From NCBI GenBank assembly GCA_019358835.1, contig JAHHIH010000025.1, positions 1-64,000 on the forward strand: a DNA stretch of 64,000 nt, given 5' to 3'. The number at the start of each line of letters is the position of its first letter. The stretch's first letter is position 1. This DNA is from Tildeniella torsiva UHER 1998/13D (GTDB lineage Bacteria > Cyanobacteriota > Cyanobacteriia > Phormidesmidales > Phormidesmidaceae). The notes under the pieces were generated by a model. That model was not told the DNA's origin, did not search any database, and was given only the letters and a program-made list of their open reading frames with translations. The translations under genes were made by a program, and so were the position numbers. Positions 1-64,000 of this stretch are shown one piece after another.

Positions 1-81
1 ATGGAAGTGATGCACGAGCGCAATGCTCACAACTTCCCCCTCGACCTGGCTACGGCTGAGGCACCTGAAATCATCGGCTAG
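1..81 (+). CDS. psbA: Photosystem II D1 protein, 3' end only
   Basis: The first 26 codons read as the C-terminal tail of the D1 reaction-centre protein of photosystem II, a thylakoid membrane protein; the rest of the gene lies before the window. The tail MHERNAHNFPLDLA carries the known ligands of the Mn4CaO5 cluster (His332, Glu333, His337, Asp342 and the carboxylate of Ala344 in standard D1 numbering), so this is a water-oxidising D1 and not a rogue or chlorophyll-f-type paralogue. After Ala344, where CtpA cuts, only nine residues follow (TAEAPEIIG). Many cyanobacterial D1 proteins have sixteen there; plants have nine. A strong terminator follows. Confidence 0.95.
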   Translation: MEVMHERNAHNFPLDLATAEAPEIIG

Positions 82-116
82 TCTTGACTGACTACCCCAT
101 TGATTGATGGATAGTG

Positions 117-143
117 AAAGCGCTCCCTGCGGGGAGCGCTTTT
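117..143 (+). terminator. Intrinsic terminator of psbA
   Basis: A perfect 11-bp stem (117-127 with 132-142) closes a four-base TGCG loop and ends in a short T run, 36 bases after the psbA stop codon. Confidence 0.85.
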
Positions 144-234
144 GCGTTGCGGGGGGCGATCGCAACCTCTCTACACCTTAAAATAGTCATTACCCATTGG
201 CAGACGTTACTAAAACGAGAGATACCCCATCCCC

Positions 235-1299
235 ATGACCCAAGCACTCCGCGATTTGCAGCAGCGCCAGGGCGCAACTTTTTCATCAGAGGGTGTTCCT
301 ATAACCTTTGGGAGTGCTGCTGGATTAGAGGCGGTTGAGACGGGAGTTGCGCTATTCGATCGCAGCCACTGGGGCGTGCTTCAGATGTCTGGGGGCGATC
401 GCCTCCGGTTTATCCACAATCAGACCACCAACACCTTTACCCAGCGCCAGCCTGGCGAAGGGTGTGACACCGTATTTGTCACCTCTACCGCTAGAACAAT
501 TGACCTGACCACGGTGTACTTAACCGATGAGGCGCTGCTGATTCTCACTTCCCCCGGCCAAGATCAGCGCCTGATGGATTGGATGGATCGCTACATCTTT
601 CCAGCCGATCAAGTGTCTTTGGCGAACCTGACTGGGACTATGGCCATATTTTCCCTGGTTGGGCCTGGCAGTAGAGCTGTGCTCAACAAATTGGGAGTTG
701 AACTAGCCGTCGATGTACCCACTGGCCACCACTACATCGTTGACTTCAAAGGGGTGACCTTACGCCTGGCGCTAGGCAGTGGCCTTTCTCCATCTGGGTA
801 TACACTCTTGCTAGCCATGGAAGACGCCACATCGGTGTGGCAGCATCTCACCGATGCCGGAGTTATCCCAGCGGGAGAATCGCTGTGGCAGCAGCTCAGG
901 GTGCAGCAGGGGCGTCCGGCCCCGGAGCACGAACTTACCGAGGATTACAATCCCCTCGAAGCGGGGCTGTGGGACGCAATTTCCTTTGATAAGGGATGCT
1001 ATATCGGGCAGGAGACCATCGCCCGATTAAACACCTACCAGGGAGTAAAACAGCAGCTTTGGGGGATTCAGCTCAGCGGCACGGTTGAGCCAGGAGAAGC
1101 TATTTTTGTGGGAGATGAAAAAGTTGGTTTACTCACCAGCGTGGTTGAGACTCCCAGTGAGTTCAGGGGTTTAGGCTACATTCGCACCAAGGCTGGTGGA
1201 GCTGGCTTAGCGGTCAGCGTTGGTGCGGCTAAAGGCCTGGTAGTGAATGTGCCTTATTTGGCCCGCGGCTACCTGACGACAAATAACCTAACCGTTTAG
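235..1299 (+). CDS. ygfZ: Folate-binding YgfZ/GcvT-like protein
   Basis: A 354-residue soluble protein with the GcvT/YgfZ fold. The family signature K-G-C-Y-I-G-Q-E is at residues 253-260; its cysteine is characteristic of YgfZ proteins, which bind tetrahydrofolate and support assembly or repair of certain Fe-S enzymes such as MiaB. The length and the C-terminal barrel-like region (about 270-350) fit the family. The ATG at 235 follows a weak GAGAG sequence. It stands alone between the psbA terminator and gmd, so the context adds nothing on function. The family is sure; the Fe-S role is known from Escherichia coli and only inferred here. Confidence 0.85.
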   Translation: MTQALRDLQQRQGATFSSEGVPITFGSAAGLEAVETGVALFDRSHWGVLQMSGGDRLRFIHNQTTNTFTQRQPGEGCDTVFVTSTARTIDLTTVYLTDEALLILTSPGQDQRLMDWMDRYIFPADQVSLANLTGTMAIFSLVGPGSRAVLNKLGVELAVDVPTGHHYIVDFKGVTLRLALGSGLSPSGYTLLLAMEDATSVWQHLTDAGVIPAGESLWQQLRVQQGRPAPEHELTEDYNPLEAGLWDAISFDKGCYIGQETIARLNTYQGVKQQLWGIQLSGTVEPGEAIFVGDEKVGLLTSVVETPSEFRGLGYIRTKAGGAGLAVSVGAAKGLVVNVPYLARGYLTTNNLTV

Positions 1300-1405
1300 G
1301 CGGTAATTTGGGTACCTTTAAGTGAACTTACTCGATTGTATTTAAGTAACGCACTGATTGTATTAAGCTTGGTCAGCTAAGCACTGCCGTACAGACTTAT
1401 ACCCT

Positions 1406-2479
1406 ATGAGCCAATCCAAACGCGCCCTAATTACCGGTATTACTGGTCAGGATGGATCTTATTTAGCAGAGTTACTTCTAGATGAAGGCTATGAGGTTCA
1501 TGGCATTATTCGTCGCACCTCTACATTTAATACTGACCGCATCGATCACATCTACATTGATCCCCACAGCTCCGAAGCGCGTCTGTTTTTGCACTACGGC
1601 GATTTGACCGATGGCACCATGCTGCGCCGCATTCTCGAGCAGGTGCAGCCTCAGGAGGTTTACAATCTAGGAGCTCAATCCCATGTGCGGGTGAGTTTTG
1701 ATTCGCCCGAGTACACCGTAGATTGTGTTGGCATGGGTACGCTGCGAATTCTAGAAGCCATTCGCGACTACCAGCAGCGCACGGGTTTAGAAGTCCGCTT
1801 TTACCAAGCGGGTTCCTCGGAAATGTTTGGTAAGGTGCAGGAAATTCCCCAAAAGGAAACGACCCCCTTTTACCCCCGCAGCCCCTACGCCTGCGCCAAG
1901 GTCTTTGCCCACTGGCAAACCATCAACTATCGTGAGTCTTACAATCTGTTTGCCTGCAACGGCATTTTGTTCAACCACGAGTCGCCCCGGCGCGGCGAAA
2001 CTTTTGTTACCCGCAAAATTACCCGAGCGGTGGCCCGTATTGTAGCCGGTCAGCAGAAAAAACTGTATCTGGGTAATCTCGACGCCAAGCGCGACTGGGG
2101 CTATGCCAAAGACTACGTCAAGGCTATGTGGCTGATGCTGCAGCAAGACCAGCCCGACGACTATGTGGTAGCCACCAACGAAACCCACGCCATTAGCGAG
2201 TTTCTAGATATCGCTTTTAACCATGTCAACCTCGACTGGCACGACTATGTAGAGTTTGACCCCCGCTACCTGCGGCCCGCCGAGGTAGAACTGCTAATTG
2301 GGGACTCAACTAAAGCCCGCCAGGCCTTGAACTGGGAGCCCAGTGTAACCTTTGAGGAACTAGTGCACCTCATGGTAGAGAGCGACCTGGAGGCGATCGG
2401 TATTAGCCACGGCAACGGCACCAACGCTGACACGGCGACTATCCGCAAAGAGATGTTGCATTTAGCTCCCCAGGGCTAG
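1406..2479 (+). CDS. gmd: GDP-mannose 4,6-dehydratase
   Basis: A 357-residue short-chain dehydrogenase/reductase that converts GDP-mannose to GDP-4-keto-6-deoxymannose, the first step to GDP-fucose and related sugars for surface polysaccharides. The Rossmann dinucleotide motif GITGQDG is at residues 11-17. The catalytic set is visible: Ser137/Ser138 with Glu139 (GSSEMFG) and the YxxxK pair Tyr161 and Lys165. The sequence is full length for the family. The usual partner fcl (GDP-fucose synthase) does not follow; a strong terminator closes the gene, so it is probably transcribed alone and the next enzyme must lie elsewhere. Confidence 0.95.
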
Positions 2480-2503
2480 GGGCTAGAGCCGATTACTGAC
2501 TAG

Positions 2504-2538
2504 AAAACGGTATCTGCCTTTGGGGCAGATACCGTTTT
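2504..2538 (+). terminator. Intrinsic terminator of gmd
   Basis: A perfect 15-bp stem (2504-2518 with 2524-2538), a five-base TTTGG loop and a six-T tail begin 25 bases after the gmd stop codon. The A run on the opposite side would also let it work from the other strand. Confidence 0.9.
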
Positions 2539-2654
2539 TTGTTCGGCAAAGCATGCGTTTTAGGAGCCTTTCCTCTAGTATGAGAAAGACCAACTGGGTG
2601 AGTGACTCGACCCGCTGAGTTTGCCCCGATTGCTGTTGTAGGTTTTCCCTTTGT

Positions 2655-3200
2655 ATGGCTGACGAAAAGACCCCTCCAGTAGATTCAGCTCCGACTGAGG
2701 CTGATCCCGCTCCTAAGCCAGAGGCTGCTGCTGCTAAAGCTGCCCCTAAGGCGGAGGCTGGAGCTGCCCCTAAGGCTGCGCCCAAGAAAGAAAAGCCCCC
2801 GGCCCTAGAAGATAAGCCGTTTACTGAGTTTATTGAGCAGCACTTTATTCCAACGCTAGAATCGGCGCTGAAGGAAAGGGGCATTGACGATATTCAGCTC
2901 ACCCTTGATCAGCGACCCCTGGGCGTGTTTGGAGTCAGCGATGATGAGCAGTACTGGCATGTGAAGGGACAGTGGCAAAAGGGCGTTGGCGAAGCCTCCC
3001 TTGCGGGGAATCGCCAGTTTAATATTGCCTTTACTAAGGACAGCATCTCTAGTCCCAAGCTGTTCTACTTCGCCGACAAGGGGTCGCAACCCAGCACCAT
3101 CGAGCAGTTCATGGGCGACGAGCGTAAAATTACGCTAGACCTCATGGTTTTGTTTACGCTGCGGCGGCTTAACGGGCAAAAGTGGCTGGCGCGGAATTGA
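2655..3200 (+). CDS. Conserved cyanobacterial protein, DUF2996-like
   Basis: A 181-residue soluble protein in two parts. Residues 1-55 are a low-complexity Ala/Pro/Lys/Glu linker (repeats of AAPKAE type), probably disordered. Residues 56-181 form a compact domain with a DQRPLGVFGV...YWHVKGQW core and a C-terminal helix rich in Leu and Arg. The domain matches my memory of DUF2996, a family of unknown role restricted to cyanobacteria and plastids; no catalytic motif is visible. The ATG at 2655 is the first in frame. It has its own intergenic space on both sides. Confidence 0.7.
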   Translation: MADEKTPPVDSAPTEADPAPKPEAAAAKAAPKAEAGAAPKAAPKKEKPPALEDKPFTEFIEQHFIPTLESALKERGIDDIQLTLDQRPLGVFGVSDDEQYWHVKGQWQKGVGEASLAGNRQFNIAFTKDSISSPKLFYFADKGSQPSTIEQFMGDERKITLDLMVLFTLRRLNGQKWLARN

Positions 3201-3321
3201 GTCGATGGCGGTGCCCGGTCTGTCTTGCAGACGGGCGCTGCCAATGGGTCAGTGCCTCCGCTAACGCAACGTGTCCTTTGGTCTCCCCAACGGAACGGTG
3301 AGGATGGTGCTCTGGGGGCTC

Positions 3322-4221
3322 CTAGTCTGTGTGGTGGGTTAGGAACCGTCTGAGCAGGCCTGTAACTATGGCAGGGTGCTCAACATGGGGCATTACTCCA
3401 GAATCGGGGATTTCGACGACCTGCTGCACGGCCTTGGGATTGAGGCTGACCAGCCGCTTGACTATGGCTGGTGCTGTGAATCGCGATCCTGCTCCTAGGA
3501 CGATTGTAGTGGGAGTTTGCAGCTGGTGAATGTAGCGCGACAGGTCAAAGCTAATGGCCCCAGTGAGTGAGGCCAGGGCCGCATATTCAGCGTTGGGCTG
3601 CTGGGTGCAGGTGAGGTAGGCCTGCACGGTCTCAGGCGTGATGCGACGTGAATCGGCAAAGAGAAAGGTTGAAAGGAACGATCGCACCGCCAATTCGTTA
3701 GCAGCCCCCACCTGATACAGCAGTTTGTCTAAGCCTGGGGTGCTGGCCAGCAGGGCGGGCAGGCTAGCTTTGTAGTCACGGCCAAAGTCGCTGTTGCCAG
3801 AGGGGGATATCAGAAACAGTCCTTTGAATAAATCGGGCCGCATTCCCGCCAGGCGAATCACTACCCCAGCGGTGAGGGAGCTGGCAGCTACCAGGACCGG
3901 AGGCTGAGCCACTGACTCCAGCAGGTGGGTGATCATATAAAAATAGTCTTCTGCTGAGTAGGAACGGGTGGGTTGGGTTGACTGTCCCCAGCCAATTAGG
4001 TCGGGGGCAATCACTCGGTGAGTCGCGCCAAAGGCAGCGTAGACCTTAGACCATTCAAAGGCCGAGGAGCCGCCCCCCAGACTGTGGAGAAACACCAGGG
4101 GTAAACGGATAGCATTAGTTTCTTCTTGCCAGGGCCAGCCGCCGGGGGTGTAGTAGGCCATGACCCCTAGGTCTGTGGCGAGGGCCTGCTGAATAAAGCC
4201 CAGCGGCTGGAAGTTAAGCAT
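3322..4221 (-). CDS. Alpha/beta-fold hydrolase
   Basis: A protein of about 299 residues with the alpha/beta-hydrolase fold: an oxyanion strand FLHSLGGGSS, a strand-4 motif APDLIGWGQS and a C-terminal catalytic His region MPHVEHP. The nucleophile elbow reads A-S-S-L-T (Ser about residue 115) in place of the classical G-x-S-x-G; related cyanobacterial and plastid proteins share this change. Substrate unknown. I chose the ATG at 4221 (MLNFQPLGF) because the N-terminal homology begins there; an upstream start at 4287 would add 22 residues that look non-conserved. It is divergent from the DUF790 gene, with about 100 bases between the starts. Confidence 0.8.
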   Translation of the reverse strand: MLNFQPLGFIQQALATDLGVMAYYTPGGWPWQEETNAIRLPLVFLHSLGGGSSAFEWSKVYAAFGATHRVIAPDLIGWGQSTQPTRSYSAEDYFYMITHLLESVAQPPVLVAASSLTAGVVIRLAGMRPDLFKGLFLISPSGNSDFGRDYKASLPALLASTPGLDKLLYQVGAANELAVRSFLSTFLFADSRRITPETVQAYLTCTQQPNAEYAALASLTGAISFDLSRYIHQLQTPTTIVLGAGSRFTAPAIVKRLVSLNPKAVQQVVEIPDSGVMPHVEHPAIVTGLLRRFLTHHTD

Positions 4222-4326
4222 GGTGATATTCGCTAAGATTCGTGGAGGCGGGGCTATGCCCACGCTGTGATTCAATCTTAGGGCCAATCTAGAGGCCTCT
4301 GCCGCCCACTCGAATTCTTGCCGGAG

Positions 4327-5550
4327 GTGAGGTCAACGTTACCGAGCGAGCTGCTAATTTATCGGTTTCAGGGGGAGGCGATTCAGCCGAAGCGGCTGGC
4401 GCTGGATGGGGCGAATCGAGCGATCGCAGCCGATCTGATTCAGCTTTTCCAGCAGCAGGTGGGTCGCACCCAGGGCGATCTCAATCGCCAACTGCAAGAT
4501 TTGGAAGGCGAAGACACCAACTACCGCATCAAACGGGGGCTGGCCCACATTTTGCGCAACAGCTTTGCCACCTTTGACGTGGTGAGTCCCCTGGAGCCGA
4601 TTGAACTGCGGCGGCGGGTGTTTGCGCTAGCCGCCGCCGCAGTTCCCTCCCCTAGGGCCGCCGAGGCCCATTTAGCTGCCCTGGGCCAGCAGCTCTCTGA
4701 AGAGTTGGATCGCGAAGTTTCCGTAGCTGATCTGCGCCAGGGGCTTTACGCCGATCGCCAGGACAACCATATTTTGATTGAGTTTGAGCCGCCCGCCCCC
4801 GACGCACTCATCCATCGCTACAACCTGTCGCAGACCCAGGGGGTGTTCTACAAAGCCAGTGACCTGGTGATGCACCTTTACCGCAACGACCCCGGCGAGT
4901 ATAAGCTCATGTTTCGTTACCTAAAACTGTTTCGCCTCATGACCTACATTGAGGGTGACGCTGACCAGGGGTTTACCATCACCATTGACGGCCCGGCTAG
5001 CCTATTTAAGGCCAGCACTCGCTACGGGGTCGATATTGCCAAGCTGATCCCCGCCATTCTCCACGTCAGCAAGTGGCGACTGACGGCAACGCTGCAAATG
5101 AAAGACAACTTCACCCAGCAGGTGAAGCCGCGCCAGTTTACCCTCGACAGCGACTGTGGCCTGGTCACCCACTACCCCCCCGGTAAGACCTACGACAGCA
5201 TGATCGAAGAGTCGTTTGTTAGCCGCTGGCCGGCCAAAACTCCTTGGCGACTGGAGCGGGAAGTAGATCTGGTACCGCTGCCCGGCAGCGTCATGATTCC
5301 CGACTTTCGCCTGGTGCACCCTGACGGGCGAGAATATTTGCTGGAGATTGTTGGCTACTGGCGGCCCGAATATCTGCGCAAGAAGTTTGCCCAGGTGCGT
5401 AAGTCAGGGCGCGACAATTTAATTCTGGCCGTGTCAGAACGACTTAACCTGGAAAATGCCGGGGTGGATATTGCGAACGTCCCAGCCCAGGTGGTTTGGT
5501 TTAAGACCAAGCTCCAGCCTAAGGTGGTGCTGGATATGCTGGAAGACTGA
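4327..5550 (+). CDS. DUF790 family protein (Bax1-like nuclease)
   Basis: About 407 residues. The N-terminal SELLIYRF...LALD segment and the long helical middle are typical of DUF790, the family of archaeal Bax1, a nuclease that works with the XPB helicase in DNA repair. The C-terminal third carries a PD-(D/E)xK-like core: an acidic REVDLVPL strand, IPDFRL, then YLLEIVGYW with lysines just after it (LRKKFAQVRK). No XPB-type helicase lies in this window, unlike the usual archaeal pairing. The start is uncertain: GTG at 4327 is preferred over an in-frame TTG at 4318; neither has a well-spaced ribosome binding site. Confidence 0.75.
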   Translation: MRSTLPSELLIYRFQGEAIQPKRLALDGANRAIAADLIQLFQQQVGRTQGDLNRQLQDLEGEDTNYRIKRGLAHILRNSFATFDVVSPLEPIELRRRVFALAAAAVPSPRAAEAHLAALGQQLSEELDREVSVADLRQGLYADRQDNHILIEFEPPAPDALIHRYNLSQTQGVFYKASDLVMHLYRNDPGEYKLMFRYLKLFRLMTYIEGDADQGFTITIDGPASLFKASTRYGVDIAKLIPAILHVSKWRLTATLQMKDNFTQQVKPRQFTLDSDCGLVTHYPPGKTYDSMIEESFVSRWPAKTPWRLEREVDLVPLPGSVMIPDFRLVHPDGREYLLEIVGYWRPEYLRKKFAQVRKSGRDNLILAVSERLNLENAGVDIANVPAQVVWFKTKLQPKVVLDMLED

Positions 5551-5889
5551 TCTAAGCTCTGCGGTTGCCCCGCGATCGATCAACGCGCCAATTGAGGTGA
5601 CCTTTACGGCAATTCCTAGCCTGGATATTCACGAACCCGTCGATTAGAGGCTGGCATTCCTCTGAAAACGGGAACCCAGTTGGGCAACCTTCCCCAAAGG
5701 GTATTCCTGCCTACGCAGGAGTGACGAGCCGTTCAGTCACCTCATGAATAACGCAAACTGGGTAGTGTGATAGATCTGCATCAGGTTGAGGTTGATATCG
5801 TCAATAAGCAGTCCTTCGTGTGGAGACTGCCCCGATAGTCAAATGCTCACTTGCGCCGCAAAGCAGCGGAAACCCAAACGGACGGTGAC
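5551..5889. other. Intergenic stretch, no gene seen
   Basis: About 340 bases between the convergent ends of the DUF790 gene and a hypothetical gene. I see no coding potential, hairpin with a T tail, or tRNA. Confidence 0.5.
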
Positions 5890-6360
5890 TTAGAAGCAGT
5901 CTGGTTCGGAAGGGGTCTGTGATGTATTAAACAGAACAAATACCTGCCGACAGCAGCGCCTGAGCCGCTCACGACAAGTTGGATCGGGGGTAATCTCCCC
6001 AGAAAACACCCAATTGTCGATAGTTGATAGGCTCCAACGCTTGCCGCGATGGTCGAACCCCGCTAGATCGAGACCAATCACCCGCCGTTGGGGGGAGTCT
6101 TTATGCTCTCCGTCGTTTTCGGGATCGGTATACAGGCGAATCTGCACCAGCAAACTGCGGCATTGAAATAACCGACTCACCCCAGGGAAGTGGAAACCTA
6201 GATCGATAGAGTCAGGATCTACTAGATCGCGAGTGTCAGGGTCGTTGGCCCAGGGCTTGAGATCGGCCCGCAGGTCGGGAAACTCGGCCTTAAAAAGACC
6301 TACTACGGCGGCAATTTTGCTGGCGAACTCAATGCTGTTGGCCTGTTCTGCTGCGTTCAC
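5890..6360 (-). CDS. Conserved hypothetical protein
   Basis: A 156-residue soluble protein that I do not recognise. It has no signal peptide or membrane segment. The middle (LVDPDSIDLGFHFPG, CRSLLVQIRLYTDP) looks like a compact alpha/beta domain, followed by a basic segment with paired cysteines (RERLRRCCRQVF). It starts at a GTG (6360) with AGG about six bases upstream; no ATG is close. Codon use resembles its neighbours, and the HIP1-style GC content suggests a resident gene. Confidence 0.6.
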   Translation of the reverse strand: MNAAEQANSIEFASKIAAVVGLFKAEFPDLRADLKPWANDPDTRDLVDPDSIDLGFHFPGVSRLFQCRSLLVQIRLYTDPENDGEHKDSPQRRVIGLDLAGFDHRGKRWSLSTIDNWVFSGEITPDPTCRERLRRCCRQVFVLFNTSQTPSEPDCF

Positions 6361-6460
6361 GCGACCTGCAACGATAATAGGGGAGCCTTAAGCATAAACT
6401 AGCACTCCCCTTTCAACAGTTAACTGGGTAACGGCTGAACCAACTTTGAACCGGCTCAAG

Positions 6461-7042
6461 CTACGACTGCTGGTCAGGGTCAACGACCCCACGGCAGACA
6501 TCGAGCATGCGGTGGTCGTTTTCGCTGAGGCTGCCAATGGCATGGAACCCTTCGAGGCCAAAAGGAACTAGCTCACCGGAGGCATCGCTAGCAGCTACCG
6601 CAGACCCATCGGCCATGGCCAGGCTATAGGGATAGGTGTCTGCTGGGTCGTAGCTATTAATAACAGTCATGGCGACTTCGTCACCCTGCACCTGCCCCTC
6701 AAAGCAGTCGAAGGAGGAGCTGGGATAATACAGCGCACCATAGACGCGATCGCCCGTCCGCTCTAGTACTACGTAGCCTTGACCAATCTGGTCGGGTTGA
6801 GGAACTTGACCAAACAAATAGCGCTCGGCTACAGACTCGGTGGTAGTCTGAGCTACCGCCAGTGTCTCACTGGCCCTCTGACTGTCTACGGTCTGAGCTT
6901 GGGCCGTTGTGCCCAGGGCAACAACAGCCGCTGCACCTAACAATCCATAGGCTAAGGGTCGGCGATCGCGATTCCGTCCCTGGCTTGCAAATCGGTTTAC
7001 CAGGGAAGAAAATAGCGTGGATTGAAATGTTTTGATACCCAT
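6461..7042 (-). CDS. Exported hypothetical protein
   Basis: 193 residues. The N terminus carries a basic region (RNRDRRPLAYG), a hydrophobic core (LLGAAAVVALG) and a likely signal peptidase I site after AQA (about residue 49), so the mature protein should be periplasmic or extracellular. The mature part has a conserved-looking core, GYVVLERTGDRVYGALYYPS...FDCFEG, with two cysteines, and a C-terminal EGFHAIG...MLDVCRG segment. I recognise no catalytic motif. The ATG at 7042 is clear. Function unknown. Confidence 0.7.
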   Translation of the reverse strand: MGIKTFQSTLFSSLVNRFASQGRNRDRRPLAYGLLGAAAVVALGTTAQAQTVDSQRASETLAVAQTTTESVAERYLFGQVPQPDQIGQGYVVLERTGDRVYGALYYPSSSFDCFEGQVQGDEVAMTVINSYDPADTYPYSLAMADGSAVAASDASGELVPFGLEGFHAIGSLSENDHRMLDVCRGVVDPDQQS

Positions 7043-7506
7043 TACTATTGCCCCCTACCATTTAGTTTTCTGAATCGCTAACGGGTCATTGAGAGACTTA
7101 ATTCTGGATCTAGCTCAATGCCCCAACGCGCCGCTCCATGCCCCTTTCGGGTCTGTGGCTTAAATTCAATGTAGTAGACCCCAGCAACCAGATTTACACC
7201 CCAACGGCGAACCGTAACAACTCTTGTTAGTGATGGTTATTTGTTTGCAATCGGCCTGACTTAGGTGTGGATTTTGCCATCCGCCGAGGGGCGATCGCGC
7301 TGTCCGCAACTTGTCTTGCCAGAGGTCTTGCCATGGGTTTTGCCACTGGGTACAGTTTCGGGCCAATACCCCAATTGGGCATCTGTCGATGGGCCAGCTT
7401 TGCAACTGGTTAAAATTGGCTGAAGGATACAGCTAGGCAGTAGAGACCTGAGAGTCAGGGTAAAATCGTAGGTAGAAACTGGTTTTCAGATGTGTAGGAG
7501 ACAGTA
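7043..7506. other. Divergent intergenic region before sasA
   Basis: About 460 bases between the divergent starts of the exported hypothetical gene (minus) and sasA (plus). It should contain both promoters. It holds a short tandem repeat (7315-7350, listed separately) and otherwise no recognisable gene. A good ribosome binding site (GGAG, 7497-7500) precedes sasA. Confidence 0.5.
7315..7350 (+). repeat. Three tandem 12-base repeats upstream of sasA
   Basis: CTTGCCAGAGGT, CTTGCCATGGGT and TTTGCCACTGGG follow one another without gap; a fourth TTTGCCAT lies at 7273-7280. The shared core is TTGCCA with 12-base spacing, roughly one helical turn. The block ends about 157 bases before the sasA start and could be a cluster of protein-binding sites. 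That role is inference. Confidence 0.45.
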
Positions 7507-8682
7507 ATGGAGGGTTCCTCCACTTCCTTTGACGATGTCCGGGTACCCCTCAAACTGCTGTTGTTTATTGACAAACGGCCCAGCTTGGCCCGGCAAATGC
7601 ACCAAATCAAACAGTATCTGAAAACCCTAGAAGCCCATTTTGAATTCAACCTAGACGTTGTTGATATCGGCGAACAGCCCTATCTAGCCGAGCACTACAA
7701 GCTAGTAGCGAGCCCCGCGCTGATTAAAATCTCCCCAGCACCGCAGCAGATGCTGGCCGGCAGCGACATTGTTAACCAGCTGGAGCGCTGGTGGCCTAAG
7801 TGGCAACAAGAGCACCTCGATACCCTCAACTTGGCAGGTATCGAGGCCGAGCCCGATCAGGCTGTTGACTTGGCCCAGCAAACCGACCTCCTGACCAACT
7901 CGGCTGAGCTCATGAAGCTCTCCGACGAAATCTTTCGGCTCAACCAGACCCGCGAAGAGCTAGAGGCACAGCTGCGCTTTAAAGATTGCATCATTGCCAT
8001 GATGGCCCACGACCTGCGCAACCCCCTCACCGCCGCCTCCATTGCGGTTGAGACCCTGGAGCTGGGCTATGCCCCCAACCAAACTCGCAACATTACTCTC
8101 AGCCCCGAGCTCACGGGGCAGCTGCTGAAGCACGCTAAAACTCAAATTCGGGCCATCAATCGGATGATTACCGACATTCTCAAGGCGGCTCGGGGTGCTT
8201 CTATGGAGCTCCAGATTGTGCCCCAGGAACTGGATCTGGCCTCGCTCTGTCTGGAAGTGGTAGACGCCTTTCAAAATCGATTGCAGGAAAAACAGCAGAG
8301 TCTAACCACAGAAATTCCCCAAGATCTGCCCACGGTCTATGCCGACGGCACCCAGGTCAAGCGCGTTGTTACCAACCTGCTCGACAACGCCATCAAATAC
8401 ACGCCCCAGGGAGGGCAGGTGTCGATCATTGCCCTGCACCGAACTACCCAAAAGGTGCAGGTAGCTGTAGTAGATACTGGCCCTGGCATTCCTCCCGAAA
8501 ACCGCGACAAAATTTTTGAAGAAAGCTATCGCCTCCAGCGCGATGTTATTCAGGAGGGCTATGGGCTGGGGCTAGCCCTTTGCCAGCGAATTGTGCGCGC
8601 CCACTACGGTCAAATTTGGGTTGACTCGACCCCAGGGGCAGGCAGTTCCTTTTTCTTTACTCTGCCGGTCTATCGGGCCTAG
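7507..8682 (+). CDS. sasA: Circadian output sensor histidine kinase SasA
   Basis: A 391-residue kinase of the Kai circadian system. Residues about 10-100 form the KaiB-like thioredoxin-fold domain (VPLKLLLFIDKRP...HYKLVASPALIKI) with which SasA binds KaiC. A HisKA domain follows with the phospho-acceptor His168 in MAHDLRNPLT. The HATPase_c domain has its N box (LLDNAIKY), G1 (DTGPGIPP) and G2 (GYGLGLAL) boxes. SasA autophosphorylates in response to KaiC and passes phosphate to RpaA, which sets global rhythmic transcription. kaiABC and rpaA are not in the window. The ATG at 7507 has GGAG seven to ten bases upstream. Confidence 0.95.
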   Translation: MEGSSTSFDDVRVPLKLLLFIDKRPSLARQMHQIKQYLKTLEAHFEFNLDVVDIGEQPYLAEHYKLVASPALIKISPAPQQMLAGSDIVNQLERWWPKWQQEHLDTLNLAGIEAEPDQAVDLAQQTDLLTNSAELMKLSDEIFRLNQTREELEAQLRFKDCIIAMMAHDLRNPLTAASIAVETLELGYAPNQTRNITLSPELTGQLLKHAKTQIRAINRMITDILKAARGASMELQIVPQELDLASLCLEVVDAFQNRLQEKQQSLTTEIPQDLPTVYADGTQVKRVVTNLLDNAIKYTPQGGQVSIIALHRTTQKVQVAVVDTGPGIPPENRDKIFEESYRLQRDVIQEGYGLGLALCQRIVRAHYGQIWVDSTPGAGSSFFFTLPVYRA

Positions 8683-8818
8683 AGTGTGCCAGCTAAATAC
8701 CTGCCGAGGTTTCGCGACAATCGGCTGGAATATGCTTAGCCCTGCTCGGCGAACTGTCCACCCCTAACTGCTGCACTAGCCCGCACCAAACCCTGGTGCC
8801 TATGGCAAGATAGGGGCC

Positions 8819-9739
8819 ATGGTAAAGCGGTTTCTATCTTATCTGAGCCCTGCTCTCTGGGGCAGCACGCTGTCTGTCTACGGCAGCGGGCGGCTCTGGC
8901 GTGAGGTGGGGCAACAGGCCGCCCGATCGCGCTGGGCGGAAGTTACCGCTGCGATCGCTTTTCTTTGGCTGCTGGGCCTGCTGGGCCTCAGTTTTGTGCT
9001 GCTTCATTTAGGTCAACGTGGGATGCTTCCTTTGGGTGCTCTGGGGGTGGCTCGCGGTCTCCAAACCATTCTGGGAATCGCTACTGCCGCCGCGCCAACC
9101 GCCTCCCCTGGCCGCTGGGGGCTCAGCCTAGTTGGCTTGGGGGCGTGGTTTTGCCTAGTTGCCGGTACTGACAAGCTGGTGCGGCTGGTAGCGGCAGTCT
9201 TTGACCCTCGTCCCACCCTCCTCGCCTCCTGGCGCAGCCGATTGCTGCCCTGGGGAATCACGCTGCTGGGGCTGGGGGTGGCGGGGCTGACAGTGAGCCT
9301 GACGGGTAATGGTTTAGACGCAGCGGCGATCGCCGGGCGATGGGGTGTCTTCATCCGCCTGGGTCGCTGGGCGCTAGCCATCGGTATTGGGGCCGCTGGC
9401 CTAGGGCTGACATATCGCCTTGCCCCCCAGCGCTGGCTGCCGGGCTCAGCGCTATGGCCCGGCGTCAAGGTAGCCTTAGCCCTAGGCCTGGGGATTTTGG
9501 GCCTACGACACTGGGGGCTAGGCTGGCTGGTTCGCCAGGGGATCGCCTACGATCGGTTGCTCATCCTCGGCCTGAACTTGGCAGCGCTGTATGGGCTAAT
9601 TCTGCTGGTGCCGGTGGGGGCGCAGATTAACCTCACCATTCTGCGCCATCGAGGAGCCATTCATCGCCCCTGGGGGCGGCCTATACCAACGCCGCCGCCA
9701 CCATCGTTCGATTCCTTTAAAATCAAGCGTCGAGATTAG
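8819..9739 (+). CDS. Polytopic membrane protein of unknown function
   Basis: 306 residues, rich in Leu, Gly and Trp, with about seven hydrophobic segments. The first follows a charged N terminus (about 42-65: ITAAIAFLWLLGLLGLSFVLL-like) and the last is near 255-275 (LNLAALYGLILLVPVG). The tail is soluble, with a proline run (PTPPPPSFDSF) and a basic end. I do not recognise the family. It probably sits in the plasma or thylakoid membrane. The ATG at 8819 is taken because it is the first in frame, 136 bases after sasA; no clear ribosome binding site. It ends 65 bases before a convergent small membrane protein gene. Confidence 0.65.
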   Translation: MVKRFLSYLSPALWGSTLSVYGSGRLWREVGQQAARSRWAEVTAAIAFLWLLGLLGLSFVLLHLGQRGMLPLGALGVARGLQTILGIATAAAPTASPGRWGLSLVGLGAWFCLVAGTDKLVRLVAAVFDPRPTLLASWRSRLLPWGITLLGLGVAGLTVSLTGNGLDAAAIAGRWGVFIRLGRWALAIGIGAAGLGLTYRLAPQRWLPGSALWPGVKVALALGLGILGLRHWGLGWLVRQGIAYDRLLILGLNLAALYGLILLVPVGAQINLTILRHRGAIHRPWGRPIPTPPPPSFDSFKIKRRD

Positions 9740-9804
9740 GGGTTGCCGCTGCCTGTCGCAGGTGGCCAGAGTCACGGGCACTAGAAGCTCTTTGGGATAG
9801 GCCC

Positions 9805-9993
9805 CTAGCGAATGCGCTGGAGACTGCTGACAATGCCCAACCCAAAACACAGCAAAATTAGCAGCCAGATTACTAGTCCCGGCAAAAAGGCCAGCAGCGA
9901 CAGGCCCCGTAAAGCCCACACAAGGGCGGTCAGGCCTAGTGCCGCTAAAAAAAGTTTGGTCAGGGGTTGCAGCGGGTAGCGACGACGGCCCAT
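9805..9993 (-). CDS. Small two-helix membrane protein
   Basis: 62 residues: a basic N terminus (MGRRRYPLQP) and two hydrophobic segments (about 13-33 and 36-55) joined by a short turn, ending in a basic SSLQRIR. The charge pattern and strong hydrophobicity are those of a real small inner-membrane protein, not a chance frame. No family recognised. The ATG at 9993 is unambiguous. Confidence 0.55.
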   Translation of the reverse strand: MGRRRYPLQPLTKLFLAALGLTALVWALRGLSLLAFLPGLVIWLLILLCFGLGIVSSLQRIR

Positions 9994-10290
9994 GGCGACA
10001 ATGTCTCCGTGTGTAAAGCTTTCACTAGGCTACGGGGGAATACTGAGGGCATTGGTGAAAGCCCCGTAATGATACTACAGCCCCCCTTAGGCTTCGAAAC
10101 TGTCTCACCTTTAATAGAAAAGCAGGCGGCACAGCGCTAGCATGGGCCAGATGCCTCGGCCCTATCAGGGTAGCGGGCATGGCTGGGGCTTGCGATCGCC
10201 CCAGGGCCAGTTGTTGAACCTCCCCTCCTTCGCCGGACGGTGGCGGTGGCTGGCATAGAATCAGGTCGCGTTGTTAGGAGAGATAGAGCG

Positions 10291-10893
10291 ATGGTGATTA
10301 GCGAAGCTCAGGGTATCCACGAGGTTAGGCCAGAAATCGGGTTTCTCGCCCAGTTTTCTCCTAGCGACCAGGTAGCACTGCTAAGGGGGGATGTATTACT
10401 CAAGTCTCAGACTGGCGACGCCAGCGGCGCTGTCACGGCCCACATGTACGTGCCCCTGGCACGCCCTCAAATTTGGCCCCAGGTGATCAACTACAGCTGC
10501 TGGACTCAGTATTTTCCTAACATCGTGCACAGTGAAGTGCTAGAGACCGTAAAAACCGCGACTCAGCGCTATCGCCGTCTCTACCAGGTGGGGCGCAAGG
10601 GGTTTATGATGCTGACCGCCCAGGTCGAAATTTACCTTAAGGTGGTTGAAACCGCCTGTGAGGCCATTCAGTTTCGCCTAGAGCAGGGCACCTTCTCCCA
10701 CTTTGCGGCAGACCTGCATCTACAAGATTTCAACCAGGGCACGTTGCTGACCTACTCCGTGCAGGCCGCGCCGACCATTCCAGTGCCGTCGTTTCTAATT
10801 GAGCAGGCCATTAAGACCGACCTACCCGGCAATATGCGGCAGATGAGACGGGTGCTGTGTGCTCGCTACGGTGTGGTGCAAGCGGCAGCATAA
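10291..10893 (+). CDS. SRPBCC (START-like) family protein
   Basis: About 200 residues with the pattern of the polyketide cyclase/dehydrase and lipid-binding SRPBCC superfamily: an N-terminal strand, then VPLARPQIWPQVINYSCW-type helix and turn, strands YLKVVETACEAIQFRLEQGTF and GTLLTYSVQA, and a long C-terminal helix (FLIEQAIKTDLPGNMRQMRR). Such proteins bind hydrophobic ligands; the ligand here is unknown. I chose ATG 10291 because TAGGAG lies about ten bases upstream; an earlier in-frame start at 10240 would add 17 residues with no homology. Confidence 0.75.
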   Translation: MVISEAQGIHEVRPEIGFLAQFSPSDQVALLRGDVLLKSQTGDASGAVTAHMYVPLARPQIWPQVINYSCWTQYFPNIVHSEVLETVKTATQRYRRLYQVGRKGFMMLTAQVEIYLKVVETACEAIQFRLEQGTFSHFAADLHLQDFNQGTLLTYSVQAAPTIPVPSFLIEQAIKTDLPGNMRQMRRVLCARYGVVQAAA

Positions 10894-11070
10894 AGCTAGA
10901 AAGGGAGGCTGCGATCGCAGCAATTGTCCTGAAAATCGCTATTCTCTGAGCGGAGTCGAAGGAAACGACCTCCACTTTTCATCCTCTATAAAGACTGTGC
11001 CAGCGGCCTAGAACATTGCTCTATTTCACAATCCTGCGTCTACCCAACGGCTTAACGCTTGTTTAGTCTG

Positions 11071-11262
11071 CTAGCGGTAGCGCTCCACAAAGGCGCGCCC
11101 TGCCGACATCGCCGCACTGCTGGTGGTGTAGAAGGTGCCATCGCTGAGCACATCCAGATCAGGCTTCACAATCCAGCACTGGTAGCCTCGGTCTTTATTG
11201 TGGCTAACGCCAATAATCCAGCCAGTCATGGCTGAAACTTGCACGACCGAATCTGCGTCCAT
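11071..11262 (-). CDS. Small conserved hypothetical protein
   Basis: 63 residues starting MDADSVVQVSAMTGWIIG. The strong Shine-Dalgarno sequence AGGAGG, eight bases before the ATG at 11262, decides the start and supports the gene. The pattern of alternating hydrophobic residues, GYQCWIVKPD and a C-terminal helix (SAGRAFVERYR) suggests a small alpha/beta domain. Not recognised; possibly a cyanobacterial family of small proteins. Confidence 0.6.
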   Translation of the reverse strand: MDADSVVQVSAMTGWIIGVSHNKDRGYQCWIVKPDLDVLSDGTFYTTSSAAMSAGRAFVERYR

Positions 11263-11428
11263 CGCAGTACCCTCCTGTGGGCCTACGACCCATCCCAAAT
11301 TGAGGGCGAGGGCCAGAGCTGTGCGGTGTTATGGTAAGGCAGATTGTGACCTGGGACGACAAAAACCCCTGACTTTCTTCTCAATTCCCCAGATCAGTGC
11401 TGTACTCCTGCGCTCCTACCCAATAGTT

Positions 11429-12094
11429 ATGAGCAATCAAACCCTGCCCCTCGACGATCGCCTCTACCGCTACTTAGTCGATCACTCGGTACACGAACCT
11501 GAGGTGCTCGTTGCTCTGCGCCACGAAACTGCTCAACACCCTATGGCCCAAATGCAGATTGCCCCTGAGCAAGGCCAGTTTATGGCGCTGCTGGTGCAGC
11601 TATTGGGAGTCACCAAAGCGCTAGAAATTGGCGTTTTTACGGGCTATAGTGCCTTGCGGGTGGCGCTGGCCATGCCGCCCCACGGGCGACTGGTGGCCTG
11701 TGACGTGAGTGAGGAGTATACGGCGATCGCCCGCTGCTATTGGGAGAAAGCCGGCGTGGCCGACAAAATTGACCTGCGCATTGCCCCCGCTACCGATACC
11801 TTGACCCAGCTGATTGAAGCTGGCGAAATCAACAGCTTTGACTTCGCCTTTATCGACGCCGACAAGAGCGGCTACCCCATCTACTATGAGCAGGCACTGC
11901 AATTGGTTAGGCCAGGGGGATTGATTGCCCTGGACAACGTACTGTGGTCAGGCCAGGTAGCTGACCCTGCTGTGCAAGACAGCCGCACCAACACCCTGCG
12001 CCGCCTCAATGAGGCAATCTATAACGACGATCGCGTCGCAGCCAGCCTTGTCCCCATCGCCGACGGCCTCACCCTGGCGATGAAAAAGCGGTAG
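11429..12094 (+). CDS. SAM-dependent O-methyltransferase
   Basis: 221 residues of the class I methyltransferase family 3 (the caffeoyl-CoA/catechol O-methyltransferase type). SAM-binding motif I is LEIGVFTGYSAL; the metal and SAM acidic motif is FAFIDADKSGY; the post-motif is PGGLIALDNVLWSG, in which Asp and Asn serve as Mg ligands. Cyanobacterial members methylate catechol-like phenols; the natural substrate is uncertain. The ATG at 11429 opens the conserved region; upstream codons in the same frame run into the neighbouring gene. It converges on mnmE. Confidence 0.9.
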   Translation: MSNQTLPLDDRLYRYLVDHSVHEPEVLVALRHETAQHPMAQMQIAPEQGQFMALLVQLLGVTKALEIGVFTGYSALRVALAMPPHGRLVACDVSEEYTAIARCYWEKAGVADKIDLRIAPATDTLTQLIEAGEINSFDFAFIDADKSGYPIYYEQALQLVRPGGLIALDNVLWSGQVADPAVQDSRTNTLRRLNEAIYNDDRVAASLVPIADGLTLAMKKR

Positions 12095-12162
12095 GGATCA
12101 AGCCCGTAGGACTTACTGAATAGTTTGGTGAGTTGGCAAAGTGATTTTCCAAAGCCGCAACA

Positions 12163-13608
12163 TTACTTGCCAATGCAGAATCGGCTGAAGATTTCATCGA
12201 GCATAGATTCGGTGATTTCATCGCCGGTAATGCTGCCTAGAGATGCGATCGCGCTCCTTAGATCAATCGTCCAAAAATCTAATGGCAGCTGATGCTCAAT
12301 GGTCTGCTGCACCTGGTGGAGCGCATTGCGCGCCGCCGTCAGGGCGGCTCCCTGGCGCTGGTTAACGGTGAACTCTAGATTGGCGGTGGTGAGCTGCTCG
12401 GTATGGATTGCGTTGAGAATTGCCTGCTCTAGGGCATCGATCCCCTGCTGCTGGGCGGCAGCGGTGTGAACGACAGCCAAGTCCCTAGGGAAAACGAGAT
12501 CTTTCACCACGTTGGCAGGGACTAGATCGACTTTGTTAACGACCAGAATTAGAGAAGTCTCCTGCACCGACTCGTAGAGCTGCTGGTCGGCCTCTGTCCA
12601 CCCGGCGGCGGCGTCGATGGTGAGCAGCACCAGGTCTGCGCCCTGGGCCACCTGGCGCGATCGCGCGATCCCCATCTGCTCCACCGGGTCGCTGGCCTCG
12701 CGAATGCCCGCCGTATCGAGCACCTGAATGGGGATGCCGCCTACCACCAGCTGCGACTCCACCACATCGCGGGTGGTGCCGGGCAGGTCGGTGACAATGG
12801 CGCGATCGCAGCGGCTCCAGGCGTTGAGCAGGCTTGACTTGCCCACGTTGGGGCGACCTACAATCGCCACCTTCAGACCGGTGCGCAGCAGTTCCCCCGA
12901 CTCTGCCGTGGCCAGCAGGCGCTCGACCTCGGTCAGCACGGCGGCTAGCTGCGATCGCACCACCTTTTCATCCAGGGGCGGCAGGTCGTCTTCAAAGTCA
13001 ATGCGGGCCTCCACCTCGGCCAGCACATCGAGGCAGGTGGAGCGCAGCAGGCGGATGGGCTGGGTGAGCTTGCCCTGCACCCCCGCCAGGGCCGTCTTCG
13101 CCGCCAGGTTTGACTGGGCTGCCACCAGATCCGCCACCCCTTCAGCCTGGGTCAGATCCAGCCGCCCGTTCAAAAATGCGCGCAAGGTAAATTCCCCTGG
13201 TTCTGCCAGCCGCGCCCCCTGGCTGAGGCAGAGCTGGAGCACCTGCTGCACCGCCATCAGCCCGCCGTGGCAGTGAAACTCCACCACGTCTTCGCGGGTG
13301 TAGGAGCGGGGGGCCAGCATGAGCAGCAGCAGGGCTTCGTCCACGGGCTGCCCGGTGCGAGGGTCGCGCACGTGACCGTAGAGAATGCGGTGGCTTTCCC
13401 AGCGCTGTTGCCCTGGGGTGTGGAATAGCGTCCGGGCGATCGCCACGGCCTCAGCCCCCGACAGCCGCACAATGCCGACGCTGCCCTGCTGGGGAGCAAT
13501 GGCGGTGGCGATCGCCACAATGGTCTCACCTTGGGAGGGTGCGGCTTGGGAAGATTCGCCTGTAATAGTTGAGAGTATGGCTTTTTGCTGAGCCGCAGCG
13601 CCATCCAT
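12163..13608 (-). CDS. mnmE: tRNA modification GTPase MnmE
   Basis: A 481-residue GTPase that, with MnmG, makes the 5-carboxymethylaminomethyl modification of uridine 34 in tRNA. The N-terminal folate-binding domain starts at about residue 29 ([16 protein letters not shown]). The G domain has G1 GRPNVGKS (251-258), G3 DTAG (298-301) and G4 NKVD (358-361). The C-terminal CIGK (478-481), whose Cys is needed for activity, is intact. The first 28 residues are a family-variable extension; a start near residue 29 is possible. Confidence 0.95.
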
Positions 13609-13766
13609 AGCGTTTATCCTGCACGATGAATTGATGTTGAAGCCCAGGTCAAATCTGATAAAGCGCCGAGCTGCTGGGTAGAATAGAAAAGAATCTTTAC
13701 GTGCCTCTAAGATTCTACCGCTGAGTTTTTCTGCTTACTAAGGGGTAGTCTACCAAGCCGTTGGCC

Positions 13767-14417
13767 ATGGCTACCCGTTTAACCGCCGCCTCTGTCACGT
13801 CCCCTGGAGTTCAGGGGAACCTAGTCTCTGGTATACCCCCGTCTATGATCACTACGCCCGCGACTGAACCGACTCCTAGCCCCAAGCCATTGATGAGCAA
13901 AACGACTCAGCCTCAGTGGCGGCGTCAGATCCGCTATTTGTACCTGCGTTTTTTGCGGCTTCAGGGCACTCCCGAACAGCTGGCTCGGGGGATGGCTGCG
14001 GGAATATTTTCCGGCTGCTTTCCTCTATTTGGCTTTCAGATCTTAATTGGGGTGGCCGTGGCTACTGTGCTGAAGGGCAACCGCATTATGGCAGCGGCGG
14101 CCACCTGGGTCAGCAACCCCTTCACCTACGTTCCTATTTTCGCCTTTAACTACCAGGTGGGGCTGTGGTTGTTGGGGGGCAAGGCCACCCAAGCCTTTGA
14201 CAACCTCGACACCCTTAACAGCTGGATGGATATGGGCACCGAGGTGTCGGTACGGCTGATGTTTGGCAGCACGGTAGTGGGCTTAGTGGCAGGAGTGGCC
14301 AGCTATTTTGTTGGCCTACCGCTGATTCGGCGGGTGCGATCGCGCCAGCTCGCCCAACCGTCGCGCCAATTGGGAAACCCCTCTGGGTTAGAGAATCTTA
14401 TCCAACCCGTAGATTAG
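13767..14417 (+). CDS. DUF2062 domain membrane protein
   Basis: About 216 residues. After a variable, proline- and threonine-rich N terminus comes the DUF2062 core: [32 protein letters not shown] and two or three membrane segments (about 80-110, 125-150 and 175-195). Its function is not known. Starts at 13767, or later ATGs at residue 27 or 43, are all possible; TTG 13761 precedes. Its last 30 bases overlap the 3' end of the convergent dapB gene. Confidence 0.8.
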
Positions 14418-15212
14418 CGATTTTAGGGCCATCACCCGGCGAATACAGAGCAGTACCCCGGGCATAAAGCTGGCGCGATCGCTGGTGTCGTGACGCAGGG
14501 TGTAGAGCTGCCCCGGTGAGCCAAACAAAATCTCTTGATGGGCAATTAGCCCCGGCAGCCGCACGCTGTGGATGTTGATGCCCTCGGAAGTTGTCCCGCC
14601 TCGGGCTCCGGGGATAGTCTCGGTTTCCTTAACCAGCGGCGTGTTGAAGGTTTGCTGCACCTCCGCCAGCATTTGGGCAGTTTGTACAGCGGTACCGCTG
14701 GGGGCATCGGCCTTCTGGTTGTGGTGCAGCTCGATAATCTCCACATGGTCGAAGTACTGAGCCGCCTGCTGGGCCGCCTGCTGCATCAGCACCACCCCGA
14801 TGGAAAAGTTGGGCACGATCAGGCAGCCAATGCTGGCTTTGTCAGCAAATTCCGCCAGATCGCGAATTTGGGCGTTAGATAGGCCGGTGGTGCCGACGAC
14901 GGGGCGCACACCGTAGGCGATCGCCGCCCGCACCGACTCATACACGCTGTCGGGATGGGAGAGGTCAACCATCACCGCCAAACCCTCGCCCTGGGCCGCC
15001 ACCAGAGTTGCCTCCAGGTCGTTCATGACCGGCACTTCTAGGGGTTTGTAGCCGATCACCTCGCCAATGTCTTGGCCCATCAGCTCAGGATTTCTGCCGA
15101 TCGCCCCAACTAGCGTGATGTCTTCGGCTTGATCGATAGCTTTAATCACCTCGCGGCCCATTTTGCCGTAGGCCCCGTTGACCACAACGGGAATAGTCGA
15201 TTGGGTAGACAT
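14388..15212 (-). CDS. dapB: 4-hydroxy-tetrahydrodipicolinate reductase
   Basis: A 274-residue NAD(P)H-dependent reductase of lysine and diaminopimelate (peptidoglycan) synthesis. The nucleotide-binding loop GAYGKMG is at residues 13-19. The substrate and catalytic motif [15 protein letters not shown] is intact, with the paired His and the Lys. Full length for the family. It overlaps the convergent DUF2062 gene by 30 bases at its 3' end and lies downstream of ilvH on the same strand, with 123 bases between; the two could be co-transcribed. Confidence 0.95.
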
Positions 15213-15285
15213 AAGAAAACTTGGTTTAGCGGGCTAAGGAAACTAGCAGGTTGGCAAGTTTCAGTAACAAGTTACCAGTCCTGAA

Positions 15286-15303
15286 GGTTGAAACGTTTCA
15301 ACC
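15286..15303. promoter_or_regulatory. 18-base perfect palindrome upstream of dapB
   Basis: GGTTGAAACGTTTCAACC reads the same on both strands and lies 74 bases before the dapB start, in the gap after ilvH. There is no T run on either side, so it looks more like a dimeric-regulator site than a terminator. The bound protein is unknown. Confidence 0.4.
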
Positions 15304-15335
15304 CTCAAACCCGCCTTGCTTGCTACTGAGACCTG

Positions 15336-15908
15336 CTACTGAAATTTCCGTTCTAGAGACTTGAGATACTCGGTATTGACCCCCGACTCGCGAGGCAGCG
15401 AGATTTTGCCGGTGCGAGCAATTTCGCGAATGCCGAAGCGGTTGAGCACCTGCACGATCGCCACCATTTTACCGGGGTCGCCCACCACCTCCAGGGTGAG
15501 AGAATCTTCGGATACATCGACCACCCGCGCCCGAAAGATCTGGGCGAATTCAATAATTTCAGAGCGGTTGGTGCTGGTGGCGTTGACCTTGAGCAACATC
15601 AGCTCTCGCTCAACGCAGGGGGTGTCGGTGACGTCGTTGACCTTGAGCACGTTGATCAGCTTGTAGAGCTGCTTGGTGAGCTGCTCGATAACTGCATCGT
15701 CGCCGGGCACCACCATGGTAATGCGAGAGATACCCAAGGTTTCAGCAGGCCCCACTGCCAGGCTCTCAATGTTGAACCCGCGCCGGGCAAACAGACCGGC
15801 AATGCGGCTCAGCACCCCGGCCTCGTCTTCAACCAGTACAGAAATGGTGTGCTTGATGGCCTGCTGAGGGGCTACAGCCGAACTGGGGAAAATGGAGGGA
15901 TTAACCAT
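15336..15908 (-). CDS. ilvH: Acetolactate synthase small subunit
   Basis: About 190 residues. The N-terminal ACT domain ([25 protein letters not shown]) binds valine for feedback control, and the C-terminal domain activates the large subunit. Branched-chain amino-acid synthesis, cytoplasm. The gene for the large subunit (ilvB) is not in the window. Candidate starts are TTG 15941, ATG 15932 and ATG 15908; I take 15908 because the residues before it are not part of the ACT domain. The start does not affect identification. Confidence 0.92.
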
Positions 15909-16030
15909 AGGGCCTGGGAGTGTAAACAGCATCAGCGCCAAAGCTGACTCGTGGTGGCGGGAAAACTAACAAACCTCAATAGTATCTTGAAAACCTATGC
16001 CTTAAAACCATCGGCCCGTCCCCTTGGCCA

Positions 16031-16105
16031 CCAATTTCCCCCTAATCTCCTTCATCCCCCTCACTACCTCACCCTCACATCTCCATCCTCCTAACCTTCA
16101 TAAAC
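16031..16105. repeat. C/T-rich low-complexity intergenic sequence
   Basis: A run made of CCTCA, CCATC, CCCC and ACC units, almost free of G on this strand. Similar G-poor or C-poor stretches occur at 31657-31685, 32981-33020 and inside mutS2 (41762-41852). Confidence 0.45.
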
Positions 16106-16175
16106 CCCCAAACTCCGTCCACATCCACCAGATTGGGTATCCTTGAGGCATTAGCCTACCGTCACTGCATCTGGC

Positions 16176-19100
16176 ATGAGCCTATCTGGCCCGACGAAAG
16201 AGATTCAGTCCCTCAGGGGGCGATTTCTCGACCTGATCAATCTGCGCCCTGGGGAAGAAGAGCGCACGCTGCTCATGTTTGCGTTTTACACCGCCACCTC
16301 CATGGGCATTTTGTGGCTGGAGGTGAGTTCGGCGGCGCTGTTCTTGGGAGCCTATGGGGCAGCCAGCCTGCCGTGGATCTATATTTTTAGCGCTGGGGTA
16401 GGGCTGGGGCTGAGCGTGGTCTATTCCTGGCTACAGCGGCTATTTCCGCTGCGCCGGGTGATTGTGATCATCGCCATGCTTATGGCCGTCCCCATTTTGG
16501 GGTTTCGCTGGGGGCTAACGATACCGTGGCTGGCGGCTCCTATGGTGTTTTCGATGCGGCTGTGGATTGAGGCGATCTACGGGCTCAATGACCTCAACCT
16601 GTCGGTGACCGCTAACCAGTTATTCAACATTCGAGAGATCAAGCGGGCGTATCCGATTATTAGCAGCGGCAATCTAGTTGCCGATGTGATCAGCGGTTTT
16701 TCGGTGTATCTGCTGCTCAAGTTGATTGGGCTGCAAAACGTGCTGCTGCTTGCCTTCGTGGTGATGGTGGCGGGGGCGGCCATTTTGTATCACCTCAGCC
16801 GCAACTACGAGCACGCCTTTCCTGACTCGCCCCGTCGCCAGGCCGAAGACGCTGAGTCTGTTGAGAGCTTTCGATCGCGCCAGCGACTTCAGGGGCCAAT
16901 CCAGCAGTATGTGGTGCTGCTGTTTTCGTTCTTTGTGCTGGCCCAGATGCTGCTGTTCTCCATTGAGTTTCAGTTCTTTAACCAGCTGGAAACCAGTCTC
17001 GATGTGGATGCCATTGCTGCCTTTTTGGGATTTTTTAGCGGCCTGCTGGGGCTGATTGAGCTGTTTACCCAGTGGTTTACCTCTAGCCGACTGATTGAGC
17101 GGGAGGGGGTGTTTACGGTGGCTCTGGTGCTGCCCTCAGTCATTGTGGTGATTGGGGTGATTACGCTGGTGGCCAGCTACCCGGTGCGCATGGGGTTGAT
17201 GGCCATGTTCGTCGGGCTGATTGTGCTGAAGTTTTTTGATGAGTGGCTGCGCTATACGCTGGTGGCCACTACGCGGCCAATTCTGTTTCAGCCCATTCCT
17301 GACCAGGTGCGCAGCACGGTGCAGTCGTGGGTGGGGGGGATTGCCGAGCCGCTGTCGATGGGGGGCACGGGGGTGGCGATACTGGTCACCATTGCCGTTT
17401 GTAACCGCATTGGGCTGGTCGATACCCTGGTGCAGGCGCGGCTGTTTTTGCTGGGCACCGTGGTGGCGGCGCTGGTCTGGTTTGCGATTATGGTGCTGCT
17501 GCGATCGCGCTACCTCAACCTGCTGGTGCGGGGGGCCGAGCGCGGCCTGCTAACCTTCTCTGACGCCAACCTGCGGGTACTGAAGCGGGCCTTTATTGAG
17601 CAGCTCGAAAAGCCTGGATTGGACGCCAACAAGCGATCGTGCATTGAGCTGCTGAGCCATATTGACCCCAAAAACGTGGGTGAGATCTTGGCCCCCCGCC
17701 TGGCCGATCTACCCCCGGCGCTCCAGCGCCAGAGTTTAGAGGCGATGCTGGAGCACCCCAACCCGGCCTACACCGCTCAGGTGCAAGATTTGCTGGAGGT
17801 GCCCAACCAGGCTCCCGAAATTTTGGCCCTCGCCCTACGCTACGTGTGGCTGGCCCAGGAACGCTTTGACATTAACGATCTGCGCCCCTACCTGCCGCCG
17901 GAGGTGGATGCGGTGGTGCGCGGAACGGCGGCCTCGCTGATGCTGCGGCGGGGCAACCTGCAGGAGCGGGCTGAGGCCACCGCCACCCTGCGCAAAATGC
18001 TGGTGCACGATGAAGAGCGAGAGCGGGTGATGGGCTGTCGCGCCCTGGGGGAGGCCGACTATATGGAATCGCTCAGCATCTATATTGACGACTTGCTGCA
18101 AGACCCTTCGCTGCGGGTGCGACGGGCGATATTGGAGGCGATCGCCTCTACTCAGTACAAAAAGTACTATCCCTCGCTGCTCAAGGCGCTCCAGTATAAG
18201 TCAACCCGCGAAGCCGCTGTAGCGGCCCTCACCCGCCTGGGTAACGAGGCTTTGCCCATGCTGCAAGAGCTGGCCCTCGATAGCTACCGTCCCGAAATTT
18301 TGCGCAATCAGGCCTGGCAGGTGATTGGCAACATTGGCACCGTCCCCGCCCTAGAGTTTCTCATTCAAAACCTGATCACTACCTGGGGCAGCACCCGCCG
18401 CCACATTCTGCGGATTTTGCTCAGCCTGTACCAGGAGTCGGGGGTGAAGCGATCGTCTCTGATTGATGGGGCCTTAGATCGCATGCTGGGCCGCAGCGGC
18501 ATCGAAGATCTGCTGAATACGGAGCTGGCCTTTGCCGGGCAAATGCTGGCGGCTAAGGTCGATTTGGCCGCCAACCGGGTCGCTGGCATTGAGGCCGACC
18601 TGCTGCGCGAGGCCCTCGACGGCTTGCAGGCCGATGCCACCGAGCGACTGTTTATGCTGCTGCGGTTTGTGTCGCCCGCAACGGCGATTCAGGCGGCCCA
18701 GGTGAGCCTCAGCGGGTCGGCAGCCCAGTGGGCCAGGGGCATCGAAATTCTCGACAACGTGGTGGATGTGGCCAATAAACGGTCGATTTTAATCTTGCTC
18801 GATCGCCGTCTCGATGCCGACAAGCTGAAGCTGCTGGCCCTGTCTACGCCACTGATACCCTACGGAGCCATGCTGCCGCGCGATCGCCTGCGTCAGCTGC
18901 TTGACCTGCGCAACTTTTTGTCAGACTGGACTGTTGCCTGCTGCTTTCACCTGGCCCGAGTGCAGCGGTGGAATCTCACCGCCGAGCACACTCTTGCCTC
19001 GCTTCAGCACCCCACCGGCTTTGTGCGCGAGGCCGTGCTGGCCTACCTGGCTGTGGCATCGCCCCGCGCCCTGCGGGAGCTATTGCCCCTGATGCAGCAA

Positions 19101-19181
19101 GACACCGACCCGCTGGTGCTAGCCCAGGTTAAACAGCTGCTCAACACCTATAATTTGGAGCCGAGCCCCTCTGCTGGCTGA
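16176..19181 (+). CDS. NTT/MFS-like transporter with HEAT-repeat tail
   Basis: 1001 residues. About 30-465 are membrane: roughly twelve hydrophobic segments, among them a conserved stretch ANQLFNIREIKRAYPIISSG typical of bacterial proteins related to the nucleotide transporters (NTT, ATP/ADP carrier family). About 485-1000 are soluble and made of helical HEAT-like repeats (RVRRAILEAIAST...REAAVAALTRLG...ALPMLQELAL). Such NTT-like membrane plus HEAT fusions are known in free-living bacteria, but their substrate is not settled. The stop overlaps the start of the next gene by one base (TGATG), so the cNMP-binding protein is probably translated by coupling and works with this one. ATG 16176 is used. 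Confidence 0.75.
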   Translation: MSLSGPTKEIQSLRGRFLDLINLRPGEEERTLLMFAFYTATSMGILWLEVSSAALFLGAYGAASLPWIYIFSAGVGLGLSVVYSWLQRLFPLRRVIVIIAMLMAVPILGFRWGLTIPWLAAPMVFSMRLWIEAIYGLNDLNLSVTANQLFNIREIKRAYPIISSGNLVADVISGFSVYLLLKLIGLQNVLLLAFVVMVAGAAILYHLSRNYEHAFPDSPRRQAEDAESVESFRSRQRLQGPIQQYVVLLFSFFVLAQMLLFSIEFQFFNQLETSLDVDAIAAFLGFFSGLLGLIELFTQWFTSSRLIEREGVFTVALVLPSVIVVIGVITLVASYPVRMGLMAMFVGLIVLKFFDEWLRYTLVATTRPILFQPIPDQVRSTVQSWVGGIAEPLSMGGTGVAILVTIAVCNRIGLVDTLVQARLFLLGTVVAALVWFAIMVLLRSRYLNLLVRGAERGLLTFSDANLRVLKRAFIEQLEKPGLDANKRSCIELLSHIDPKNVGEILAPRLADLPPALQRQSLEAMLEHPNPAYTAQVQDLLEVPNQAPEILALALRYVWLAQERFDINDLRPYLPPEVDAVVRGTAASLMLRRGNLQERAEATATLRKMLVHDEERERVMGCRALGEADYMESLSIYIDDLLQDPSLRVRRAILEAIASTQYKKYYPSLLKALQYKSTREAAVAALTRLGNEALPMLQELALDSYRPEILRNQAWQVIGNIGTVPALEFLIQNLITTWGSTRRHILRILLSLYQESGVKRSSLIDGALDRMLGRSGIEDLLNTELAFAGQMLAAKVDLAANRVAGIEADLLREALDGLQADATERLFMLLRFVSPATAIQAAQVSLSGSAAQWARGIEILDNVVDVANKRSILILLDRRLDADKLKLLALSTPLIPYGAMLPRDRLRQLLDLRNFLSDWTVACCFHLARVQRWNLTAEHTLASLQHPTGFVREAVLAYLAVASPRALRELLPLMQQDTDPLVLAQVKQLLNTYNLEPSPSAG

Positions 19182-19765
19182 TGCATTCCGGCCCTGTTAG
19201 CCCGCCTTTGCCCTCTAGGTCAAACATCCCCTGTATGTTAAACAGCGTCGAACGCCTCCTGTTTATTCGCAACGTCCCCATGTTCAAAGAGCTGCGGGAT
19301 GACTTTTTGGTGCGCCTGGCCTCGGTGATGGATGAGGTGTTCTACGACAGCAACTACACCATCATCACCGAAGGCCAGGAGGGGCGATCGATGTACATTG
19401 TGGTGTCGGGCCGCGTCAGTGTACACATTGGCGGTCAGGAGGTGGCCCAGCTCAAAGAAGACGAATGCTTTGGCGAAATGTCGGTGTTTGACGCCGAGCC
19501 GCGATCGGCCTCCGTTACCACCCTAGAGCCCTGCGCCTGTCTGGTACTCACTCAGCAGCAGCTTTACGACGCCATTGACGAAACCCCCGGTATTGCGGTC
19601 AACGTGATTCGGTTACTCTCCCGCCGCATTCGCGAGCTCAACCAAGACCTCAACCAGGTCAAACAGCAGCTCACGCAGCCTTCCCCATTCCCCCAAACCC
19701 GGCCCCAGTGGTATCGGCCAATGCCTTTTCCGCCGTCGGAACCCCTGGCGCGATCGGGCAGCTAG
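19181..19765 (+). CDS. Cyclic nucleotide-binding domain protein
   Basis: 194 residues with one CNB domain (about 25-145): VPMFKELRDDFLVRLAS, ITEGQEGRSMYIVVSGRVSV, and a phosphate-binding cassette FGEMSVFDAEPRSASV in which the key Glu and Arg are kept, so cAMP or cGMP binding is plausible. A coiled-coil helix (RELNQDLNQVKQQL) and a proline-rich tail follow; there is no helix-turn-helix, so it is not a CRP-type regulator. The ATG overlaps the previous stop by one base; an ATG at 19235 (MLNSVERLLF) is the alternative. It looks like the detached sensory domain of the membrane/HEAT protein. Confidence 0.85.
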   Translation: MHSGPVSPPLPSRSNIPCMLNSVERLLFIRNVPMFKELRDDFLVRLASVMDEVFYDSNYTIITEGQEGRSMYIVVSGRVSVHIGGQEVAQLKEDECFGEMSVFDAEPRSASVTTLEPCACLVLTQQQLYDAIDETPGIAVNVIRLLSRRIRELNQDLNQVKQQLTQPSPFPQTRPQWYRPMPFPPSEPLARSGS

Positions 19766-20014
19766 GGATTGGGACGCTGGGTACGGCAGGGCTAAAACAA
19801 CGACCTCAGGGCATTTTTAGGAGAGTTACCCCTTTGCGTATGGGAAAAGGCAATGCCTGCGCTCATGGTCAAGTGTTCGCTAAAAATCTCCTTCGTCCTT
19901 GGGGCTAAAACCTTTAGCCCATCTCTCTTCAAACACAACTTTTCTTAACCCTGCGACGCGTCCTTAGGGCTTGGGCAAGCTAACGGTAACGATGCCGTTT
20001 TTGAGGATTTGCCC

Positions 20015-20605
20015 GTGGGGGTACTGATACTGCTGGTGGCCGTACTGCTGATTGCGGCGGTCTTTTTGGTCAATCTCTACAACCGGTTAGTGACCGGGCG
20101 CAACCGCTACCAAAACGCCTACGCCCAGATCGACGTGCAGCTGCGCCGTCGCTACGACCTAATTCCTAACCTGGTGGAGAGCGTTAAGGGCTACATGGCC
20201 CACGAGAAAGAAACTCTGGCAGCAGTCATCAACGCCCGCAACAGCGCCATGAGCGCCAGCCGTCAGGCGGCCCAGGCCCCTGGAGATCCGCGAGCGATGA
20301 CGCAGCTGGCCGCCGCTGAGGGCATGCTCGACAACACCCTAGGGCGGCTGTTTGCGCTATCGGAGGCCTACCCCGACCTCAAGGCCAACCAAAATATGGC
20401 CCAGCTAATCGAAGAACTGCGCTCTACCGAAAACCGCATTGCCTTTGCTCGCCAGGCGTTCAATGACGCTGTCACCCTCTACAACACCCAGCGGGAGATG
20501 TTCCCCGGCAACCTGATTGCGGGCAGCTTTAATTTCACCCCGGCCCAGCTGCTCGAAGAAAGTGCCCCTGAGGTCAAAGAAGTCCCTCGCGTATCCTTTA
20601 GCTAG
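20015..20605 (+). CDS. lemA: LemA family protein
   Basis: About 196 residues. One N-terminal membrane helix (GVLILLVAVLLIAAVFLVNLYN) is followed by the LemA helical domain, with the signature RRRYDLIPNLVESVKGY and GRLFALSEAYPDLKAN. LemA proteins are membrane anchored, have an unknown role and are often encoded beside M48 proteases, as here: the protease starts two bases after this stop. I chose GTG 20015 because GAGGA is seven bases upstream; TTG 20009 would be too close to it. Confidence 0.9.
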   Translation: MGVLILLVAVLLIAAVFLVNLYNRLVTGRNRYQNAYAQIDVQLRRRYDLIPNLVESVKGYMAHEKETLAAVINARNSAMSASRQAAQAPGDPRAMTQLAAAEGMLDNTLGRLFALSEAYPDLKANQNMAQLIEELRSTENRIAFARQAFNDAVTLYNTQREMFPGNLIAGSFNFTPAQLLEESAPEVKEVPRVSFS

Positions 20606-20607
20606 CC

Positions 20608-22539
20608 ATGAATTTCTTTGAGCATCAAGACCAGGCCCGGCGCAACACCACCAAGCTGCTGCTGCTGTTTGGGCTGTCGATCGCAGGGATGATCGCAGCC
20701 TTCTATGGGGTGGCGATCGCGGTTCTATCGACCCAGGTCACCCCAGAGCTTGGCGGTTTAGTACTCTGGCGGCCCGGCGTCTTGTTTTGGGTAGCCAGCG
20801 GTACGCTGGCCTTTATGGTAGTAGGCAGCTCGATCAAAATGGCCCAGCTCAGCCAGGGGGGGCACAGCCTGGCCAAGGGGCTGGGCGGTCGCGAGCTAAA
20901 CCCCCTCACCGACGATCCCGATGAGCAGCGGTTGATCAACGTGGTCAGCGAGATGGCTCTGGCCTCGGGCACCCCCATCCCCGCCGTGTATCTGCTGGAT
21001 GACGAACCGGGCATCAACGCCTTTGCGGCAGGCCACACCGCTGACAAAGCCGTGATTGGCGTGACCCGTGGCTGTCTCGACCAGCTCAGCCGCGACGAAC
21101 TGCAAGGGGTGATTGGCCATGAATTCAGCCATATTTTCAACGGCGACATGGGCCTTAACCTCAAGCTGATTGGGGTAATCCACGGTCTGCTGCTGATCTA
21201 TATTGCCGGGCGGGTGGTGCTGCGCTTGAGCTACTACGGTGGATCGTCGCGGCGATCGAAGGATGACAAGGGGGCTGGGGCGGTGCTGGCGGCGGCTCTG
21301 GCCATGGTGGTAATTGGCTACCTGGGGGTGCTGTGCGGACGGTTGATCAAAAGCGCCGTGTCGCGGGAGCGAGAGTTTTTAGCCGATGCCTCGGCAGTGC
21401 AGTTTACCCGCAACCCCGAGGGTCTGACCGGGGCGCTGCGTAAAATCGGCCAGATTCCCTCGGGGTCTACGATGGTTTCCCCCATGGCTGAAACCGCCAG
21501 CCACCTGCTGTTTGGCGAGGCCAACGGCAATCTGTCGTTTTTGGGCGGCTGGTTTGCCACCCACCCACCCCTGGGTGAGCGGCTGCGACGCCTGGGCCAG
21601 GTGCCCATTCCCCAGGGAGTTTCTCCCCTAACAGTCGGGGCATCAGTTAGTTCCCCAGACGAATCGCTGGTGATGGGGCTGCACGGAGGCACAAGCACCG
21701 CTGTGCAGCCAGGGATAGCCACGATCGCCTCCCCCAACCCAAGTCAGTTTATGACCGCCATCGGCACCACCGATGCCCGGCGGCTGGAACAGGTTCGATC
21801 GCTGCTCAGCGACCTGCCCGGCGAGATTAAGTCGGCCCTGCAAAACCCCACTGCTGCTGCCGAGGTTGTGTATGCTTTGCTGGTGCGGACCAAACCCGCC
21901 CTACAAACTCAGCAGATCGAGTACCTGTCCAACACCTATGGCCCAGATTGCAGACAGCGAGTAGGACAGATTTACAATCAGGTTCGCGCCCTCAAGCCAG
22001 GGCAAGATCTGCTGTTGCTAGAGGCGCTAGTGCCTGCCCTCCAGCAGCTCGACGCTGAGGCGGGGCGAAAGTTTATTCAAACGGCCCAGGCCCTGAGCCA
22101 GCCGGGGGGCCGCCTGCTGCCTGCAAACTATCCGCTGCAGCTAATCCTGCGCAAACGACTGTCGAGTGGTTCAGGGCAGCCTGCGACCATCACCGCCATC
22201 ACCGATCTCTGGGGCGACGCCCTTGTGGTGCTGGCCCTGCTGGCGCGGGTTGGCCACACCCGCCCAGAGGATGCCCTCTACGCCTTTAAGCTAGGTCTTT
22301 CGCAACTGCCAGGAGCTAAAACGCAGACTTCTCCCAACCAGCTACCGCCGGTCAACAGCACCGATATCAACGCCAGTCTCAGCCGTCTAGAGCAGGCAGT
22401 TCCTAAATTAAAACAGGCTATTGTCGATGCCTGTGCCCACACAGTATTGGCCGACAACGATGTCACCCCCGCCGAGATGGGTCTGCTGCGGGCGGTGGTG
22501 ATCACCCTCGACTGCCCGGCCCCGCCCTTTTTGAAATAA
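20608..22539 (+). CDS. M48 family membrane metalloprotease (HtpX-like)
   Basis: 643 residues. Two membrane helices (about 17-40 and 55-75) precede the M48 domain. The zinc motif is HEFSH (His171, Glu172, His175), and the third ligand lies in [12 protein letters not shown]. Two more hydrophobic stretches follow the zinc motif. After about residue 300, unlike the short HtpX of about 290 residues, comes a long soluble C-terminal region of some 340 residues without a motif I know, predicted helical. HtpX-like proteases degrade damaged membrane proteins. It forms a tight operon with lemA (two-base gap), a pairing common across bacteria. Confidence 0.9.
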
Positions 22540-22637
22540 CCCTTGCCAGCGTCAAAATCCTGTTTGAGGTTGCAACGAATTCTGTTAGTATTAGTAGCTG
22601 CGCTATTGTGCCGTTTGATTACCGTCGGAGAATATCC

Positions 22638-22874
22638 ATGGCTCGTCATTGTCAACTCACCGGAAAAAAGGCTAACAACGCCTTCTCGATCTCTCACTCC
22701 CACCGCCGCACCAAGCGTCTCCAAGAGGCCAACCTGCAAGAAAAGCGCGTCTGGTGGCCCCAGGGCAAGCGCTGGGTAAAGCTGCGCCTCTCGACTAAAG
22801 CCATCAAGACCCTCCAAACCAAAGGGCTTGAAGCGATGGCTAAGGAAGCCGGTCTCAATCTGAACAAGTGCTAG
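22638..22874 (+). CDS. rpmB: 50S ribosomal protein L28
   Basis: 78 residues, full length. The start [20 protein letters not shown] and the segment [19 protein letters not shown] are diagnostic. ATG 22638 has GGAG eight to eleven bases upstream. It stands alone between the M48 protease gene and a convergent PEP-CTERM gene. Confidence 0.97.
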
Positions 22875-22889
22875 TTGGCTTCTAACCAG

Positions 22890-23741
22890 CTAATTTCGGC
22901 GGCGCAGTAGCGCTAGCCCCGCCGCCACAATACCAATAGCAAAGGCCGTTCCTGGTTCGGGGACGGCCTTTGCCGTAGCTTGGCGCTGCACTTCCATCAC
23001 AAACTTAAATACCACCGATTCGCCGGGGGCTAACGACCGATCGAACTGAACGGCGGCGGTGGTATCGGCATCGACTAAGGGGCCAGGAGTATTTTGCAAC
23101 CCCGAGGCCGGGGCGTTATAGAGCTGAGCCAGTAGCGGACCGTAGGGACTGATCTGCACTGCTGTGGGGGTTTGATCGACGGCAAGGGTGGCCACGGCAC
23201 CGCTGGGGGCGGTTTGAGTAAGGGTGTTGCCTGCAAAGAAGGCGGTGTTGTTGGTGAGAACGCCGTCAAACTGAAGATCGTAGTCGATGTACTTAAACAG
23301 GCTGACATCGAGCCAGTCGCTGCCGGTGTTAGTCAGGGTAACAGTTTCTTGACGAGCGGCGCGGTAGCTGCCGGGCGTGCCCCCCAACAAGATCGAGTCG
23401 AGGGAAAATGCCAGGTTAGCCCCAAAAAAACTAGCGCTGAGGCGATCGGCGCTGGGCTGGCTGAAGGCCACTGGCTGCAAGTCTTCGAGCCGCAGTTCCT
23501 GGGGGGCGGCAAGGCTGCTGAGGTTGAGAAAATAGAGATCCGTAAACAGCGTTTCAACGCCGTCAATGAGCCACGACTGGTCTTCGCTGAAGCGCAGCAG
23601 ATCGGTTCGATAGGTCGAGTTGCCCTGGTTGAGTTCTACCAGCCCGGCGGGCAGAGGGTCTGCAGCCGCAGACCAACCGGGGCTGGCCAGCACCAGGGCT
23701 AAACCCAAGCATGGAGCGACGATAGCGGGCCAGTGTGTCAT
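22890..23741 (-). CDS. PEP-CTERM sorting domain protein
   Basis: 283 residues. An N-terminal signal peptide (about 1-27, ending near SAAA) and a C-terminal PEP-CTERM signal (VPEPGT, then a hydrophobic helix and the basic end RRRN) mark a protein for exosortase-type sorting to the cell surface or exopolysaccharide. The body is beta-rich with repeated Thr/Asn strands (TNTGSDWLDVSLFKYIDYD, NNTAFFAGNTLTQT). No enzymatic motif seen. An exosortase gene is not in the window. Confidence 0.85.
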   Translation of the reverse strand: MTHWPAIVAPCLGLALVLASPGWSAAADPLPAGLVELNQGNSTYRTDLLRFSEDQSWLIDGVETLFTDLYFLNLSSLAAPQELRLEDLQPVAFSQPSADRLSASFFGANLAFSLDSILLGGTPGSYRAARQETVTLTNTGSDWLDVSLFKYIDYDLQFDGVLTNNTAFFAGNTLTQTAPSGAVATLAVDQTPTAVQISPYGPLLAQLYNAPASGLQNTPGPLVDADTTAAVQFDRSLAPGESVVFKFVMEVQRQATAKAVPEPGTAFAIGIVAAGLALLRRRN

Positions 23742-24098
23742 AACGGGGGGGAATGGGGCGATAGGATCCTGGTGCTTGATTGTCGGTTGAAAGCAGGATG
23801 AGTCTGCTGGCTCGATTGCACCAGCAAACCTTTACCCAGGCTAGCCGGGCAACCCCACCTCTGAAATCACTTCTCTAGGGATATTTACGGAATCCTTAAT
23901 CGAACTTTATGGACTTAGTGCCAGTGCCGCCGCTCTTTAGGAACCGAATGTCAAGCCTTACTAGAGTCCATAAACCGCCCCTACCGGCGCAGGGGAAAGC
24001 GCCGCAGACCCACCCTAGGGCAGTAATGTAGACCTAGGAACAGCTTGCCATGTTCCTCGTTACGGTGTGTTGTGTTCCGCCTGCTGGGCGGTGTGTCT
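23742..24098. other. Divergent intergenic region
   Basis: About 357 bases between the PEP-CTERM gene (minus) and the CDF transporter (plus). It should hold both promoters. I see no gene, and no riboswitch that I recognise. Confidence 0.45.
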
Positions 24099-25007
24099 AT
24101 GGTCGATCGCCCCCTACCCTCTGTTGTTGACAACCGCCGGGCGGTACAGCGGGTGCTGCTGATTACCCTCGCTCTAAATTTGGCGGTGGTGGCCCTTAAG
24201 GCCACCGTGGGCTGGATGACCGGGTCACTAAGCCTGCTAGCCGATGCTCTGCACAGCGTCACCGACAGTGCCAACAACGTACTGGGGCTGGCCACCAACC
24301 GCCTGGCCAACCCCCAGCCCGATCGCGATCATCCCTACGGCCACCAAAAGTTTGAGGCGATTGGTGCCTTGGGCATTGCGGCCTTTTTGGGCATTGCCTG
24401 CTTTGAGATTCTCAAGAGCGCAGTGGAGCGCATTCTTTCGGGCGGCAACCCGGTCACCATGAGCGCTACTGCCCTGTGGATTATGCTGTCGGTGCTGGGG
24501 ATCAACATTTTTGTCACCACCTACGAGCGGCGGGTGGGGCTGGCGCTCAACAGCAAGATTTTGGTGGCCGACGCCCACCACACCATGAGCGACATCTGGA
24601 CCACCATGGTGGTGATCGCTGGTCTAATTGGCGTGTGGCAAGGGCTGACCTGGCTGGATGTGGCCCTGGCGTTTCCGGTGGCGCTGCTGGTGTTTAAGAG
24701 CGGCTGGACAGTGCTGCGCGACAACCTGCCCTGGCTGGTGGATGAGATGGCGATCGCCCCCGAGGCCATTCATAAGCAGGTGATGCAGGTGCCGGGGGTG
24801 GTCAACTGCCACAGCATTGCCTCTCGGGGGCTGCTGGGGCGGCAGGTGTTCATCGACATGCACCTGGTGGTGCAGCCCACCGATATTCGCGCCGCCCACA
24901 GCGTGACCGAGGCCGTTGAAGATCGCCTGGAGGAGCTTTATGGCCCCACCCGCACCACCATTCACCTGGAGCCGAGGGAGTACACCGAGGAGGCGATTAC
25001 CTATTGA
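24099..25007 (+). CDS. Cation diffusion facilitator transporter
   Basis: About 302 residues. Four to six membrane segments and the two metal-site motifs of the CDF family: ADALHSVTDSANN in helix 2 and ADAHHTMSDIWTT in helix 5 (HxxxD pattern). The C-terminal cytoplasmic domain (VPGVVNCHSIASRGLLGRQVFIDMHLVV) is the usual regulatory metal-binding fold. It exports divalent metals (Zn, Fe, Co or Mn) in exchange for protons; the exact metal cannot be told. ATG 24099 is chosen because the preceding 18 codons (from 24045) are not conserved in type. Confidence 0.92.
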   Translation: MVDRPLPSVVDNRRAVQRVLLITLALNLAVVALKATVGWMTGSLSLLADALHSVTDSANNVLGLATNRLANPQPDRDHPYGHQKFEAIGALGIAAFLGIACFEILKSAVERILSGGNPVTMSATALWIMLSVLGINIFVTTYERRVGLALNSKILVADAHHTMSDIWTTMVVIAGLIGVWQGLTWLDVALAFPVALLVFKSGWTVLRDNLPWLVDEMAIAPEAIHKQVMQVPGVVNCHSIASRGLLGRQVFIDMHLVVQPTDIRAAHSVTEAVEDRLEELYGPTRTTIHLEPREYTEEAITY

Positions 25008-25097
25008 GAACGGTGGGGTCAGAGGACGCCAAAAGCGCTAATTTCCCCATTACACTAGGAAAGGGGCTGAGGCCCTTAATTCCGTCACGCAGCAACC

Positions 25098-25952
25098 ATG
25101 AACTTTTTGGCGAATCTGATTCCCGGCCGGGCCGACCAGGCCACTCTGCCCAAGCGCAGCCGCCGGGTGCGGGGGGTAGAGCTTAAAACTGAGGCCGAGA
25201 TTGAGATCATGCGCGGGGCGGCTCGCATTGTGGCCACGGTGCTCAAAGAAATTGAGGCCCTGGTGCAGCCGGGGATGACCACCGCCGATTTAGATGCCCA
25301 TGCCGAGCGGCGGATCCGTGAGCTGGGCGCGACCCCGAGCTTTAAGGGTTACCACGGCTTTCCGGCGTCGATTTGCGCCTGCGTTAACGATCAGGTGGTA
25401 CACGGCATTCCCACCAAGCGTCAGGTGATTCGGCGGGGCGACCTGCTCAAGGTCGATACGGGGGCCTACTACAACGGCTTCCACGGCGACTCTTGCATCA
25501 CCGTTGCGGTGGGCGAGGTGTCGGCCCAGGCCCAGCAGCTGATGACGGCGGCGGAAGCGGCTCTCTACGCGGGCATTGCCCAGGTGCAGCCGGGGAATAC
25601 GCTGCTGGATATTGCGGGGGCGATCGAAGACTGCGTCACCAGCTACGGCTTTACGGTGGTGGAAGATTTTACCGGCCATGGGGTGGGGCGCAACCTGCAC
25701 GAGGCCCCCTCGGTGTTTAACTTTCGTACCCGGCAGCTGCCCAATATGAAACTGCGACCGGGGATGACGCTGGCGATCGAGCCGATTCTAAACGCCGGGT
25801 CAAAGCAGACCCGTACATTGAAAGATCAGTGGACGGTGGTGACGGTGGATCGCAGCCTGTCGGCCCAGTTTGAGCACACGGTGCTCGTCAGCGAGACGGG
25901 GTACGAGATTTTGACCGATCGCAGCTCGATTCCGGTGGCCCTGGCCTCCTAG
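25098..25952 (+). CDS. map: Methionine aminopeptidase, type I
   Basis: 284 residues. It removes the initiator methionine from new proteins. All five metal ligands are visible: the two Asp in [15 protein letters not shown], His in [14 protein letters not shown], Glu in AIEPI and Glu in QFEHTVLV. An N-terminal extension of about 30 residues, basic (PKRSRRVRG), precedes the catalytic domain and is common in cyanobacteria. Its last four bases overlap the 3' end of the convergent TonB-like gene. Confidence 0.95.
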
Positions 25953-26908
25953 GAAGCCGGATTAGGATTTAGGCAGGGTCGCCCGCCGTAGTCAACGCTG
26001 GTGTCTAGGGTGAGCACGTAGGCTTTGATGCCATCGCTAGCGGCAAAGCGGTGGCGCTCAATTTCTTGCAGGGCTTTGCGATCGAGGGCGCCGTAGCCCG
26101 AGCTGCGCAGCAGGGTAGGTGCGCCCCGCCAAGATCCGTCGGGGTTCACCACGGCTCCAACAGCAATCTCCCCTGGTGCATCGGTAAGGCACACCCGCTG
26201 GGGGTACATCGTGGAAAACTCGGAGTGGTTTGTTTCTGGAGATAGATCGGCCAGGCCAGTCTCCTGCCGCAGGGCGCTAACCCACTCACTCTGGTTGGTG
26301 TTGAAGGCCTCGCGGGTAACGGCAGCGGCGTTAAAGCTGAAGCGGTTTTGAATAGACTCTGCCGCCCGGTCAACCTTGGCCTGGGGCAGGTCGAGGGCAG
26401 CTACGTAGGCCAACAGCTGGGGGCCAAGCTCGCCGTCAAACAGAGGCTGGGTGGATGACGGCGGTGAGGGGAGTAGGGTCGCAGGATCAGCGGGGCTGGC
26501 AGCGGGAGGATTAACGGGTGCTGTAGGGGGTTGGGCCGGTTGGGATCTTGCCGCTGGGGCGGCTGTGGGGCGCGGCTGCGATCGCGGCTGGCTGCGGCTC
26601 TGAGCCACGGCTGAGCGAGGGGCAGTCGTGGCCGATGGAATCTGGGTGGCGATCGCCGGACGCCCCTGGAGCGGAGCCGACGGGAGGACTGTGGCCCTGG
26701 CTATGTCTGACTCGCCTGCCGGGGGCACGCGGGTAATAGCGATGCTGTCCTGCTCCGGGTCTGGGGGAGGCACTAAGGCGTCCTCACCAGCGCCTGTTGG
26801 CAGCATCAGCAACAGTGTGTGCAGGCCCAGCGACGCTAGCAGCATGGGGGCCAACAGCAGCTGCCACAGGGGCCGAGACCGCTCAGGAGGGGCAAAACGA
26901 GTCGTCAT
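25949..26908 (-). CDS. TonB-like energy transducer
   Basis: 319 residues with TonB architecture: a short cytoplasmic N terminus, one membrane helix (about 16-36, [20 protein letters not shown]), a long Pro/Ala/Ser/Gln linker (about 85-150) that would cross the periplasm, and a C-terminal domain with the TonB pattern [36 protein letters not shown]. With ExbB/ExbD such proteins drive outer-membrane transport. It sits downstream of a second, related protein (26984-27856) that has the same N-terminal design; exbD is about 2.5 kb upstream. Confidence 0.75.
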
Positions 26909-26983
26909 ACCAAATCTACAGGGGGAACTACGTTACCTACTATTCAGCCACAGAACTGGGTCGCCGTGGACTAGTTTGCGGGG

Positions 26984-27856
26984 CTAGCTCGAACGGGGAT
27001 CATCCGCCCAGATAATCACCAGTCCCGAGGCCTGCTGTCCGAGGGCTCCTACCCCAATGCCTACCAGGGAGATAAACAGGTAGGGCTGCCCCTCTCGTAC
27101 CACCTGAAACAGCGGGCGGTTGCAGTAGCCATCGGCCACGCGATTCACCTGGTACTGCGGCGGTGGAAAGGTGCGGGGAATATCCTGCTCTTCGATGAAC
27201 TGAACGTTGCGCGTCAGATAGCGCAGCGAGACTACACCGGGCTGATTGCTGTAGGTGTCGGCGCTGATCTGCGTAAAGAAGCAGGCCTGCTCTTGGGGTG
27301 ACCAGGCCGCAATGCCCTGGGGAATTAGGTAGGCGATCGCCGGAAACGAGGTGGCTGTAGAGTCAAAATCGCTATCCCCCGATCCTCGGGTGAGGCGGGT
27401 AAAGATTTCGGCCACCTCCTCATCGGGCACGGCGGCGGTGGCAGGCTCGGGTTCGGCGGTAAAGGCGGGTTCGGGTGGAGGTGGTGTATCGGTCGAGACC
27501 GGAGCGGCGGGGCGCGGGGAACTGGGTGCGATCGGCTGGCTGGGGGATGGTGGGGCAGCCGCTGTCGGCGGCGGCGGGGCAGCTTCTGGAGGCGGCGAGA
27601 CGATTTCGGGCTCGGGGCGGTTAAGGGTGCCAATGCTGAGCAGATCGACAAACTCGTCTTCGGCGGCAGCGTCTTCGGCCTCGGGGGCCGGGCGAGACGA
27701 GGGGGTCGGAGCCAGCAGCAGCAGCCCGTGGAGCACCAGGGATAATCCCAGCAGGGGGGCGAGCAGCAGCTTCAGGCGGCGCAGGGGTGGGCGGGCTGGC
27801 CGCACCGGAGGCAGTGCGACGGGCTGAGGCGACTTTACAGATTCCCCAATCGGCAT
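26984..27856 (-). CDS. Proline-rich membrane-anchored protein, TonB-like design
   Basis: About 290 residues. One N-terminal membrane helix (LLLAPLLGLSLVLHGLLLLAPT) closely resembles the helix of the following gene. A linker of about 90 residues rich in Pro, Ala and Glu follows, then a C-terminal domain (QVNRVADGYCNRPLFQVVREGQ). The end lacks the clear TonB motif of its neighbour, so it may be a paralogue with a changed tip. ATG 27856 is preferred over the first in-frame start (27904). It is probably co-transcribed with the next gene, 75 bases away. Confidence 0.6.
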   Translation of the reverse strand: MPIGESVKSPQPVALPPVRPARPPLRRLKLLLAPLLGLSLVLHGLLLLAPTPSSRPAPEAEDAAAEDEFVDLLSIGTLNRPEPEIVSPPPEAAPPPPTAAAPPSPSQPIAPSSPRPAAPVSTDTPPPPEPAFTAEPEPATAAVPDEEVAEIFTRLTRGSGDSDFDSTATSFPAIAYLIPQGIAAWSPQEQACFFTQISADTYSNQPGVVSLRYLTRNVQFIEEQDIPRTFPPPQYQVNRVADGYCNRPLFQVVREGQPYLFISLVGIGVGALGQQASGLVIIWADDPRSS

Positions 27857-27931
27857 AGGTTTAAAGGGATAACGGTGACAGCGATCGCTGGATAAAAAGT
27901 TCACCTGAACAGGCAGATAGTCGCCGCAAAG

Positions 27932-27960
27932 CCCCTGGGAATGCGCTGTCTTCCCAAGGG
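27932..27960 (-). terminator. Hairpin after pstS, weak terminator or attenuator
   Basis: A 10-bp stem (27932-27941 with 27951-27960, one G-U pair) around a nine-base loop lies about 45 bases downstream of the pstS stop on the minus strand. It has no real T run, so it may only limit read-through to the TonB-like genes or stabilise the pstS message. Confidence 0.35.
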
Positions 27961-28005
27961 CTAACGGAAGGGCGATCGCGCTAGGTCAAGCGCAGTCTAA
28001 TCACC

Positions 28006-28923
28006 CTACAGATCAGCCAAGAGGTCGGCGTAGCGCTGCTCAGATAGGGGCACGTAGCCCACTTCGGGCACAAGCTCAGTGCTGTTCTCGAGCATGAACT
28101 CGACGAAGGCGCGTACCTCGGGGCGGCTCTCCAGGCTGCTCTTCTTGACGTAGACGAAGATAGGCCGAGAGAGGGGAGTGTAGGTGCCGTTCTCAACATT
28201 CTCGGGGGTGGGCTCAACGCCGTTGATGGCAACCGCTTTGAGAGTGTCCTGGTTTTCTAGATAGTAGGCCAGCCCAAAGTAGCCCAGAGCGCCAGCGTCG
28301 CGGCTGACACCAATCACGAGAATATTGTCGTCTTCGCTGGCGGTGTAGTCGGTACGGCTAGAACCCGCCTCACCCACAATCGTTTCAGTGAAGTAGTCGA
28401 AGGTGCCCGAGTCGGTGCCGGGGCCATACAGATCAATGGGCTCATTGGGCCAGCTAGGGTCGATCTGGTTCCAGCGGGTGATGGTGCCCTCAGCATCAGG
28501 ACTCCACAGCATTTGCAGCTGCTCTACGGTCATATCGTCGGCCCAGTCGTTTTCGGGGTTAACCACCACCGTCAAGGCATCGGTAGCAACGGGCACTTCG
28601 ATGTACTCAATGCCAGCGGCGGCACATGCTTCGATTTCAGAGGCTTTGATCGGGCGAGAAGCACCCGTGATATCGAGTTCGTCAGCGCAAAACTTGCTAA
28701 AACCGCCGCCAGTACCCGACACCCCAACGGTGACCTGGGTACCACTGTTGGCGGACATAAATTCTTCGGCCATGGCCTCAGAAATGGGATAGACGGTACT
28801 AGACCCGTCGATCTGAATGATGGAATTTTGAGAAACTGCACTGGGAGTGCTAATTCCTAAGACCACTGCGGTGGTTAACGCGCCAGCCAGGGCATAGCGA
28901 TTGAAGGTCTGTCTGCTCATCAT
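28006..28923 (-). CDS. sphX: Phosphate-binding protein PstS/SphX
   Basis: 305 residues. The signal peptide (about 1-31, ending AVSQN) targets it to the periplasm. The phosphate-binding motif IDGSSTVYPISEAMAEEF, GVSGTGGGFSKFCADELDITGASR and YGPGTDSGTFDYFTE are all those of PstS. The close spacing of these motifs resembles SphX, the cyanobacterial form. It delivers phosphate to the PstCAB importer; none of those genes are adjacent. A Pho-box-like direct repeat lies about 107 bases upstream, which fits induction on phosphate starvation by SphR. Confidence 0.92.
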   Translation of the reverse strand: MMSRQTFNRYALAGALTTAVVLGISTPSAVSQNSIIQIDGSSTVYPISEAMAEEFMSANSGTQVTVGVSGTGGGFSKFCADELDITGASRPIKASEIEACAAAGIEYIEVPVATDALTVVVNPENDWADDMTVEQLQMLWSPDAEGTITRWNQIDPSWPNEPIDLYGPGTDSGTFDYFTETIVGEAGSSRTDYTASEDDNILVIGVSRDAGALGYFGLAYYLENQDTLKAVAINGVEPTPENVENGTYTPLSRPIFVYVKKSSLESRPEVRAFVEFMLENSTELVPEVGYVPLSEQRYADLLADL

Positions 28924-29372
28924 ACAACACTCTCCGTAGCGTCCTAAACGTAGTCAAATCCGCCACAGTAAACCCTACAGACTCAACCCTAAGAAAGCCT
29001 GATGGCAAGAATAAGCCTGGGGGATAAACCAATTAAGGAACATTTAAGAAACTACCAAAATCACCTTTCAGTAAGTGATTTAGTCGCCATGAATGGGGAG
29101 GTAAAATGAGTGTTTTAATTGTGCGATCGCCCTCTACAATCCCTACGGCCAAAGCTCAGCCGACGGTCTAAGCTGGGCACTAGAAGATCAACCAAGGGTC
29201 ATACTGCCGAAATGCACGTTTGCATAGGCGGCAGTTCTTTTGGAGGCAGGGAGAGATGAACCGGTGACTAAAGCTACAGCAAATGACTTGCAATCGCCCG
29301 CTAGAAGATCGATGCTTCCTGCGTCTTTGGGCGATCGCTGAGGCAATTCAAAAGTCCCCGTCCCTGACCGGC
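28924..29372. other. Intergenic region upstream of pstS
   Basis: About 450 bases between exbD and pstS, both on the minus strand. It contains the Pho-box-like repeat (29030-29048) and presumably the pstS promoter. No gene seen in the rest. Confidence 0.5.
29030..29048 (-). promoter_or_regulatory. Pho-box-like direct repeat
   Basis: On the minus strand CTTAAATG, TTC, CTTAATTG: two 8-base repeats three bases apart, the 11-base period of the SphR/PhoB box known from cyanobacteria (CTTAACCT-type repeats). It lies 107 bases upstream of the pstS start. Inference: SphR activates pstS when phosphate is scarce. Confidence 0.65.
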
Positions 29373-29801
29373 TTACTCCACCGCCAGCGATACCCGGTTG
29401 CCGCCGATCGCCCGCAAATCTGTCAGTAGACCCGCCACTTCGCTGTAGCTGAGTTCGCGATCGGCTTTGACAATCAGCTTGCCGTTGGGGTTTTGGGCAA
29501 AGTAGGCGCGCACCTGCTGAGATACCTGGGTGAACGTTGCCAATTCATTGTCTAGCACCAGTTCGCCGTCGCGGTTGAGACCGACCACCATGGCATCGCT
29601 GGCCACGGCCTCCGCCTCGGGGCCACCATCCCCCGCTACCGACTGGGGCAGGCGCAGATTTGAAATCTGCTGCCCGGTGAGGCTCATGGAAATAATGATG
29701 AAAAAGGTCAGCACCGTCATCAGCACGTCCATCATGGGGACGAGGTTAATCTCGGGAATCTGAGAGTTGACCTGGCGGCGGCGAGAGCGCATAAAGCCCA
29801 T
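29373..29801 (-). CDS. exbD: Biopolymer transport protein ExbD
   Basis: 142 residues. A basic N terminus (RSRRRQVNSQIPEINLVPMMD), one membrane helix with the conserved Asp at its start (VPMMDVLMTVLTFFIIISMSL), and a periplasmic domain with the LIVKADRELSYSEVAGLL pattern. ExbD forms a proton-driven motor with ExbB and energises TonB. No exbB is next to it; upstream is the divergent glycosyltransferase gene. Confidence 0.92.
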   Translation of the reverse strand: MGFMRSRRRQVNSQIPEINLVPMMDVLMTVLTFFIIISMSLTGQQISNLRLPQSVAGDGGPEAEAVASDAMVVGLNRDGELVLDNELATFTQVSQQVRAYFAQNPNGKLIVKADRELSYSEVAGLLTDLRAIGGNRVSLAVE

Positions 29802-29964
29802 TGCGAATAAGAAGGCTGAGGGAATCTGAAGTGGTTTGTAAAAGCCGTCGTCCGACTTCGGCGAATGACCCTAGTATAGGGGGCTAAACCGGGGGTGGTT
29901 AGGGGGCAGCTTTTAGCGATCGCCCTTGGCCACCGTCCACGCTCAAGCGGGGGCTAGCCAGCAA

Positions 29965-31656
29965 ATGATACCCAAAGATCTCCACAAGCTCATGTATCGC
30001 GGTGCACACCGCCTGGCTCAGCAGCCTTGGATGTGGCTGCTGATGTGGGTTGCCCCGCTGCTGGCGTTCAACAGCCCCCAGCAAAGTCTAATGGCCCCCA
30101 CCGAAGCCCTCTACGCCCAGCAGGCCTGGGAAATGTTGAGCAATAACGACTGGCTCACCCTGAGCTGGTGGGGCAGCCCCCAGTTCGATCGCCTGCCGGG
30201 TTTGCCCTGGTTGATTGCCCTGAGCTATCACTGGTTTGGCCGCAGTGAGCTGGCGGCAAGGCTGCCCAGTATGGTGGCGGCAGCGACAGCGATTGTGCTC
30301 ACCTGGCAAATTGGGCGGCGGCTGGTGCCCCAAACTTTAGGTCTGTGGGGCGCAGGCATTTTTGCCGTCATGCCCCTGTGGATGCAGGCAGCCAAGCTGG
30401 CCACCCCCGACGCTCTGCTGTTGAGCCTTACCCTGCTGGCGATCTGGGCGCTGCTGCACAGCGAAGACCATCCGGCCCAGCGGGTGTGCTGGGGCCTGGT
30501 GGCGGGCCTGGCCTTTAGCCTGGGCTTTTTGGCACAGGGGGCGCTGGTGGTGCTGCCGATGGTGGCGCTGGTGCCCTACCTGGTGCGAGGTCATCGCACC
30601 CACCGCCACCTGAGCAATATTGGTCTCTACTACGGGCTGGCCTTTGGGGCCATACCCATCGCGATCTGGCTGGGGCGCAGCGTGGCCCGCTACGGCAGGT
30701 TGCCCCTGCACCAGCTCGGGGATCACTTAGTGGGTCAGCTAGGGCAAGCCGCTGGGCCAGTGCTACCCCAGGGGGTGTTTCAAGCGCCTTGGGCAGCAAC
30801 CTCTGGGGCCACTTACTATGTCTGGCATCTACCCCTCGCGACCTTTCCGTGGATAGGATTTGCCTTGGTGGGGGCGTGGCTGGTGGGGCGCGAGGGCACC
30901 CTGGGCCGCCGTACCCTGTGGCTGGGGTATCCGGCTGTTATGGTGCTAGCGCTTAGCCTGCTGAATATTCACACGGGTTACGACGCGCTACCGGTGTATC
31001 CCTTTGTGGCGCTGCTGGCGGCGGTGGGTCTCAACCATGGGGGGCGGCTGTTTCGCTCTCGGGCCCCCCGGCGCTATCGGGTGGCGGTGGGTCTGAGCTG
31101 GGCTGCTGGAGTGCTGGGTATTTTGCTGCTGTCGGCGGGGGCGGCCCTGCTGATTACTCCCGGCGAACTAATCGCCGCCGCCCTGCGCCCCTATGGCTGG
31201 CTGGGGGTGGCGGGCGGTCTGGGACTACTCTTACCCTGGCTTATGGCGCTTAACCGCTGGGGACGGGTGAGCCAGACCCAGCAGCGGCTCTGGCAGTGGG
31301 GCTGGCTGCTGGGGCCATGGCTGGGGGTGATGGCAGCCTTGGCAACGGGGATCGTGGGCGACTACAGCCCGGCACTGAAGCTGGCGCTGCAAACGCCGCC
31401 CGTTGCGGCCATTTTGGCGAATAATTCGGTGCATATGGTGCGACCGGGGCGCGATGACATATCCACTCTGCTGACGTTCTACACGCCCGATCGCGGCAAG
31501 CCCCTGGGCAACTGGAGCCAAACTCCCCCAGAGGGCTACGCCTGGGGCAACCCCGATGAGGTGCTGCTGGAGGATAACTATGAGGTAATTGCCACGGTGG
31601 AGGGCTGGCAGCTGGTGCGATCGCCCCTGGTGCCGACGGCGGTGCCGAGGGGTTAA
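29965..31656 (+). CDS. GT39-like (ArnT/PMT) glycosyltransferase
   Basis: About 563 residues with some ten to twelve membrane segments. The first extracytoplasmic loop has the acidic pattern of the family (SPQQSLMAPTEALYAQQAWEML, then LPGLPWLIALSYHWFG), as in ArnT- and PMT-type enzymes that move sugars from polyprenyl-phosphate donors. The C-terminal soluble tail is short. Acceptor unknown, probably a surface glycan or lipid. Starts at TTG 29926, ATG 29965 and ATG 29992 are possible; I chose 29965. The gene is divergent from exbD. Confidence 0.8.
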   Translation: MIPKDLHKLMYRGAHRLAQQPWMWLLMWVAPLLAFNSPQQSLMAPTEALYAQQAWEMLSNNDWLTLSWWGSPQFDRLPGLPWLIALSYHWFGRSELAARLPSMVAAATAIVLTWQIGRRLVPQTLGLWGAGIFAVMPLWMQAAKLATPDALLLSLTLLAIWALLHSEDHPAQRVCWGLVAGLAFSLGFLAQGALVVLPMVALVPYLVRGHRTHRHLSNIGLYYGLAFGAIPIAIWLGRSVARYGRLPLHQLGDHLVGQLGQAAGPVLPQGVFQAPWAATSGATYYVWHLPLATFPWIGFALVGAWLVGREGTLGRRTLWLGYPAVMVLALSLLNIHTGYDALPVYPFVALLAAVGLNHGGRLFRSRAPRRYRVAVGLSWAAGVLGILLLSAGAALLITPGELIAAALRPYGWLGVAGGLGLLLPWLMALNRWGRVSQTQQRLWQWGWLLGPWLGVMAALATGIVGDYSPALKLALQTPPVAAILANNSVHMVRPGRDDISTLLTFYTPDRGKPLGNWSQTPPEGYAWGNPDEVLLEDNYEVIATVEGWQLVRSPLVPTAVPRG

Positions 31657-31727
31657 GGAGTAGGTGAGTAGGCGGGTGGATGGGTTGGTGAAATACAACC
31701 CCGACTTAGCTTGAGAAATCCTCTGCG

Positions 31728-31767
31728 GAGAGACCCCCGGTATGAGGATTTATGCTGGGGGTCTCTC
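31728..31767. terminator. Bidirectional hairpin between convergent genes
   Basis: A perfect 11-bp stem (31728-31738 with 31757-31767) with an 18-base loop between the convergent glycosyltransferase and TPR genes. The T run is short, so termination strength is uncertain. Confidence 0.6.
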
Positions 31768-31776
31768 TTGCCATAG

Positions 31777-32172
31777 CTAGGCTGTGGCGATTAGCTGTTT
31801 TTTGACCCAGATGTCTTCCCTTGAGTGAATGTAGATGGGGTCGGCTTCAAGGGCGATCGCGCGGTTGTACGACTCCACTGCATTGCCGTAGGCACCCATT
31901 TCGGCTAGCAGCTTGCCTCGGTTGAACCAAGCCTGGTGATACTGGGGGGCGAGGGCTACGGCTTTGTCGTAGGCGGCTAGGGCCTCGGCCTGGCGCTTAA
32001 GGCCGCAGAGAGCATTGGCACGATTGTTCCAACCGGTGCAGTAGGTGCCGTCTAGGGCTAACGCCCGATCAAAGGTTTCTAGGGCCTGGGCGAACTGGCT
32101 CTGTTCGCAGAGGGTGCAGCCTTGGGCATTTAGGGCGGCGGCGCTGTGGTCGTGGGTGTGGATGGGGTTCAT
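31777..32172 (-). CDS. TPR repeat protein
   Basis: 131 residues with about three tetratricopeptide repeats: ALNAQGCTLCEQSQFAQALETFDRAL, GWNNRANALCGLKRQAEALAAYDKAV and AWFNRGKLLAEMGAYGNAVESYNRAI. Such helical repeats mediate protein binding. No other domain. ATG 32172 is chosen because the frame upstream has no homology and overlaps the region before the yrdC gene. Partner unknown. Confidence 0.85.
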   Translation of the reverse strand: MNPIHTHDHSAAALNAQGCTLCEQSQFAQALETFDRALALDGTYCTGWNNRANALCGLKRQAEALAAYDKAVALAPQYHQAWFNRGKLLAEMGAYGNAVESYNRAIALEADPIYIHSREDIWVKKQLIATA

Positions 32173-32299
32173 GGGCGATGATTCTGGGCAACAATCCCAT
32201 TGTGAAGTGGGGCAAAGGAGGGTGCTCAGGGGGGGTGTTACCCGCTGGGGGTGCGGGTTTACAATCCGTTGGGGAAAAGATCCATCTACAGTACAGCCT

Positions 32300-32941
32300 A
32301 TGCCACAGGTATCTCTACTAGAACTGGTTGGGGCGGTGCAAGCGGGGGAGTTGGTAAGCTTGCCGACCGATACGGTGCCAGCGCTGGCGGCGCGGCCCGA
32401 GGCGGGCGATCGCATCTACACAGCTAAAGAGCGCAGCCCCGACAAGCCGCTGATTCTCATGGGGGCCAGCCTTGACGATCTGCGGCCCTACATCGACGGC
32501 AACGAGGATGAACTGGCCCAGTGGAGCGCGATCGCCGCTCAGCACTGGCCCGGCGCGCTGACCCTGGTGCTGCCCGCCAGCGATCGCCTGCCCCCTGCCA
32601 TGAACCCGCAAAATACGGGTACCGTGGGGCTGAGAGTTCCCAACCATGCCCTGGCGCGATACCTCCTAGCGCGCACCGGCCCCCTGGCCACTACCAGCGC
32701 CAACCGCTCAGGGGAGCCGCCGCTAGAGACTATGGCGGCGATCGAGGCCAGCTTTCCCCAGGTGTTTACCCTGGGTGAGACGGCCCGCGCCGAGATCTAC
32801 GCCCTCCTTAACGTCGCCGATCCCCCTCACAATCAGCCCCAGGGCTCGGGGCTGCCCTCGACCGTGGTGCGCTGGCGGGCCGGGGGCTGGGAGGTGCTGC
32901 GATCGGGCGCAGTAGCCCTTCCCAAGGCTGCTAACCCTTAA
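32300..32941 (+). CDS. tsaC: Threonylcarbamoyl-AMP synthase (YrdC/Sua5 family)
   Basis: 213 residues with the YrdC fold. It makes threonylcarbamoyl-AMP, the precursor of the t6A37 modification of tRNAs reading ANN codons. Visible motifs: GELVSLPTDTVPALAARP, IYTAKERSPDKPLILM (usual K-R-x5-P type loop) and GPLATTSANRSGEPP. The C-terminal Sua5 domain is absent, so the TsaC type fits. ATG 32300 opens the domain. It is divergent from the TPR gene. Confidence 0.9.
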   Translation: MPQVSLLELVGAVQAGELVSLPTDTVPALAARPEAGDRIYTAKERSPDKPLILMGASLDDLRPYIDGNEDELAQWSAIAAQHWPGALTLVLPASDRLPPAMNPQNTGTVGLRVPNHALARYLLARTGPLATTSANRSGEPPLETMAAIEASFPQVFTLGETARAEIYALLNVADPPHNQPQGSGLPSTVVRWRAGGWEVLRSGAVALPKAANP

Positions 32942-33020
32942 ATAACCAACACCAGTCCCACCAGAGCGTAGGCTAGCAATACACCTCTACCCCCTACACC
33001 CCACCCCTCATCCCTCCACC

Positions 33021-33740
33021 ATGGACTATCCCCAGGGTCAAAACTTCACCGATATCGAGACGCTACAGCTGGCCTACGATCGCCTGCGGCACCAGGCCCA
33101 GCACCAGGCAGCTTTTTTGGGCACGGCCTCCCACGAGCTTAGGTCGCCGATCACTCAAATCATTAGCCTGCACCAGCTAATTCTCGAAGACCTGTGCGAA
33201 AGCCCCGCCGAAGAGCGGGAGTTTATTGCCCAGGCCAACCAGGCCATTCAAACGGTGCTCAAGAATCTCGATCTGCTGATCACCCTCTCTAAGTTCGATA
33301 TTGGTGCTCTGCACCCCCAGCTCGCCCCCACCCTGCTCCAGCCGCTAATTACCCGCGTCCAGCGCATGATCGAAATGCAGTGCATCAACCGCCACTGCCG
33401 GTTGATTGTGGGGCCGGTGGAGGCCGGCCTCCAAGTTCAAACTGACCCAGCCTGGCTAGAGCAATCCCTAGTAATGCTGATCGAAGCCGCCCTGGCCCTG
33501 GGTAGTCCGCAGATTAGCCTAACCGTGTCTGAAGACCCCACCACCGGCAGCGTTGCCCTGCATTTGGGGACGAATCCTGGCGAGGCGCCACCGTCGGCTA
33601 TGGCCGCCCTATCGCCCGAGTTTCGCTACCAGCTTGCCGCTCGCCTAGCGCTGCACCTGGGGGCTGCCCTAGAGTTCCTAGGGCCTGCCGAAACGCCCAA
33701 AAGTCTTTTGTGCCTGAAGCTACCGCGCCCCGCTAATTAA
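33021..33740 (+). CDS. Histidine kinase with degenerate ATPase domain
   Basis: 239 residues. The HisKA dimerisation helix has an intact H box (ASHELRSPITQ, His at about residue 40). The rest has the length of a HATPase_c domain, but I cannot find the N box or the G1 and G2 glycine boxes: where they should be the sequence reads LEQSLVMLIEAALALG and HLGTNPGEAPP. It may accept or remove phosphate but probably cannot bind ATP normally. No sensor domain and no response regulator nearby. The ATG at 33021 follows directly on a C/T-rich tract. Confidence 0.75.
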   Translation: MDYPQGQNFTDIETLQLAYDRLRHQAQHQAAFLGTASHELRSPITQIISLHQLILEDLCESPAEEREFIAQANQAIQTVLKNLDLLITLSKFDIGALHPQLAPTLLQPLITRVQRMIEMQCINRHCRLIVGPVEAGLQVQTDPAWLEQSLVMLIEAALALGSPQISLTVSEDPTTGSVALHLGTNPGEAPPSAMAALSPEFRYQLAARLALHLGAALEFLGPAETPKSLLCLKLPRPAN

Positions 33741-33930
33741 CGCCCGGCACCGCCATTTCATTGAACATTTGAATTGACCGTTCCATTTCAGGATCTTTCG
33801 ATATAGTTTGGGCAAATCGCTTCCGGAATTAACGGCTGCTTCTCTGTAGCTGGCTTTACGTCAGTGCCCTGTAGATGTCAAATCGCAGCCTGCCGGATTG
33901 GATCCCTGAAACTAAGTCACAGTAATAATT

Positions 33931-34122
33931 ATGGAATTTGCTATCGTGCTCATTCTGGTCTTCATTGTGTGGACCAATGAGGCCCTATTGGGGAAGCCAT
34001 TAGTCAAAGAGATTAAGCCCAAAACCGCAGAAGAAGAATTTACCGCTGCCCTCACTAAGTTTTTAGATAAAGGCATTCCGGTGCGGATCGTTGAAAAGAA
34101 AGAAGATAAAAAAGGGGGATAG
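33931..34122 (+). CDS. Small membrane protein upstream of hli
   Basis: 63 residues: one N-terminal membrane helix (about 2-17, EFAIVLILVFIVW) and a charged cytoplasmic or stromal-side tail (EIKPKTAEEEFTAALTKFLDKGIPVRIVEKKEDKKGG). Not recognised. The hli gene starts 43 bases downstream on the same strand, so the two may share a transcript and this may be a thylakoid or plasma membrane protein. ATG 33931 is unambiguous; no strong ribosome binding site. Confidence 0.6.
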   Translation: MEFAIVLILVFIVWTNEALLGKPLVKEIKPKTAEEEFTAALTKFLDKGIPVRIVEKKEDKKGG

Positions 34123-34165
34123 AATAGGCCTGGATCTTGCATCTTGTTTATCCCTCGCCAAAATT

Positions 34166-34348
34166 ATGACCCAAGATATCAATCCTGCCGCCTCAGTTCC
34201 CAACGCTGCTGAACCTGCCCCCGCCTTTGGTTGGAACCGCTATGCCGAGCGCATTAACGGGCGGTTTGCCATGGTGGGCTTTGTGGCTCTGCTGCTGCTA
34301 GAGCTGGTCACTGGGCAAACGTTTTTTAGCTGGCTGGGTCTGGGCTGA
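34166..34348 (+). CDS. hli: High-light-inducible protein (Hlip/Scp)
   Basis: 60 residues with a single chlorophyll-binding helix, ERINGRFAMVGFVALLLLEL, the ELIP/LHC motif ExxNGRxAMxG. Hlips bind chlorophyll and carotenoids and protect photosystem II assembly and chlorophyll synthesis under strong light. The N-terminal 20 residues are a variable Pro/Ala-rich tail. ATG 34166 is chosen because the codons before it belong to another frame of the preceding small gene. Confidence 0.95.
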   Translation: MTQDINPAASVPNAAEPAPAFGWNRYAERINGRFAMVGFVALLLLELVTGQTFFSWLGLG

Positions 34349-34424
34349 GCATAGACCTAACCCCGGTATGCCCTGCCCTCTAGACCTTAGAAATGGTAGG
34401 CTTAGGGGTGATTTTTGGCATGGT

Positions 34425-35039
34425 GTGACTGTGGTTAACCCCAATGCAGAGATTGGGCGGCTGCGGGAGCTGATGCCCGCCACCGCCCGCATGAAAACTA
34501 AGCTAATGCTCAGCGATCGCCAGCTGAACGTTATCAAGGCCGAGTTTCCGCGTCCCTGGCAATCGACTCACACAGTCTCGATCAATCTCGACCTGTGGCA
34601 TCGGCTGGCCGTGGCCGAGCGCGACCTGCTGTTTTTGCGCACCGTGAGCTGGGTGACCCTGGCCAACGTGCTCAAACCGAACTGGTACCAGGCCATGGCC
34701 GGGGCTGGGCTGGCCGGGGGTGTGGTCGAGCTGCTCCAGGGCGATGCCGTGGGCGTGGTGGCTGCCGCTGGGGTTACAGCCCTGGCCGGGTGGCAAATTT
34801 GGCGCGGCGTCACAGGCCCCCAAATTGAGATGGTCGCCGACGATAAGGCCGTGCAGGTGTCACTGCGGCGCGGCTACGATCAGACCGACGCCGCTGCTGC
34901 CCTGATTCGCGCCATTGAGGCGGTGCCCCCCCTAGAGGGCCGACAGGTGCTCACGGTCAACGAACTGCTGCGCTGCCAAAACCTGCGGCGGCAAACCTGG
35001 CGGTCAGAATTCTCGGTGCCCGAAAGCTACCTGCGTTAG
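34425..35039 (+). CDS. DUF3318 family membrane protein
   Basis: About 204 residues. The N terminus NPNAEIGRLRELMPATARMKTK and the segment HTVSINLDLWHRLAVAERDLLFLRTVSW match DUF3318, a cyanobacterial family of unknown function. A hydrophobic, Gly/Ala-rich region (about 88-128) makes one or two membrane segments, and the C-terminal part is soluble. An ATG at 34368 would add 19 unlikely residues; GTG 34425 or 34431 fits the family better. Confidence 0.8.
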   Translation: MTVVNPNAEIGRLRELMPATARMKTKLMLSDRQLNVIKAEFPRPWQSTHTVSINLDLWHRLAVAERDLLFLRTVSWVTLANVLKPNWYQAMAGAGLAGGVVELLQGDAVGVVAAAGVTALAGWQIWRGVTGPQIEMVADDKAVQVSLRRGYDQTDAAAALIRAIEAVPPLEGRQVLTVNELLRCQNLRRQTWRSEFSVPESYLR

Positions 35040-35148
35040 AGTTTTCCAGCTAAATACTTATCCAGAGTTTTATGGCAACAGGCCCAATGGGCCGAGTTTG
35101 CGACCTCAAAGGGGACGTCCTATTTAGATGGAACAATCTTAGGCATCT

Positions 35149-36006
35149 ATGGTTCAGTCATCGGTTTCGGCCCCTGGGACTCACCCTGGCTGGCAGGGGT
35201 TAGCCCATCTCAGATACGCCATGGAATCGGGACGTTGTGTGCCGACTCAGACCTACACCCGCGCTCCCCTGCGAGTGCAGCGTCCCCTGTATCCCGAAGG
35301 GGAAGGGCTGTGCCATACCGTGCTGGTGCATACCGCTGGGGGCCTGGTGGGGGGCGACAGCCTGGTGGTGGAACTGGCGGCTGCCCCCCGCGCCCTGGCC
35401 CTGGTCACCACCGCTGCCGCCAGCAAGGTTTACGGCAGCGCGGATACCGCCAGCAGCCAGCGAGTGGATATTACCCTGGCTCCAGAGAGCTGCTTGGAAT
35501 GGTTTCCCCAGGAAACCATTGTGTTTGACCAGGCCCACTACAGCCAAAGCCTGCGGGTGAATCTGGCCCCAAAGGCCGTCTGGGCAGGCTGGGAGATCAC
35601 TCGCTTTGGTCGCAGCGCTCGGGGAGAAACCTTTGAACAGGGCCAGTGGCGATCGCGCCTCGAAGTCTGGCAAGCCGACCAGCCCCTATGGCTCGATCGC
35701 CAGCATTTGACCGGTGGAAGTGCAGCCCTTCACAGCCCCAACGGCTTGGCAGAGCACCCGGTGGTGGGTAGCTTTGCCGTAGTAGGGCACCGGTTTGAAA
35801 ATGACTCGGTGACGACTCTGCGCCAGCTGTGGCCCAGCGACCAACCCGGCGATATCGGCGTCACCCGACTGCAATCGGGGTTGTTGTGTCGCTACCGAGG
35901 CCCCTCCAGCCAAGCGGCACGGCGATGGTTTGTGGCCGCCTGGCAGCACCTGCGCCCGCTCTACCTGGGTCGCCCTGCCGCTGTGTCACGGCTGTGGCCC
36001 CGGTAG
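35149..36006 (+). CDS. ureD: Urease accessory protein UreD
   Basis: 285 residues. The family motif HTAGGLVGGDSL and the later TTAAASKVYGS and ECLEWFPQETIVFDQA are clear. UreD, with UreF and UreG, loads nickel into urease. Unlike many urease clusters, no other ure gene adjoins it, and a terminator follows, so the rest of the urease genes must lie elsewhere, as in several cyanobacteria. ATG 35149. Confidence 0.93.
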   Translation: MVQSSVSAPGTHPGWQGLAHLRYAMESGRCVPTQTYTRAPLRVQRPLYPEGEGLCHTVLVHTAGGLVGGDSLVVELAAAPRALALVTTAAASKVYGSADTASSQRVDITLAPESCLEWFPQETIVFDQAHYSQSLRVNLAPKAVWAGWEITRFGRSARGETFEQGQWRSRLEVWQADQPLWLDRQHLTGGSAALHSPNGLAEHPVVGSFAVVGHRFENDSVTTLRQLWPSDQPGDIGVTRLQSGLLCRYRGPSSQAARRWFVAAWQHLRPLYLGRPAAVSRLWPR

Positions 36007-36084
36007 AGGCCTCTACTCATCCAAGGATGATCGGTTCTGGGCGAAAGCCAATACAGCCCGTGAAGTCTGGGCTTACAACCGCCC

Positions 36085-36117
36085 AAAATGCCCAAAGTTC
36101 AAACCACTGGGCATTTT
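36085..36117 (+). terminator. Intrinsic terminator of ureD
   Basis: A 10-bp stem AAAATGCCCA/TGGGCATTTT with a 13-base loop and a T-rich tail, about 80 bases after the ureD stop. Confidence 0.65.
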
Positions 36118-36273
36118 TCACTTTTCATTTTTCACTCTTCCAGCTTCGTTCTTTCGCCATAGCCAGGTGACCTAGCCTCATCCTCTATCCATCGCTGTCG
36201 GCAATAGCGGCGATCGCAGGACTTCAGCGCTCCTTCCGGACGAGGGGCTAACGCCAGCGAAAGTATAAAAACC

Positions 36274-36939
36274 ATGAGACTTCTTAAAGGTGCTATGAAG
36301 ACCCCTCACTTTTCTGGCTCTAAGCTTCCTCCTGCCTCAGAATACGCGCTGATTATTGGGGCAGGAGCAACGGCGGCCATGTCGATGGCAGCGCAGCAGG
36401 TGGCGGTGGCCACGCTACCCGTAACTACCCTGGTCGCCCTAGGCCTGCTCAACCGCTACCGGCTTGACCAACGACTGCAAGACAGCGAGACCAGCGGGTC
36501 TACCCTAGAAGAAGCTACCCATAGACAGGCCCCAGCGGCCCCCCAGCGAGTCACCGCGCAGCCTCGGCCCGACGTGATTTCGGCCCGGCCCCAGGCGGCG
36601 ACTACGCCGACCACCTCGGCCCGTTTTTCTGACCAGCGCGCCTACATTCACGACACCCTGGCCAAAAAAATTCAGGCTAAGGCCGACTTTGCGGCGGTGC
36701 AGCAAGCCAGTTTGAAAAAGGTGGGGGCACATCTCCAGCAGACTCGGCAAGAGCAGTCGCTGTCGTTGGAGGACGTCTACCAGCGGACGTTCATTCAGCC
36801 CTATACCCTAAAGGCGATCGAGACCGGCAATTTGCAGCAGCTGCCAGAAGCGTTTTACATTCGCGCCTTTATTCAGAAATATGCTTCGGCTTTGGGCCTG
36901 GAGGGGGCTACCTTAGCGGCGGATTTTCCGATGTCTTGA
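36274..36939 (+). CDS. RodZ-like helix-turn-helix membrane protein
   Basis: 221 residues. An N-terminal hydrophobic segment (about 25-58) is followed by a Pro/Thr/Ala-rich linker and a C-terminal HTH domain of the RodZ (HTH_25) type: KKVGAHLQQTRQEQSLSLEDVYQRT...IETGNLQQLPEAFYIRAFIQKYA. In RodZ this domain binds MreB at the membrane to keep cell shape. Here the order is reversed: the membrane segment comes first. ATG 36274 or ATG 36295. It ends four bases before the end of the convergent radical SAM gene. Confidence 0.7.
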   Translation: MRLLKGAMKTPHFSGSKLPPASEYALIIGAGATAAMSMAAQQVAVATLPVTTLVALGLLNRYRLDQRLQDSETSGSTLEEATHRQAPAAPQRVTAQPRPDVISARPQAATTPTTSARFSDQRAYIHDTLAKKIQAKADFAAVQQASLKKVGAHLQQTRQEQSLSLEDVYQRTFIQPYTLKAIETGNLQQLPEAFYIRAFIQKYASALGLEGATLAADFPMS

Positions 36940-36943
36940 CGGC

Positions 36944-37948
36944 TTAGGTTAAAGCACCGCCACAGCTTGACCCGCTACCGGCGGTGCAGCCATAGCAGTA
37001 GGGGCGGGTTTGCACGATCTCGATCGCATCTAGGGAGTTGGCCGCTAGCAGGTCAGCCACGGTCAGAGGCTGGCCGCTGCGCCCCAGACTGGGCAGAGCC
37101 TCCATTTGATTGAAGTCGCAGTCATAGATGTTGCCTTCGTAGTCAACGGAAAGCTCCTGGCGACACATCAGATGGGGCACGGTGGCGGGGTTGTGGTGAT
37201 CGGACAGAAATTGCAGGTAGGGCGCGTAGAGGTTTTTGCCCTCTAGGTATTGCTTAACTCGACCAATGGGCAGGTTGGTGATGGTGTAGAGCTGGTTGAA
37301 GGCAATGTCGAAGTGCGATCGCAGATAGGCTTCATAGTCACCCTGTAACGCCGTCTGGCTGGGGGTGAGCGAAAACTCAGCGCTACGGGGCACGGGCGGA
37401 TTGTAGACCAGATCGAGGCGCAGGGCTGGGTCGTGGCCGTAGCCGAGCTGATTGAGCCGCTGTAGGGCGCGAATAGACTCGGTGTAGACCCCAGCTCCCC
37501 GCTGTTTATCGACATTGTCTTCGAGGTAGCAGGGCAGCGAGGCCACCACATGCAGCTGATGGCGAGCAAAATATTCGGGCAGATCTTCAAACCCAGGCAC
37601 AAAGAAAATCGTCAGATTCGATCGCACCATTACCGTTTTGCCCAGCGATCGGGCCGCCTCCACCAGGGGGCGAAAGCCGTAGTTCATCTCGGGGGCACCG
37701 CCGGTCAGATCAACGGTGGCAATCTGCGGAAACCGGCGCATCAGCTCGATCAGCTGATCGCAGACCTCGGCAGAGAGTTCCTCGGTGCGCTTGGGGCCAG
37801 CTTCCACGTGGCAATGGGTGCAGGCCAGGTTGCACTTGCGGCCCAGATTGATCTGCAACACGGTAATCGGCAGCTTGGTGAGGGGCTGCCCCAGCCGCTG
37901 GTCAAAGGGGGTAACTGCGATCGCCGGAGAGAGAGGAGACTGAACCAT
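36944..37948 (-). CDS. arsS: Radical SAM protein, ArsS (arsenosugar synthesis) type
   Basis: About 334 residues. The CxxxCxxC cluster motif is CNLACTHC, in an INLGRKCN context. The substrate region (TVDLTGGAPEMNYGFRPLV, VVASLPCYLEDNVDKQRG) and the C-terminal Cys-rich end (YCYGCTAGSGSSCGG) match the arsenosugar-type family, which makes the deoxyadenosyl precursor of arsenosugars from methylated arsenic. arsM is not in the window, so the exact role is inferred. ATG 37948 is chosen: the 59 codons before it (from 38125) do not belong to the family. Confidence 0.85.
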   Translation of the reverse strand: MVQSPLSPAIAVTPFDQRLGQPLTKLPITVLQINLGRKCNLACTHCHVEAGPKRTEELSAEVCDQLIELMRRFPQIATVDLTGGAPEMNYGFRPLVEAARSLGKTVMVRSNLTIFFVPGFEDLPEYFARHQLHVVASLPCYLEDNVDKQRGAGVYTESIRALQRLNQLGYGHDPALRLDLVYNPPVPRSAEFSLTPSQTALQGDYEAYLRSHFDIAFNQLYTITNLPIGRVKQYLEGKNLYAPYLQFLSDHHNPATVPHLMCRQELSVDYEGNIYDCDFNQMEALPSLGRSGQPLTVADLLAANSLDAIEIVQTRPYCYGCTAGSGSSCGGALT

Positions 37949-38214
37949 GAACCCTACAGAGATAAAACAGCATTCATCATACGGTTGCCAAGGCGATTTG
38001 GCTGTTGCGCGGGCGCTAACGTCTGGCCACCTTCCTGCCATTACACCCCACAACTCTGAAAATCTCCTGAGACCAGGGGCATGGATAGCCGTCGCCAACG
38101 GGGGGATAACCTCGCACTCGCTCAACCCAACTGTCTCGGTGCGGGGTACAGGTCTGCCCAGATTTCTAGCTCCGAATTCGCGGCCAACGAGCGGATGATA
38201 GGGGCGATCAAAAA

Positions 38215-40125
38215 CTAGTCTGACCTCAGTGGGGGAGCCACCCGCACCTGGTCGCGACCCTGATTTTTGGCGGTGTAGAGCGCCTCGTCGGCCTGTTTAA
38301 TCAGACTGGCCGTGCTGCCGCCGATGGCGGGTAGGGCACTGGCCACCCCCAGGCTCATGGTGACGACCTTGGCCACGGTCGAAGCCTCATGGGGAATGCG
38401 GTGGCCGCGCACCAGCAGGCGAATATCTTCGGCCACGGTTTCTGCTCCTTTGAGGTCGGTGTTGGGCAGCACAAGGACAAACTCTTCACCGCCGTAGCGG
38501 GACACTAGGTCGCCGGGACGCTTAGCGGCCCGAGTCAGGGCACGGGCGACTAGTCGCAGGCAGTCATCCCCAACCTGGTGGCCGTAGCGATCGTTAAAGC
38601 CCTTGAAGCAGTCAATATCGGCCATAATCAGCGCTATAGAGCTGCTCTCTCGGCTCATACGCCGCCATTCTTGGTCTAGGTACTGCTCTAGCCGGCGGCG
38701 GTTGGCCACCTGGGTTAGACCGTCGAGGTAGGCCATGCGCCTGAGCCGCTGGTTGGCCAGGGTGAGCTCCCGGTGCATTTTGGCCTGCTGAATGGCAATG
38801 CCCACCTGGGTGGCTAGGTTTTGCAGCAGCCGCACATCGGCCATGCGCCAGGCGCGAGGGGCCTTGCACTGATGGGCAATCAGCAATCCCCACAGGGTTT
38901 GGTCTTGCAGCAGGGGCACCACAATTTCGGCCTGAATTTGGAAGTATTCTAGAAACCCCAGATGGGAGGCCGGCAAATTCTGGCTGTAGATATTCTCCAC
39001 CGCCAAGCCTCGCCCGGCCCTGTAGTGGGCCAAAAACTTTTCGCCCACCGACCAGGGGTCGCGCATAGCCCAGCCCAGCATCGGCGGATAGTCCGACGAG
39101 CACGCTTCTTGAGTGACCTGGCCGCTCATGTCGGCCTCGCACTGTACGACAATGACGCGATCGGCCTCAATGAACTCCCGTACCGAGGCCACGGTCTGCT
39201 CCAAAATGCTGTCTAGGTCGAGCAGTCGGCGAATGCGCTGGGCAATTTCGGTCACCAGCCGCTCCCGCTGGGACTGGAGCTTAATCTCAGCCTCAACCTG
39301 CTTTTGCTCAGAAATATCGAGGGTGACCCCGGCCAGCCGGGGGCTATGTTCACCGTCTTTGAAGACTTGCCCCCGAGACGATAACCAGCGCATATGTCCA
39401 TCGCGGTGCTGCACCCGAAACTCAATTCCGTAGTGTTGCCCTAGGCGAATCGCCTGCTGGAGAGCCTGGCGTACTGTGGCCTGGTCATCGTTGTGTAGAT
39501 GGGCAAATAGGGTGTCGTAGCTGCCATCGAACTCGCCCGGAGCTAGGCCTAGCAGCCGCTCTTGCTCCTCAGAGATCACGATTGTTCCCTGGGATAGATC
39601 CCAATCCCAAGTACCCATTTGGGCACCCTTGATGGCGAGTGCCAGGCGCTCTTGCTGCTGCTGAAAGAGGGCTACGGAATAGTGGCAGGCAGTGAGTTCA
39701 GCGTGGTCGGCAGCGGCTGCATCCACACAGCAGGGGAGCGTGTAGAACCCGTCGGGGGCCAGCAAGCCCAGCCAGTGATGGGCCTGGTCAATAACGGATA
39801 AATGGAGCTGATCGGGATACAGGGCACCCAGGGCCAGGGGCCAGGCCAGGGATGGACTCAGGGGTTGCAGCTGACTGAGGGGGGTCATCCACTGCCCAGC
39901 GAGCGCCTGCCTAAAGTCAGCTAGTTCAGCGGTGGCCCGAGCGACGTTGGCGTAGCAAAAGACTCCAGCTAACGCTCCACCGCCATACACCAGGGCGTAG
40001 GTTTTGACGGCCATGGCCATAGCCTCCACAACCCCCTGCACTGTGTCGTCTGTGCTGACTTGAAGGGGAGAGGGGTCGATGGTTGCTGTTGGGACGGTGG
40101 CGTTAACCAGGTGGTTTTCAGGCAC
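38215..40125 (-). CDS. PAS-GAF diguanylate cyclase
   Basis: 636 residues in order: a small N-terminal region with a CBS-like stretch (about 15-60), a PAS domain (about 160-280: ALAIKGAQMGTWDWDLSQG...GVTLDISEQK), a GAF domain (about 295-445), and a GGDEF domain (about 470-630). The active site is RYGGEEFVLVLP and the product-inhibition I-site RPGD lies five residues before it, so it should make cyclic di-GMP under feedback control. The GAF lacks the clear Cys of a bilin chromophore site. It begins at a GTG (40125). A CRP-type site lies 114 bases upstream. Confidence 0.9.
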   Translation of the reverse strand: MPENHLVNATVPTATIDPSPLQVSTDDTVQGVVEAMAMAVKTYALVYGGGALAGVFCYANVARATAELADFRQALAGQWMTPLSQLQPLSPSLAWPLALGALYPDQLHLSVIDQAHHWLGLLAPDGFYTLPCCVDAAAADHAELTACHYSVALFQQQQERLALAIKGAQMGTWDWDLSQGTIVISEEQERLLGLAPGEFDGSYDTLFAHLHNDDQATVRQALQQAIRLGQHYGIEFRVQHRDGHMRWLSSRGQVFKDGEHSPRLAGVTLDISEQKQVEAEIKLQSQRERLVTEIAQRIRRLLDLDSILEQTVASVREFIEADRVIVVQCEADMSGQVTQEACSSDYPPMLGWAMRDPWSVGEKFLAHYRAGRGLAVENIYSQNLPASHLGFLEYFQIQAEIVVPLLQDQTLWGLLIAHQCKAPRAWRMADVRLLQNLATQVGIAIQQAKMHRELTLANQRLRRMAYLDGLTQVANRRRLEQYLDQEWRRMSRESSSIALIMADIDCFKGFNDRYGHQVGDDCLRLVARALTRAAKRPGDLVSRYGGEEFVLVLPNTDLKGAETVAEDIRLLVRGHRIPHEASTVAKVVTMSLGVASALPAIGGSTASLIKQADEALYTAKNQGRDQVRVAPPLRSD

Positions 40126-40496
40126 AGATTCGGGGGCGGTGGATAGGTGGGGACTGAGTCACTGGGGCCATCGTACCGGGGCGGTTATTGCCTAGGCGAA
40201 GGCTTTATGGGCCAATTGATCTGTTCTGGAAAGGTCAGCGTGACGACCGTCACATACTGCTGCCGTAACAGTATGCTACTGGCAGCCGGGTTTGATCTAG
40301 CATTCCCGATGGTGGCGGTAGGGGGGCATTTATTGAGGAGGGCTTAACAACACCGGGGGCGGGTATGGTTCGGCCATGGCGATGGTGGTCTGGGAAAGGG
40401 TGCAGAACCGTCGCGAAGCTCGGTCGATGGCTGCCCCTAGGTTTTGGCAGCGGGAGTTCTTTATACTGAAGAGATGCCCCTAGGGCAATGCATTGA
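40126..40496. other. Divergent intergenic region
   Basis: About 370 bases between the diguanylate cyclase (minus) and mutS2 (plus), so both promoters are likely here. It contains the CRP-like site at 40239-40254. No gene seen; a reading frame at 40147-40347 has no protein-like composition. Confidence 0.5.
40239..40254. promoter_or_regulatory. CRP-type site candidate
   Basis: CGTGACGACCGTCACA fits TGTGA-N6-TCACA at nine of ten fixed positions and has a perfect GTGACG/CGTCAC core. It is 114 bases from the diguanylate cyclase start and 242 from mutS2. A cAMP-receptor (SyCRP1-like) site is inferred. Confidence 0.45.
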
Positions 40497-42989
40497 GTGA
40501 GCGTAATTTCCCTGTCTGAGCTGCCGTTGATTCACCACGAAACCCTGGACCTGCTGGAGTGGCCCCGACTTTGCCAGCACCTATCGACCTTTGCCGCCAC
40601 TAAGCGGGGCACCCTGGTGGCCCAGGCTCTACAACCCCCTGAGACCCAGGCGGCTAGTGTTAGCCTGCTGACCCAAACCCAAGAGGCCGACTGGTTAGAG
40701 CAAAACAATAGCGGCCTCAATTTTGGCGGCATTCGCGATATTGGGACGGCGGTGGAGCGGGCCTACCGACAGGGGCTGCTCGGCGGTGAGGAACTGCTGG
40801 CCATTGCCACCACCCTCAACGGGGCGCGCCAGCTGCGCCGCACTATCGATGCCCAACCACCGGAGGATCTGCCGGTTTTGCAGGATTTGGTGGCCGACCT
40901 GCGCACCCACCCTGAGCTGGAACAGCAGATTTATCACTGCATCGACGATCGCGGCGATGTGACTGACCGGGCCAGCCCTAAGCTGGGGGACATTCGCGAT
41001 CGCCTCAAATCGACCCGGCAAGACATTCAGCAGCGGCTCCAGCGAATTTTGCAGCGTCAGTCGGGGGCCATGCAGGAGCTGTTGATTACCCAGCGGGGCG
41101 ATCGCTTCGTGCTGCCCGTCAAAGCACCCCAAAAAGATGCGGTGCCTGGCATCGTGCACGATGCCTCGGCCAGCGGCGCTACCCTTTACGTTGAGCCGCA
41201 GTCAGTGGTCGAGCTGGGCAACCGCCTGCGCCAGCTGCTGCGCCAGGAAAAGACTGAGGAAGAGATCATTCTGCGGCAGCTCAGCGACGCCGTGGCGGAA
41301 GTCTACGACGACCTAAGCCATTTACTGGCGGTGGTTACGGAGCTGGATTTGGCCCACGCCCGCGCCCGCTACTCTCTGTGGCTAGAGGCCAACCCACCCC
41401 GGTTTGTCGAATCCCAAGAGCAGACTACCCTACGCCAGCTGCGCCATCCGTTACTGGTGTGGCAGCAGCGCCACGAGCAGGGGCCAGAGGTGGTGCCCAT
41501 CAACCTGCTGATTCGCCCTGAGCTGCGGGTGGTGGCGATTACCGGTCCCAACACTGGAGGCAAAACCGTCACCCTCAAAACCCTAGGCCTGGCAGCGCTG
41601 ATGGCCCGCGTAGGCCTCTACGTACCCGCTCGTGAGCCAGTGGAGATTCCCTGGTTTGGGCAGGTGCTGGCCGACATTGGCGATGAGCAGTCGATTGAGC
41701 AGAGCCTTTCCACGTTCTCAGGTCATATTCGGCGGATTGGGCGGATTTTGGCGGCGTTGAGTGGTGGAGGGGGTGAGGTAGGTGATGTAGGTGAGGTGGC
41801 GATGGAGGAGGTGTCCGTACTCTCCCCTCACCCACCCACCCACCCACCCACCAACGCCCTCATCCTTCTCGACGAAGTGGGCGCAGGCACAGACCCCACG
41901 GAAGGAACGGCCCTGGCCATTGCTCTACTTAAGCACCTGGCCGATCGGGCGCACCTGACGATGGCGACAACCCACTACGGCGAGCTGAAGGCGCTGAAGT
42001 ATCAGGATGCGCGTTTTGAGAATGCTTCGGTGGAGTTTGATGAGGCGACGCTGTCGCCGACCTACCGGCTGCTGTGGGGCATTCCGGGGCGATCGAATGC
42101 GCTGGCGATTGCTCGCCGCCTGGGGCTGAATGCTGGGGTGATAGATGCTGCGGCGACCCTGATGGCGACGGGGTCACAGGACGACGTCAACCAGGTGATT
42201 GCGGGGCTAGAGGCCCAGCGTCGCCAGCAGGAGGCGCGATCGCAGGAGGCCGCCGAACTGCTCGCCGCCACCGAAAAGCTCCACCGTGAAGTGCAGCACA
42301 AAGCTGACATGCTGCGCGATCGCGAGCAGGAACTCAAGCTCCAGCAGCAGGCGGCGGTGCAGCAGGCGATCGCCGAGGCCAAGCGCGACATTGCCAAGGT
42401 GATTCGCCGGTTGCAGCAGGGTGATGCCACCGCTCAAGATGCTCAGCGGGCAACGGAGGCAGTGGATGCGATCGGCCAATCCCGACTGCCTGCGGCTGCG
42501 CCGACTCCTGCGAAACCGGGCTATCGTCCGGCGGTGGGCGATCGCGTCCGCATTCCCAGCCTGGGGCAAACCGCCGAGGTGCTCACCGCCCCCGACGACG
42601 ACCATCGCATCACCGTGCGCTTTGGGCTGATGAAAACCACCGTCAGCCTGGCCGATATCGAGTCGCTGCGGGGCGAAAAGGCCGAGGTGCCGGTCAAGAC
42701 TAAGCCCGCCGACACCGTGCCCGCCGCCCAGGCTGCGCCCCCGGCCCCCGCCATTCGCACCAGCCGGAACACGATTGACTTGCGCGGCATGCGGGTGGCC
42801 GAGTCAGAGGCGGTGCTGGAGGAGGCGATCGCCAAGGGCAGCGGTGCCCTATGGATCATTCACGGTCACGGCACCGGCAAGCTCAAGGCGGGGGTGCATG
42901 AGTACCTCAAGCGCCACCCGCAGATTCAGCGGTTTGAGCCTGCGGCCCAGGCCGACGGCGGCAATGGGGTGACGGTCGCCTACCTGTAG
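40497..42989 (+). CDS. mutS2: MutS2 family ATPase/endonuclease
   Basis: 830 residues. A helical N-terminal region, an ATPase domain with Walker A GPNTGGKT (350-357) and Walker B LILLDE (455-460), a coiled-coil region (about 550-640) and a C-terminal Smr nuclease domain (about 755-830: TIDLRGMRVAE...IIHGHGTGKLKAG). MutS2 acts on recombination intermediates or collided ribosomes, depending on the species; it lacks the mismatch domain of MutS1. An odd stretch of about 30 residues (422-452, Gly/Glu/Val then HPPTHPP) sits between the Walker motifs and is encoded by low-complexity DNA. It starts at a GTG (40497). Confidence 0.93.
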   Translation: MSVISLSELPLIHHETLDLLEWPRLCQHLSTFAATKRGTLVAQALQPPETQAASVSLLTQTQEADWLEQNNSGLNFGGIRDIGTAVERAYRQGLLGGEELLAIATTLNGARQLRRTIDAQPPEDLPVLQDLVADLRTHPELEQQIYHCIDDRGDVTDRASPKLGDIRDRLKSTRQDIQQRLQRILQRQSGAMQELLITQRGDRFVLPVKAPQKDAVPGIVHDASASGATLYVEPQSVVELGNRLRQLLRQEKTEEEIILRQLSDAVAEVYDDLSHLLAVVTELDLAHARARYSLWLEANPPRFVESQEQTTLRQLRHPLLVWQQRHEQGPEVVPINLLIRPELRVVAITGPNTGGKTVTLKTLGLAALMARVGLYVPAREPVEIPWFGQVLADIGDEQSIEQSLSTFSGHIRRIGRILAALSGGGGEVGDVGEVAMEEVSVLSPHPPTHPPTNALILLDEVGAGTDPTEGTALAIALLKHLADRAHLTMATTHYGELKALKYQDARFENASVEFDEATLSPTYRLLWGIPGRSNALAIARRLGLNAGVIDAAATLMATGSQDDVNQVIAGLEAQRRQQEARSQEAAELLAATEKLHREVQHKADMLRDREQELKLQQQAAVQQAIAEAKRDIAKVIRRLQQGDATAQDAQRATEAVDAIGQSRLPAAAPTPAKPGYRPAVGDRVRIPSLGQTAEVLTAPDDDHRITVRFGLMKTTVSLADIESLRGEKAEVPVKTKPADTVPAAQAAPPAPAIRTSRNTIDLRGMRVAESEAVLEEAIAKGSGALWIIHGHGTGKLKAGVHEYLKRHPQIQRFEPAAQADGGNGVTVAYL
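41762..41852 (+). repeat. Low-complexity insertion inside mutS2
   Basis: First a G-rich half (GGTGAGGTAGGTGATGTAGG), then a C-rich half of CCCA units (CACCCACCCACCCACCCACC). The two halves are roughly complementary and keep the reading frame open. Of the same style as intergenic tracts at 16031, 31657 and 32981. Confidence 0.55.
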
Positions 42990-43009
42990 ACGCTTAGATT
43001 CAAGCGTCT
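42988..43009 (+). terminator. Hairpin at the mutS2 stop codon
   Basis: An 8-bp stem AGACGCTT/AAGCGTCT with a six-base loop begins inside the stop codon. No T run follows, so termination is doubtful. Confidence 0.3.
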
Positions 43010-43261
43010 CTAGCCAAAGCATCTGCTGGCGCAATCGCCACTGGCTAGGGCATCTTTACCCATGGTGAGGCTTCATTCCTCACAAAAATTTTGGTGGAAG
43101 CAGGCCAAAAACTGCTTAACTATACGTCAACGCCTTGGGGGTGGGTCTAAGAAGCGCAAACAAGCAGAAGCCACTCCAAAAAACTTTTGACCACAACAAT
43201 CTCCGATTTCAAAACTAAGCCGTGACCTAGCTATCCACTCGATGATTTCTGTATATCTGCC

Positions 43262-44707
43262 ATGCCTCTCCCTATTCGCTTCCCTAAACCTTTTGGCCTA
43301 AAAGCCATTCTAGTCGGAGCCCTGCTGCTGACGGTGGGTACAACCGCAGCCATTGTCTACGTGCCTTGGCTACTGGTATCGAAGCGCAATGTTGAGACCA
43401 TCGTTGATCAGGTGAATCAGGAGATTACCCTGGGTATCTCCCAGCAGGTGGAGAAGCTAGTTAGCAGTTGTGAGTCGGCGCAGTCAGTCTTAACCAGCAC
43501 CCTGGAAGACAGTTTGATCGATTTTGCTAATCCGAAGGACAGGGAGCTGTTTTTTCTCAATATGCTGCGGGCCAATCCCAACTTTACCTGGGTGCAGTAC
43601 GGAGAGGCCAACGGAGACTTTTGGGGGGCACGGCGCACGGTTGACGGGCAGCTCCAGTTTCATCGGCGCGACTGGGACGAAGGTAGCCGCACGACAACGA
43701 CTACGATCAACACTTATACAACGGCGGAGCGGCGGTTAACCCAAGTAGCAACTGAAACCTATGCCATGAACCCGTCTTTCTTTTCACCGGATCGGCTCTG
43801 GTACAGTAATGCGCTGAAATCCCCCCAAGAACTTGCTTGGACTGTGTACATCCAGCGTACAGATCAAGAACCTGGGCTAGGTGCAACAACCGCTCTAGTT
43901 GACGCCAATGGGAAGGTTCAGGGGGTAATTGGCGTCAGTAGTGGGCTCGAACAGCTGTCGGAGTATTTGCTGCAGTTTAAGGGTGACCAGACTCGGGAGG
44001 CCTTTATTGTTACCGCCGAACAAGAGCTGGTGGCCTCGACAAATTTAGCAGAGGCAGCGCCAATCGGGGGGAAGGATTATAGTGAGCTGCGTCTGCCACA
44101 GCTGTCAGAGGCTCGCAGCCCGTTGCTGCAAATTGCCAGCCAGACATTGCAGGATAAGAACTTAAACCTAAAGACGTTAGAGGGACTACAGCAGTTTTCT
44201 TTAACCGATCCAGCCACGGGAGAGCGGTACCTAGTTTCTTTTACCCCTCTAGGACAGTTGGACTGGGTCGTGGGCACGGTCATACCAGAGGCCAGCTATC
44301 TAGTGGGGGTGAACCGCAATCAGCGTATTTTACTGGTGGTCATTACGCTCTTTACGGGGCTGACGGCGGGCGCGGCGGTGCTGATGGCCGATCGCCTGAT
44401 TGTTCGGCCTGTACTCGGTATCGCTCACACGGCGGCAGAGGTTGAAGAAGGCAAGTTTGAGTTGGGTCATCTAGATGCGATCGGTCGTCGAACCGATGAA
44501 ATTGGCCAGCTGGCCCGCGTGTTTGACCGTATGGCTCAGGAGGTCTACAGCCGGGAACAAAAGCTCAAGCAGCAGGTGCAGAGTCTGCGCGTTGAAGTTG
44601 ACGAGGTCAAACGCCAACAGCAAGTCAAAGAGATTGTCGAAACCGACTTTTTTCAGGATTTGACCGCCAAGGCTAAGGAGCTGCGCGATCGCCACCCTGG
44701 TGGCTAA
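43262..44707 (+). CDS. dCache-HAMP sensor without output domain
   Basis: 481 residues. A membrane helix (about 13-36), a large extracytoplasmic sensor of the double-Cache type (about 40-350; FFLNMLRANPNFTWVQYGEANGDF, GKVQGVIGVSSGLEQLSEYL), a second helix (about 358-378) and a HAMP domain (RLIVRPVLGIAHTAAEVEEG...RTDEIGQLARVFDRMAQEV). A coiled coil ends in KEIVETDFFQDLTAKAKELR, a tail I associate with cyanobacterial sensors of this type. No kinase, cyclase or methyl-accepting domain follows; the next gene is a SIMPL protein. Confidence 0.85.
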   Translation: MPLPIRFPKPFGLKAILVGALLLTVGTTAAIVYVPWLLVSKRNVETIVDQVNQEITLGISQQVEKLVSSCESAQSVLTSTLEDSLIDFANPKDRELFFLNMLRANPNFTWVQYGEANGDFWGARRTVDGQLQFHRRDWDEGSRTTTTTINTYTTAERRLTQVATETYAMNPSFFSPDRLWYSNALKSPQELAWTVYIQRTDQEPGLGATTALVDANGKVQGVIGVSSGLEQLSEYLLQFKGDQTREAFIVTAEQELVASTNLAEAAPIGGKDYSELRLPQLSEARSPLLQIASQTLQDKNLNLKTLEGLQQFSLTDPATGERYLVSFTPLGQLDWVVGTVIPEASYLVGVNRNQRILLVVITLFTGLTAGAAVLMADRLIVRPVLGIAHTAAEVEEGKFELGHLDAIGRRTDEIGQLARVFDRMAQEVYSREQKLKQQVQSLRVEVDEVKRQQQVKEIVETDFFQDLTAKAKELRDRHPGG

Positions 44708-44796
44708 GGCCATGGGCTTACCCTCTGTATCGAAATCGGTAACCGTACCACTGGGCTGAGATCGCCGTGGCACAGTGAATGGATTAGCTTCTATAG

Positions 44797-45555
44797 ATGA
44801 GTGTGAGGCCCATGAAAATTAAGTCTTTTACCCCTAGACGGTTGGCGGCGGCGGCGGTGGTGTCGGCGACCCTGGTGTCGGGGCTCGGTTTTGTGCCTGT
44901 CTTTACCCCCACCGCGATCGCCCAGGAGGCGGCTATGAGAACGCTAACCGTGACCGGCCAGGGTGAGGAGTCGGTGCCCACCACCAAGACCCAGGTTGAC
45001 CTGGGTGTAGATGTGCAAGGCACTGATGCCGAAGCGGTGCAGCGCGAGGTGGCCCAGCGCACGGCGGCGGTGGTCGAACTGCTGCGATCGCGCTCGGTCG
45101 AAAAGCTCGAAACCACCGGCATTCAGCTCAGCCCTCGCTACAACTACGAGGATGGTCGCACCGATGTGATCGGCTACACCGGCAGCAACACCGTCAGTTT
45201 TCGAGTGCCCACTGAGAGCGCGGGAACGCTCCTCGACGATGCGGTGAATGCCGGGGCCAACCAGATTCGCAGCGTTAGCTTTGTGGCCGAAGACGCTGCC
45301 CTAGAGGCGGCTCGCCAGCAGGCGCTGCGCGAGGCCGTGGAAGATGCCCAATCCCAGGCGGGGGTGGTGCTGGGGAGTTTGAATCTGCGATCGCAGGAGA
45401 TCGTCAGCGTTCAAATCAACGGGGCAACCCCACCGATGCCAGTACCGATGCTGCGACGGGCTGAATACGCTGGCATGCAGGCCGACGCCTCTACTCCAGT
45501 GGTGGGGGGTGAGCAAACAGTACAGGCCCAGGTGACCCTACAAATCCGCTATTAA
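44797..45555 (+). CDS. SIMPL domain (DUF541) exported protein
   Basis: 252 residues. A signal peptide (about 1-43, ending TAIAQ) is followed by the SIMPL/DUF541 domain, with the start RTLTVTGQGEESV, the YNYEDGRTDVIGYTGSNTVSFRV middle and the C-terminal VQAQVTLQIRY. The periplasmic family has no settled function; members have been linked to oxidative stress. The start may be ATG 44797 or ATG 44812. Confidence 0.9.
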   Translation: MSVRPMKIKSFTPRRLAAAAVVSATLVSGLGFVPVFTPTAIAQEAAMRTLTVTGQGEESVPTTKTQVDLGVDVQGTDAEAVQREVAQRTAAVVELLRSRSVEKLETTGIQLSPRYNYEDGRTDVIGYTGSNTVSFRVPTESAGTLLDDAVNAGANQIRSVSFVAEDAALEAARQQALREAVEDAQSQAGVVLGSLNLRSQEIVSVQINGATPPMPVPMLRRAEYAGMQADASTPVVGGEQTVQAQVTLQIRY

Positions 45556-45650
45556 GCAAACCGCTCACAAAGAGATGGACGTCCCGGTATGATTGCAGGC
45601 CACCACGTCACAGCCCCAGCAGGGTGTTCTGAACCAGTGAGCGTATTCTA

Positions 45651-45685
45651 AAGAAAGCGTGTCCTAGGACACGCTTTCTTTTCAC
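45651..45685 (+). terminator. Terminator with a perfect 32-base palindrome
   Basis: A 15-bp stem around a two-base centre (45651-45682; perfectly palindromic around CCTAGG) followed by TTTT, 96 bases after the SIMPL stop and only 25 bases before the next start. It can also act on the other strand. Confidence 0.75.
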
Positions 45686-45709
45686 CACTTTTGGTCCGAG
45701 CTTTTGACA

Positions 45710-46372
45710 ATGCTTAAGATTATTTCGATTCAGGTGGGTCTGCCCCAAACCCTGGGCACCGAAGCTTCCCCTAACTTGATGGATCGGCGCTGGACTACGG
45801 GCTTCTTTAAGCAGCCAATCGCGGGCGAGGTGTGGTTGGGCCACACCAACCTGGCGGGCGATGGCCAGGCAGATCTGAAAAATCACGGCGGCGTAGACAA
45901 GGCGGTATTGGCCTACAGCGCTGAACACTACCCTGACTGGCGATCGCACCTGCACAACTCCAACCTGCCCTACGGCGGTTTTGGCGAAAACTTTACGGTG
46001 GCGGGGCAGACCGAGGCCGAGGTCTGCATCGGCGACACCTATGCGATCGGCAACGCCAGGGTGCAGGTCTCGCAGCCCCGGCAGCCCTGCTGGAAGCTGT
46101 CTCGCCGCTGGCGCGTGGAGGACTTGGCGCTCCAGGTGAAGGCCAATGGCCGCAGCGGCTGGTATTTTCGGGTGCTGGAAGAGGGGGTGGTGCAGCCGGG
46201 GCTGGCGATAACGCTGTGCGATCGCCCCTACCCCCAGTGGACTGTAGCCCGCGCCAACGAGATCATGCACCACGGGCTGGGCGATCGCGCGGCGGCGACA
46301 GAACTCGCCGGTTGCCCCCTGCTATCGCGCAACTGGCAAGAAAAATTGCTCAGACGGGGTGCATCGTCCTAG
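45710..46372 (+). CDS. MOSC domain protein, YiiM-like
   Basis: 220 residues. The motif KNHGGVDKAVLAYSAEHYPDW, the substrate-side GGFGENFTVAG and the conserved Cys in QPRQPCWKLSRR are those of YiiM-type MOSC proteins, relatives of the molybdenum cofactor sulfurase C-terminal domain. YiiM of Escherichia coli reduces 6-hydroxylaminopurine with molybdenum cofactor. ATG 45710 is used (TTG 45704 also in frame). Its 3' end overlaps a convergent gene by 23 bases. Confidence 0.88.
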   Translation: MLKIISIQVGLPQTLGTEASPNLMDRRWTTGFFKQPIAGEVWLGHTNLAGDGQADLKNHGGVDKAVLAYSAEHYPDWRSHLHNSNLPYGGFGENFTVAGQTEAEVCIGDTYAIGNARVQVSQPRQPCWKLSRRWRVEDLALQVKANGRSGWYFRVLEEGVVQPGLAITLCDRPYPQWTVARANEIMHHGLGDRAAATELAGCPLLSRNWQEKLLRRGASS

Positions 46373-46616
46373 TTGGGGTCGATGTCGGCTCTAGAGTACA
46401 GACCCGAGCGGGTTGGCGAGAAACAATGCGCAGCTCGTGAGGATAGCGGGGGCGCGGATCATTCACCAGCCAGATTGGCGGCACCATGGTGGCCTCGTAG
46501 CCCTCAATTTCGTAGAGAATACCGGGCTGGTCTACCTGCTCGACGAGAGTGCCGGGCAGGTAGTCAAACAGCTCATCCCAATCGATGGCTGACTCGGGGA
46601 GAGAGTGGGGATGCAT
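46350..46616 (-). CDS. Small conserved hypothetical protein
   Basis: 88 residues (MHPHSLPESAIDWDELFDYL...). The segment GTLVEQVDQPGILYEIEGYEATMVPPIWLVND looks like a compact domain of alternating strands. Not recognised. Its ATG overlaps the stop codon of the gene upstream by one base (TAATG), so the two are translationally coupled and probably form a pair. It overlaps the 3' end of the MOSC gene by 23 bases. Confidence 0.6.
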   Translation of the reverse strand: MHPHSLPESAIDWDELFDYLPGTLVEQVDQPGILYEIEGYEATMVPPIWLVNDPRPRYPHELRIVSRQPARVCTLEPTSTPTRTMHPV

Positions 46617-46843
46617 TAGGCGTAAAAGTGGCTTTTGTGTAGCACGGTTTCGCCGTGGTCGGGCACCCAGGCCACCCAGGTATCGGGCGACTCTTGGCAC
46701 AGCAGCTTGGCCTCATCGGCGGCATAGGCATTGGGCAGGTTAGCCAGCTTAACCCAGGTGTCGCGGGTGTAGGTGATGTGGCAAACCGGCTGCCAACCTG
46801 CGGCGGGCTTGCGGTCGGTTTGAGAATGGACTTGGGGAATCAT
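46616..46843 (-). CDS. Small conserved hypothetical protein
   Basis: 75 residues with ITYTRDTWVKLANLPNAYAADEAKLLCQES and VAWVPDHGETVLHKSHFY. Not recognised. A GAGG sequence about eight bases before ATG 46843 supports the start. The stop overlaps the start of the next small gene by one base, which suggests that the two products act together. Confidence 0.6.
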   Translation of the reverse strand: MIPQVHSQTDRKPAAGWQPVCHITYTRDTWVKLANLPNAYAADEAKLLCQESPDTWVAWVPDHGETVLHKSHFYA

Positions 46844-47003
46844 GAGGTCGCCTCTGAAGGATTAATGCGGGCGACAGACCAATCTTGGTGCGAAGGGAAC
46901 TTGTGCAAACAAGAAGGAGGTCAGTCGAGCATTTCTGTATTCATTTTTACAAAATGCCCGCAAAAATGCAGCGATCGCGCTAGATAAATTCACAAACCCT
47001 GAC

Positions 47004-47792
47004 CTAACGCCCCATCAGTAGGGGCGGCGATTGAGAATAATACCACCGGGGTAGTAGTGAGGCCCACACCTCGCGGCGGGCATCGGCGGTGCGGGCCATA
47101 CCGCAGCCCATCTGCCGCGTGTCTGACCACACCATTTGCAGATAGTGACCACACTGCCTGCCCGCCGCGCAGGTATTGCTCGGGTAGGTGTAAAAATTCT
47201 GTTCGTTGACCCACCCGGCGATCGCCCCGCTGGGCGTGGCGTAGGACAGGCCCACAGGTGTCCGGCGCTGGTGCAAATTTTCGCCGACCATGCCGCGCCG
47301 CCGTCGGCTGGGCGGGCTGTGTTGAAACGCCTCATTGGCCAACAACACCTCGGCCCAGGCCTGAGCCGAGCCCGCCAGCTCTGGCGACCAGGTCAGCGGC
47401 TGCACCCCCACCTGACGGCGCAGCTGGTTGTGGATCGCCACAATTTCATCTACCCCAGCCTGGGTAGATAGGTCGTACACCCGAGTCGTTAGCCCTTGGG
47501 CCTGAGCCTGAAAAATGGTGCGAATTTGGTCAGTGGTGAGGTGAGATTTAAGCTCTCTCGCCCCATCTAAAAACTGAATGCGGTAGAACCACCGCTGCTG
47601 CTCCCGCACCAGTCGCGGCGCGCGGCTGAGAATCATGGCTTCTCGCCACTGGTCTTGGCTTAGCGCGTAGATCAGTCCCTGATTGGTGAAGGGGTCTGCA
47701 CTGCTCTGAGCCCAGGCCACGCCCGCCCGAAAATGGCTGAGGACTGAACCTGAGGGAACCATGCCGCTGACTAAACCGATTCCCAGACCCAA
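47004..47792 (-). CDS. CAP domain (SCP/PR-1-like) secreted protein
   Basis: About 262 residues. A hydrophobic N terminus ending in AWAQSS looks like a signal peptide. The CAP domain (about 115-245) has IHNQLRRQVGVQPLTWSPELA, GENLHQRR and CGHYLQMVWSDTRQMGCGMA, with the usual His/Glu residues and paired cysteines. Bacterial CAP proteins are secreted and often act on cell walls or in adhesion; function here unknown. Start uncertain: TTG 47792 or ATG 47762. Confidence 0.85.
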   Translation of the reverse strand: MGLGIGLVSGMVPSGSVLSHFRAGVAWAQSSADPFTNQGLIYALSQDQWREAMILSRAPRLVREQQRWFYRIQFLDGARELKSHLTTDQIRTIFQAQAQGLTTRVYDLSTQAGVDEIVAIHNQLRRQVGVQPLTWSPELAGSAQAWAEVLLANEAFQHSPPSRRRRGMVGENLHQRRTPVGLSYATPSGAIAGWVNEQNFYTYPSNTCAAGRQCGHYLQMVWSDTRQMGCGMARTADARREVWASLLPRWYYSQSPPLLMGR

Positions 47793-47963
47793 AAGTAGAC
47801 CAAGCTTGGCGGTGTAACGCCCAACGTTGTGGCGCTATTTCAAGGCTGTGGGCAAACAACAAACTCCTAATTAATCCTATTAAACGGTGTAGCTCCAATC
47901 CGTAGACTACCCCTCAGCCCAGGGTTGTCATCAGCCCAGGTAGAAGCACGCGCCCTGTTTGGG

Positions 47964-50159
47964 CTAAAACGGCAGCCGGGGCAGAGAAAAGGGCACGCGG
48001 CGGCGAATTTCGTCTTCGACGCGGTCTTGCACCTGGTCGAGCAGGGTGGTGGCGATCGCATTCACCGCCGCCTCCACAAAGCCTGGCTGCCCGGTGGCGG
48101 CCACGTCGAACACGCAGCCCTCCATCATCCACTCGTTGACCCCGGCTGCTTGGCACAGGCGCGTGGCGTCTTGAATTTGGGCCGGGGCTACCCCCAAGAG
48201 TGACGGAAACTGGCTGGGAAAATCTCGCTGGGTAAAGGTTTCGGTGGACTGGCCGGGGGCGTAGTCAAACAGCGATTCGCTGGAGGCCACCCGCCAGCTG
48301 TCGCCAAACTGGCGGTAGAGCTGCTGAAAGAAGGCCGTTTGCACCTGGCTCAGCGGCACCGGAGCCGGAATCAGCCCCTGCACCAGCCGCGCCACCGGGG
48401 CATAGACATCCTGGGGTGGAATCACCGCGCCGCCGCGAATCTGTAAGTCGTCGTCGGGGTTGCGGTTGACGTTGCCCAGCAAGCCCTGGTAAGCGCCCGC
48501 TCGGCGGGGCACCTCGGGCGAGAGGGTCAAAAAGGCCGCGCCGCCCATAGTCGTTTGGGAGACTTGCAGGGTTTCGCCCGTGGGCCAGTTGATTTGGTAG
48601 CGGTCGCCGACTCGCAGCACCAGGCCACCGCCCGGCAGCGTCGTGGGGCCTTCTGCCAGGGCCAAGGGATTGCCGTCGAGCCATACCGGGGAGCTACCAT
48701 CGGGGGCATCTTGGGCATAGATGGCCAGGCGGTGGCCGCCCACCCGCACGGCCACCGCCGTATTCATCGACAGGGGCCGACCGGGAATTTGCCCCTGCCG
48801 CGCCTGCACCTGAAAATGGCCGTCGGGGGCTGCCGTCAGCCAAAATTCGCCAATGGTTTGGAAGCTGTAGCGGTAGCCGTCGTAGGTGATGATGTGGGGG
48901 TCGCCGTAGCTGGTACCGCTGGCGCGATCGCCTTCCCCACCCCAGGGGGTACTGGGGCCTGCCGCTGTGGGCTCAGGCTCCTCCTCTTCGCAGGGATTTT
49001 CGATCGGGTCAATACCCAGCTCGGCATTGCCAGGGTAGCCGGTGAGGGCAATGGTGGCCTGGGATGAATCAACGGAGGTCACCCCCTCGGGCATGGTGCC
49101 GTCGGGGCAGCGGCAGGTATCGCCGACGCAGTACCACTGGTTAAAGCTGCCGCTGATGCGGGTGCTGTCGCGATCGCCCCAGCGAATGGCGCCGTGGCCG
49201 TTGTTGAGCACCTGCACCGACACCACCTGGTTTTCTGGCAGAGTCAGGCTATAGAGCCGCTGAATGGTGCGGGTAATGCTGCGCCCCTGGGGAATGGCGA
49301 GGGGAACGATTTCTCTGCGATCGCCCGTGATACCCGGCCCGCTGGTGTCCCAATCTCTGAGACTGCCGTTGCGCTCTAGGCCCATGGCCCAGGTCTGCAA
49401 AAATCCATCGCGGTTGGCCATCAGGCCTAAAAAGCGATCGATCCAGGCGGCTTCATGGGCGGGGGCGGGCAGGGGCGGGGTCAGGGCGCGATCGAGCAGA
49501 GTCCACACCGGCTCGCCGCTGTAGGCCATATGGGCAAAGACGCCCTGGGCATCGTAGCTGCGGTCTTCGATCTGGCTGTAGCTCGTGAGGTAGCGCCTCC
49601 AGCGGCTTTCCCCCAGGGGCGATCCGCCCGCGTAGGTTTCTCCGACCCAGCTGGCAGAACCCTCCAGCACCCAGGGCGGCAGGGGAGATAGCGCCCCGGT
49701 TTTTTCGCGCTGGTAGCAGTGGTAGACCTCGTGGGCAATGTTGCTGCGCTTGGCGGGTTCGCTCAGCCCAGTCCAGGCATCGGCCACCACAATCAGGCAG
49801 GTCTCCCAATCGCCGGTAGACTCGCGCCCGGTGCGGCCTTCAAGAATGCGAATATCGACCCACAGGCTAGGGTCGGCGGGGTCGCGCACGGCGGCACGGC
49901 TGGTGGCCAGGTTGTGCTCCCCAGCGGCGTCGCTGCGAATGTACTGGCTTTGGTAAATATCGTCACGGGTAATAAAAATGGGATGGGTAAAGCGATGGCC
50001 GCTCTGGCTTTCGACATAGCTTTTGGCTTCGGCCACCCGGCGATCGAGGTCGGCATCGGCGGGGGCCGATCGCGCCAGGGTGGTCAGCACCATGGCCAGG
50101 GTGAGGCCAAACAACACACCCAACCGCAGCCAGGTCAACCGATGCCAAAACGAAACCAT
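47964..50159 (-). CDS. Secreted metallopeptidase-VWD fusion protein
   Basis: 731 residues. A signal peptide or anchor (about 10-35). A zinc-peptidase-like domain (about 40-270) has HEVYH (143-147) and downstream E166-GSASW-VGE174, an arrangement of gluzincin peptidases. A middle region holds four Cys in YCVGDTCRCPDG. Then a von Willebrand factor D domain (about 417-590) starts with GDPHIITYDGYRYSFQTIGEFWL (419-441, shown here only as GDPH...GEFWL). The C-terminal tail (about 600-731) is unrecognised. Likely an extracellular protein that binds or processes surface polymers. The combination is unusual. Confidence 0.75.
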   Translation of the reverse strand: MVSFWHRLTWLRLGVLFGLTLAMVLTTLARSAPADADLDRRVAEAKSYVESQSGHRFTHPIFITRDDIYQSQYIRSDAAGEHNLATSRAAVRDPADPSLWVDIRILEGRTGRESTGDWETCLIVVADAWTGLSEPAKRSNIAHEVYHCYQREKTGALSPLPPWVLEGSASWVGETYAGGSPLGESRWRRYLTSYSQIEDRSYDAQGVFAHMAYSGEPVWTLLDRALTPPLPAPAHEAAWIDRFLGLMANRDGFLQTWAMGLERNGSLRDWDTSGPGITGDRREIVPLAIPQGRSITRTIQRLYSLTLPENQVVSVQVLNNGHGAIRWGDRDSTRISGSFNQWYCVGDTCRCPDGTMPEGVTSVDSSQATIALTGYPGNAELGIDPIENPCEEEEPEPTAAGPSTPWGGEGDRASGTSYGDPHIITYDGYRYSFQTIGEFWLTAAPDGHFQVQARQGQIPGRPLSMNTAVAVRVGGHRLAIYAQDAPDGSSPVWLDGNPLALAEGPTTLPGGGLVLRVGDRYQINWPTGETLQVSQTTMGGAAFLTLSPEVPRRAGAYQGLLGNVNRNPDDDLQIRGGAVIPPQDVYAPVARLVQGLIPAPVPLSQVQTAFFQQLYRQFGDSWRVASSESLFDYAPGQSTETFTQRDFPSQFPSLLGVAPAQIQDATRLCQAAGVNEWMMEGCVFDVAATGQPGFVEAAVNAIATTLLDQVQDRVEDEIRRRVPFSLPRLPF

Positions 50160-50284
50160 TGCAAAACCTAAACATCAGCACATGACTGGACTTTCAGTTT
50201 GGGTTTAGGCGATTCCGGATGAGTTTACCAAACCTTAGAATTAGGTCAATTTTGCTGTGACAAAAAGCATCTCAATAGGGCAAA

Positions 50285-50902
50285 TTACTGCTTCTGCATC
50301 TCAAAGGTGAATTGACGGTTCTGCCGCTGTGTGAGATTACCTTTAATCTCGCTAGCTCCACAGGTGCCCGACCAGATTTCAAAGTGATCAGGATTGTTTA
50401 ACGTCATCTCAGTTCCTTCAAAGCGTCCAGCAAGGGAGATTTTATTGGGTTCAGTCGCAGACCCTTTTGGCTCAGTGATTTGCTCACCCTTCCATTCACC
50501 CGTATTAGGCTCTACCGTCTTAATGTTCAATGTGCCCTTGTTAACAGGCGTGCCGCTATTGTCAATCGTCTCCCAATTTAGAACTGATCCCTCCCTAAAG
50601 AAGGCCGCACAGCCTATGGGTTGAGGTGCTGGTACAGGAGTTGTTGTGGGTGCCGGTGTAGATGGTTCAGGGCCAGGAGAGCTGGTTTCAGACGGGGTAT
50701 TGAGGGCAAGAATAAGACCGAACACAAGCAGGGCGATACCAATGGGTGCAGCCCACTTTTGCTGGGCGGGCTGCACCTCAATAAAGCCACCCACTTTGGT
50801 AACGAACGTAAGCAGAATAAAGAACAATCCAGCGAAAATTAAAATGGTTGGAATTGGGGTGTCTTCAAGCGCATCAATAATTCTGCCAATGGATTCAGCC
50901 AT
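50285..50902 (-). CDS. Membrane-anchored hypothetical protein
   Basis: 205 residues. Two N-terminal membrane helices (about 17-38 and 50-67), a Pro/Thr/Ser-rich linker (about 70-95) and a C-terminal beta-rich domain with two Cys (GCAAFF, SGTCGAS). The C-terminal part (EGSVLNWETIDNSG, LNIKTVEPNTGEWKGEQI) resembles a small barrel. Unrecognised. It is less GC-rich than its neighbours, which hints at an accessory gene. ATG 50902. Confidence 0.65.
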   Translation of the reverse strand: MAESIGRIIDALEDTPIPTILIFAGLFFILLTFVTKVGGFIEVQPAQQKWAAPIGIALLVFGLILALNTPSETSSPGPEPSTPAPTTTPVPAPQPIGCAAFFREGSVLNWETIDNSGTPVNKGTLNIKTVEPNTGEWKGEQITEPKGSATEPNKISLAGRFEGTEMTLNNPDHFEIWSGTCGASEIKGNLTQRQNRQFTFEMQKQ

Positions 50903-51065
50903 GGTTCTCTTGCCAGATCAGGTGTGCAGAGAAGGCAGGTGAGGAATGCTCGATCTATTGCTGCTACAGGGAAAGTCTCACTATTTACTAGTAAAGCATT
51001 TTGCTCGATGCGATCGCCAAACTGTAAAAAGTTGCAATGGGTCTCATTGCCGATCGCATTTTCGC

Positions 51066-51695
51066 TTACAAAAGAATGAACCCTGCCCGCGCTCCGGCGA
51101 TCGCCGCTTCCGTCCGGCTCGACACATTGAGCTTTGCAAAGATAGCGCTGGTGTGATATTTAATCGTGTGTTCTGACAGGTGCAGACGGCGGGCGATCGC
51201 TTTATTGCTCAACCCTTCCGCCAGCAGGGCCAGCACCTCGACTTCGCGGGGGGTGAGCGCTTCGGATTGGGGTGGCTTGCTCTGGAGCGATCCATTTAGG
51301 GTGAGCAGGCTATCTAGCAAGGTGGGGTGAATGGCCATTAGTCCCGCTGCCGCTGCATCCAGGGCCGCCACAATTTCTGCGCCGCTGGCCTGGCTGGGCA
51401 GCAGCCCGACCCATCCAATCTGCAAGAGTTCTGGGAGATCGACATCGCTCCAGGCGTTGAGCAGGGCCACCACCGGCAGGCCATTGACGAGGTCTAGGTC
51501 GGGTGACCCGTCCCCCATCATGGGCCAGGTGACGAGGGCGCAGTCGGCAGCGTTGTTCCAGGCTCCAGGTTCTCTGGATAGGGTCGGTTGAGCGGTGGCA
51601 TTCATCACCTGCCAGCGGTCGCTTTCGTCGGCAATGATTGCGCTCAACCCCGCCTGGGTAATGGCCGATGGGCTGAGGATCAGCACCCGTTTCAT
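51066..51695 (-). CDS. LuxR-type regulator with degenerate receiver
   Basis: 209 residues. The C-terminal HTH (about 145-209) is a clear LuxR/NarL type: LTPREVEVLALLAEGLSNKAIARRLHLSEHTIKYHTSAIFAKLNV. The N-terminal region has receiver-domain length, but the acidic pair is replaced (ILSPSAIT) and the phospho-accepting Asp position reads ALVTWP, so it probably does not accept phosphate. Its ATG overlaps the protease stop by four bases (ATGA): last gene of a three-gene operon. ATG 51695 is used because the upstream codons lie inside the protease gene. Confidence 0.85.
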   Translation of the reverse strand: MKRVLILSPSAITQAGLSAIIADESDRWQVMNATAQPTLSREPGAWNNAADCALVTWPMMGDGSPDLDLVNGLPVVALLNAWSDVDLPELLQIGWVGLLPSQASGAEIVAALDAAAAGLMAIHPTLLDSLLTLNGSLQSKPPQSEALTPREVEVLALLAEGLSNKAIARRLHLSEHTIKYHTSAIFAKLNVSSRTEAAIAGARAGFILL

Positions 51696-52525
51696 GCCGC
51701 CTGCTCCTGAACGGGTGGACGACCCACCGTGAGGGTACAAATGACCAACTGCCCGCCCTGGCTGACCTGGAGGGCCAGGGTTTGGTCGGGTACCAAACAC
51801 TCTAGCCAATCGGCAAAGGCGTCGGGTTGGCGAAATAGCCGCCCATTGAGGCCGAGGATGCGATCGCCCGCCACCAGACCCGATCGCGCCGCCGGACTGT
51901 CGGACTCCACCCGAGTGACCCTCCATGCCGTTGAGTTGGGGACGGGTTGCGCGGTAATGCCCAGGTAGGGCTGGTCGTGCTGGCTGTTGAGAAATCGCTG
52001 CACCAGGGCGACGGGAATGGCGTAGCCCCGGCCCCCGGCAATCAGCGTATTGATGCCGACGACCTCGCCTACCAGGGTGGCTAGGGGGCCGCCTGAATAG
52101 CCAGGGGCCAGGGCAATATCGGCCTGCACCCAGCGGGGAATGGGCGGTTTGGCCGCCACAATGCCCAGGGATGTGGCCCCTATGCTGCTGTCGGGGTTGC
52201 CCACGGCCATTACCAGTTGCCCCACTCGAAGGGCGATCGCATCGCCAACAGTGGCAGCCTGTAGCTCCCCTGCATTGACCTTTAGAACGGCCAGATCGAG
52301 CCGTTGGCTGTAGCCGACTCGGTGGGCGCTGAGCGACTGACCATCCGCCAGCTCAATGCGGGATTGGCCCTGGGAGACCACGTGGGCGTTGGTGACAATC
52401 AGCCCCGACGTATCCCAAATGACCCCAGAGCCCCGTTCGCCAGCGGGGCCTTGAATAAGCACGGTGGATTGCCTGACGCGATCGGAGATTGCGGCCAAAT
52501 CGTAATTCAGCAGTGGAACACTCAT
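51692..52525 (-). CDS. HtrA-like serine protease with PDZ domain, no signal peptide
   Basis: 277 residues. A trypsin-like S1C domain (about 15-180) with the triad His48 (TNAHVV), Asp77 (RLDLAVL) and Ser144 (GYSGGPL), and one PDZ domain (about 185-270; GLVAGDRILGLNGR). Unlike DegP/DegQ, it has no signal peptide or membrane anchor, so it should act in the cytoplasm. Both ends overlap its operon neighbours by four bases. Its target is unknown. A catalytically dead relative is encoded directly upstream. Confidence 0.88.
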   Translation of the reverse strand: MSVPLLNYDLAAISDRVRQSTVLIQGPAGERGSGVIWDTSGLIVTNAHVVSQGQSRIELADGQSLSAHRVGYSQRLDLAVLKVNAGELQAATVGDAIALRVGQLVMAVGNPDSSIGATSLGIVAAKPPIPRWVQADIALAPGYSGGPLATLVGEVVGINTLIAGGRGYAIPVALVQRFLNSQHDQPYLGITAQPVPNSTAWRVTRVESDSPAARSGLVAGDRILGLNGRLFRQPDAFADWLECLVPDQTLALQVSQGGQLVICTLTVGRPPVQEQAA

Positions 52526-53448
52526 CGCCCACCGCCCTGGGGCTGTTCCCCCACGGTGAGGGTGAGATCGGTGGGCTGGCCGCCCCGCAGCAGGTGCAGC
52601 GAGACGGGCTGACCGATCGCGCCAACATCCAAATGGCCGTAGACCGCCTGGAGATTGCTGACCGCCTGGCCGTTCACCGCCAGCAAAATATCACCCACCA
52701 GCAGGCCCGCCTGTTCCGCTGGCCCGGTGGCATCGACGCTGACGATCAGAAGGCCGACCTCTGCCCCCAGGCTCTGTTGCAGGGTGGCGGGCAGCGCCAC
52801 GGGTTGCAGCCCAACGCCCAGGTAGCCCCGGCTGAGGCTGCCGCGCTCTAGCAGGGTTTTGACGATGCGATCGAGGTTGGCGGTGGGCAGCGTTACCACG
52901 CGGTTGCGCGGGCCGTTGAGGTTCATGCCTAAGACTTCCCCCGCCGTATTCACCAAAGCGCCGCCGAGCAGGTTGGGGTAGAGGTTGACATCGGGGCGAA
53001 TCAGGCGATCGATCGCCCGCCCTTGGGAGCTTTGCCAGGGGCCGCCCAGGTTGCCCACTACCCCCAAACTTGCGCTAACGCCGTAGTCCCACGACTGGCC
53101 GACGGCGAGCACCACGTGGCCCACTTTGAGGTCGGCCCCATCGCTGGTGGCGGGCACGGGCAGGTCGGTACGATCGAGTTGAATAATGGCCAGGTCGAGG
53201 GCGCGATCGCGGGCCGAAACTTCAGCTTCGACCACGTTGCCGTCGGGCAGGGTGAGGGTGAGGCGGCTAGAGCGACCGAGGCCGTAGTCGGCGGTGACAA
53301 TCACCCCCGGCTGCCAGTGAATGCCGCTGTAGGCAAAGCGGCGGTGGCCTTTGACGGCGACGAGGGTAGGGGCGATCGCACCCACTGCATCCGCTAGGCC
53401 AGTGGATAGCGCACTGAGCGCTGTTGAGGTTGCATCGGTAGAGGTCAT
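52522..53448 (-). CDS. Catalytically dead HtrA-like protein with PDZ domain
   Basis: 308 residues, aligned along its length with the protease in the next gene. The Asp of the triad is kept (Asp85, ALDLAII), but the His position reads TADYGLG and the Ser position NLLGGALV (Leu161), so it should not cleave peptide bonds. The PDZ domain (about 205-300) is intact (GLLVGDILLAVNGQ). No signal peptide. It is the first gene of the operon; GGAG lies six bases before ATG 53448. It may regulate, dock to or compete with the active protease. Confidence 0.85.
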   Translation of the reverse strand: MTSTDATSTALSALSTGLADAVGAIAPTLVAVKGHRRFAYSGIHWQPGVIVTADYGLGRSSRLTLTLPDGNVVEAEVSARDRALDLAIIQLDRTDLPVPATSDGADLKVGHVVLAVGQSWDYGVSASLGVVGNLGGPWQSSQGRAIDRLIRPDVNLYPNLLGGALVNTAGEVLGMNLNGPRNRVVTLPTANLDRIVKTLLERGSLSRGYLGVGLQPVALPATLQQSLGAEVGLLIVSVDATGPAEQAGLLVGDILLAVNGQAVSNLQAVYGHLDVGAIGQPVSLHLLRGGQPTDLTLTVGEQPQGGGR

Positions 53449-53634
53449 GCCAGACTCCGGAAGAGGGTGAATGCAAGGTTGCTATCCCCTACGATGCCGC
53501 CGCCGCCGCTGAGTTAACCCCGGATGAATGGGTAGTCTGCCCCCAGACAAATGGGTAGCCTATTCCCTCACATGCCGCGTGGGGTTGGCACTGCCCACCA
53601 CTAACCCAGAGCCAGATTGCTCAATTTTGCCCCT

Positions 53635-53696
53635 AGGGGTCGGGTTCCTCTGCTTGTAGCCAAGTTTTAGTCAAAGGCCGCAGGAACCCGACCCCT
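53635..53696. repeat. Inverted repeat of 15 bp
   Basis: AGGGGTCGGGTTCCT (53635-53649) and its exact reverse complement (53682-53696) flank a 32-base loop upstream of the HtrA-like operon. No coding sense. It may be a mobile or REP-like hairpin, or a regulatory structure. Confidence 0.6.
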
Positions 53697-53710
53697 TGTG
53701 TGGATGAGGC

Positions 53711-53960
53711 TTACTCGATGAGCAAGATTTTGGTCATGATCACCATCCACTGGTTAGGTTGCTCGGTGGGGATCGGATCGCTCCAGTCGTTGGGGTCGGC
53801 GTAGCCGTAGGCATGGAGGGTTTTGATGGTGCGGTCTATGCCTGCCAAGCTGCCGTAGAGCTAGATGGCGCACGCGTTCGGGCCGGGCTTGGGGGGTGCT
53901 GCGCGAAGACGGCGGCAAGTTAGATGCCCCGTTGGCATCGGGCTCAAGATACTCAAACAT
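53711..53960 (-). pseudogene. Frameshifted small cyanobacterial protein gene
   Basis: Reading starts at ATG 53960 (MFEYLEPDANGASNLPP). About 35 codons on, the protein-like sequence continues in another frame as LYGSLAGIDRTIKTLHAYGY and then WMVIMTKILLIE, ending at 53711. In that second frame a TAG stands just before LYGS. The simplest reading is a gene broken by an indel. The segment resembles a small cyanobacterial family I cannot name. A sequencing error or a true pseudogene are both possible. Confidence 0.5.
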
Positions 53961-54095
53961 CGGTTCTGTTTCCTTTTTGGTTGGGAAGAAAACAGAACGC
54001 GAAAACCTTAGCCACCCGCCAGTGAAGTGCAAATTGGGGTGGCTAAGGTACGATCCCCTTAGCCTCGCAATCTGCTTAGGAGATTTGCGGGGTTA

Positions 54096-54130
54096 GCTGT
54101 CTGTCGGTGCTTCCTACACCGGCAGACAGC
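54096..54130. terminator. Hairpin before the pentapeptide gene
   Basis: A 14-bp stem (one G-T pair) with a seven-base loop, 63 bases before the pentapeptide-repeat gene. No T run. It might end transcription from either side or mark the border of the AT-rich island. Confidence 0.4.
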
Positions 54131-54192
54131 GCCAAGATTTTCGAGTTCTGCATAGCTGCCGTTCTGTTAAATATGTGAAGGTGATCTAATTT

Positions 54193-54900
54193 ATGGAGTA
54201 TCTTAACTGGTGGAAATCCTTGGAAATTCAGACTCAGATAGAGTTTTTCAAGACCTTTGTAATGACTTCTGGCACTCTTGCCACTGTTATTGGAGGCATT
54301 TTCGTTTACCAAAACTTCAAGATAAACCAGAAGCGGTTAATAACTGACCGTTTTTCAAAAGCAGTAGAACAATTGGGAACAGCAAACAATAGAATGGTTG
54401 TTCTTGGAGGCATATACGCTCTATCAAAAATTTCACAAGATTCTTCTGAATATTATTGGATTGTGATGAAGGTCATAGCCTCGTTCATTAGAGGTAAGAC
54501 TCTTGATTTTGCTCCTTCCAATACAACTAAGCCGGAAGAATTAGATGGTTACCCTAAAGTCTTTCCTGAAGTTCAGGAAGCAATAAATGTTATTGTAAAT
54601 CGCAACTATAAGCAAGACGTTAGAAGCGAAGTAATTGATCTCAGAGGCAGTTTATTTGTGAGGGCAAATCTCCTAAATGCAAATCTTAGGAAAATTAATT
54701 TAAAATCAGCAAATTTTGGTGATACAAACCTTAAAGGAGTAGACTTTAGTGGCGCAAATTTAGAACAAGCCGTTTTCTGTGCATCAGATTTAAGATATTC
54801 AATCTTAAAGGATGCTAAACTTTTTGAAGCTAAATACTGTAGTCAAACTAAATTTCCGCCTAACTTTAATCCGGAACGTGCTGGCATGAAGCAGGAATGA
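54193..54900 (+). CDS. Pentapeptide-repeat membrane protein
   Basis: 235 residues. A membrane helix (about 22-43) is followed by LITDRFSKAVEQLGT, GGIYALSKISQDSSEYYWIVMKVIASFIRG, a region usual in this type of bacterial pentapeptide protein, and about eight pentapeptide units (ANLLNANLRKINLKSANF, GANLEQAVF). The repeats form a right-handed beta helix. Function is unknown. Base composition and codons (many AAA, TTA, AAT) are visibly more AT-rich than the surrounding genes, which suggests horizontal gain. Confidence 0.8.
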   Translation: MEYLNWWKSLEIQTQIEFFKTFVMTSGTLATVIGGIFVYQNFKINQKRLITDRFSKAVEQLGTANNRMVVLGGIYALSKISQDSSEYYWIVMKVIASFIRGKTLDFAPSNTTKPEELDGYPKVFPEVQEAINVIVNRNYKQDVRSEVIDLRGSLFVRANLLNANLRKINLKSANFGDTNLKGVDFSGANLEQAVFCASDLRYSILKDAKLFEAKYCSQTKFPPNFNPERAGMKQE

Positions 54901-55012
54901 TATTAAGATAGTCTCTTCATGTCTAGCGATATTGATGAACGCTAACTGTCGAGACGTTATTGGTTTGAATTTGGAATTTTCTATGGTGGATGATTGGCAA
55001 TGTTAGATATTT

Positions 55013-55182
55013 TTGCGAAGCGGTGAGCAGCTAAAATGAGGTTTTTAATTTTGATATGACAACTATCGGAACTGTCGAAAGCCTATGGTTCTACCCAGTT
55101 AAAAGTATCGCGGCGTGGAAATGCCCGAAATCTTTATGGGATTTTCTGGTATTTACGGCGATCGTTGCTACGTCTTCAAAAG
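55013..55182 (+). repeat. Direct repeat of the MOSC gene start, copy 1
   Basis: These 170 bases match 56522-56692 with scattered differences, including the 40 bases before the start codon. Copy 2 is the intact gene start. The copies bracket the region that contains the membrane protein gene at 55742. Confidence 0.8.
55056..55182 (+). pseudogene. Truncated MOSC gene fragment
   Basis: It begins MTTIGTVESLWFYPVKS, as the intact MOSC gene at 56565 does, but has a one-base deletion near 55109 that shifts the frame, and homology ends at about 55182. It lacks the rest of the protein and cannot be functional. Confidence 0.75.
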
Positions 55183-55741
55183 TGCGATCGCAGATCTCCT
55201 GTGAGTTTCCTTCGTCAACCCACAGGAGAATTTTATTCCCTCACTGTGTTTTGAAAGATGATATCTCCACCAGCTCCCCAATAATTCTATCCAAATGGTT
55301 GCGTCGGTTTTGAATAGGTACTGGCGATTGAGAGTGACAGCAGTGAAGAAATAAGTAGTACCAGCCGCTTTAGCATGACAATATTATATAGAATTTGCCC
55401 ATCAGAAATAGACCTTGAATAGGTAGGTAGGAGTGCTAAGGCTAACGGTAGGTTTTGGGCTTCGCTAACTCAACCCAATCTACTAGCCAGCTAGAATTTT
55501 GTTAAGTGCCGCTCGGCAGTTCAGTAGAGATAGTTACCGCCCCACAAAAAGTCGCTACACTGGAGCGGCACCATAAGGTCTGTTGGGTTGCAAAGGCTAT
55601 CTGCGCCTGGTGAGCTTGGTCGTTATGCCGCAGAGTGATCGAGAGGGACAGTGCTCGAAGTTTATCTGTTGATAACCAAATATGAGTGTTTCGAGGCTGT
55701 CTATGAGATGATGCTCTCAGCTTGCTAGTGGAGCGTCACAA
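55183..55741. other. Intergenic stretch in the AT-rich island
   Basis: About 560 bases with no credible gene. Includes repeat-like short sequences such as TTCGCTAACTCAACCCA, of a type found widely between cyanobacterial genes. Confidence 0.45.
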
Positions 55742-56335
55742 ATGGATGCAGAACCTAATCCAAGATTAGAATACCTTTACAAAGAATATGCAAGACTGAG
55801 TGATAGAGCAGAAGAAGTGATAAAAAGCGCTTATGATGACTTCAAACTATTTGGAGTAGTAGGCGCAGTCATTATCATTTGGAAGCCAGTTTCTGAAGTC
55901 ATCTTGCCCACAATTCCAAAGTTTGATTCCACTTTATTTCTGCTTTTAGGCTTTTTGAGCTTGCTTGCAGTTTTAGGACTTATTTTATTTTCAAATTTGA
56001 TTAAGCAATCTTATGCGTGGCACTTTGTTCACAACTTACAAGCTTATGAGTTAGAGATTAAAAAGGAATTAGGTGAAGGAGAAAATTCACAGATTTTTAG
56101 TTTCAATATGGGCAAAGAAGGAGCGAGATTTATCACGGCATCTTACCGTTTATCATTCAAAGCAACTCTACTGTCAGGGTTCTCTGTTGTAACTCTTTTG
56201 CCATTTGTGATTTTGTGTTATTCAAATATCTTTTATGCAATACTCTATGCATCAATATCTTTTTTTGGTCTAATGGTTTATCTGCAAATTTTTGGGAGAA
56301 TAATGAAACAATATTCTAATAATAAATTCTTATGA
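55742..56335 (+). CDS. Membrane protein of unknown function
   Basis: 197 residues with about four membrane helices (about 37-55, 65-87, 140-160 and 163-185) and a soluble, charged N terminus (RLEYLYKEYARLSDRAEEV) plus a middle loop. Strongly AT-rich codon use, as in the gene at 54193. No family recognised. It lies between the two copies of the MOSC gene start, so it may be a passenger of an insertion. Confidence 0.65.
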   Translation: MDAEPNPRLEYLYKEYARLSDRAEEVIKSAYDDFKLFGVVGAVIIIWKPVSEVILPTIPKFDSTLFLLLGFLSLLAVLGLILFSNLIKQSYAWHFVHNLQAYELEIKKELGEGENSQIFSFNMGKEGARFITASYRLSFKATLLSGFSVVTLLPFVILCYSNIFYAILYASISFFGLMVYLQIFGRIMKQYSNNKFL

Positions 56336-56564
56336 ATTGAGTTCAAGCAGTTCTGTGCAAAACTCGGAAGTAGTAGGAATGAAAAAAGAATATTGCTTGA
56401 GCAGTTTAGCAACACAAGTTTAGCGAAGCGGCATAATAATGCAGTCGGAACGGACTATCGAAAGCTGTTGGTAAGGATTCAAGATTTACTTACAGCTGCT
56501 CAACCGAAATGTCAGTTTTTCTTGCAAAGCAGTGAGCAGCTAAAATGAGGTCTTCAATTTTGCT

Positions 56565-57362
56565 ATGACAACTACCGGAACCGTTGAAAGCTTATGGTGC
56601 TACCCAGTTAAAAGCATGCGCGGCGTGGAAATGCCCGAAATCTTTATGGGATTTTCTGGTGTCTACAGCGATCGCTGCTACGCCTTCAAAAGCTCCACCG
56701 CCCGCAAAGGCTTTCCTTATTTAAACGCGAACGTACAGCAACAAATGTTGCAGTACCAGCCGCAATATCGCTATCCAGAACGAGCCTCAAAACCGCCAAA
56801 TTTAATTGAGGCAGCGAGCATAGCACCTGGGGTGACACCGGCTAACAGTGACCCAGAAGACATGATTTTGGACATTGTCACCCCCGCAGGCAAAGTTATC
56901 TCTGTCGATGATTCAGAACTGATACGACTTCTGCGTGAAGGGCTCGACGAAAAGACCCAATTAAAACTTGTGCGCTCAGACCGAGCCTTAACCGACTGTC
57001 GCCCAATCTCGTTAATCAGCCTATCCACCATTCGACAAATTGAATCAGAATGCTCAATTCCTATTGACAAGCGGCGTTTTCGAGCAAACATCTACTTCGA
57101 TTTTGTGTCAGACGAAACCGGATTCGCTGAAGATAGTTTTGTCGGTCGCCGTCTACGAATTGGGTCAACCGCGACGGTCATGGTGCTTGAGCGCGACCCG
57201 CGTTGTCGAATGATTTCGCTCGATCCAGATACAGGTGAGCACAACCCGGAAGTTTCACGCAAAGTTGCCCAGGCCCACAACAACTTCGCTGGACTTTACT
57301 GCGCGGTTTTAGTTGAAGGAGTCTTGAAAAAAGGTGATGCGATCGAGTTGGAAGCGACTTGA
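56565..57362 (+). CDS. MOSC domain protein with N-terminal barrel
   Basis: 265 residues. The N-terminal beta-barrel domain starts GTVESLWCYPVKSMRGVEMPEIFMGFSG (shown in parts: WCYPVKSMRG, FMGFSG), and the MOSC domain (about 120-262) has RFRANIYFD, FVGRRLRIG and the Cys motif LERDPRCRMISLDPDTGE. YcbX-type relatives use molybdenum cofactor for reductions of N-hydroxylated compounds. A truncated copy of its first 40 codons lies 1.5 kb upstream. Confidence 0.85.
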   Translation: MTTTGTVESLWCYPVKSMRGVEMPEIFMGFSGVYSDRCYAFKSSTARKGFPYLNANVQQQMLQYQPQYRYPERASKPPNLIEAASIAPGVTPANSDPEDMILDIVTPAGKVISVDDSELIRLLREGLDEKTQLKLVRSDRALTDCRPISLISLSTIRQIESECSIPIDKRRFRANIYFDFVSDETGFAEDSFVGRRLRIGSTATVMVLERDPRCRMISLDPDTGEHNPEVSRKVAQAHNNFAGLYCAVLVEGVLKKGDAIELEAT

Positions 57363-57392
57363 TTGATTCTCTTTAGGGCTAGAGCCATTGGG

Positions 57393-57875
57393 CTACTCAC
57401 CCCAAAAGCCGCGATGGAGGGCGACAATTTCTGTCTCAACCTCAGCGATCGGCCCCCAGACTGCGATCGCCTTTTGCCCCCGCTCAAACACATAGCGACA
57501 GGGCACATCCAGCGTCGGGTTTTCGGCATGGTTGCCCGTCAACCCCAGCAGCAGTTTTTCTGAGACGCCGTAGACCAACCGCCCCACATTGGCCCAGTAC
57601 TGCGCCCCGGCGCACATCACACAGGGTTCAACCGTAGTGTAAAGCGTGCAGCCCCACAAAAAATTGGGGTCAAACTCAGCGTAGGCTCGCCGCATCAGGG
57701 TCGATTCGGCATGGTTCACCGTATCTAGGTTGCCCTGCTCTAGCAGCACGGTGGTGTGGTCAGGGCCCACTAAAATCGCCCCAAACGGGTGGTGTCCCTG
57801 GGCCATGGCTAACTGGGCTACCTGATTGGCTCGCCGCAAATGCTCAACCATCTGTGTTGCCGTGGGATCATTCAT
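57393..57875 (-). CDS. Nucleoside deaminase
   Basis: 160 residues of the cytidine/deoxycytidylate deaminase fold. The zinc and catalytic motif is HAESTLMRRA (His and Glu), with PCVMCAGAQYW providing the two Cys. The size and the C-terminal region resemble guanine or general nucleoside deaminases rather than tRNA adenosine deaminase; the substrate is uncertain. ATG 57875 (MNDPTATQM) is chosen. Confidence 0.88.
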   Translation of the reverse strand: MNDPTATQMVEHLRRANQVAQLAMAQGHHPFGAILVGPDHTTVLLEQGNLDTVNHAESTLMRRAYAEFDPNFLWGCTLYTTVEPCVMCAGAQYWANVGRLVYGVSEKLLLGLTGNHAENPTLDVPCRYVFERGQKAIAVWGPIAEVETEIVALHRGFWGE

Positions 57876-58097
57876 GGTTTGGGCTTTGCTGCTATGGGGA
57901 GACGACTGCCGCTGCACTGTTTGTGCGATCGCCTGCCATAGATTTAAGCATCGATCTTTAACCCAAGAGTACTTTGCTCTACTTAATAGCTCAAAAATAA
58001 TCTCTCCTGACGAGATTTAGCTCACCCTGCGGGAAGCAAGCTACACCCTAAATTCCTCTCCTAGTTTGGAAGAGAGACTTTGAAAGGTTTTCCGGCT

Positions 58098-58121
58098 CCC
58101 CTCTCCTTCCTGGGAGAGGGG
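58098..58121. repeat. CCCCTCTCC hairpin repeat
   Basis: A 9-bp stem (58098-58106 with 58113-58121) with a TTCCTG loop, next to GGCTGGGGGTGAGGGC. This is a widespread intergenic repeat style in cyanobacteria. Confidence 0.6.
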
Positions 58122-58211
58122 CTGGGGGTGAGGGCTAGCGGGTTTCGTGATCTACCGATACTCTCGCTTTTCTAAAGAACATAGGCGGCTACTTGAGCCA
58201 GCTATTTAAAC

Positions 58212-58245
58212 AAAAAAGCCCCCGAGTCATGCTTACCTCGGGGGC
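58212..58245 (-). terminator. Intrinsic terminator of the manganese-catalase gene
   Basis: On the minus strand a 9-bp GC-rich stem (58245-58237 with 58226-58218), a ten-base loop and a run of six T (58217-58212) begin about 80 bases after the stop codon. Confidence 0.85.
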
Positions 58246-58325
58246 GTGGTGGATTAGCGATCGCGTAGGGTTAAACCTACTCCCAGACTGGGGATCAAAA
58301 TCTCCAATTTGGGACTACTAGAACC

Positions 58326-59018
58326 CTACTTGAGGGAACTAGCGGGGTCAGCAATGTATTTGAAATCGGGCTCAGAGTTCCAAGGGCCGCGCTCATCTTT
58401 GCCGCTGTCGTCGGTAGAGAAATTGTAGTAAAGCTCTACGGTCTCATCGGGCTGAATATTGCCAAACATCGGGTCGGTCAGCTTGCCCATGGCGTCTAGC
58501 GCGTTCATGAACATTTTAGTGTGAGAAATTTCCCGAGTTAGCAGGTGGGTGAGGGTCTTTTTAGTGCCCTCATCGGTAGCCAGCTTGATCAGAGCTTCGT
58601 AGGTCTGGCGAGCGCCAGCCTCAGCCGCGATGTTGGCCCGCAGGTCTCTGACGACATCTCCACCTTCATTGAGGTAGCTAGCCGTCCATGTGTTGCCCTG
58701 GCTGTCGAGGAAGTGAGGCCCCATGCCGCGCACAGCAAACAGCGTACTGTTGTAGGCTTCGGTTTGGTCAGTATTTTTGGTGTGGATTTCAATCAGTTTA
58801 CCCACCATTTCTAGGTGGCCAAATTCTTCGACAGCAATATCTTGGAGCATGTCTTTGATACTGGGGTCTTCAATGTGGAAAGATTGCACCCAGTATTGAA
58901 GCGCTGCCGAGAGTTCGCCGGTAGCTCCACCAAACTGCTCTAGCAGCAGCTGGGCAAATACGGGGTTGGCTTCATTGACTTGAACGGTATGGACAGGGTC
59001 TTTTTTGTGGAAAAACAT
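58326..59018 (-). CDS. Manganese-catalase family protein
   Basis: 230 residues of four-helix-bundle ferritin-like type. The metal-binding motifs are visible: Glu in GGATGELSAALQYWVQS, EEFGHLEMV, EAGARQTYEAL and REISHTKMF. These fit the dimanganese catalases, which split hydrogen peroxide. The usual lid-type C-terminal region (NFSTDDSGKDERGPW) is present. The family is of fair length; activity is inferred. Upstream is a 650-base non-coding stretch; downstream a strong terminator. Confidence 0.9.
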   Translation of the reverse strand: MFFHKKDPVHTVQVNEANPVFAQLLLEQFGGATGELSAALQYWVQSFHIEDPSIKDMLQDIAVEEFGHLEMVGKLIEIHTKNTDQTEAYNSTLFAVRGMGPHFLDSQGNTWTASYLNEGGDVVRDLRANIAAEAGARQTYEALIKLATDEGTKKTLTHLLTREISHTKMFMNALDAMGKLTDPMFGNIQPDETVELYYNFSTDDSGKDERGPWNSEPDFKYIADPASSLK

Positions 59019-59674
59019 AGGTGCCTTTGGGGATCTTTGCTAGCGATTAACGAAAGCAAGCTTCAGTATCAGAGGCAAGCAATTTTGCTTACTTCTTGAT
59101 TTGTTCAAAAAAGGCAATCTCAGGCTAAATCCCATTAGATTGAGCAGGACGATTTGGCTACGGGGCTAGCCAAGGGCGGCCAGGGTCTAAGCGAAATTCT
59201 GTTTTCTAATGGCGATGCCTGGAACTTTAACGCTGCTGTTTAAGTTTGGCTTAGTTAAAGCTGCTGATTTGCCCTTAATTACTGCGCTTGATCACACCTT
59301 AAGGCGGCACAAACAAAGCCTCCTCTGTATATGTAGGGAGAAGTCTGGAGTCTAAATGTAGAGGTGGTAATTCTGCACTACTCAAACCGGCGGCAGTTTG
59401 TCGCGTAGCGCAAAAAGCACCCCCGAGCATTAAGGGCAGGGCACCTAGCTACAGCCGACATCATCAGGACGTTTTGCGGGTAACGATCCCTGTCTGTTAT
59501 TCCCGTTTCCACGGGAATCCATCCGAGAGCCCATAACGGCCCTTGCCCTGTCCACTGCTCTGGCAAGTCTAAATTAGACTGTTGGAGCGTTAGCGAAACC
59601 CAACAGAGCAGGCCGCCGCTGGGTTCCGCTTCTGTTACCTAACTCCTTAACCTTGACGATGCCCTCGACTGAGC
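59019..59674. other. Intergenic region with repeat-like sequence
   Basis: About 655 bases between two minus-strand genes. It should hold the promoter of the manganese-catalase gene. GTTGGAGCGTTAGCGAAACC (59581-59600), followed directly by CAACAG, is of a type of repeat common in cyanobacterial intergenic DNA. No gene, tRNA or riboswitch seen. Confidence 0.45.
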
Positions 59675-61747
59675 CTAGACAAAGTTCGCGGCGGTAATAT
59701 CAGCTGCATCGGTCAGCAACAGCTTTGCCATCGCATCAAACGATGTCGCGTCTAAGACAAAGGTGTTGCGCGCCTCTACCCCTGTCCCCTGGGCCAAAAT
59801 GACATCAAAAAAGGCGGCGTTGGTGAGCTTGTCAACCGCTGTGTCAAATTCCAGCACGGTGGTGATGCCGGGGCCATCGAACAGGCCAAAGGTGTCTGCA
59901 CCCTCACCGCCCAGAGCCGTATTGTTGCCCGCGCCGCCGTCGAGTAAATCACTGCCGCCAAAGCCGAATAGGGCATCGTCGCCCGTGCCGCCCAGCAGCA
60001 GGTCATCGCCGTCGGAGCCTTCAAAGGTGTTGGTTCCAGCCAGGCTGCGGGTGTCGCCGCTGATATGGGTAATGCCGGCAAACTCGCCGTCGAAGGTATT
60101 ATTGGCCACAACAATGTCTGAGAACGCCTCGGTGGGCTCTCGATGGTCGAACGCTACCGCTGAAGCGGCGATCGCAGCAAAACTATTGTCGCTAATGTCA
60201 ATATCCGACTGCGTGCCCTGGGCGGTTGTGCCCTCGGCAGCCGCCAGACGAATGCCGTAGAACGCATTTGAAATGCTGTTGCTGGTGATATCAACCGCCG
60301 ACAGATCGCGATCGTCTAGGGTAACGATGCCGTCGTAGGCTCCAGAGAAGGTGTTGTCGGCGATCGCCACATTCGCGGTGGAACTGGCCGAGCCGTCATC
60401 GTCGAGGGAGAGCTGAAGGGCATAGCGGGCAGCGGTGAAGGTCGCTATTTCATCGGCAAAGTCTGTGATCCCCAACTCCACAACGTTGCCCAAAACTTCC
60501 ACATTTTGAGAATTGTCGATCTGAATGCCCCGCCGACCCACGACCCCGGCATCGTCATGAACGCCGACATTGTCGGCAATCAACAGGCCATCCACATTGT
60601 CTATCCGCATGATCGAGGCATCGTTGCCGGTAATGCCGTCAAAGTAGTTGCTCGTAATCGACCAGTTAGCGCCGCCTGAGGGTGCCCCGCCGGTACCAAA
60701 GCCGTTGGTGATAAAGGTTTGGTTGTTGGCGGTCAACCCGGCAAAGTCGTTGAATGCGATCGCAATATTGCTGAAATTAACGCTGCCGTCGCTGCCCCCC
60801 CGAATGGCAGCGGTGTCGTTGGTGAACTCAAACCCCAGAATCGAAATATTGTCGTCGGCCAGGGTAAACGAGCCCTCCAGCAACGATTCTGCACCGCGAG
60901 CTGCGTCGTTGCCAGTCAGGCCAAAGTTGGCCCCAATTAGGGTCAACCCCTTATCGAGGATGACATCTTCGCGGTAGGTGCCCGCCGCCGCCAGCAGCGT
61001 GTAGCCATCATCGGCAGCATCCACCGCCGCCTGTATACTGCTGAAACCGCCCACCAGGTTGTTGTCAGCGTCGAATAGCTGCACCGGCTGGGAAGACTGT
61101 CCTCCCCCACTTAACCCGGCCACTAGAGTAATGTCGGGGTCAGAATTACCCAGGGACAGAGGGCGATCTAACAGGCTGCCCAGCAGGCCCAAATCCTTTG
61201 GCTCAGCCAACGTCACTAAGCCCTGGCCATCTGCGCCATCGACGGTGTCGTCCTTCAGCAGACTGATAATTTGAATGGCGTCGATCGCGTCTCCGGTCGC
61301 CAGGCCAAAGTCGCTTAAATCAAAGGCCGTCGCAAACAGCCCCGTACCGTCTGTGGGGCCATTGATGGCGGTTTCGTCATAGCTGTCAAAGAACTCGTAG
61401 CGAAACGGGGTGAACTGCCCGGTGGCGGTACTGCGCACGGCGACGGCGTAGTCTTCCGGCACTCTGGCAAATCCGTTCTCATAGACGACAAAATCATCCC
61501 CCGCCTGGTTTACAGGGCCAAGGCCAGTATTCCAGGTCAATTCGAGGGTTGAGCGGTTGAAAAGATTGCCCAAGGCGATGGATTGCCCAACGCCGCCGAC
61601 CAGGGAGCCGACTGTATTGTCTAACAGCTCTGGAAATTGCAGCCCAGACCCAAAGAAGCGTGTTCTAAAAGCACCATCGGCGATTGCGCCGTTGGTCACT
61701 AAATCACTTTCGTCAAAGGTAAACCCAGCGATCGCAAACGTAGCCAT
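59675..61747 (-). CDS. Beta-helix protein with RTX repeats
   Basis: About 690 residues. No N-terminal signal peptide. The N-terminal 230 residues resemble an adhesin-like domain, followed by a parallel beta-helix region with many Asn- and Asp-rich coils (about 245-570). Calcium-binding RTX nonapeptides follow at about 580-625 (GSDGDDLLLGGTGDDALFG). Such C-terminal repeats go with type I secretion, so it is probably extracellular. ATG 61747 is chosen over TTG 61756. Target and function unknown; no type I transporter is in the window. Confidence 0.8.
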   Translation of the reverse strand: MATFAIAGFTFDESDLVTNGAIADGAFRTRFFGSGLQFPELLDNTVGSLVGGVGQSIALGNLFNRSTLELTWNTGLGPVNQAGDDFVVYENGFARVPEDYAVAVRSTATGQFTPFRYEFFDSYDETAINGPTDGTGLFATAFDLSDFGLATGDAIDAIQIISLLKDDTVDGADGQGLVTLAEPKDLGLLGSLLDRPLSLGNSDPDITLVAGLSGGGQSSQPVQLFDADNNLVGGFSSIQAAVDAADDGYTLLAAAGTYREDVILDKGLTLIGANFGLTGNDAARGAESLLEGSFTLADDNISILGFEFTNDTAAIRGGSDGSVNFSNIAIAFNDFAGLTANNQTFITNGFGTGGAPSGGANWSITSNYFDGITGNDASIMRIDNVDGLLIADNVGVHDDAGVVGRRGIQIDNSQNVEVLGNVVELGITDFADEIATFTAARYALQLSLDDDGSASSTANVAIADNTFSGAYDGIVTLDDRDLSAVDITSNSISNAFYGIRLAAAEGTTAQGTQSDIDISDNSFAAIAASAVAFDHREPTEAFSDIVVANNTFDGEFAGITHISGDTRSLAGTNTFEGSDGDDLLLGGTGDDALFGFGGSDLLDGGAGNNTALGGEGADTFGLFDGPGITTVLEFDTAVDKLTNAAFFDVILAQGTGVEARNTFVLDATSFDAMAKLLLTDAADITAANFV

Positions 61748-61877
61748 GGTATTCAAAATCCCTTAAACGCACACCTGCCTTTAAATAGTGAGGGATTATG
61801 CGTGGGCGTGTGTAAAGAGAAATAAAGCAAGGTTATGTTGTGCTGGATCAAGCCAACCCCAGGTGGGCGTAATCCCT

Positions 61878-63836
61878 TCACCAGTGGGTTTTTAGCCCCT
61901 GTAGCCGCATCATTTCCTGGAGCAATCCTATGGCACCATTGGGGACGATGTCGGGCGGGTAGTGGACGGGCGCATTGGCCGATACCAGCCAGCCAGCGGT
62001 TACCCCCGCCGCCGCCCCGGTCTGCCATTCACCGTAGTGAATGCGGGTTGAAGAGCTGGCAATGTGGGTGGCCGCCAGGGTTTTACCGCCGATCAGCAGG
62101 TTATCGACCCCCTGGGGAATTAGGCTCTCTAACGGGATTTGCACGGGCTTGACGTGGGGTTCCTGGGCGGGCGCGTTAATGGCTTCGCCGGAGGGCTGCC
62201 AGTTGCGGTAGCGACAGCCGTGGATGTCGATCGCATAGTGAACCAACCCCACCGCCGTAGGGCTGAAGTCGCGCTGGCCAGCAAAGTTGTAGCGCAGATC
62301 GTTCTCGCGAATCATGAACTCGTCTTGGCCGTAGGCGGCGCGGCCAACAATTCGCCGCCCTTCGCGGAAGTAGGGCACCATACTGAGGCCCGACAGCGTG
62401 CCCATGGGGCTATCGGCTCCGTAGAGGTAGGCCAGCGGGTAGTTGGGGCCAGCCTGGGTTTCGAGCAGCCAGCGGGCAAAGGTGAGGGCGTTCTCTTCGC
62501 CAAACTTAAGGGCCGACGCCGACAGCCCCCCCATCCAGTTTTGGTGCTGACCTGCGGCCTCTAGATCGGCAGCTTTGAGAATTAGGGGCGGATCCATCCA
62601 GTTCCAGTCGTTGCCCCGGTTCCAGTTGATCATGGAGATGTCGCCTGGGGCCGGGGCGCTGGTGTAGGGGTTGCCCCGGTTTTGGCTGACGATGCGCCGG
62701 TAGTGAAACACGCTCTTGCCGGCAAAGAACGGAAACCCCTCCAGATCAAAGGAGGCCTGGTGCTCATGGAGGCCGTGGGTGGGCGACAGCCGCGCCAGGG
62801 CGGCCAGGCTGTCGCCCCCGTCGTTGTAGATGCCGAGGGCGAAGGGGTAGGTAAAGGCCTGGGTGCAGTCGGGGTTGTCGAAGGCGGCGGCGTTGGGCTC
62901 CCCTGTGGTGGTCTGGGACTCCGACCCCAGGCGGTAAGGCACCTTGGCCCAGGCCACCAGCTCGGCGGTATCGGTGGCGTCGATCACGATCATGCGCTGG
63001 CCGGGGGGCGGCTGGAGCTTGACGGGCACGCGGTCAAATTCGGCGGTGGGCGACCAGTTATACCAGTCGGCCAGCTCTGCCGACAGCCGCCCCATGGGTC
63101 GATAGCCCGGATCTTTAGGAATGCGCCGCACTCCGTATACCGCTGTAATGTGCCGCCCAGAGGCGTCAAACTCGGCTCCTTTAAATGCCGTCATGGTGGC
63201 CCAGCGGCTGGCGGGGGCGCTGGGGTTGGTATGGGCCAAAAACTGCTCGGCGGCCTTGGCCCCGGCCTGGGGCAGAAAACACAGGGTGCCGACCCAGCAG
63301 CTGTTGATATCGGCTACCGATCGCGACGTCCCGCCAGGGCTCCAGGCCGGTAAGGTAACCACCTGCTGCTTAATCAGCTGCCGAAACCGTAGCCAGCTGG
63401 GGGATAGGTTGTTGGCCTGGCGCATGCGCAGCGATTCATCGAGGGCAGAGACCCCCTGGGCACTAATCTGCCCCCCCATCCAGGGGGCGACTTCGATCAG
63501 GCAGGTGGTGGCACCGCTGGCCATGGCGTGGGCGGCGGCGGCCACCCCGCCGAGGGAGCCGCCAACAACGGCCACTTGGCATTCCCAGACTTCCTCAAAC
63601 TGGGGCAGGGGATCAATCTGAGGGCGACCGTTAAACACGATGGGCTGGGGTACATCCCGCAGGCTTAGGGCCGGGGCAATGTCGCCGCCTGCGCCGGGCG
63701 ATGGGGTGGGCGACCAGCGCGAGGCCGTGAGCCCGGCGATCGCCCCCACCCCAAACATCATGGCGGCTAGCCCCGAGAGGCCGCGCCACTGATTGCGCCA
63801 GTTTCGTCGCTGAGCCTGCCTGCGATCGCCCTTCAC
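61878..63836 (-). CDS. FAD-dependent oxidoreductase
   Basis: About 652 residues. A membrane segment near the N terminus (about 20-42; MMFGVGAIAGL) anchors it, perhaps at the periplasmic side. The FAD motif VAVVGGSLGGVAAAAHAMASG and the IEVAPWMGGQISAQG stretch mark the FAD_oxidored (PF12831-type) family; later IVIDATDTAELVAWA and DNLLIGGKTLAATHIA fit. Substrate unknown. The start is uncertain: GTG 63836 or GTG 63905. Confidence 0.82.
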   Translation of the reverse strand: MKGDRRQAQRRNWRNQWRGLSGLAAMMFGVGAIAGLTASRWSPTPSPGAGGDIAPALSLRDVPQPIVFNGRPQIDPLPQFEEVWECQVAVVGGSLGGVAAAAHAMASGATTCLIEVAPWMGGQISAQGVSALDESLRMRQANNLSPSWLRFRQLIKQQVVTLPAWSPGGTSRSVADINSCWVGTLCFLPQAGAKAAEQFLAHTNPSAPASRWATMTAFKGAEFDASGRHITAVYGVRRIPKDPGYRPMGRLSAELADWYNWSPTAEFDRVPVKLQPPPGQRMIVIDATDTAELVAWAKVPYRLGSESQTTTGEPNAAAFDNPDCTQAFTYPFALGIYNDGGDSLAALARLSPTHGLHEHQASFDLEGFPFFAGKSVFHYRRIVSQNRGNPYTSAPAPGDISMINWNRGNDWNWMDPPLILKAADLEAAGQHQNWMGGLSASALKFGEENALTFARWLLETQAGPNYPLAYLYGADSPMGTLSGLSMVPYFREGRRIVGRAAYGQDEFMIRENDLRYNFAGQRDFSPTAVGLVHYAIDIHGCRYRNWQPSGEAINAPAQEPHVKPVQIPLESLIPQGVDNLLIGGKTLAATHIASSSTRIHYGEWQTGAAAGVTAGWLVSANAPVHYPPDIVPNGAIGLLQEMMRLQGLKTHW

Positions 63837-63976
63837 ATCTAAAATCTCGGCTAACAATGCCAAGGTTTTAGCACACCTTCCCGAAGAGAGAGCACCCTTT
63901 GGCACGCTCTGTTACAGGCCGCTCCAGACTCCGATGAACCTGATACAGTAGCCACAGATTCGCTACCTTCTGTCCT

Positions 63977-64000
63977 ATGCCCCCTGATTCGTCCTCCGTC
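63977..64000 (+). CDS. Possible 5' end of a gene
   Basis: An ATG at 63977 is followed by eight open codons (MPPDSSSV) to the window edge. Too short to identify; a divergent promoter with the FAD gene is plausible. Confidence 0.25.

Follow-up and report, generated by a model that had tools for sequence, protein, structure and literature searches.

A recurrent set of genes, comprising an HtrA-like protein (A), an optional second HtrA-like protein (B) and a DNA-binding regulator (C), together with a two-box element preceding A, points to an undescribed and self-controlled sensing system. The set was recognised in the window, here meaning the entire 64,000-nucleotide stretch analysed, where a preliminary description had proposed a joint operon of three minus-strand genes with ATGA at both junctions. 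The open reading frames are indeed present, supporting a real operon, and so is the proposed combination of two HtrA-like proteins, one dead and the other live-looking, with a LuxR-type regulator that appears incompetent for phosphorylation. Literature searches for an A-(B)-C system recovered no description, in line with the earlier remark that no system of such layout was known. The relevant features are:

53542..53559, minus strand: box 1, GCTACCCATTTGTCTGGG
53518..53535, minus strand: box 2, CTACCCATTCATCCGGGG
53490..53498, minus strand: -10-like sequence GGCATCGTA, 19 nt after box 2, putative promoter
53476..53558, minus strand: two-box promoter/operator element as matched by model R1 (E 6.4e-15), putative operator
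52522..53448, minus strand: gene A, HtrA-like, Trypsin_2 and PDZ domains, 308 aa, His replaced by Tyr55, Asp85 kept, Ser replaced by Leu161
52522..52525, minus strand: stop/start overlap ATGA of A and B, read from the sequence
51692..52525, minus strand: gene B, HtrA-like protease, Trypsin_2 and PDZ domains, 277 aa, His48, Asp77 and Ser144 intact
51692..51695, minus strand: stop/start overlap ATGA of B and C, read from the sequence
51066..51695, minus strand: gene C, LuxR/NarL-type DNA-binding protein with a pseudo-receiver, 209 aa counted from the overlap ATG
51034..51050, minus strand: possible terminator hairpin behind C

The longest open reading frame in the frame of gene C is 286 aa. Terminator-like sites in the region number 6 against 3.6 in shuffles (sd 2.2), an excess that is not clear.

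A survey of 388 cyanobacterial genomes recovered C in 63 and A in 63, both together in 60. At 60 of the 63 C loci A lies upstream on the same strand, the remaining three being at contig ends, so that the homologues are co-located, as the preliminary description had demanded of its proposal. Recurring over 11 cyanobacterial family groups, the arrangement of the window is more than chance, and the module is known from 70 genomes in all; among the compared neighbours, none besides A, B and C is widely common. B is missing from 20 of 63 modules, leaving A-C as the constant pair, and the earlier notion of two HtrA-like proteins acting as a pair consequently finds no support as a general rule. Dead A stands alongside B in the window and 23 other modules, and 13 of the 63 modules (B absent, A dead) encode no intact triad at all, with A-C order unchanged. 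When B was sought elsewhere in 21 B-less genomes using the B of the window, the best matches reached at most 103 bits, in the range of A itself, in a search not calibrated for a distant true B, which could thus be missed. Aggregated, the 13 modules lacking triads and the lack of a B-like standout in the B-less genomes suggest that A-C is independent of its own proteolysis. The operon is not always tight between A and B: among six f7 genomes, four (L123, L141, L142 and L144) have 369-531 bp between the two genes. Genome G604 holds one in-frame open reading frame joining the protease domain of A to the DNA-binding domain of C, a fusion that speaks for an A-C link but may be plain decay.

An anti-phage defence module was considered and rejected, as all PADLOC matches were weak and generic, with RT-Protease_XI hitting the protease domains and CARF/CasR the helix-turn-helix. 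Comparison of C with plasmids gave 209 records, only 4 of which had one place covering 80% of C, and comparison of A with phages gave 19 records, with degQ/degS-like annotations wherever any were given.

Protein A consists of a trypsin-like domain followed by a PDZ domain (Pfam PF13365, 3.8e-16; PDZ_2, 2e-12), and a profile of 42 A proteins matches solved DegP-like chains at an E of 1.6e-64. In the window, the triad columns read Tyr55, Asp85 and Leu161 instead of His-Asp-Ser, confirming the reported loss of His and Ser and suggesting that this A is a pseudoprotease. Retention of His and Ser in close relatives had been named as a sign of sequence error; however, the 10 closest relatives, one from another genus, all carry Tyr and Leu (one with Glu at the Asp site), which excludes such an error. 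Unlike in the window, A keeps the triad in many other lineages. The full triad is retained in 26 of 63 A rows (fragments L105 and L138 left out of the triad and tree counts), and cutting may matter in those modules. On a quick tree with the triad columns omitted, the live/dead label changes at least 8 times; the triad has been lost repeatedly. Within the genus of the window, purifying selection acts more strongly on dead A than on B or C (median dN/dS 0.134, 0.234 and 0.186, respectively). The GYLG loop in its PDZ domain is invariant or nearly so. The predicted structure of A, from an alignment with six close sequences only and a window row lacking Met1, has a mean pLDDT of 32.5, too low to be of use.

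Protein B has the same domain types (PF13365, 4e-25; PDZ_6, 3.7e-9), and the previously noted His48, Asp77 and Ser144 are in place, congruent with the 43 B rows compared, all 43 of which have an intact triad (dropped were L132, whose protein is another HtrA, and L146, where it is split); B is thus probably an active protease. In L107, L120, L121 and L122 the B frames span 182-203 aa and seem to lack the PDZ domain. Regarding location, the preliminary description placed both HtrA-like proteins in the cytoplasm without a signal peptide. For B both claims are supported, the cytoplasm as likely, by a hydropathy (19 residues) of 0.85 within the first 80 residues (N-terminal maximum over the 43 B rows, 1.23). 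For A they are left unsettled by an N-terminal value (19 residues) of 1.55; 8 of 65 A rows exceed 1.6, and four other HtrA-like proteins in the same genome range from 1.51 to 2.11. By eye, the A of the window has no charged stretch ahead of the hydrophobic segment and starts close to the protease domain, which makes a cytoplasmic place likely.

Both proteins resemble the cyanobacterial HhoA/HhoB/HtrA (Deg) proteases in being trypsin-like with a PDZ domain and in matching Deg and Do-family models. In contrast to those, however, A and B score 110.7 and 126.9 against a model cut-off of 450, B has no hydrophobic N-terminus and A no triad; likewise, the Do-family model TIGR02037 gives 138.7 bits for A and 161.3 for B, below its cut-off of 416.2. 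A catalytically dead HtrA-family protein beside an active one is also found in MamE/MamO, which are tied to biomineralisation and are not known to have a linked regulator; MamO has a di-histidine metal site. Against A or B, the NCBIfam MamE/MamO models fall far short of their cut-offs. MamO, with its degenerate site, is described as activating MamE-dependent proteolysis, and such pseudoproteases are stated to have arisen independently in three groups (PMC4794232).

By that precedent, A could be a non-catalytic activator or subunit of B, the two performing protein quality control while C adjusts expression to another signal without touching A. The triad of B, intact in every row, fits such an arrangement. 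Nevertheless, B is absent from 20 modules, in 13 of which A is dead too and hence has no in-operon partner protease, and, unlike in MamE/MamO, A (dead or live) is constant and live B optional, the constant pair being A-C. We therefore regard this explanation as unlikely.

Protein C carries a GerE domain (PF00196, 1.4e-21), and a Pfam search for a receiver domain gave no match at E 0.1. NarL, ChrA, LiaR and VraR are among the closest solved sequences or folds, with whole-chain TM-scores of only about 0.35-0.45 from a moderate model (pLDDT 62.9). Aligned to the solved response regulator ChrA, the Asp-Asp pair corresponds to Ser8-Pro9, the phospho-accepting Asp, whose absence the preliminary description had noted, to Thr56, and the Lys to Ser101. 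The receiver is abnormal throughout the family, contrary to the normal one that would have spoken against the proposal: none of the 64 rows with a letter at column 8, the first of the acidic pair, has an acidic residue there, and column 101 retains Lys in 3 of 67. Against a full loss stand column 9, with Asp in 9 and Glu in 7 of 67 rows, and column 56, where the phospho-accepting Asp is kept in 16 of 67; Glu occupies this column in 31 rows. By its residues, C is a LuxR/NarL-type regulator predicted to be incapable of phosphorylation. In having a receiver without phosphotransfer residues it resembles NblR and CsgD, but differs from these in its constant genetic partner, which could be the missing input.

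The strongest clue, missed in the preliminary description, is a conserved two-box element ahead of A. Its consensus is CCTAGCCATTTTTCTAGG, 6-7 nt, CTACCCATTTnTCCGATG, usually with 19 nt on to a -10-like GGCATTCTG; this distance is seen in 48 of 57 sites, the best GGCATTCTG match within 14-23 nt being chosen. With the own family held out, 57 of 63 upstream regions score above every shuffled control (L088 and L138 were excluded for too little upstream sequence); a separate position weight matrix scoring of the sites took plain shuffles as its null. Six fall below the null: L109, L135 and L139 through a misplaced gene start, with sites present after correction, and L087, L092 and L094, which by eye apparently have one box only. 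In L120 a partial repeat displaces box 2. Eleven of the 13 modules without an intact triad keep the element. Model R1, built from 58 sites including that of the window, and thus searched in many of its own source genomes, matches the window once, and the genome of the window once at E<=0.05. The element was found in 50 of 51 module genomes searched (70 known), in each case with its top match at the A promoter, and weak matches elsewhere amount to nine (E 0.003-0.05) in the 51 genomes against about 2.5 expected if the rough E-values hold. The element is thus conserved across families and nearly confined to the A promoter. A simple-pattern scan of the genome of the window gave 40 matches at up to 2 mismatches versus 42 in the reversed control, whereby only the two exact boxes at the A promoter are informative. 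An RNA element instead of a DNA site was rejected, as the alignment of the element yielded no pairs in RNAalifold; an Rfam scan gave one sub-threshold microRNA match, inside A.

The element is a candidate binding site of C. As it stands in the operon promoter, its co-occurrence with C is expected anyway; in one clade, a divergent box 2 goes along with a C recognition helix that diverges as well (KYH for KFH). This co-change is a single event. Among genomes without A and C, G032 alone has a strong site, a remnant of deletion. Two of the 51 genomes, G521 and G598, have an additional strong site ahead of an HtrA gene with an intact triad. Of 22 genomes searched, 7 carry this HtrA type, counting that of the query (the remaining six at 61-74% identity); B is missing from 6 of these 7, too small a number of genomes to claim a link. 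An HtrA gene behind the same element in two B-less genomes makes partial replacement in trans possible. Outside the cyanobacteria, two Paraburkholderia A loci have a single box and a -10-like sequence in the corresponding position (0 of 500 shuffles each), and C accompanies just one of them; in P. phymatum A is split over two reading frames, and the 8.8 kb examined showed no C. The Bradyrhizobium box is unconvincing (81 of 500 shuffles for box and -10, 10 of 500 for the core), and the Bradyrhizobium C is without most of the pseudo-receiver, which argues against the pseudo-receiver as the only contact for A.

Alternatively, the element might serve a different host regulator or be an ordinary promoter, with C acting on other genes, and the -10-like sequence at a mostly fixed 19 nt does suggest that at least part of it is core promoter. 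However, strong matches limited almost entirely to one promoter in 51 genomes fit a general factor poorly, Paraburkholderia too has the box ahead of A, and the variant box accompanies the variant C helix, making this explanation improbable. Regulated proteolysis, in which transcription changes because C is cleaved, degraded or freed from A by B or a live A, draws on a protease with a triad in the operon and on HtrA proteases in signalling of the DegS type, but we consider it quite improbable, since cleavage by the module's own protein cannot be the general mechanism when an intact triad is missing from 13 of 63 modules that share the A-C order, 11 of them with the element. The cleavage proposed in the preliminary description hence does not stand as a general rule; a protease encoded elsewhere could still cleave C. 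In the DegS-RseA-sigmaE system, a periplasmic HtrA protease cuts a membrane anti-sigma factor and thereby controls transcription; both systems place an HtrA-type PDZ protein ahead of a transcription factor, and they differ in the 13 modules without an intact triad.

We lean, with moderate confidence, towards A-(B)-C being a self-contained, autoregulated sensing operon, in which C binds the two-box element and A controls C by contact. C, independent of phosphorylation, would bind ahead of A and set the transcription of its own operon, be it by activation or repression. A would be the sensor, its protease-domain and PDZ peptide-binding scaffold kept whether it cuts or not, and may bind protein ends or damaged protein, in whichever cellular place; sensing of misfolded or unanchored protein through the PDZ domain, as proposed earlier, is possible considering the near-invariant GYLG loop. 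A would then signal its bound or unbound state to C through direct contact, taking the role of a histidine kinase. In modules that include B, such as that of the window, the circuit would adjust the amount of this active protease, and A probably modulates B as well, in the manner of MamO with MamE. Whether this amounts to a third signalling architecture, where a decaying peptide-binding protease replaces the kinase and switches a pseudo-receiver regulator by contact, with its own operator and in more than one phylum, is a tentative and rather doubtful extension.

The switching of bacterial pseudo-receivers has been termed a mystery (PMC12632262). The module, known from 70 genomes, gives a pseudo-receiver regulator a constant genetic partner and offers a predicted operator as well as a readout within the operon, rendering such switching directly testable. 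Moreover, the series of live, half-dead and dead A in one genetic setting may show what a pseudoprotease does after cutting stops. If the third architecture were true, the repeated death of A would represent a protease becoming a receptor again and again.

Three genes of the window, preceded by a two-box element, belong to a module, A-(B)-C, that is real and whose parts here are as follows:

53476-53558, minus strand: two-box element (boxes 1 and 2 and a -10-like motif)
52522-53448, minus strand: A, HtrA-like protein
51692-52525, minus strand: B, HtrA-like protein
51066-51695, minus strand: C, LuxR/NarL-type regulator

The gene positions and ATGA overlaps put forward in the preliminary description were confirmed in the sequence. 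Its assignment of A as a dead and B as an active protease likewise fits the residues, with Tyr/Asp/Leu in the triad columns of A and His/Asp/Ser in those of B; both proteins have a Trypsin_2-PDZ architecture (Pfam). C carries a GerE domain (Pfam), without any Pfam receiver match at E 0.1, and aligned to the solved regulator ChrA it displays Ser-Pro at the acidic pair, Thr at the phospho-accepting Asp and Ser at the Lys, bearing out the proposed abnormal receiver. The suggested absence of signal peptides was supported by hydropathy for B; for A, hydropathy would fit either presence or absence.

The genome containing the window is 5.8 Mb, and the named relatives recovered comprise Nodosilinea, Leptolyngbya-type cyanobacteria and one assembly labelled simply 'Cyanobacteria bacterium'. 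Of 388 genomes from the class, 63 gave a match to C (E <= 1e-22) and 63 a match to A (E <= 1e-70; profile of 42 members), with both together in 60. A alone was found in G448, whose C is truncated by a contig end, in G559, which has a weaker C nearby, and in G604, which has a fusion, and C alone in G059 and G610 (contig ends) and in G480, where the A match covers residues 11-176 only. In a comparison covering the surroundings of the C matches and five further A loci, A precedes C in the same orientation at 60/63 C loci, including the shortened A of G480 and an A cut by the contig end in G612; the other three are at contig ends, and one of these, G043, has A and B at the end of another contig. 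With two fragmentary A rows dropped, B separates A from C in 43 of the 63 modules compared and is absent in 20. Spacing is variable and ATGA-type overlaps are common; in four of six genomes of family group f7 the A-B gap is 369-531 bp. Among ORFs of >= 90 aa lying from about 6 kb before to 3 kb behind the module, no other widely shared gene cluster was detected; the remaining neighbour clusters were antisense shadows of module genes plus a few isolated matches whose positions varied. Within the window's genus the module is patchy, since only 10 of 26 genomes hold a strong A match. In the draft genome G030 (L146 2507-4001), B is split in two ORFs and A and C are full length.

Behind C in the window, a 205-aa protein with a hydrophobic stretch is encoded (50285-50902; no Pfam family above cut-off), and a similar ORF follows C in another stretch (L039 5232-5813). 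The gene next but one to the operon (47964-50159) encodes 731 aa, including a von Willebrand factor type D domain (PF00094). A short ORF at 55056-55313 and the 265-aa ORF that follows it at 56565-57362 have similar starts (MTTxGTVESLWxYPVKS); the latter we take to be MOSC-like, and the former is perhaps a broken duplicate of it.

The triad of B is His/Asp/Ser in all 43 rows, and that of A is complete in 26 of 63. The remaining A rows carry Y/L, E/A, E/V, E/G, E/S, D/T, D/S, Q/D, Q/A, H/G, H/F, H/A, H/T or H/E in the His/Ser columns, or Asn replacing Asp; 10 of these 37 dead rows stem from the window's genus, making the sample uneven. Labelled live when both His and Ser are kept, A switches state at least eight times on a quick tree built without the triad columns, deep support in which is weak, and the sister rows of G503 and G516 disagree, one being live and one having Phe replacing Ser. 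In the window's genus, dead A is under stronger constraint than either of the other two proteins, with a median dN/dS, from mutually non-independent pairwise counts, of 0.134 (10 sequences, 45 pairs), compared to 0.234 for B (9 sequences, 36 pairs) and 0.186 for C (10 sequences, 45 pairs). Moreover, 13 of 63 modules combine a dead A with no B, and a search of the 21 B-less genomes showed nothing B-like standing out at other loci; the common function of A thus seems independent of cutting by the module. The GYLG loop of its PDZ domain, presumably involved in peptide binding, is invariant or nearly so in 42 A proteins.

Alignment of upstream regions from the window's genus revealed two conserved direct repeats before A, and the same element occurs in other clades: CCTAGCCATTTTTCTAGG, usually 6-7 nt, CTACCCATTTnTCCGATG, then a GGCATTCTG-like motif, located 19 nt from box 2 in 48/57 sites. 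In a leave-one-family-out test against about 200 dinucleotide-based shuffles for each family, 57 of 63 upstream regions outscore the best shuffle, and in three of the six low-scoring regions the site is present after gene-start correction. A profile of 58 sites (R1), searched against 51 of 70 known module genomes, matches 50, in all of which the top match is at the A promoter; the window's genome has a single match. As the search included the genomes behind the profile, the scarcity of other strong sites is the informative part: away from the A promoter, the 51 genomes hold two strong (G598, G521) and nine weak (E 0.003-0.05) matches, and further matches at the promoter itself are second pieces of the element. 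Among relatives lacking A and C, 5/20 have a match at E <= 0.05, strong only in G032. Both strong extra sites precede an HtrA-like gene with intact triad:

L235:2022-3032, in G521 (site 38 nt before the Met that corresponds to the start in G598, within a longer reading of the ORF)
L132:1803-2843, in G598

A related gene stands divergent beside A in G058 (L093:3385-4416). Upstream of A in L120, the first part of box 2 occurs twice, so that the complete box lies about one helical turn farther from box 1 (by eye). In the window's genus, box 2 diverges from that of the other clades, and so does the C recognition helix; this co-difference counts as one event.

Across 67 rows of C, no residue at column 8 is acidic (3 rows have a gap there). 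Asp and Glu occupy column 9 in 9 and 7 rows and column 56 in 16 and 31 rows, respectively, and Lys is found at column 101 in 3 rows. A structure model of C (pLDDT 63) matches LiaR, VraR, ChrA and NarL, with E down to 9e-8 and TM-scores over the whole chain no higher than about 0.45. Two loci depart from the usual layout. In G032, of the window's genus, the genes are gone and an orphan element stands before a remnant of the C helix-turn-helix (L236:3640-3820), apparently after deletion of the operon. In G604, an in-frame 277-aa ORF joins the A protease domain directly to the C DNA-binding domain (L179:2968-3801), with His and Ser present (by eye), the element still in front, and the PDZ, B and pseudo-receiver gone. 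The fusion may represent decay; it also fits a close physical tie of A and C.

Outside cyanobacteria, A is followed immediately by a C-like gene on plasmids from Paraburkholderia sprentiae (WP_027194870.1, WP_027194871.1; triad of A present, by eye) and Bradyrhizobium sp. Ash2021 (WP_309185446.1, WP_309185447.1; His and Ser of A lost, most of the C receiver missing). On P. phymatum plasmid pBPHY01, an A homologue in two reading frames follows a single box (L246:3920-4839), with no C found in the 8.8 kb examined. At each of the two Paraburkholderia loci, one box and a -10-like motif occur where expected (0/500 shuffles each; R1 E 0.0048 and 0.034); the Bradyrhizobium box is unconvincing (81/500 for box and -10, 10/500 for the core).

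The preliminary description knew of no comparable system, and none appears in titles or abstract starts of open-licence papers among the matches listed; the nearest precedent is MamO/MamE (PMC4794232). We propose that C would bind the element, autoregulating the operon, and that A would serve as its input by contact, possibly responding to protein ends or damaged protein, as the HtrA scaffold and PDZ loop suggest. The module looks autoregulated and, with no description found among the papers listed, is a new arrangement of known kinds of parts.
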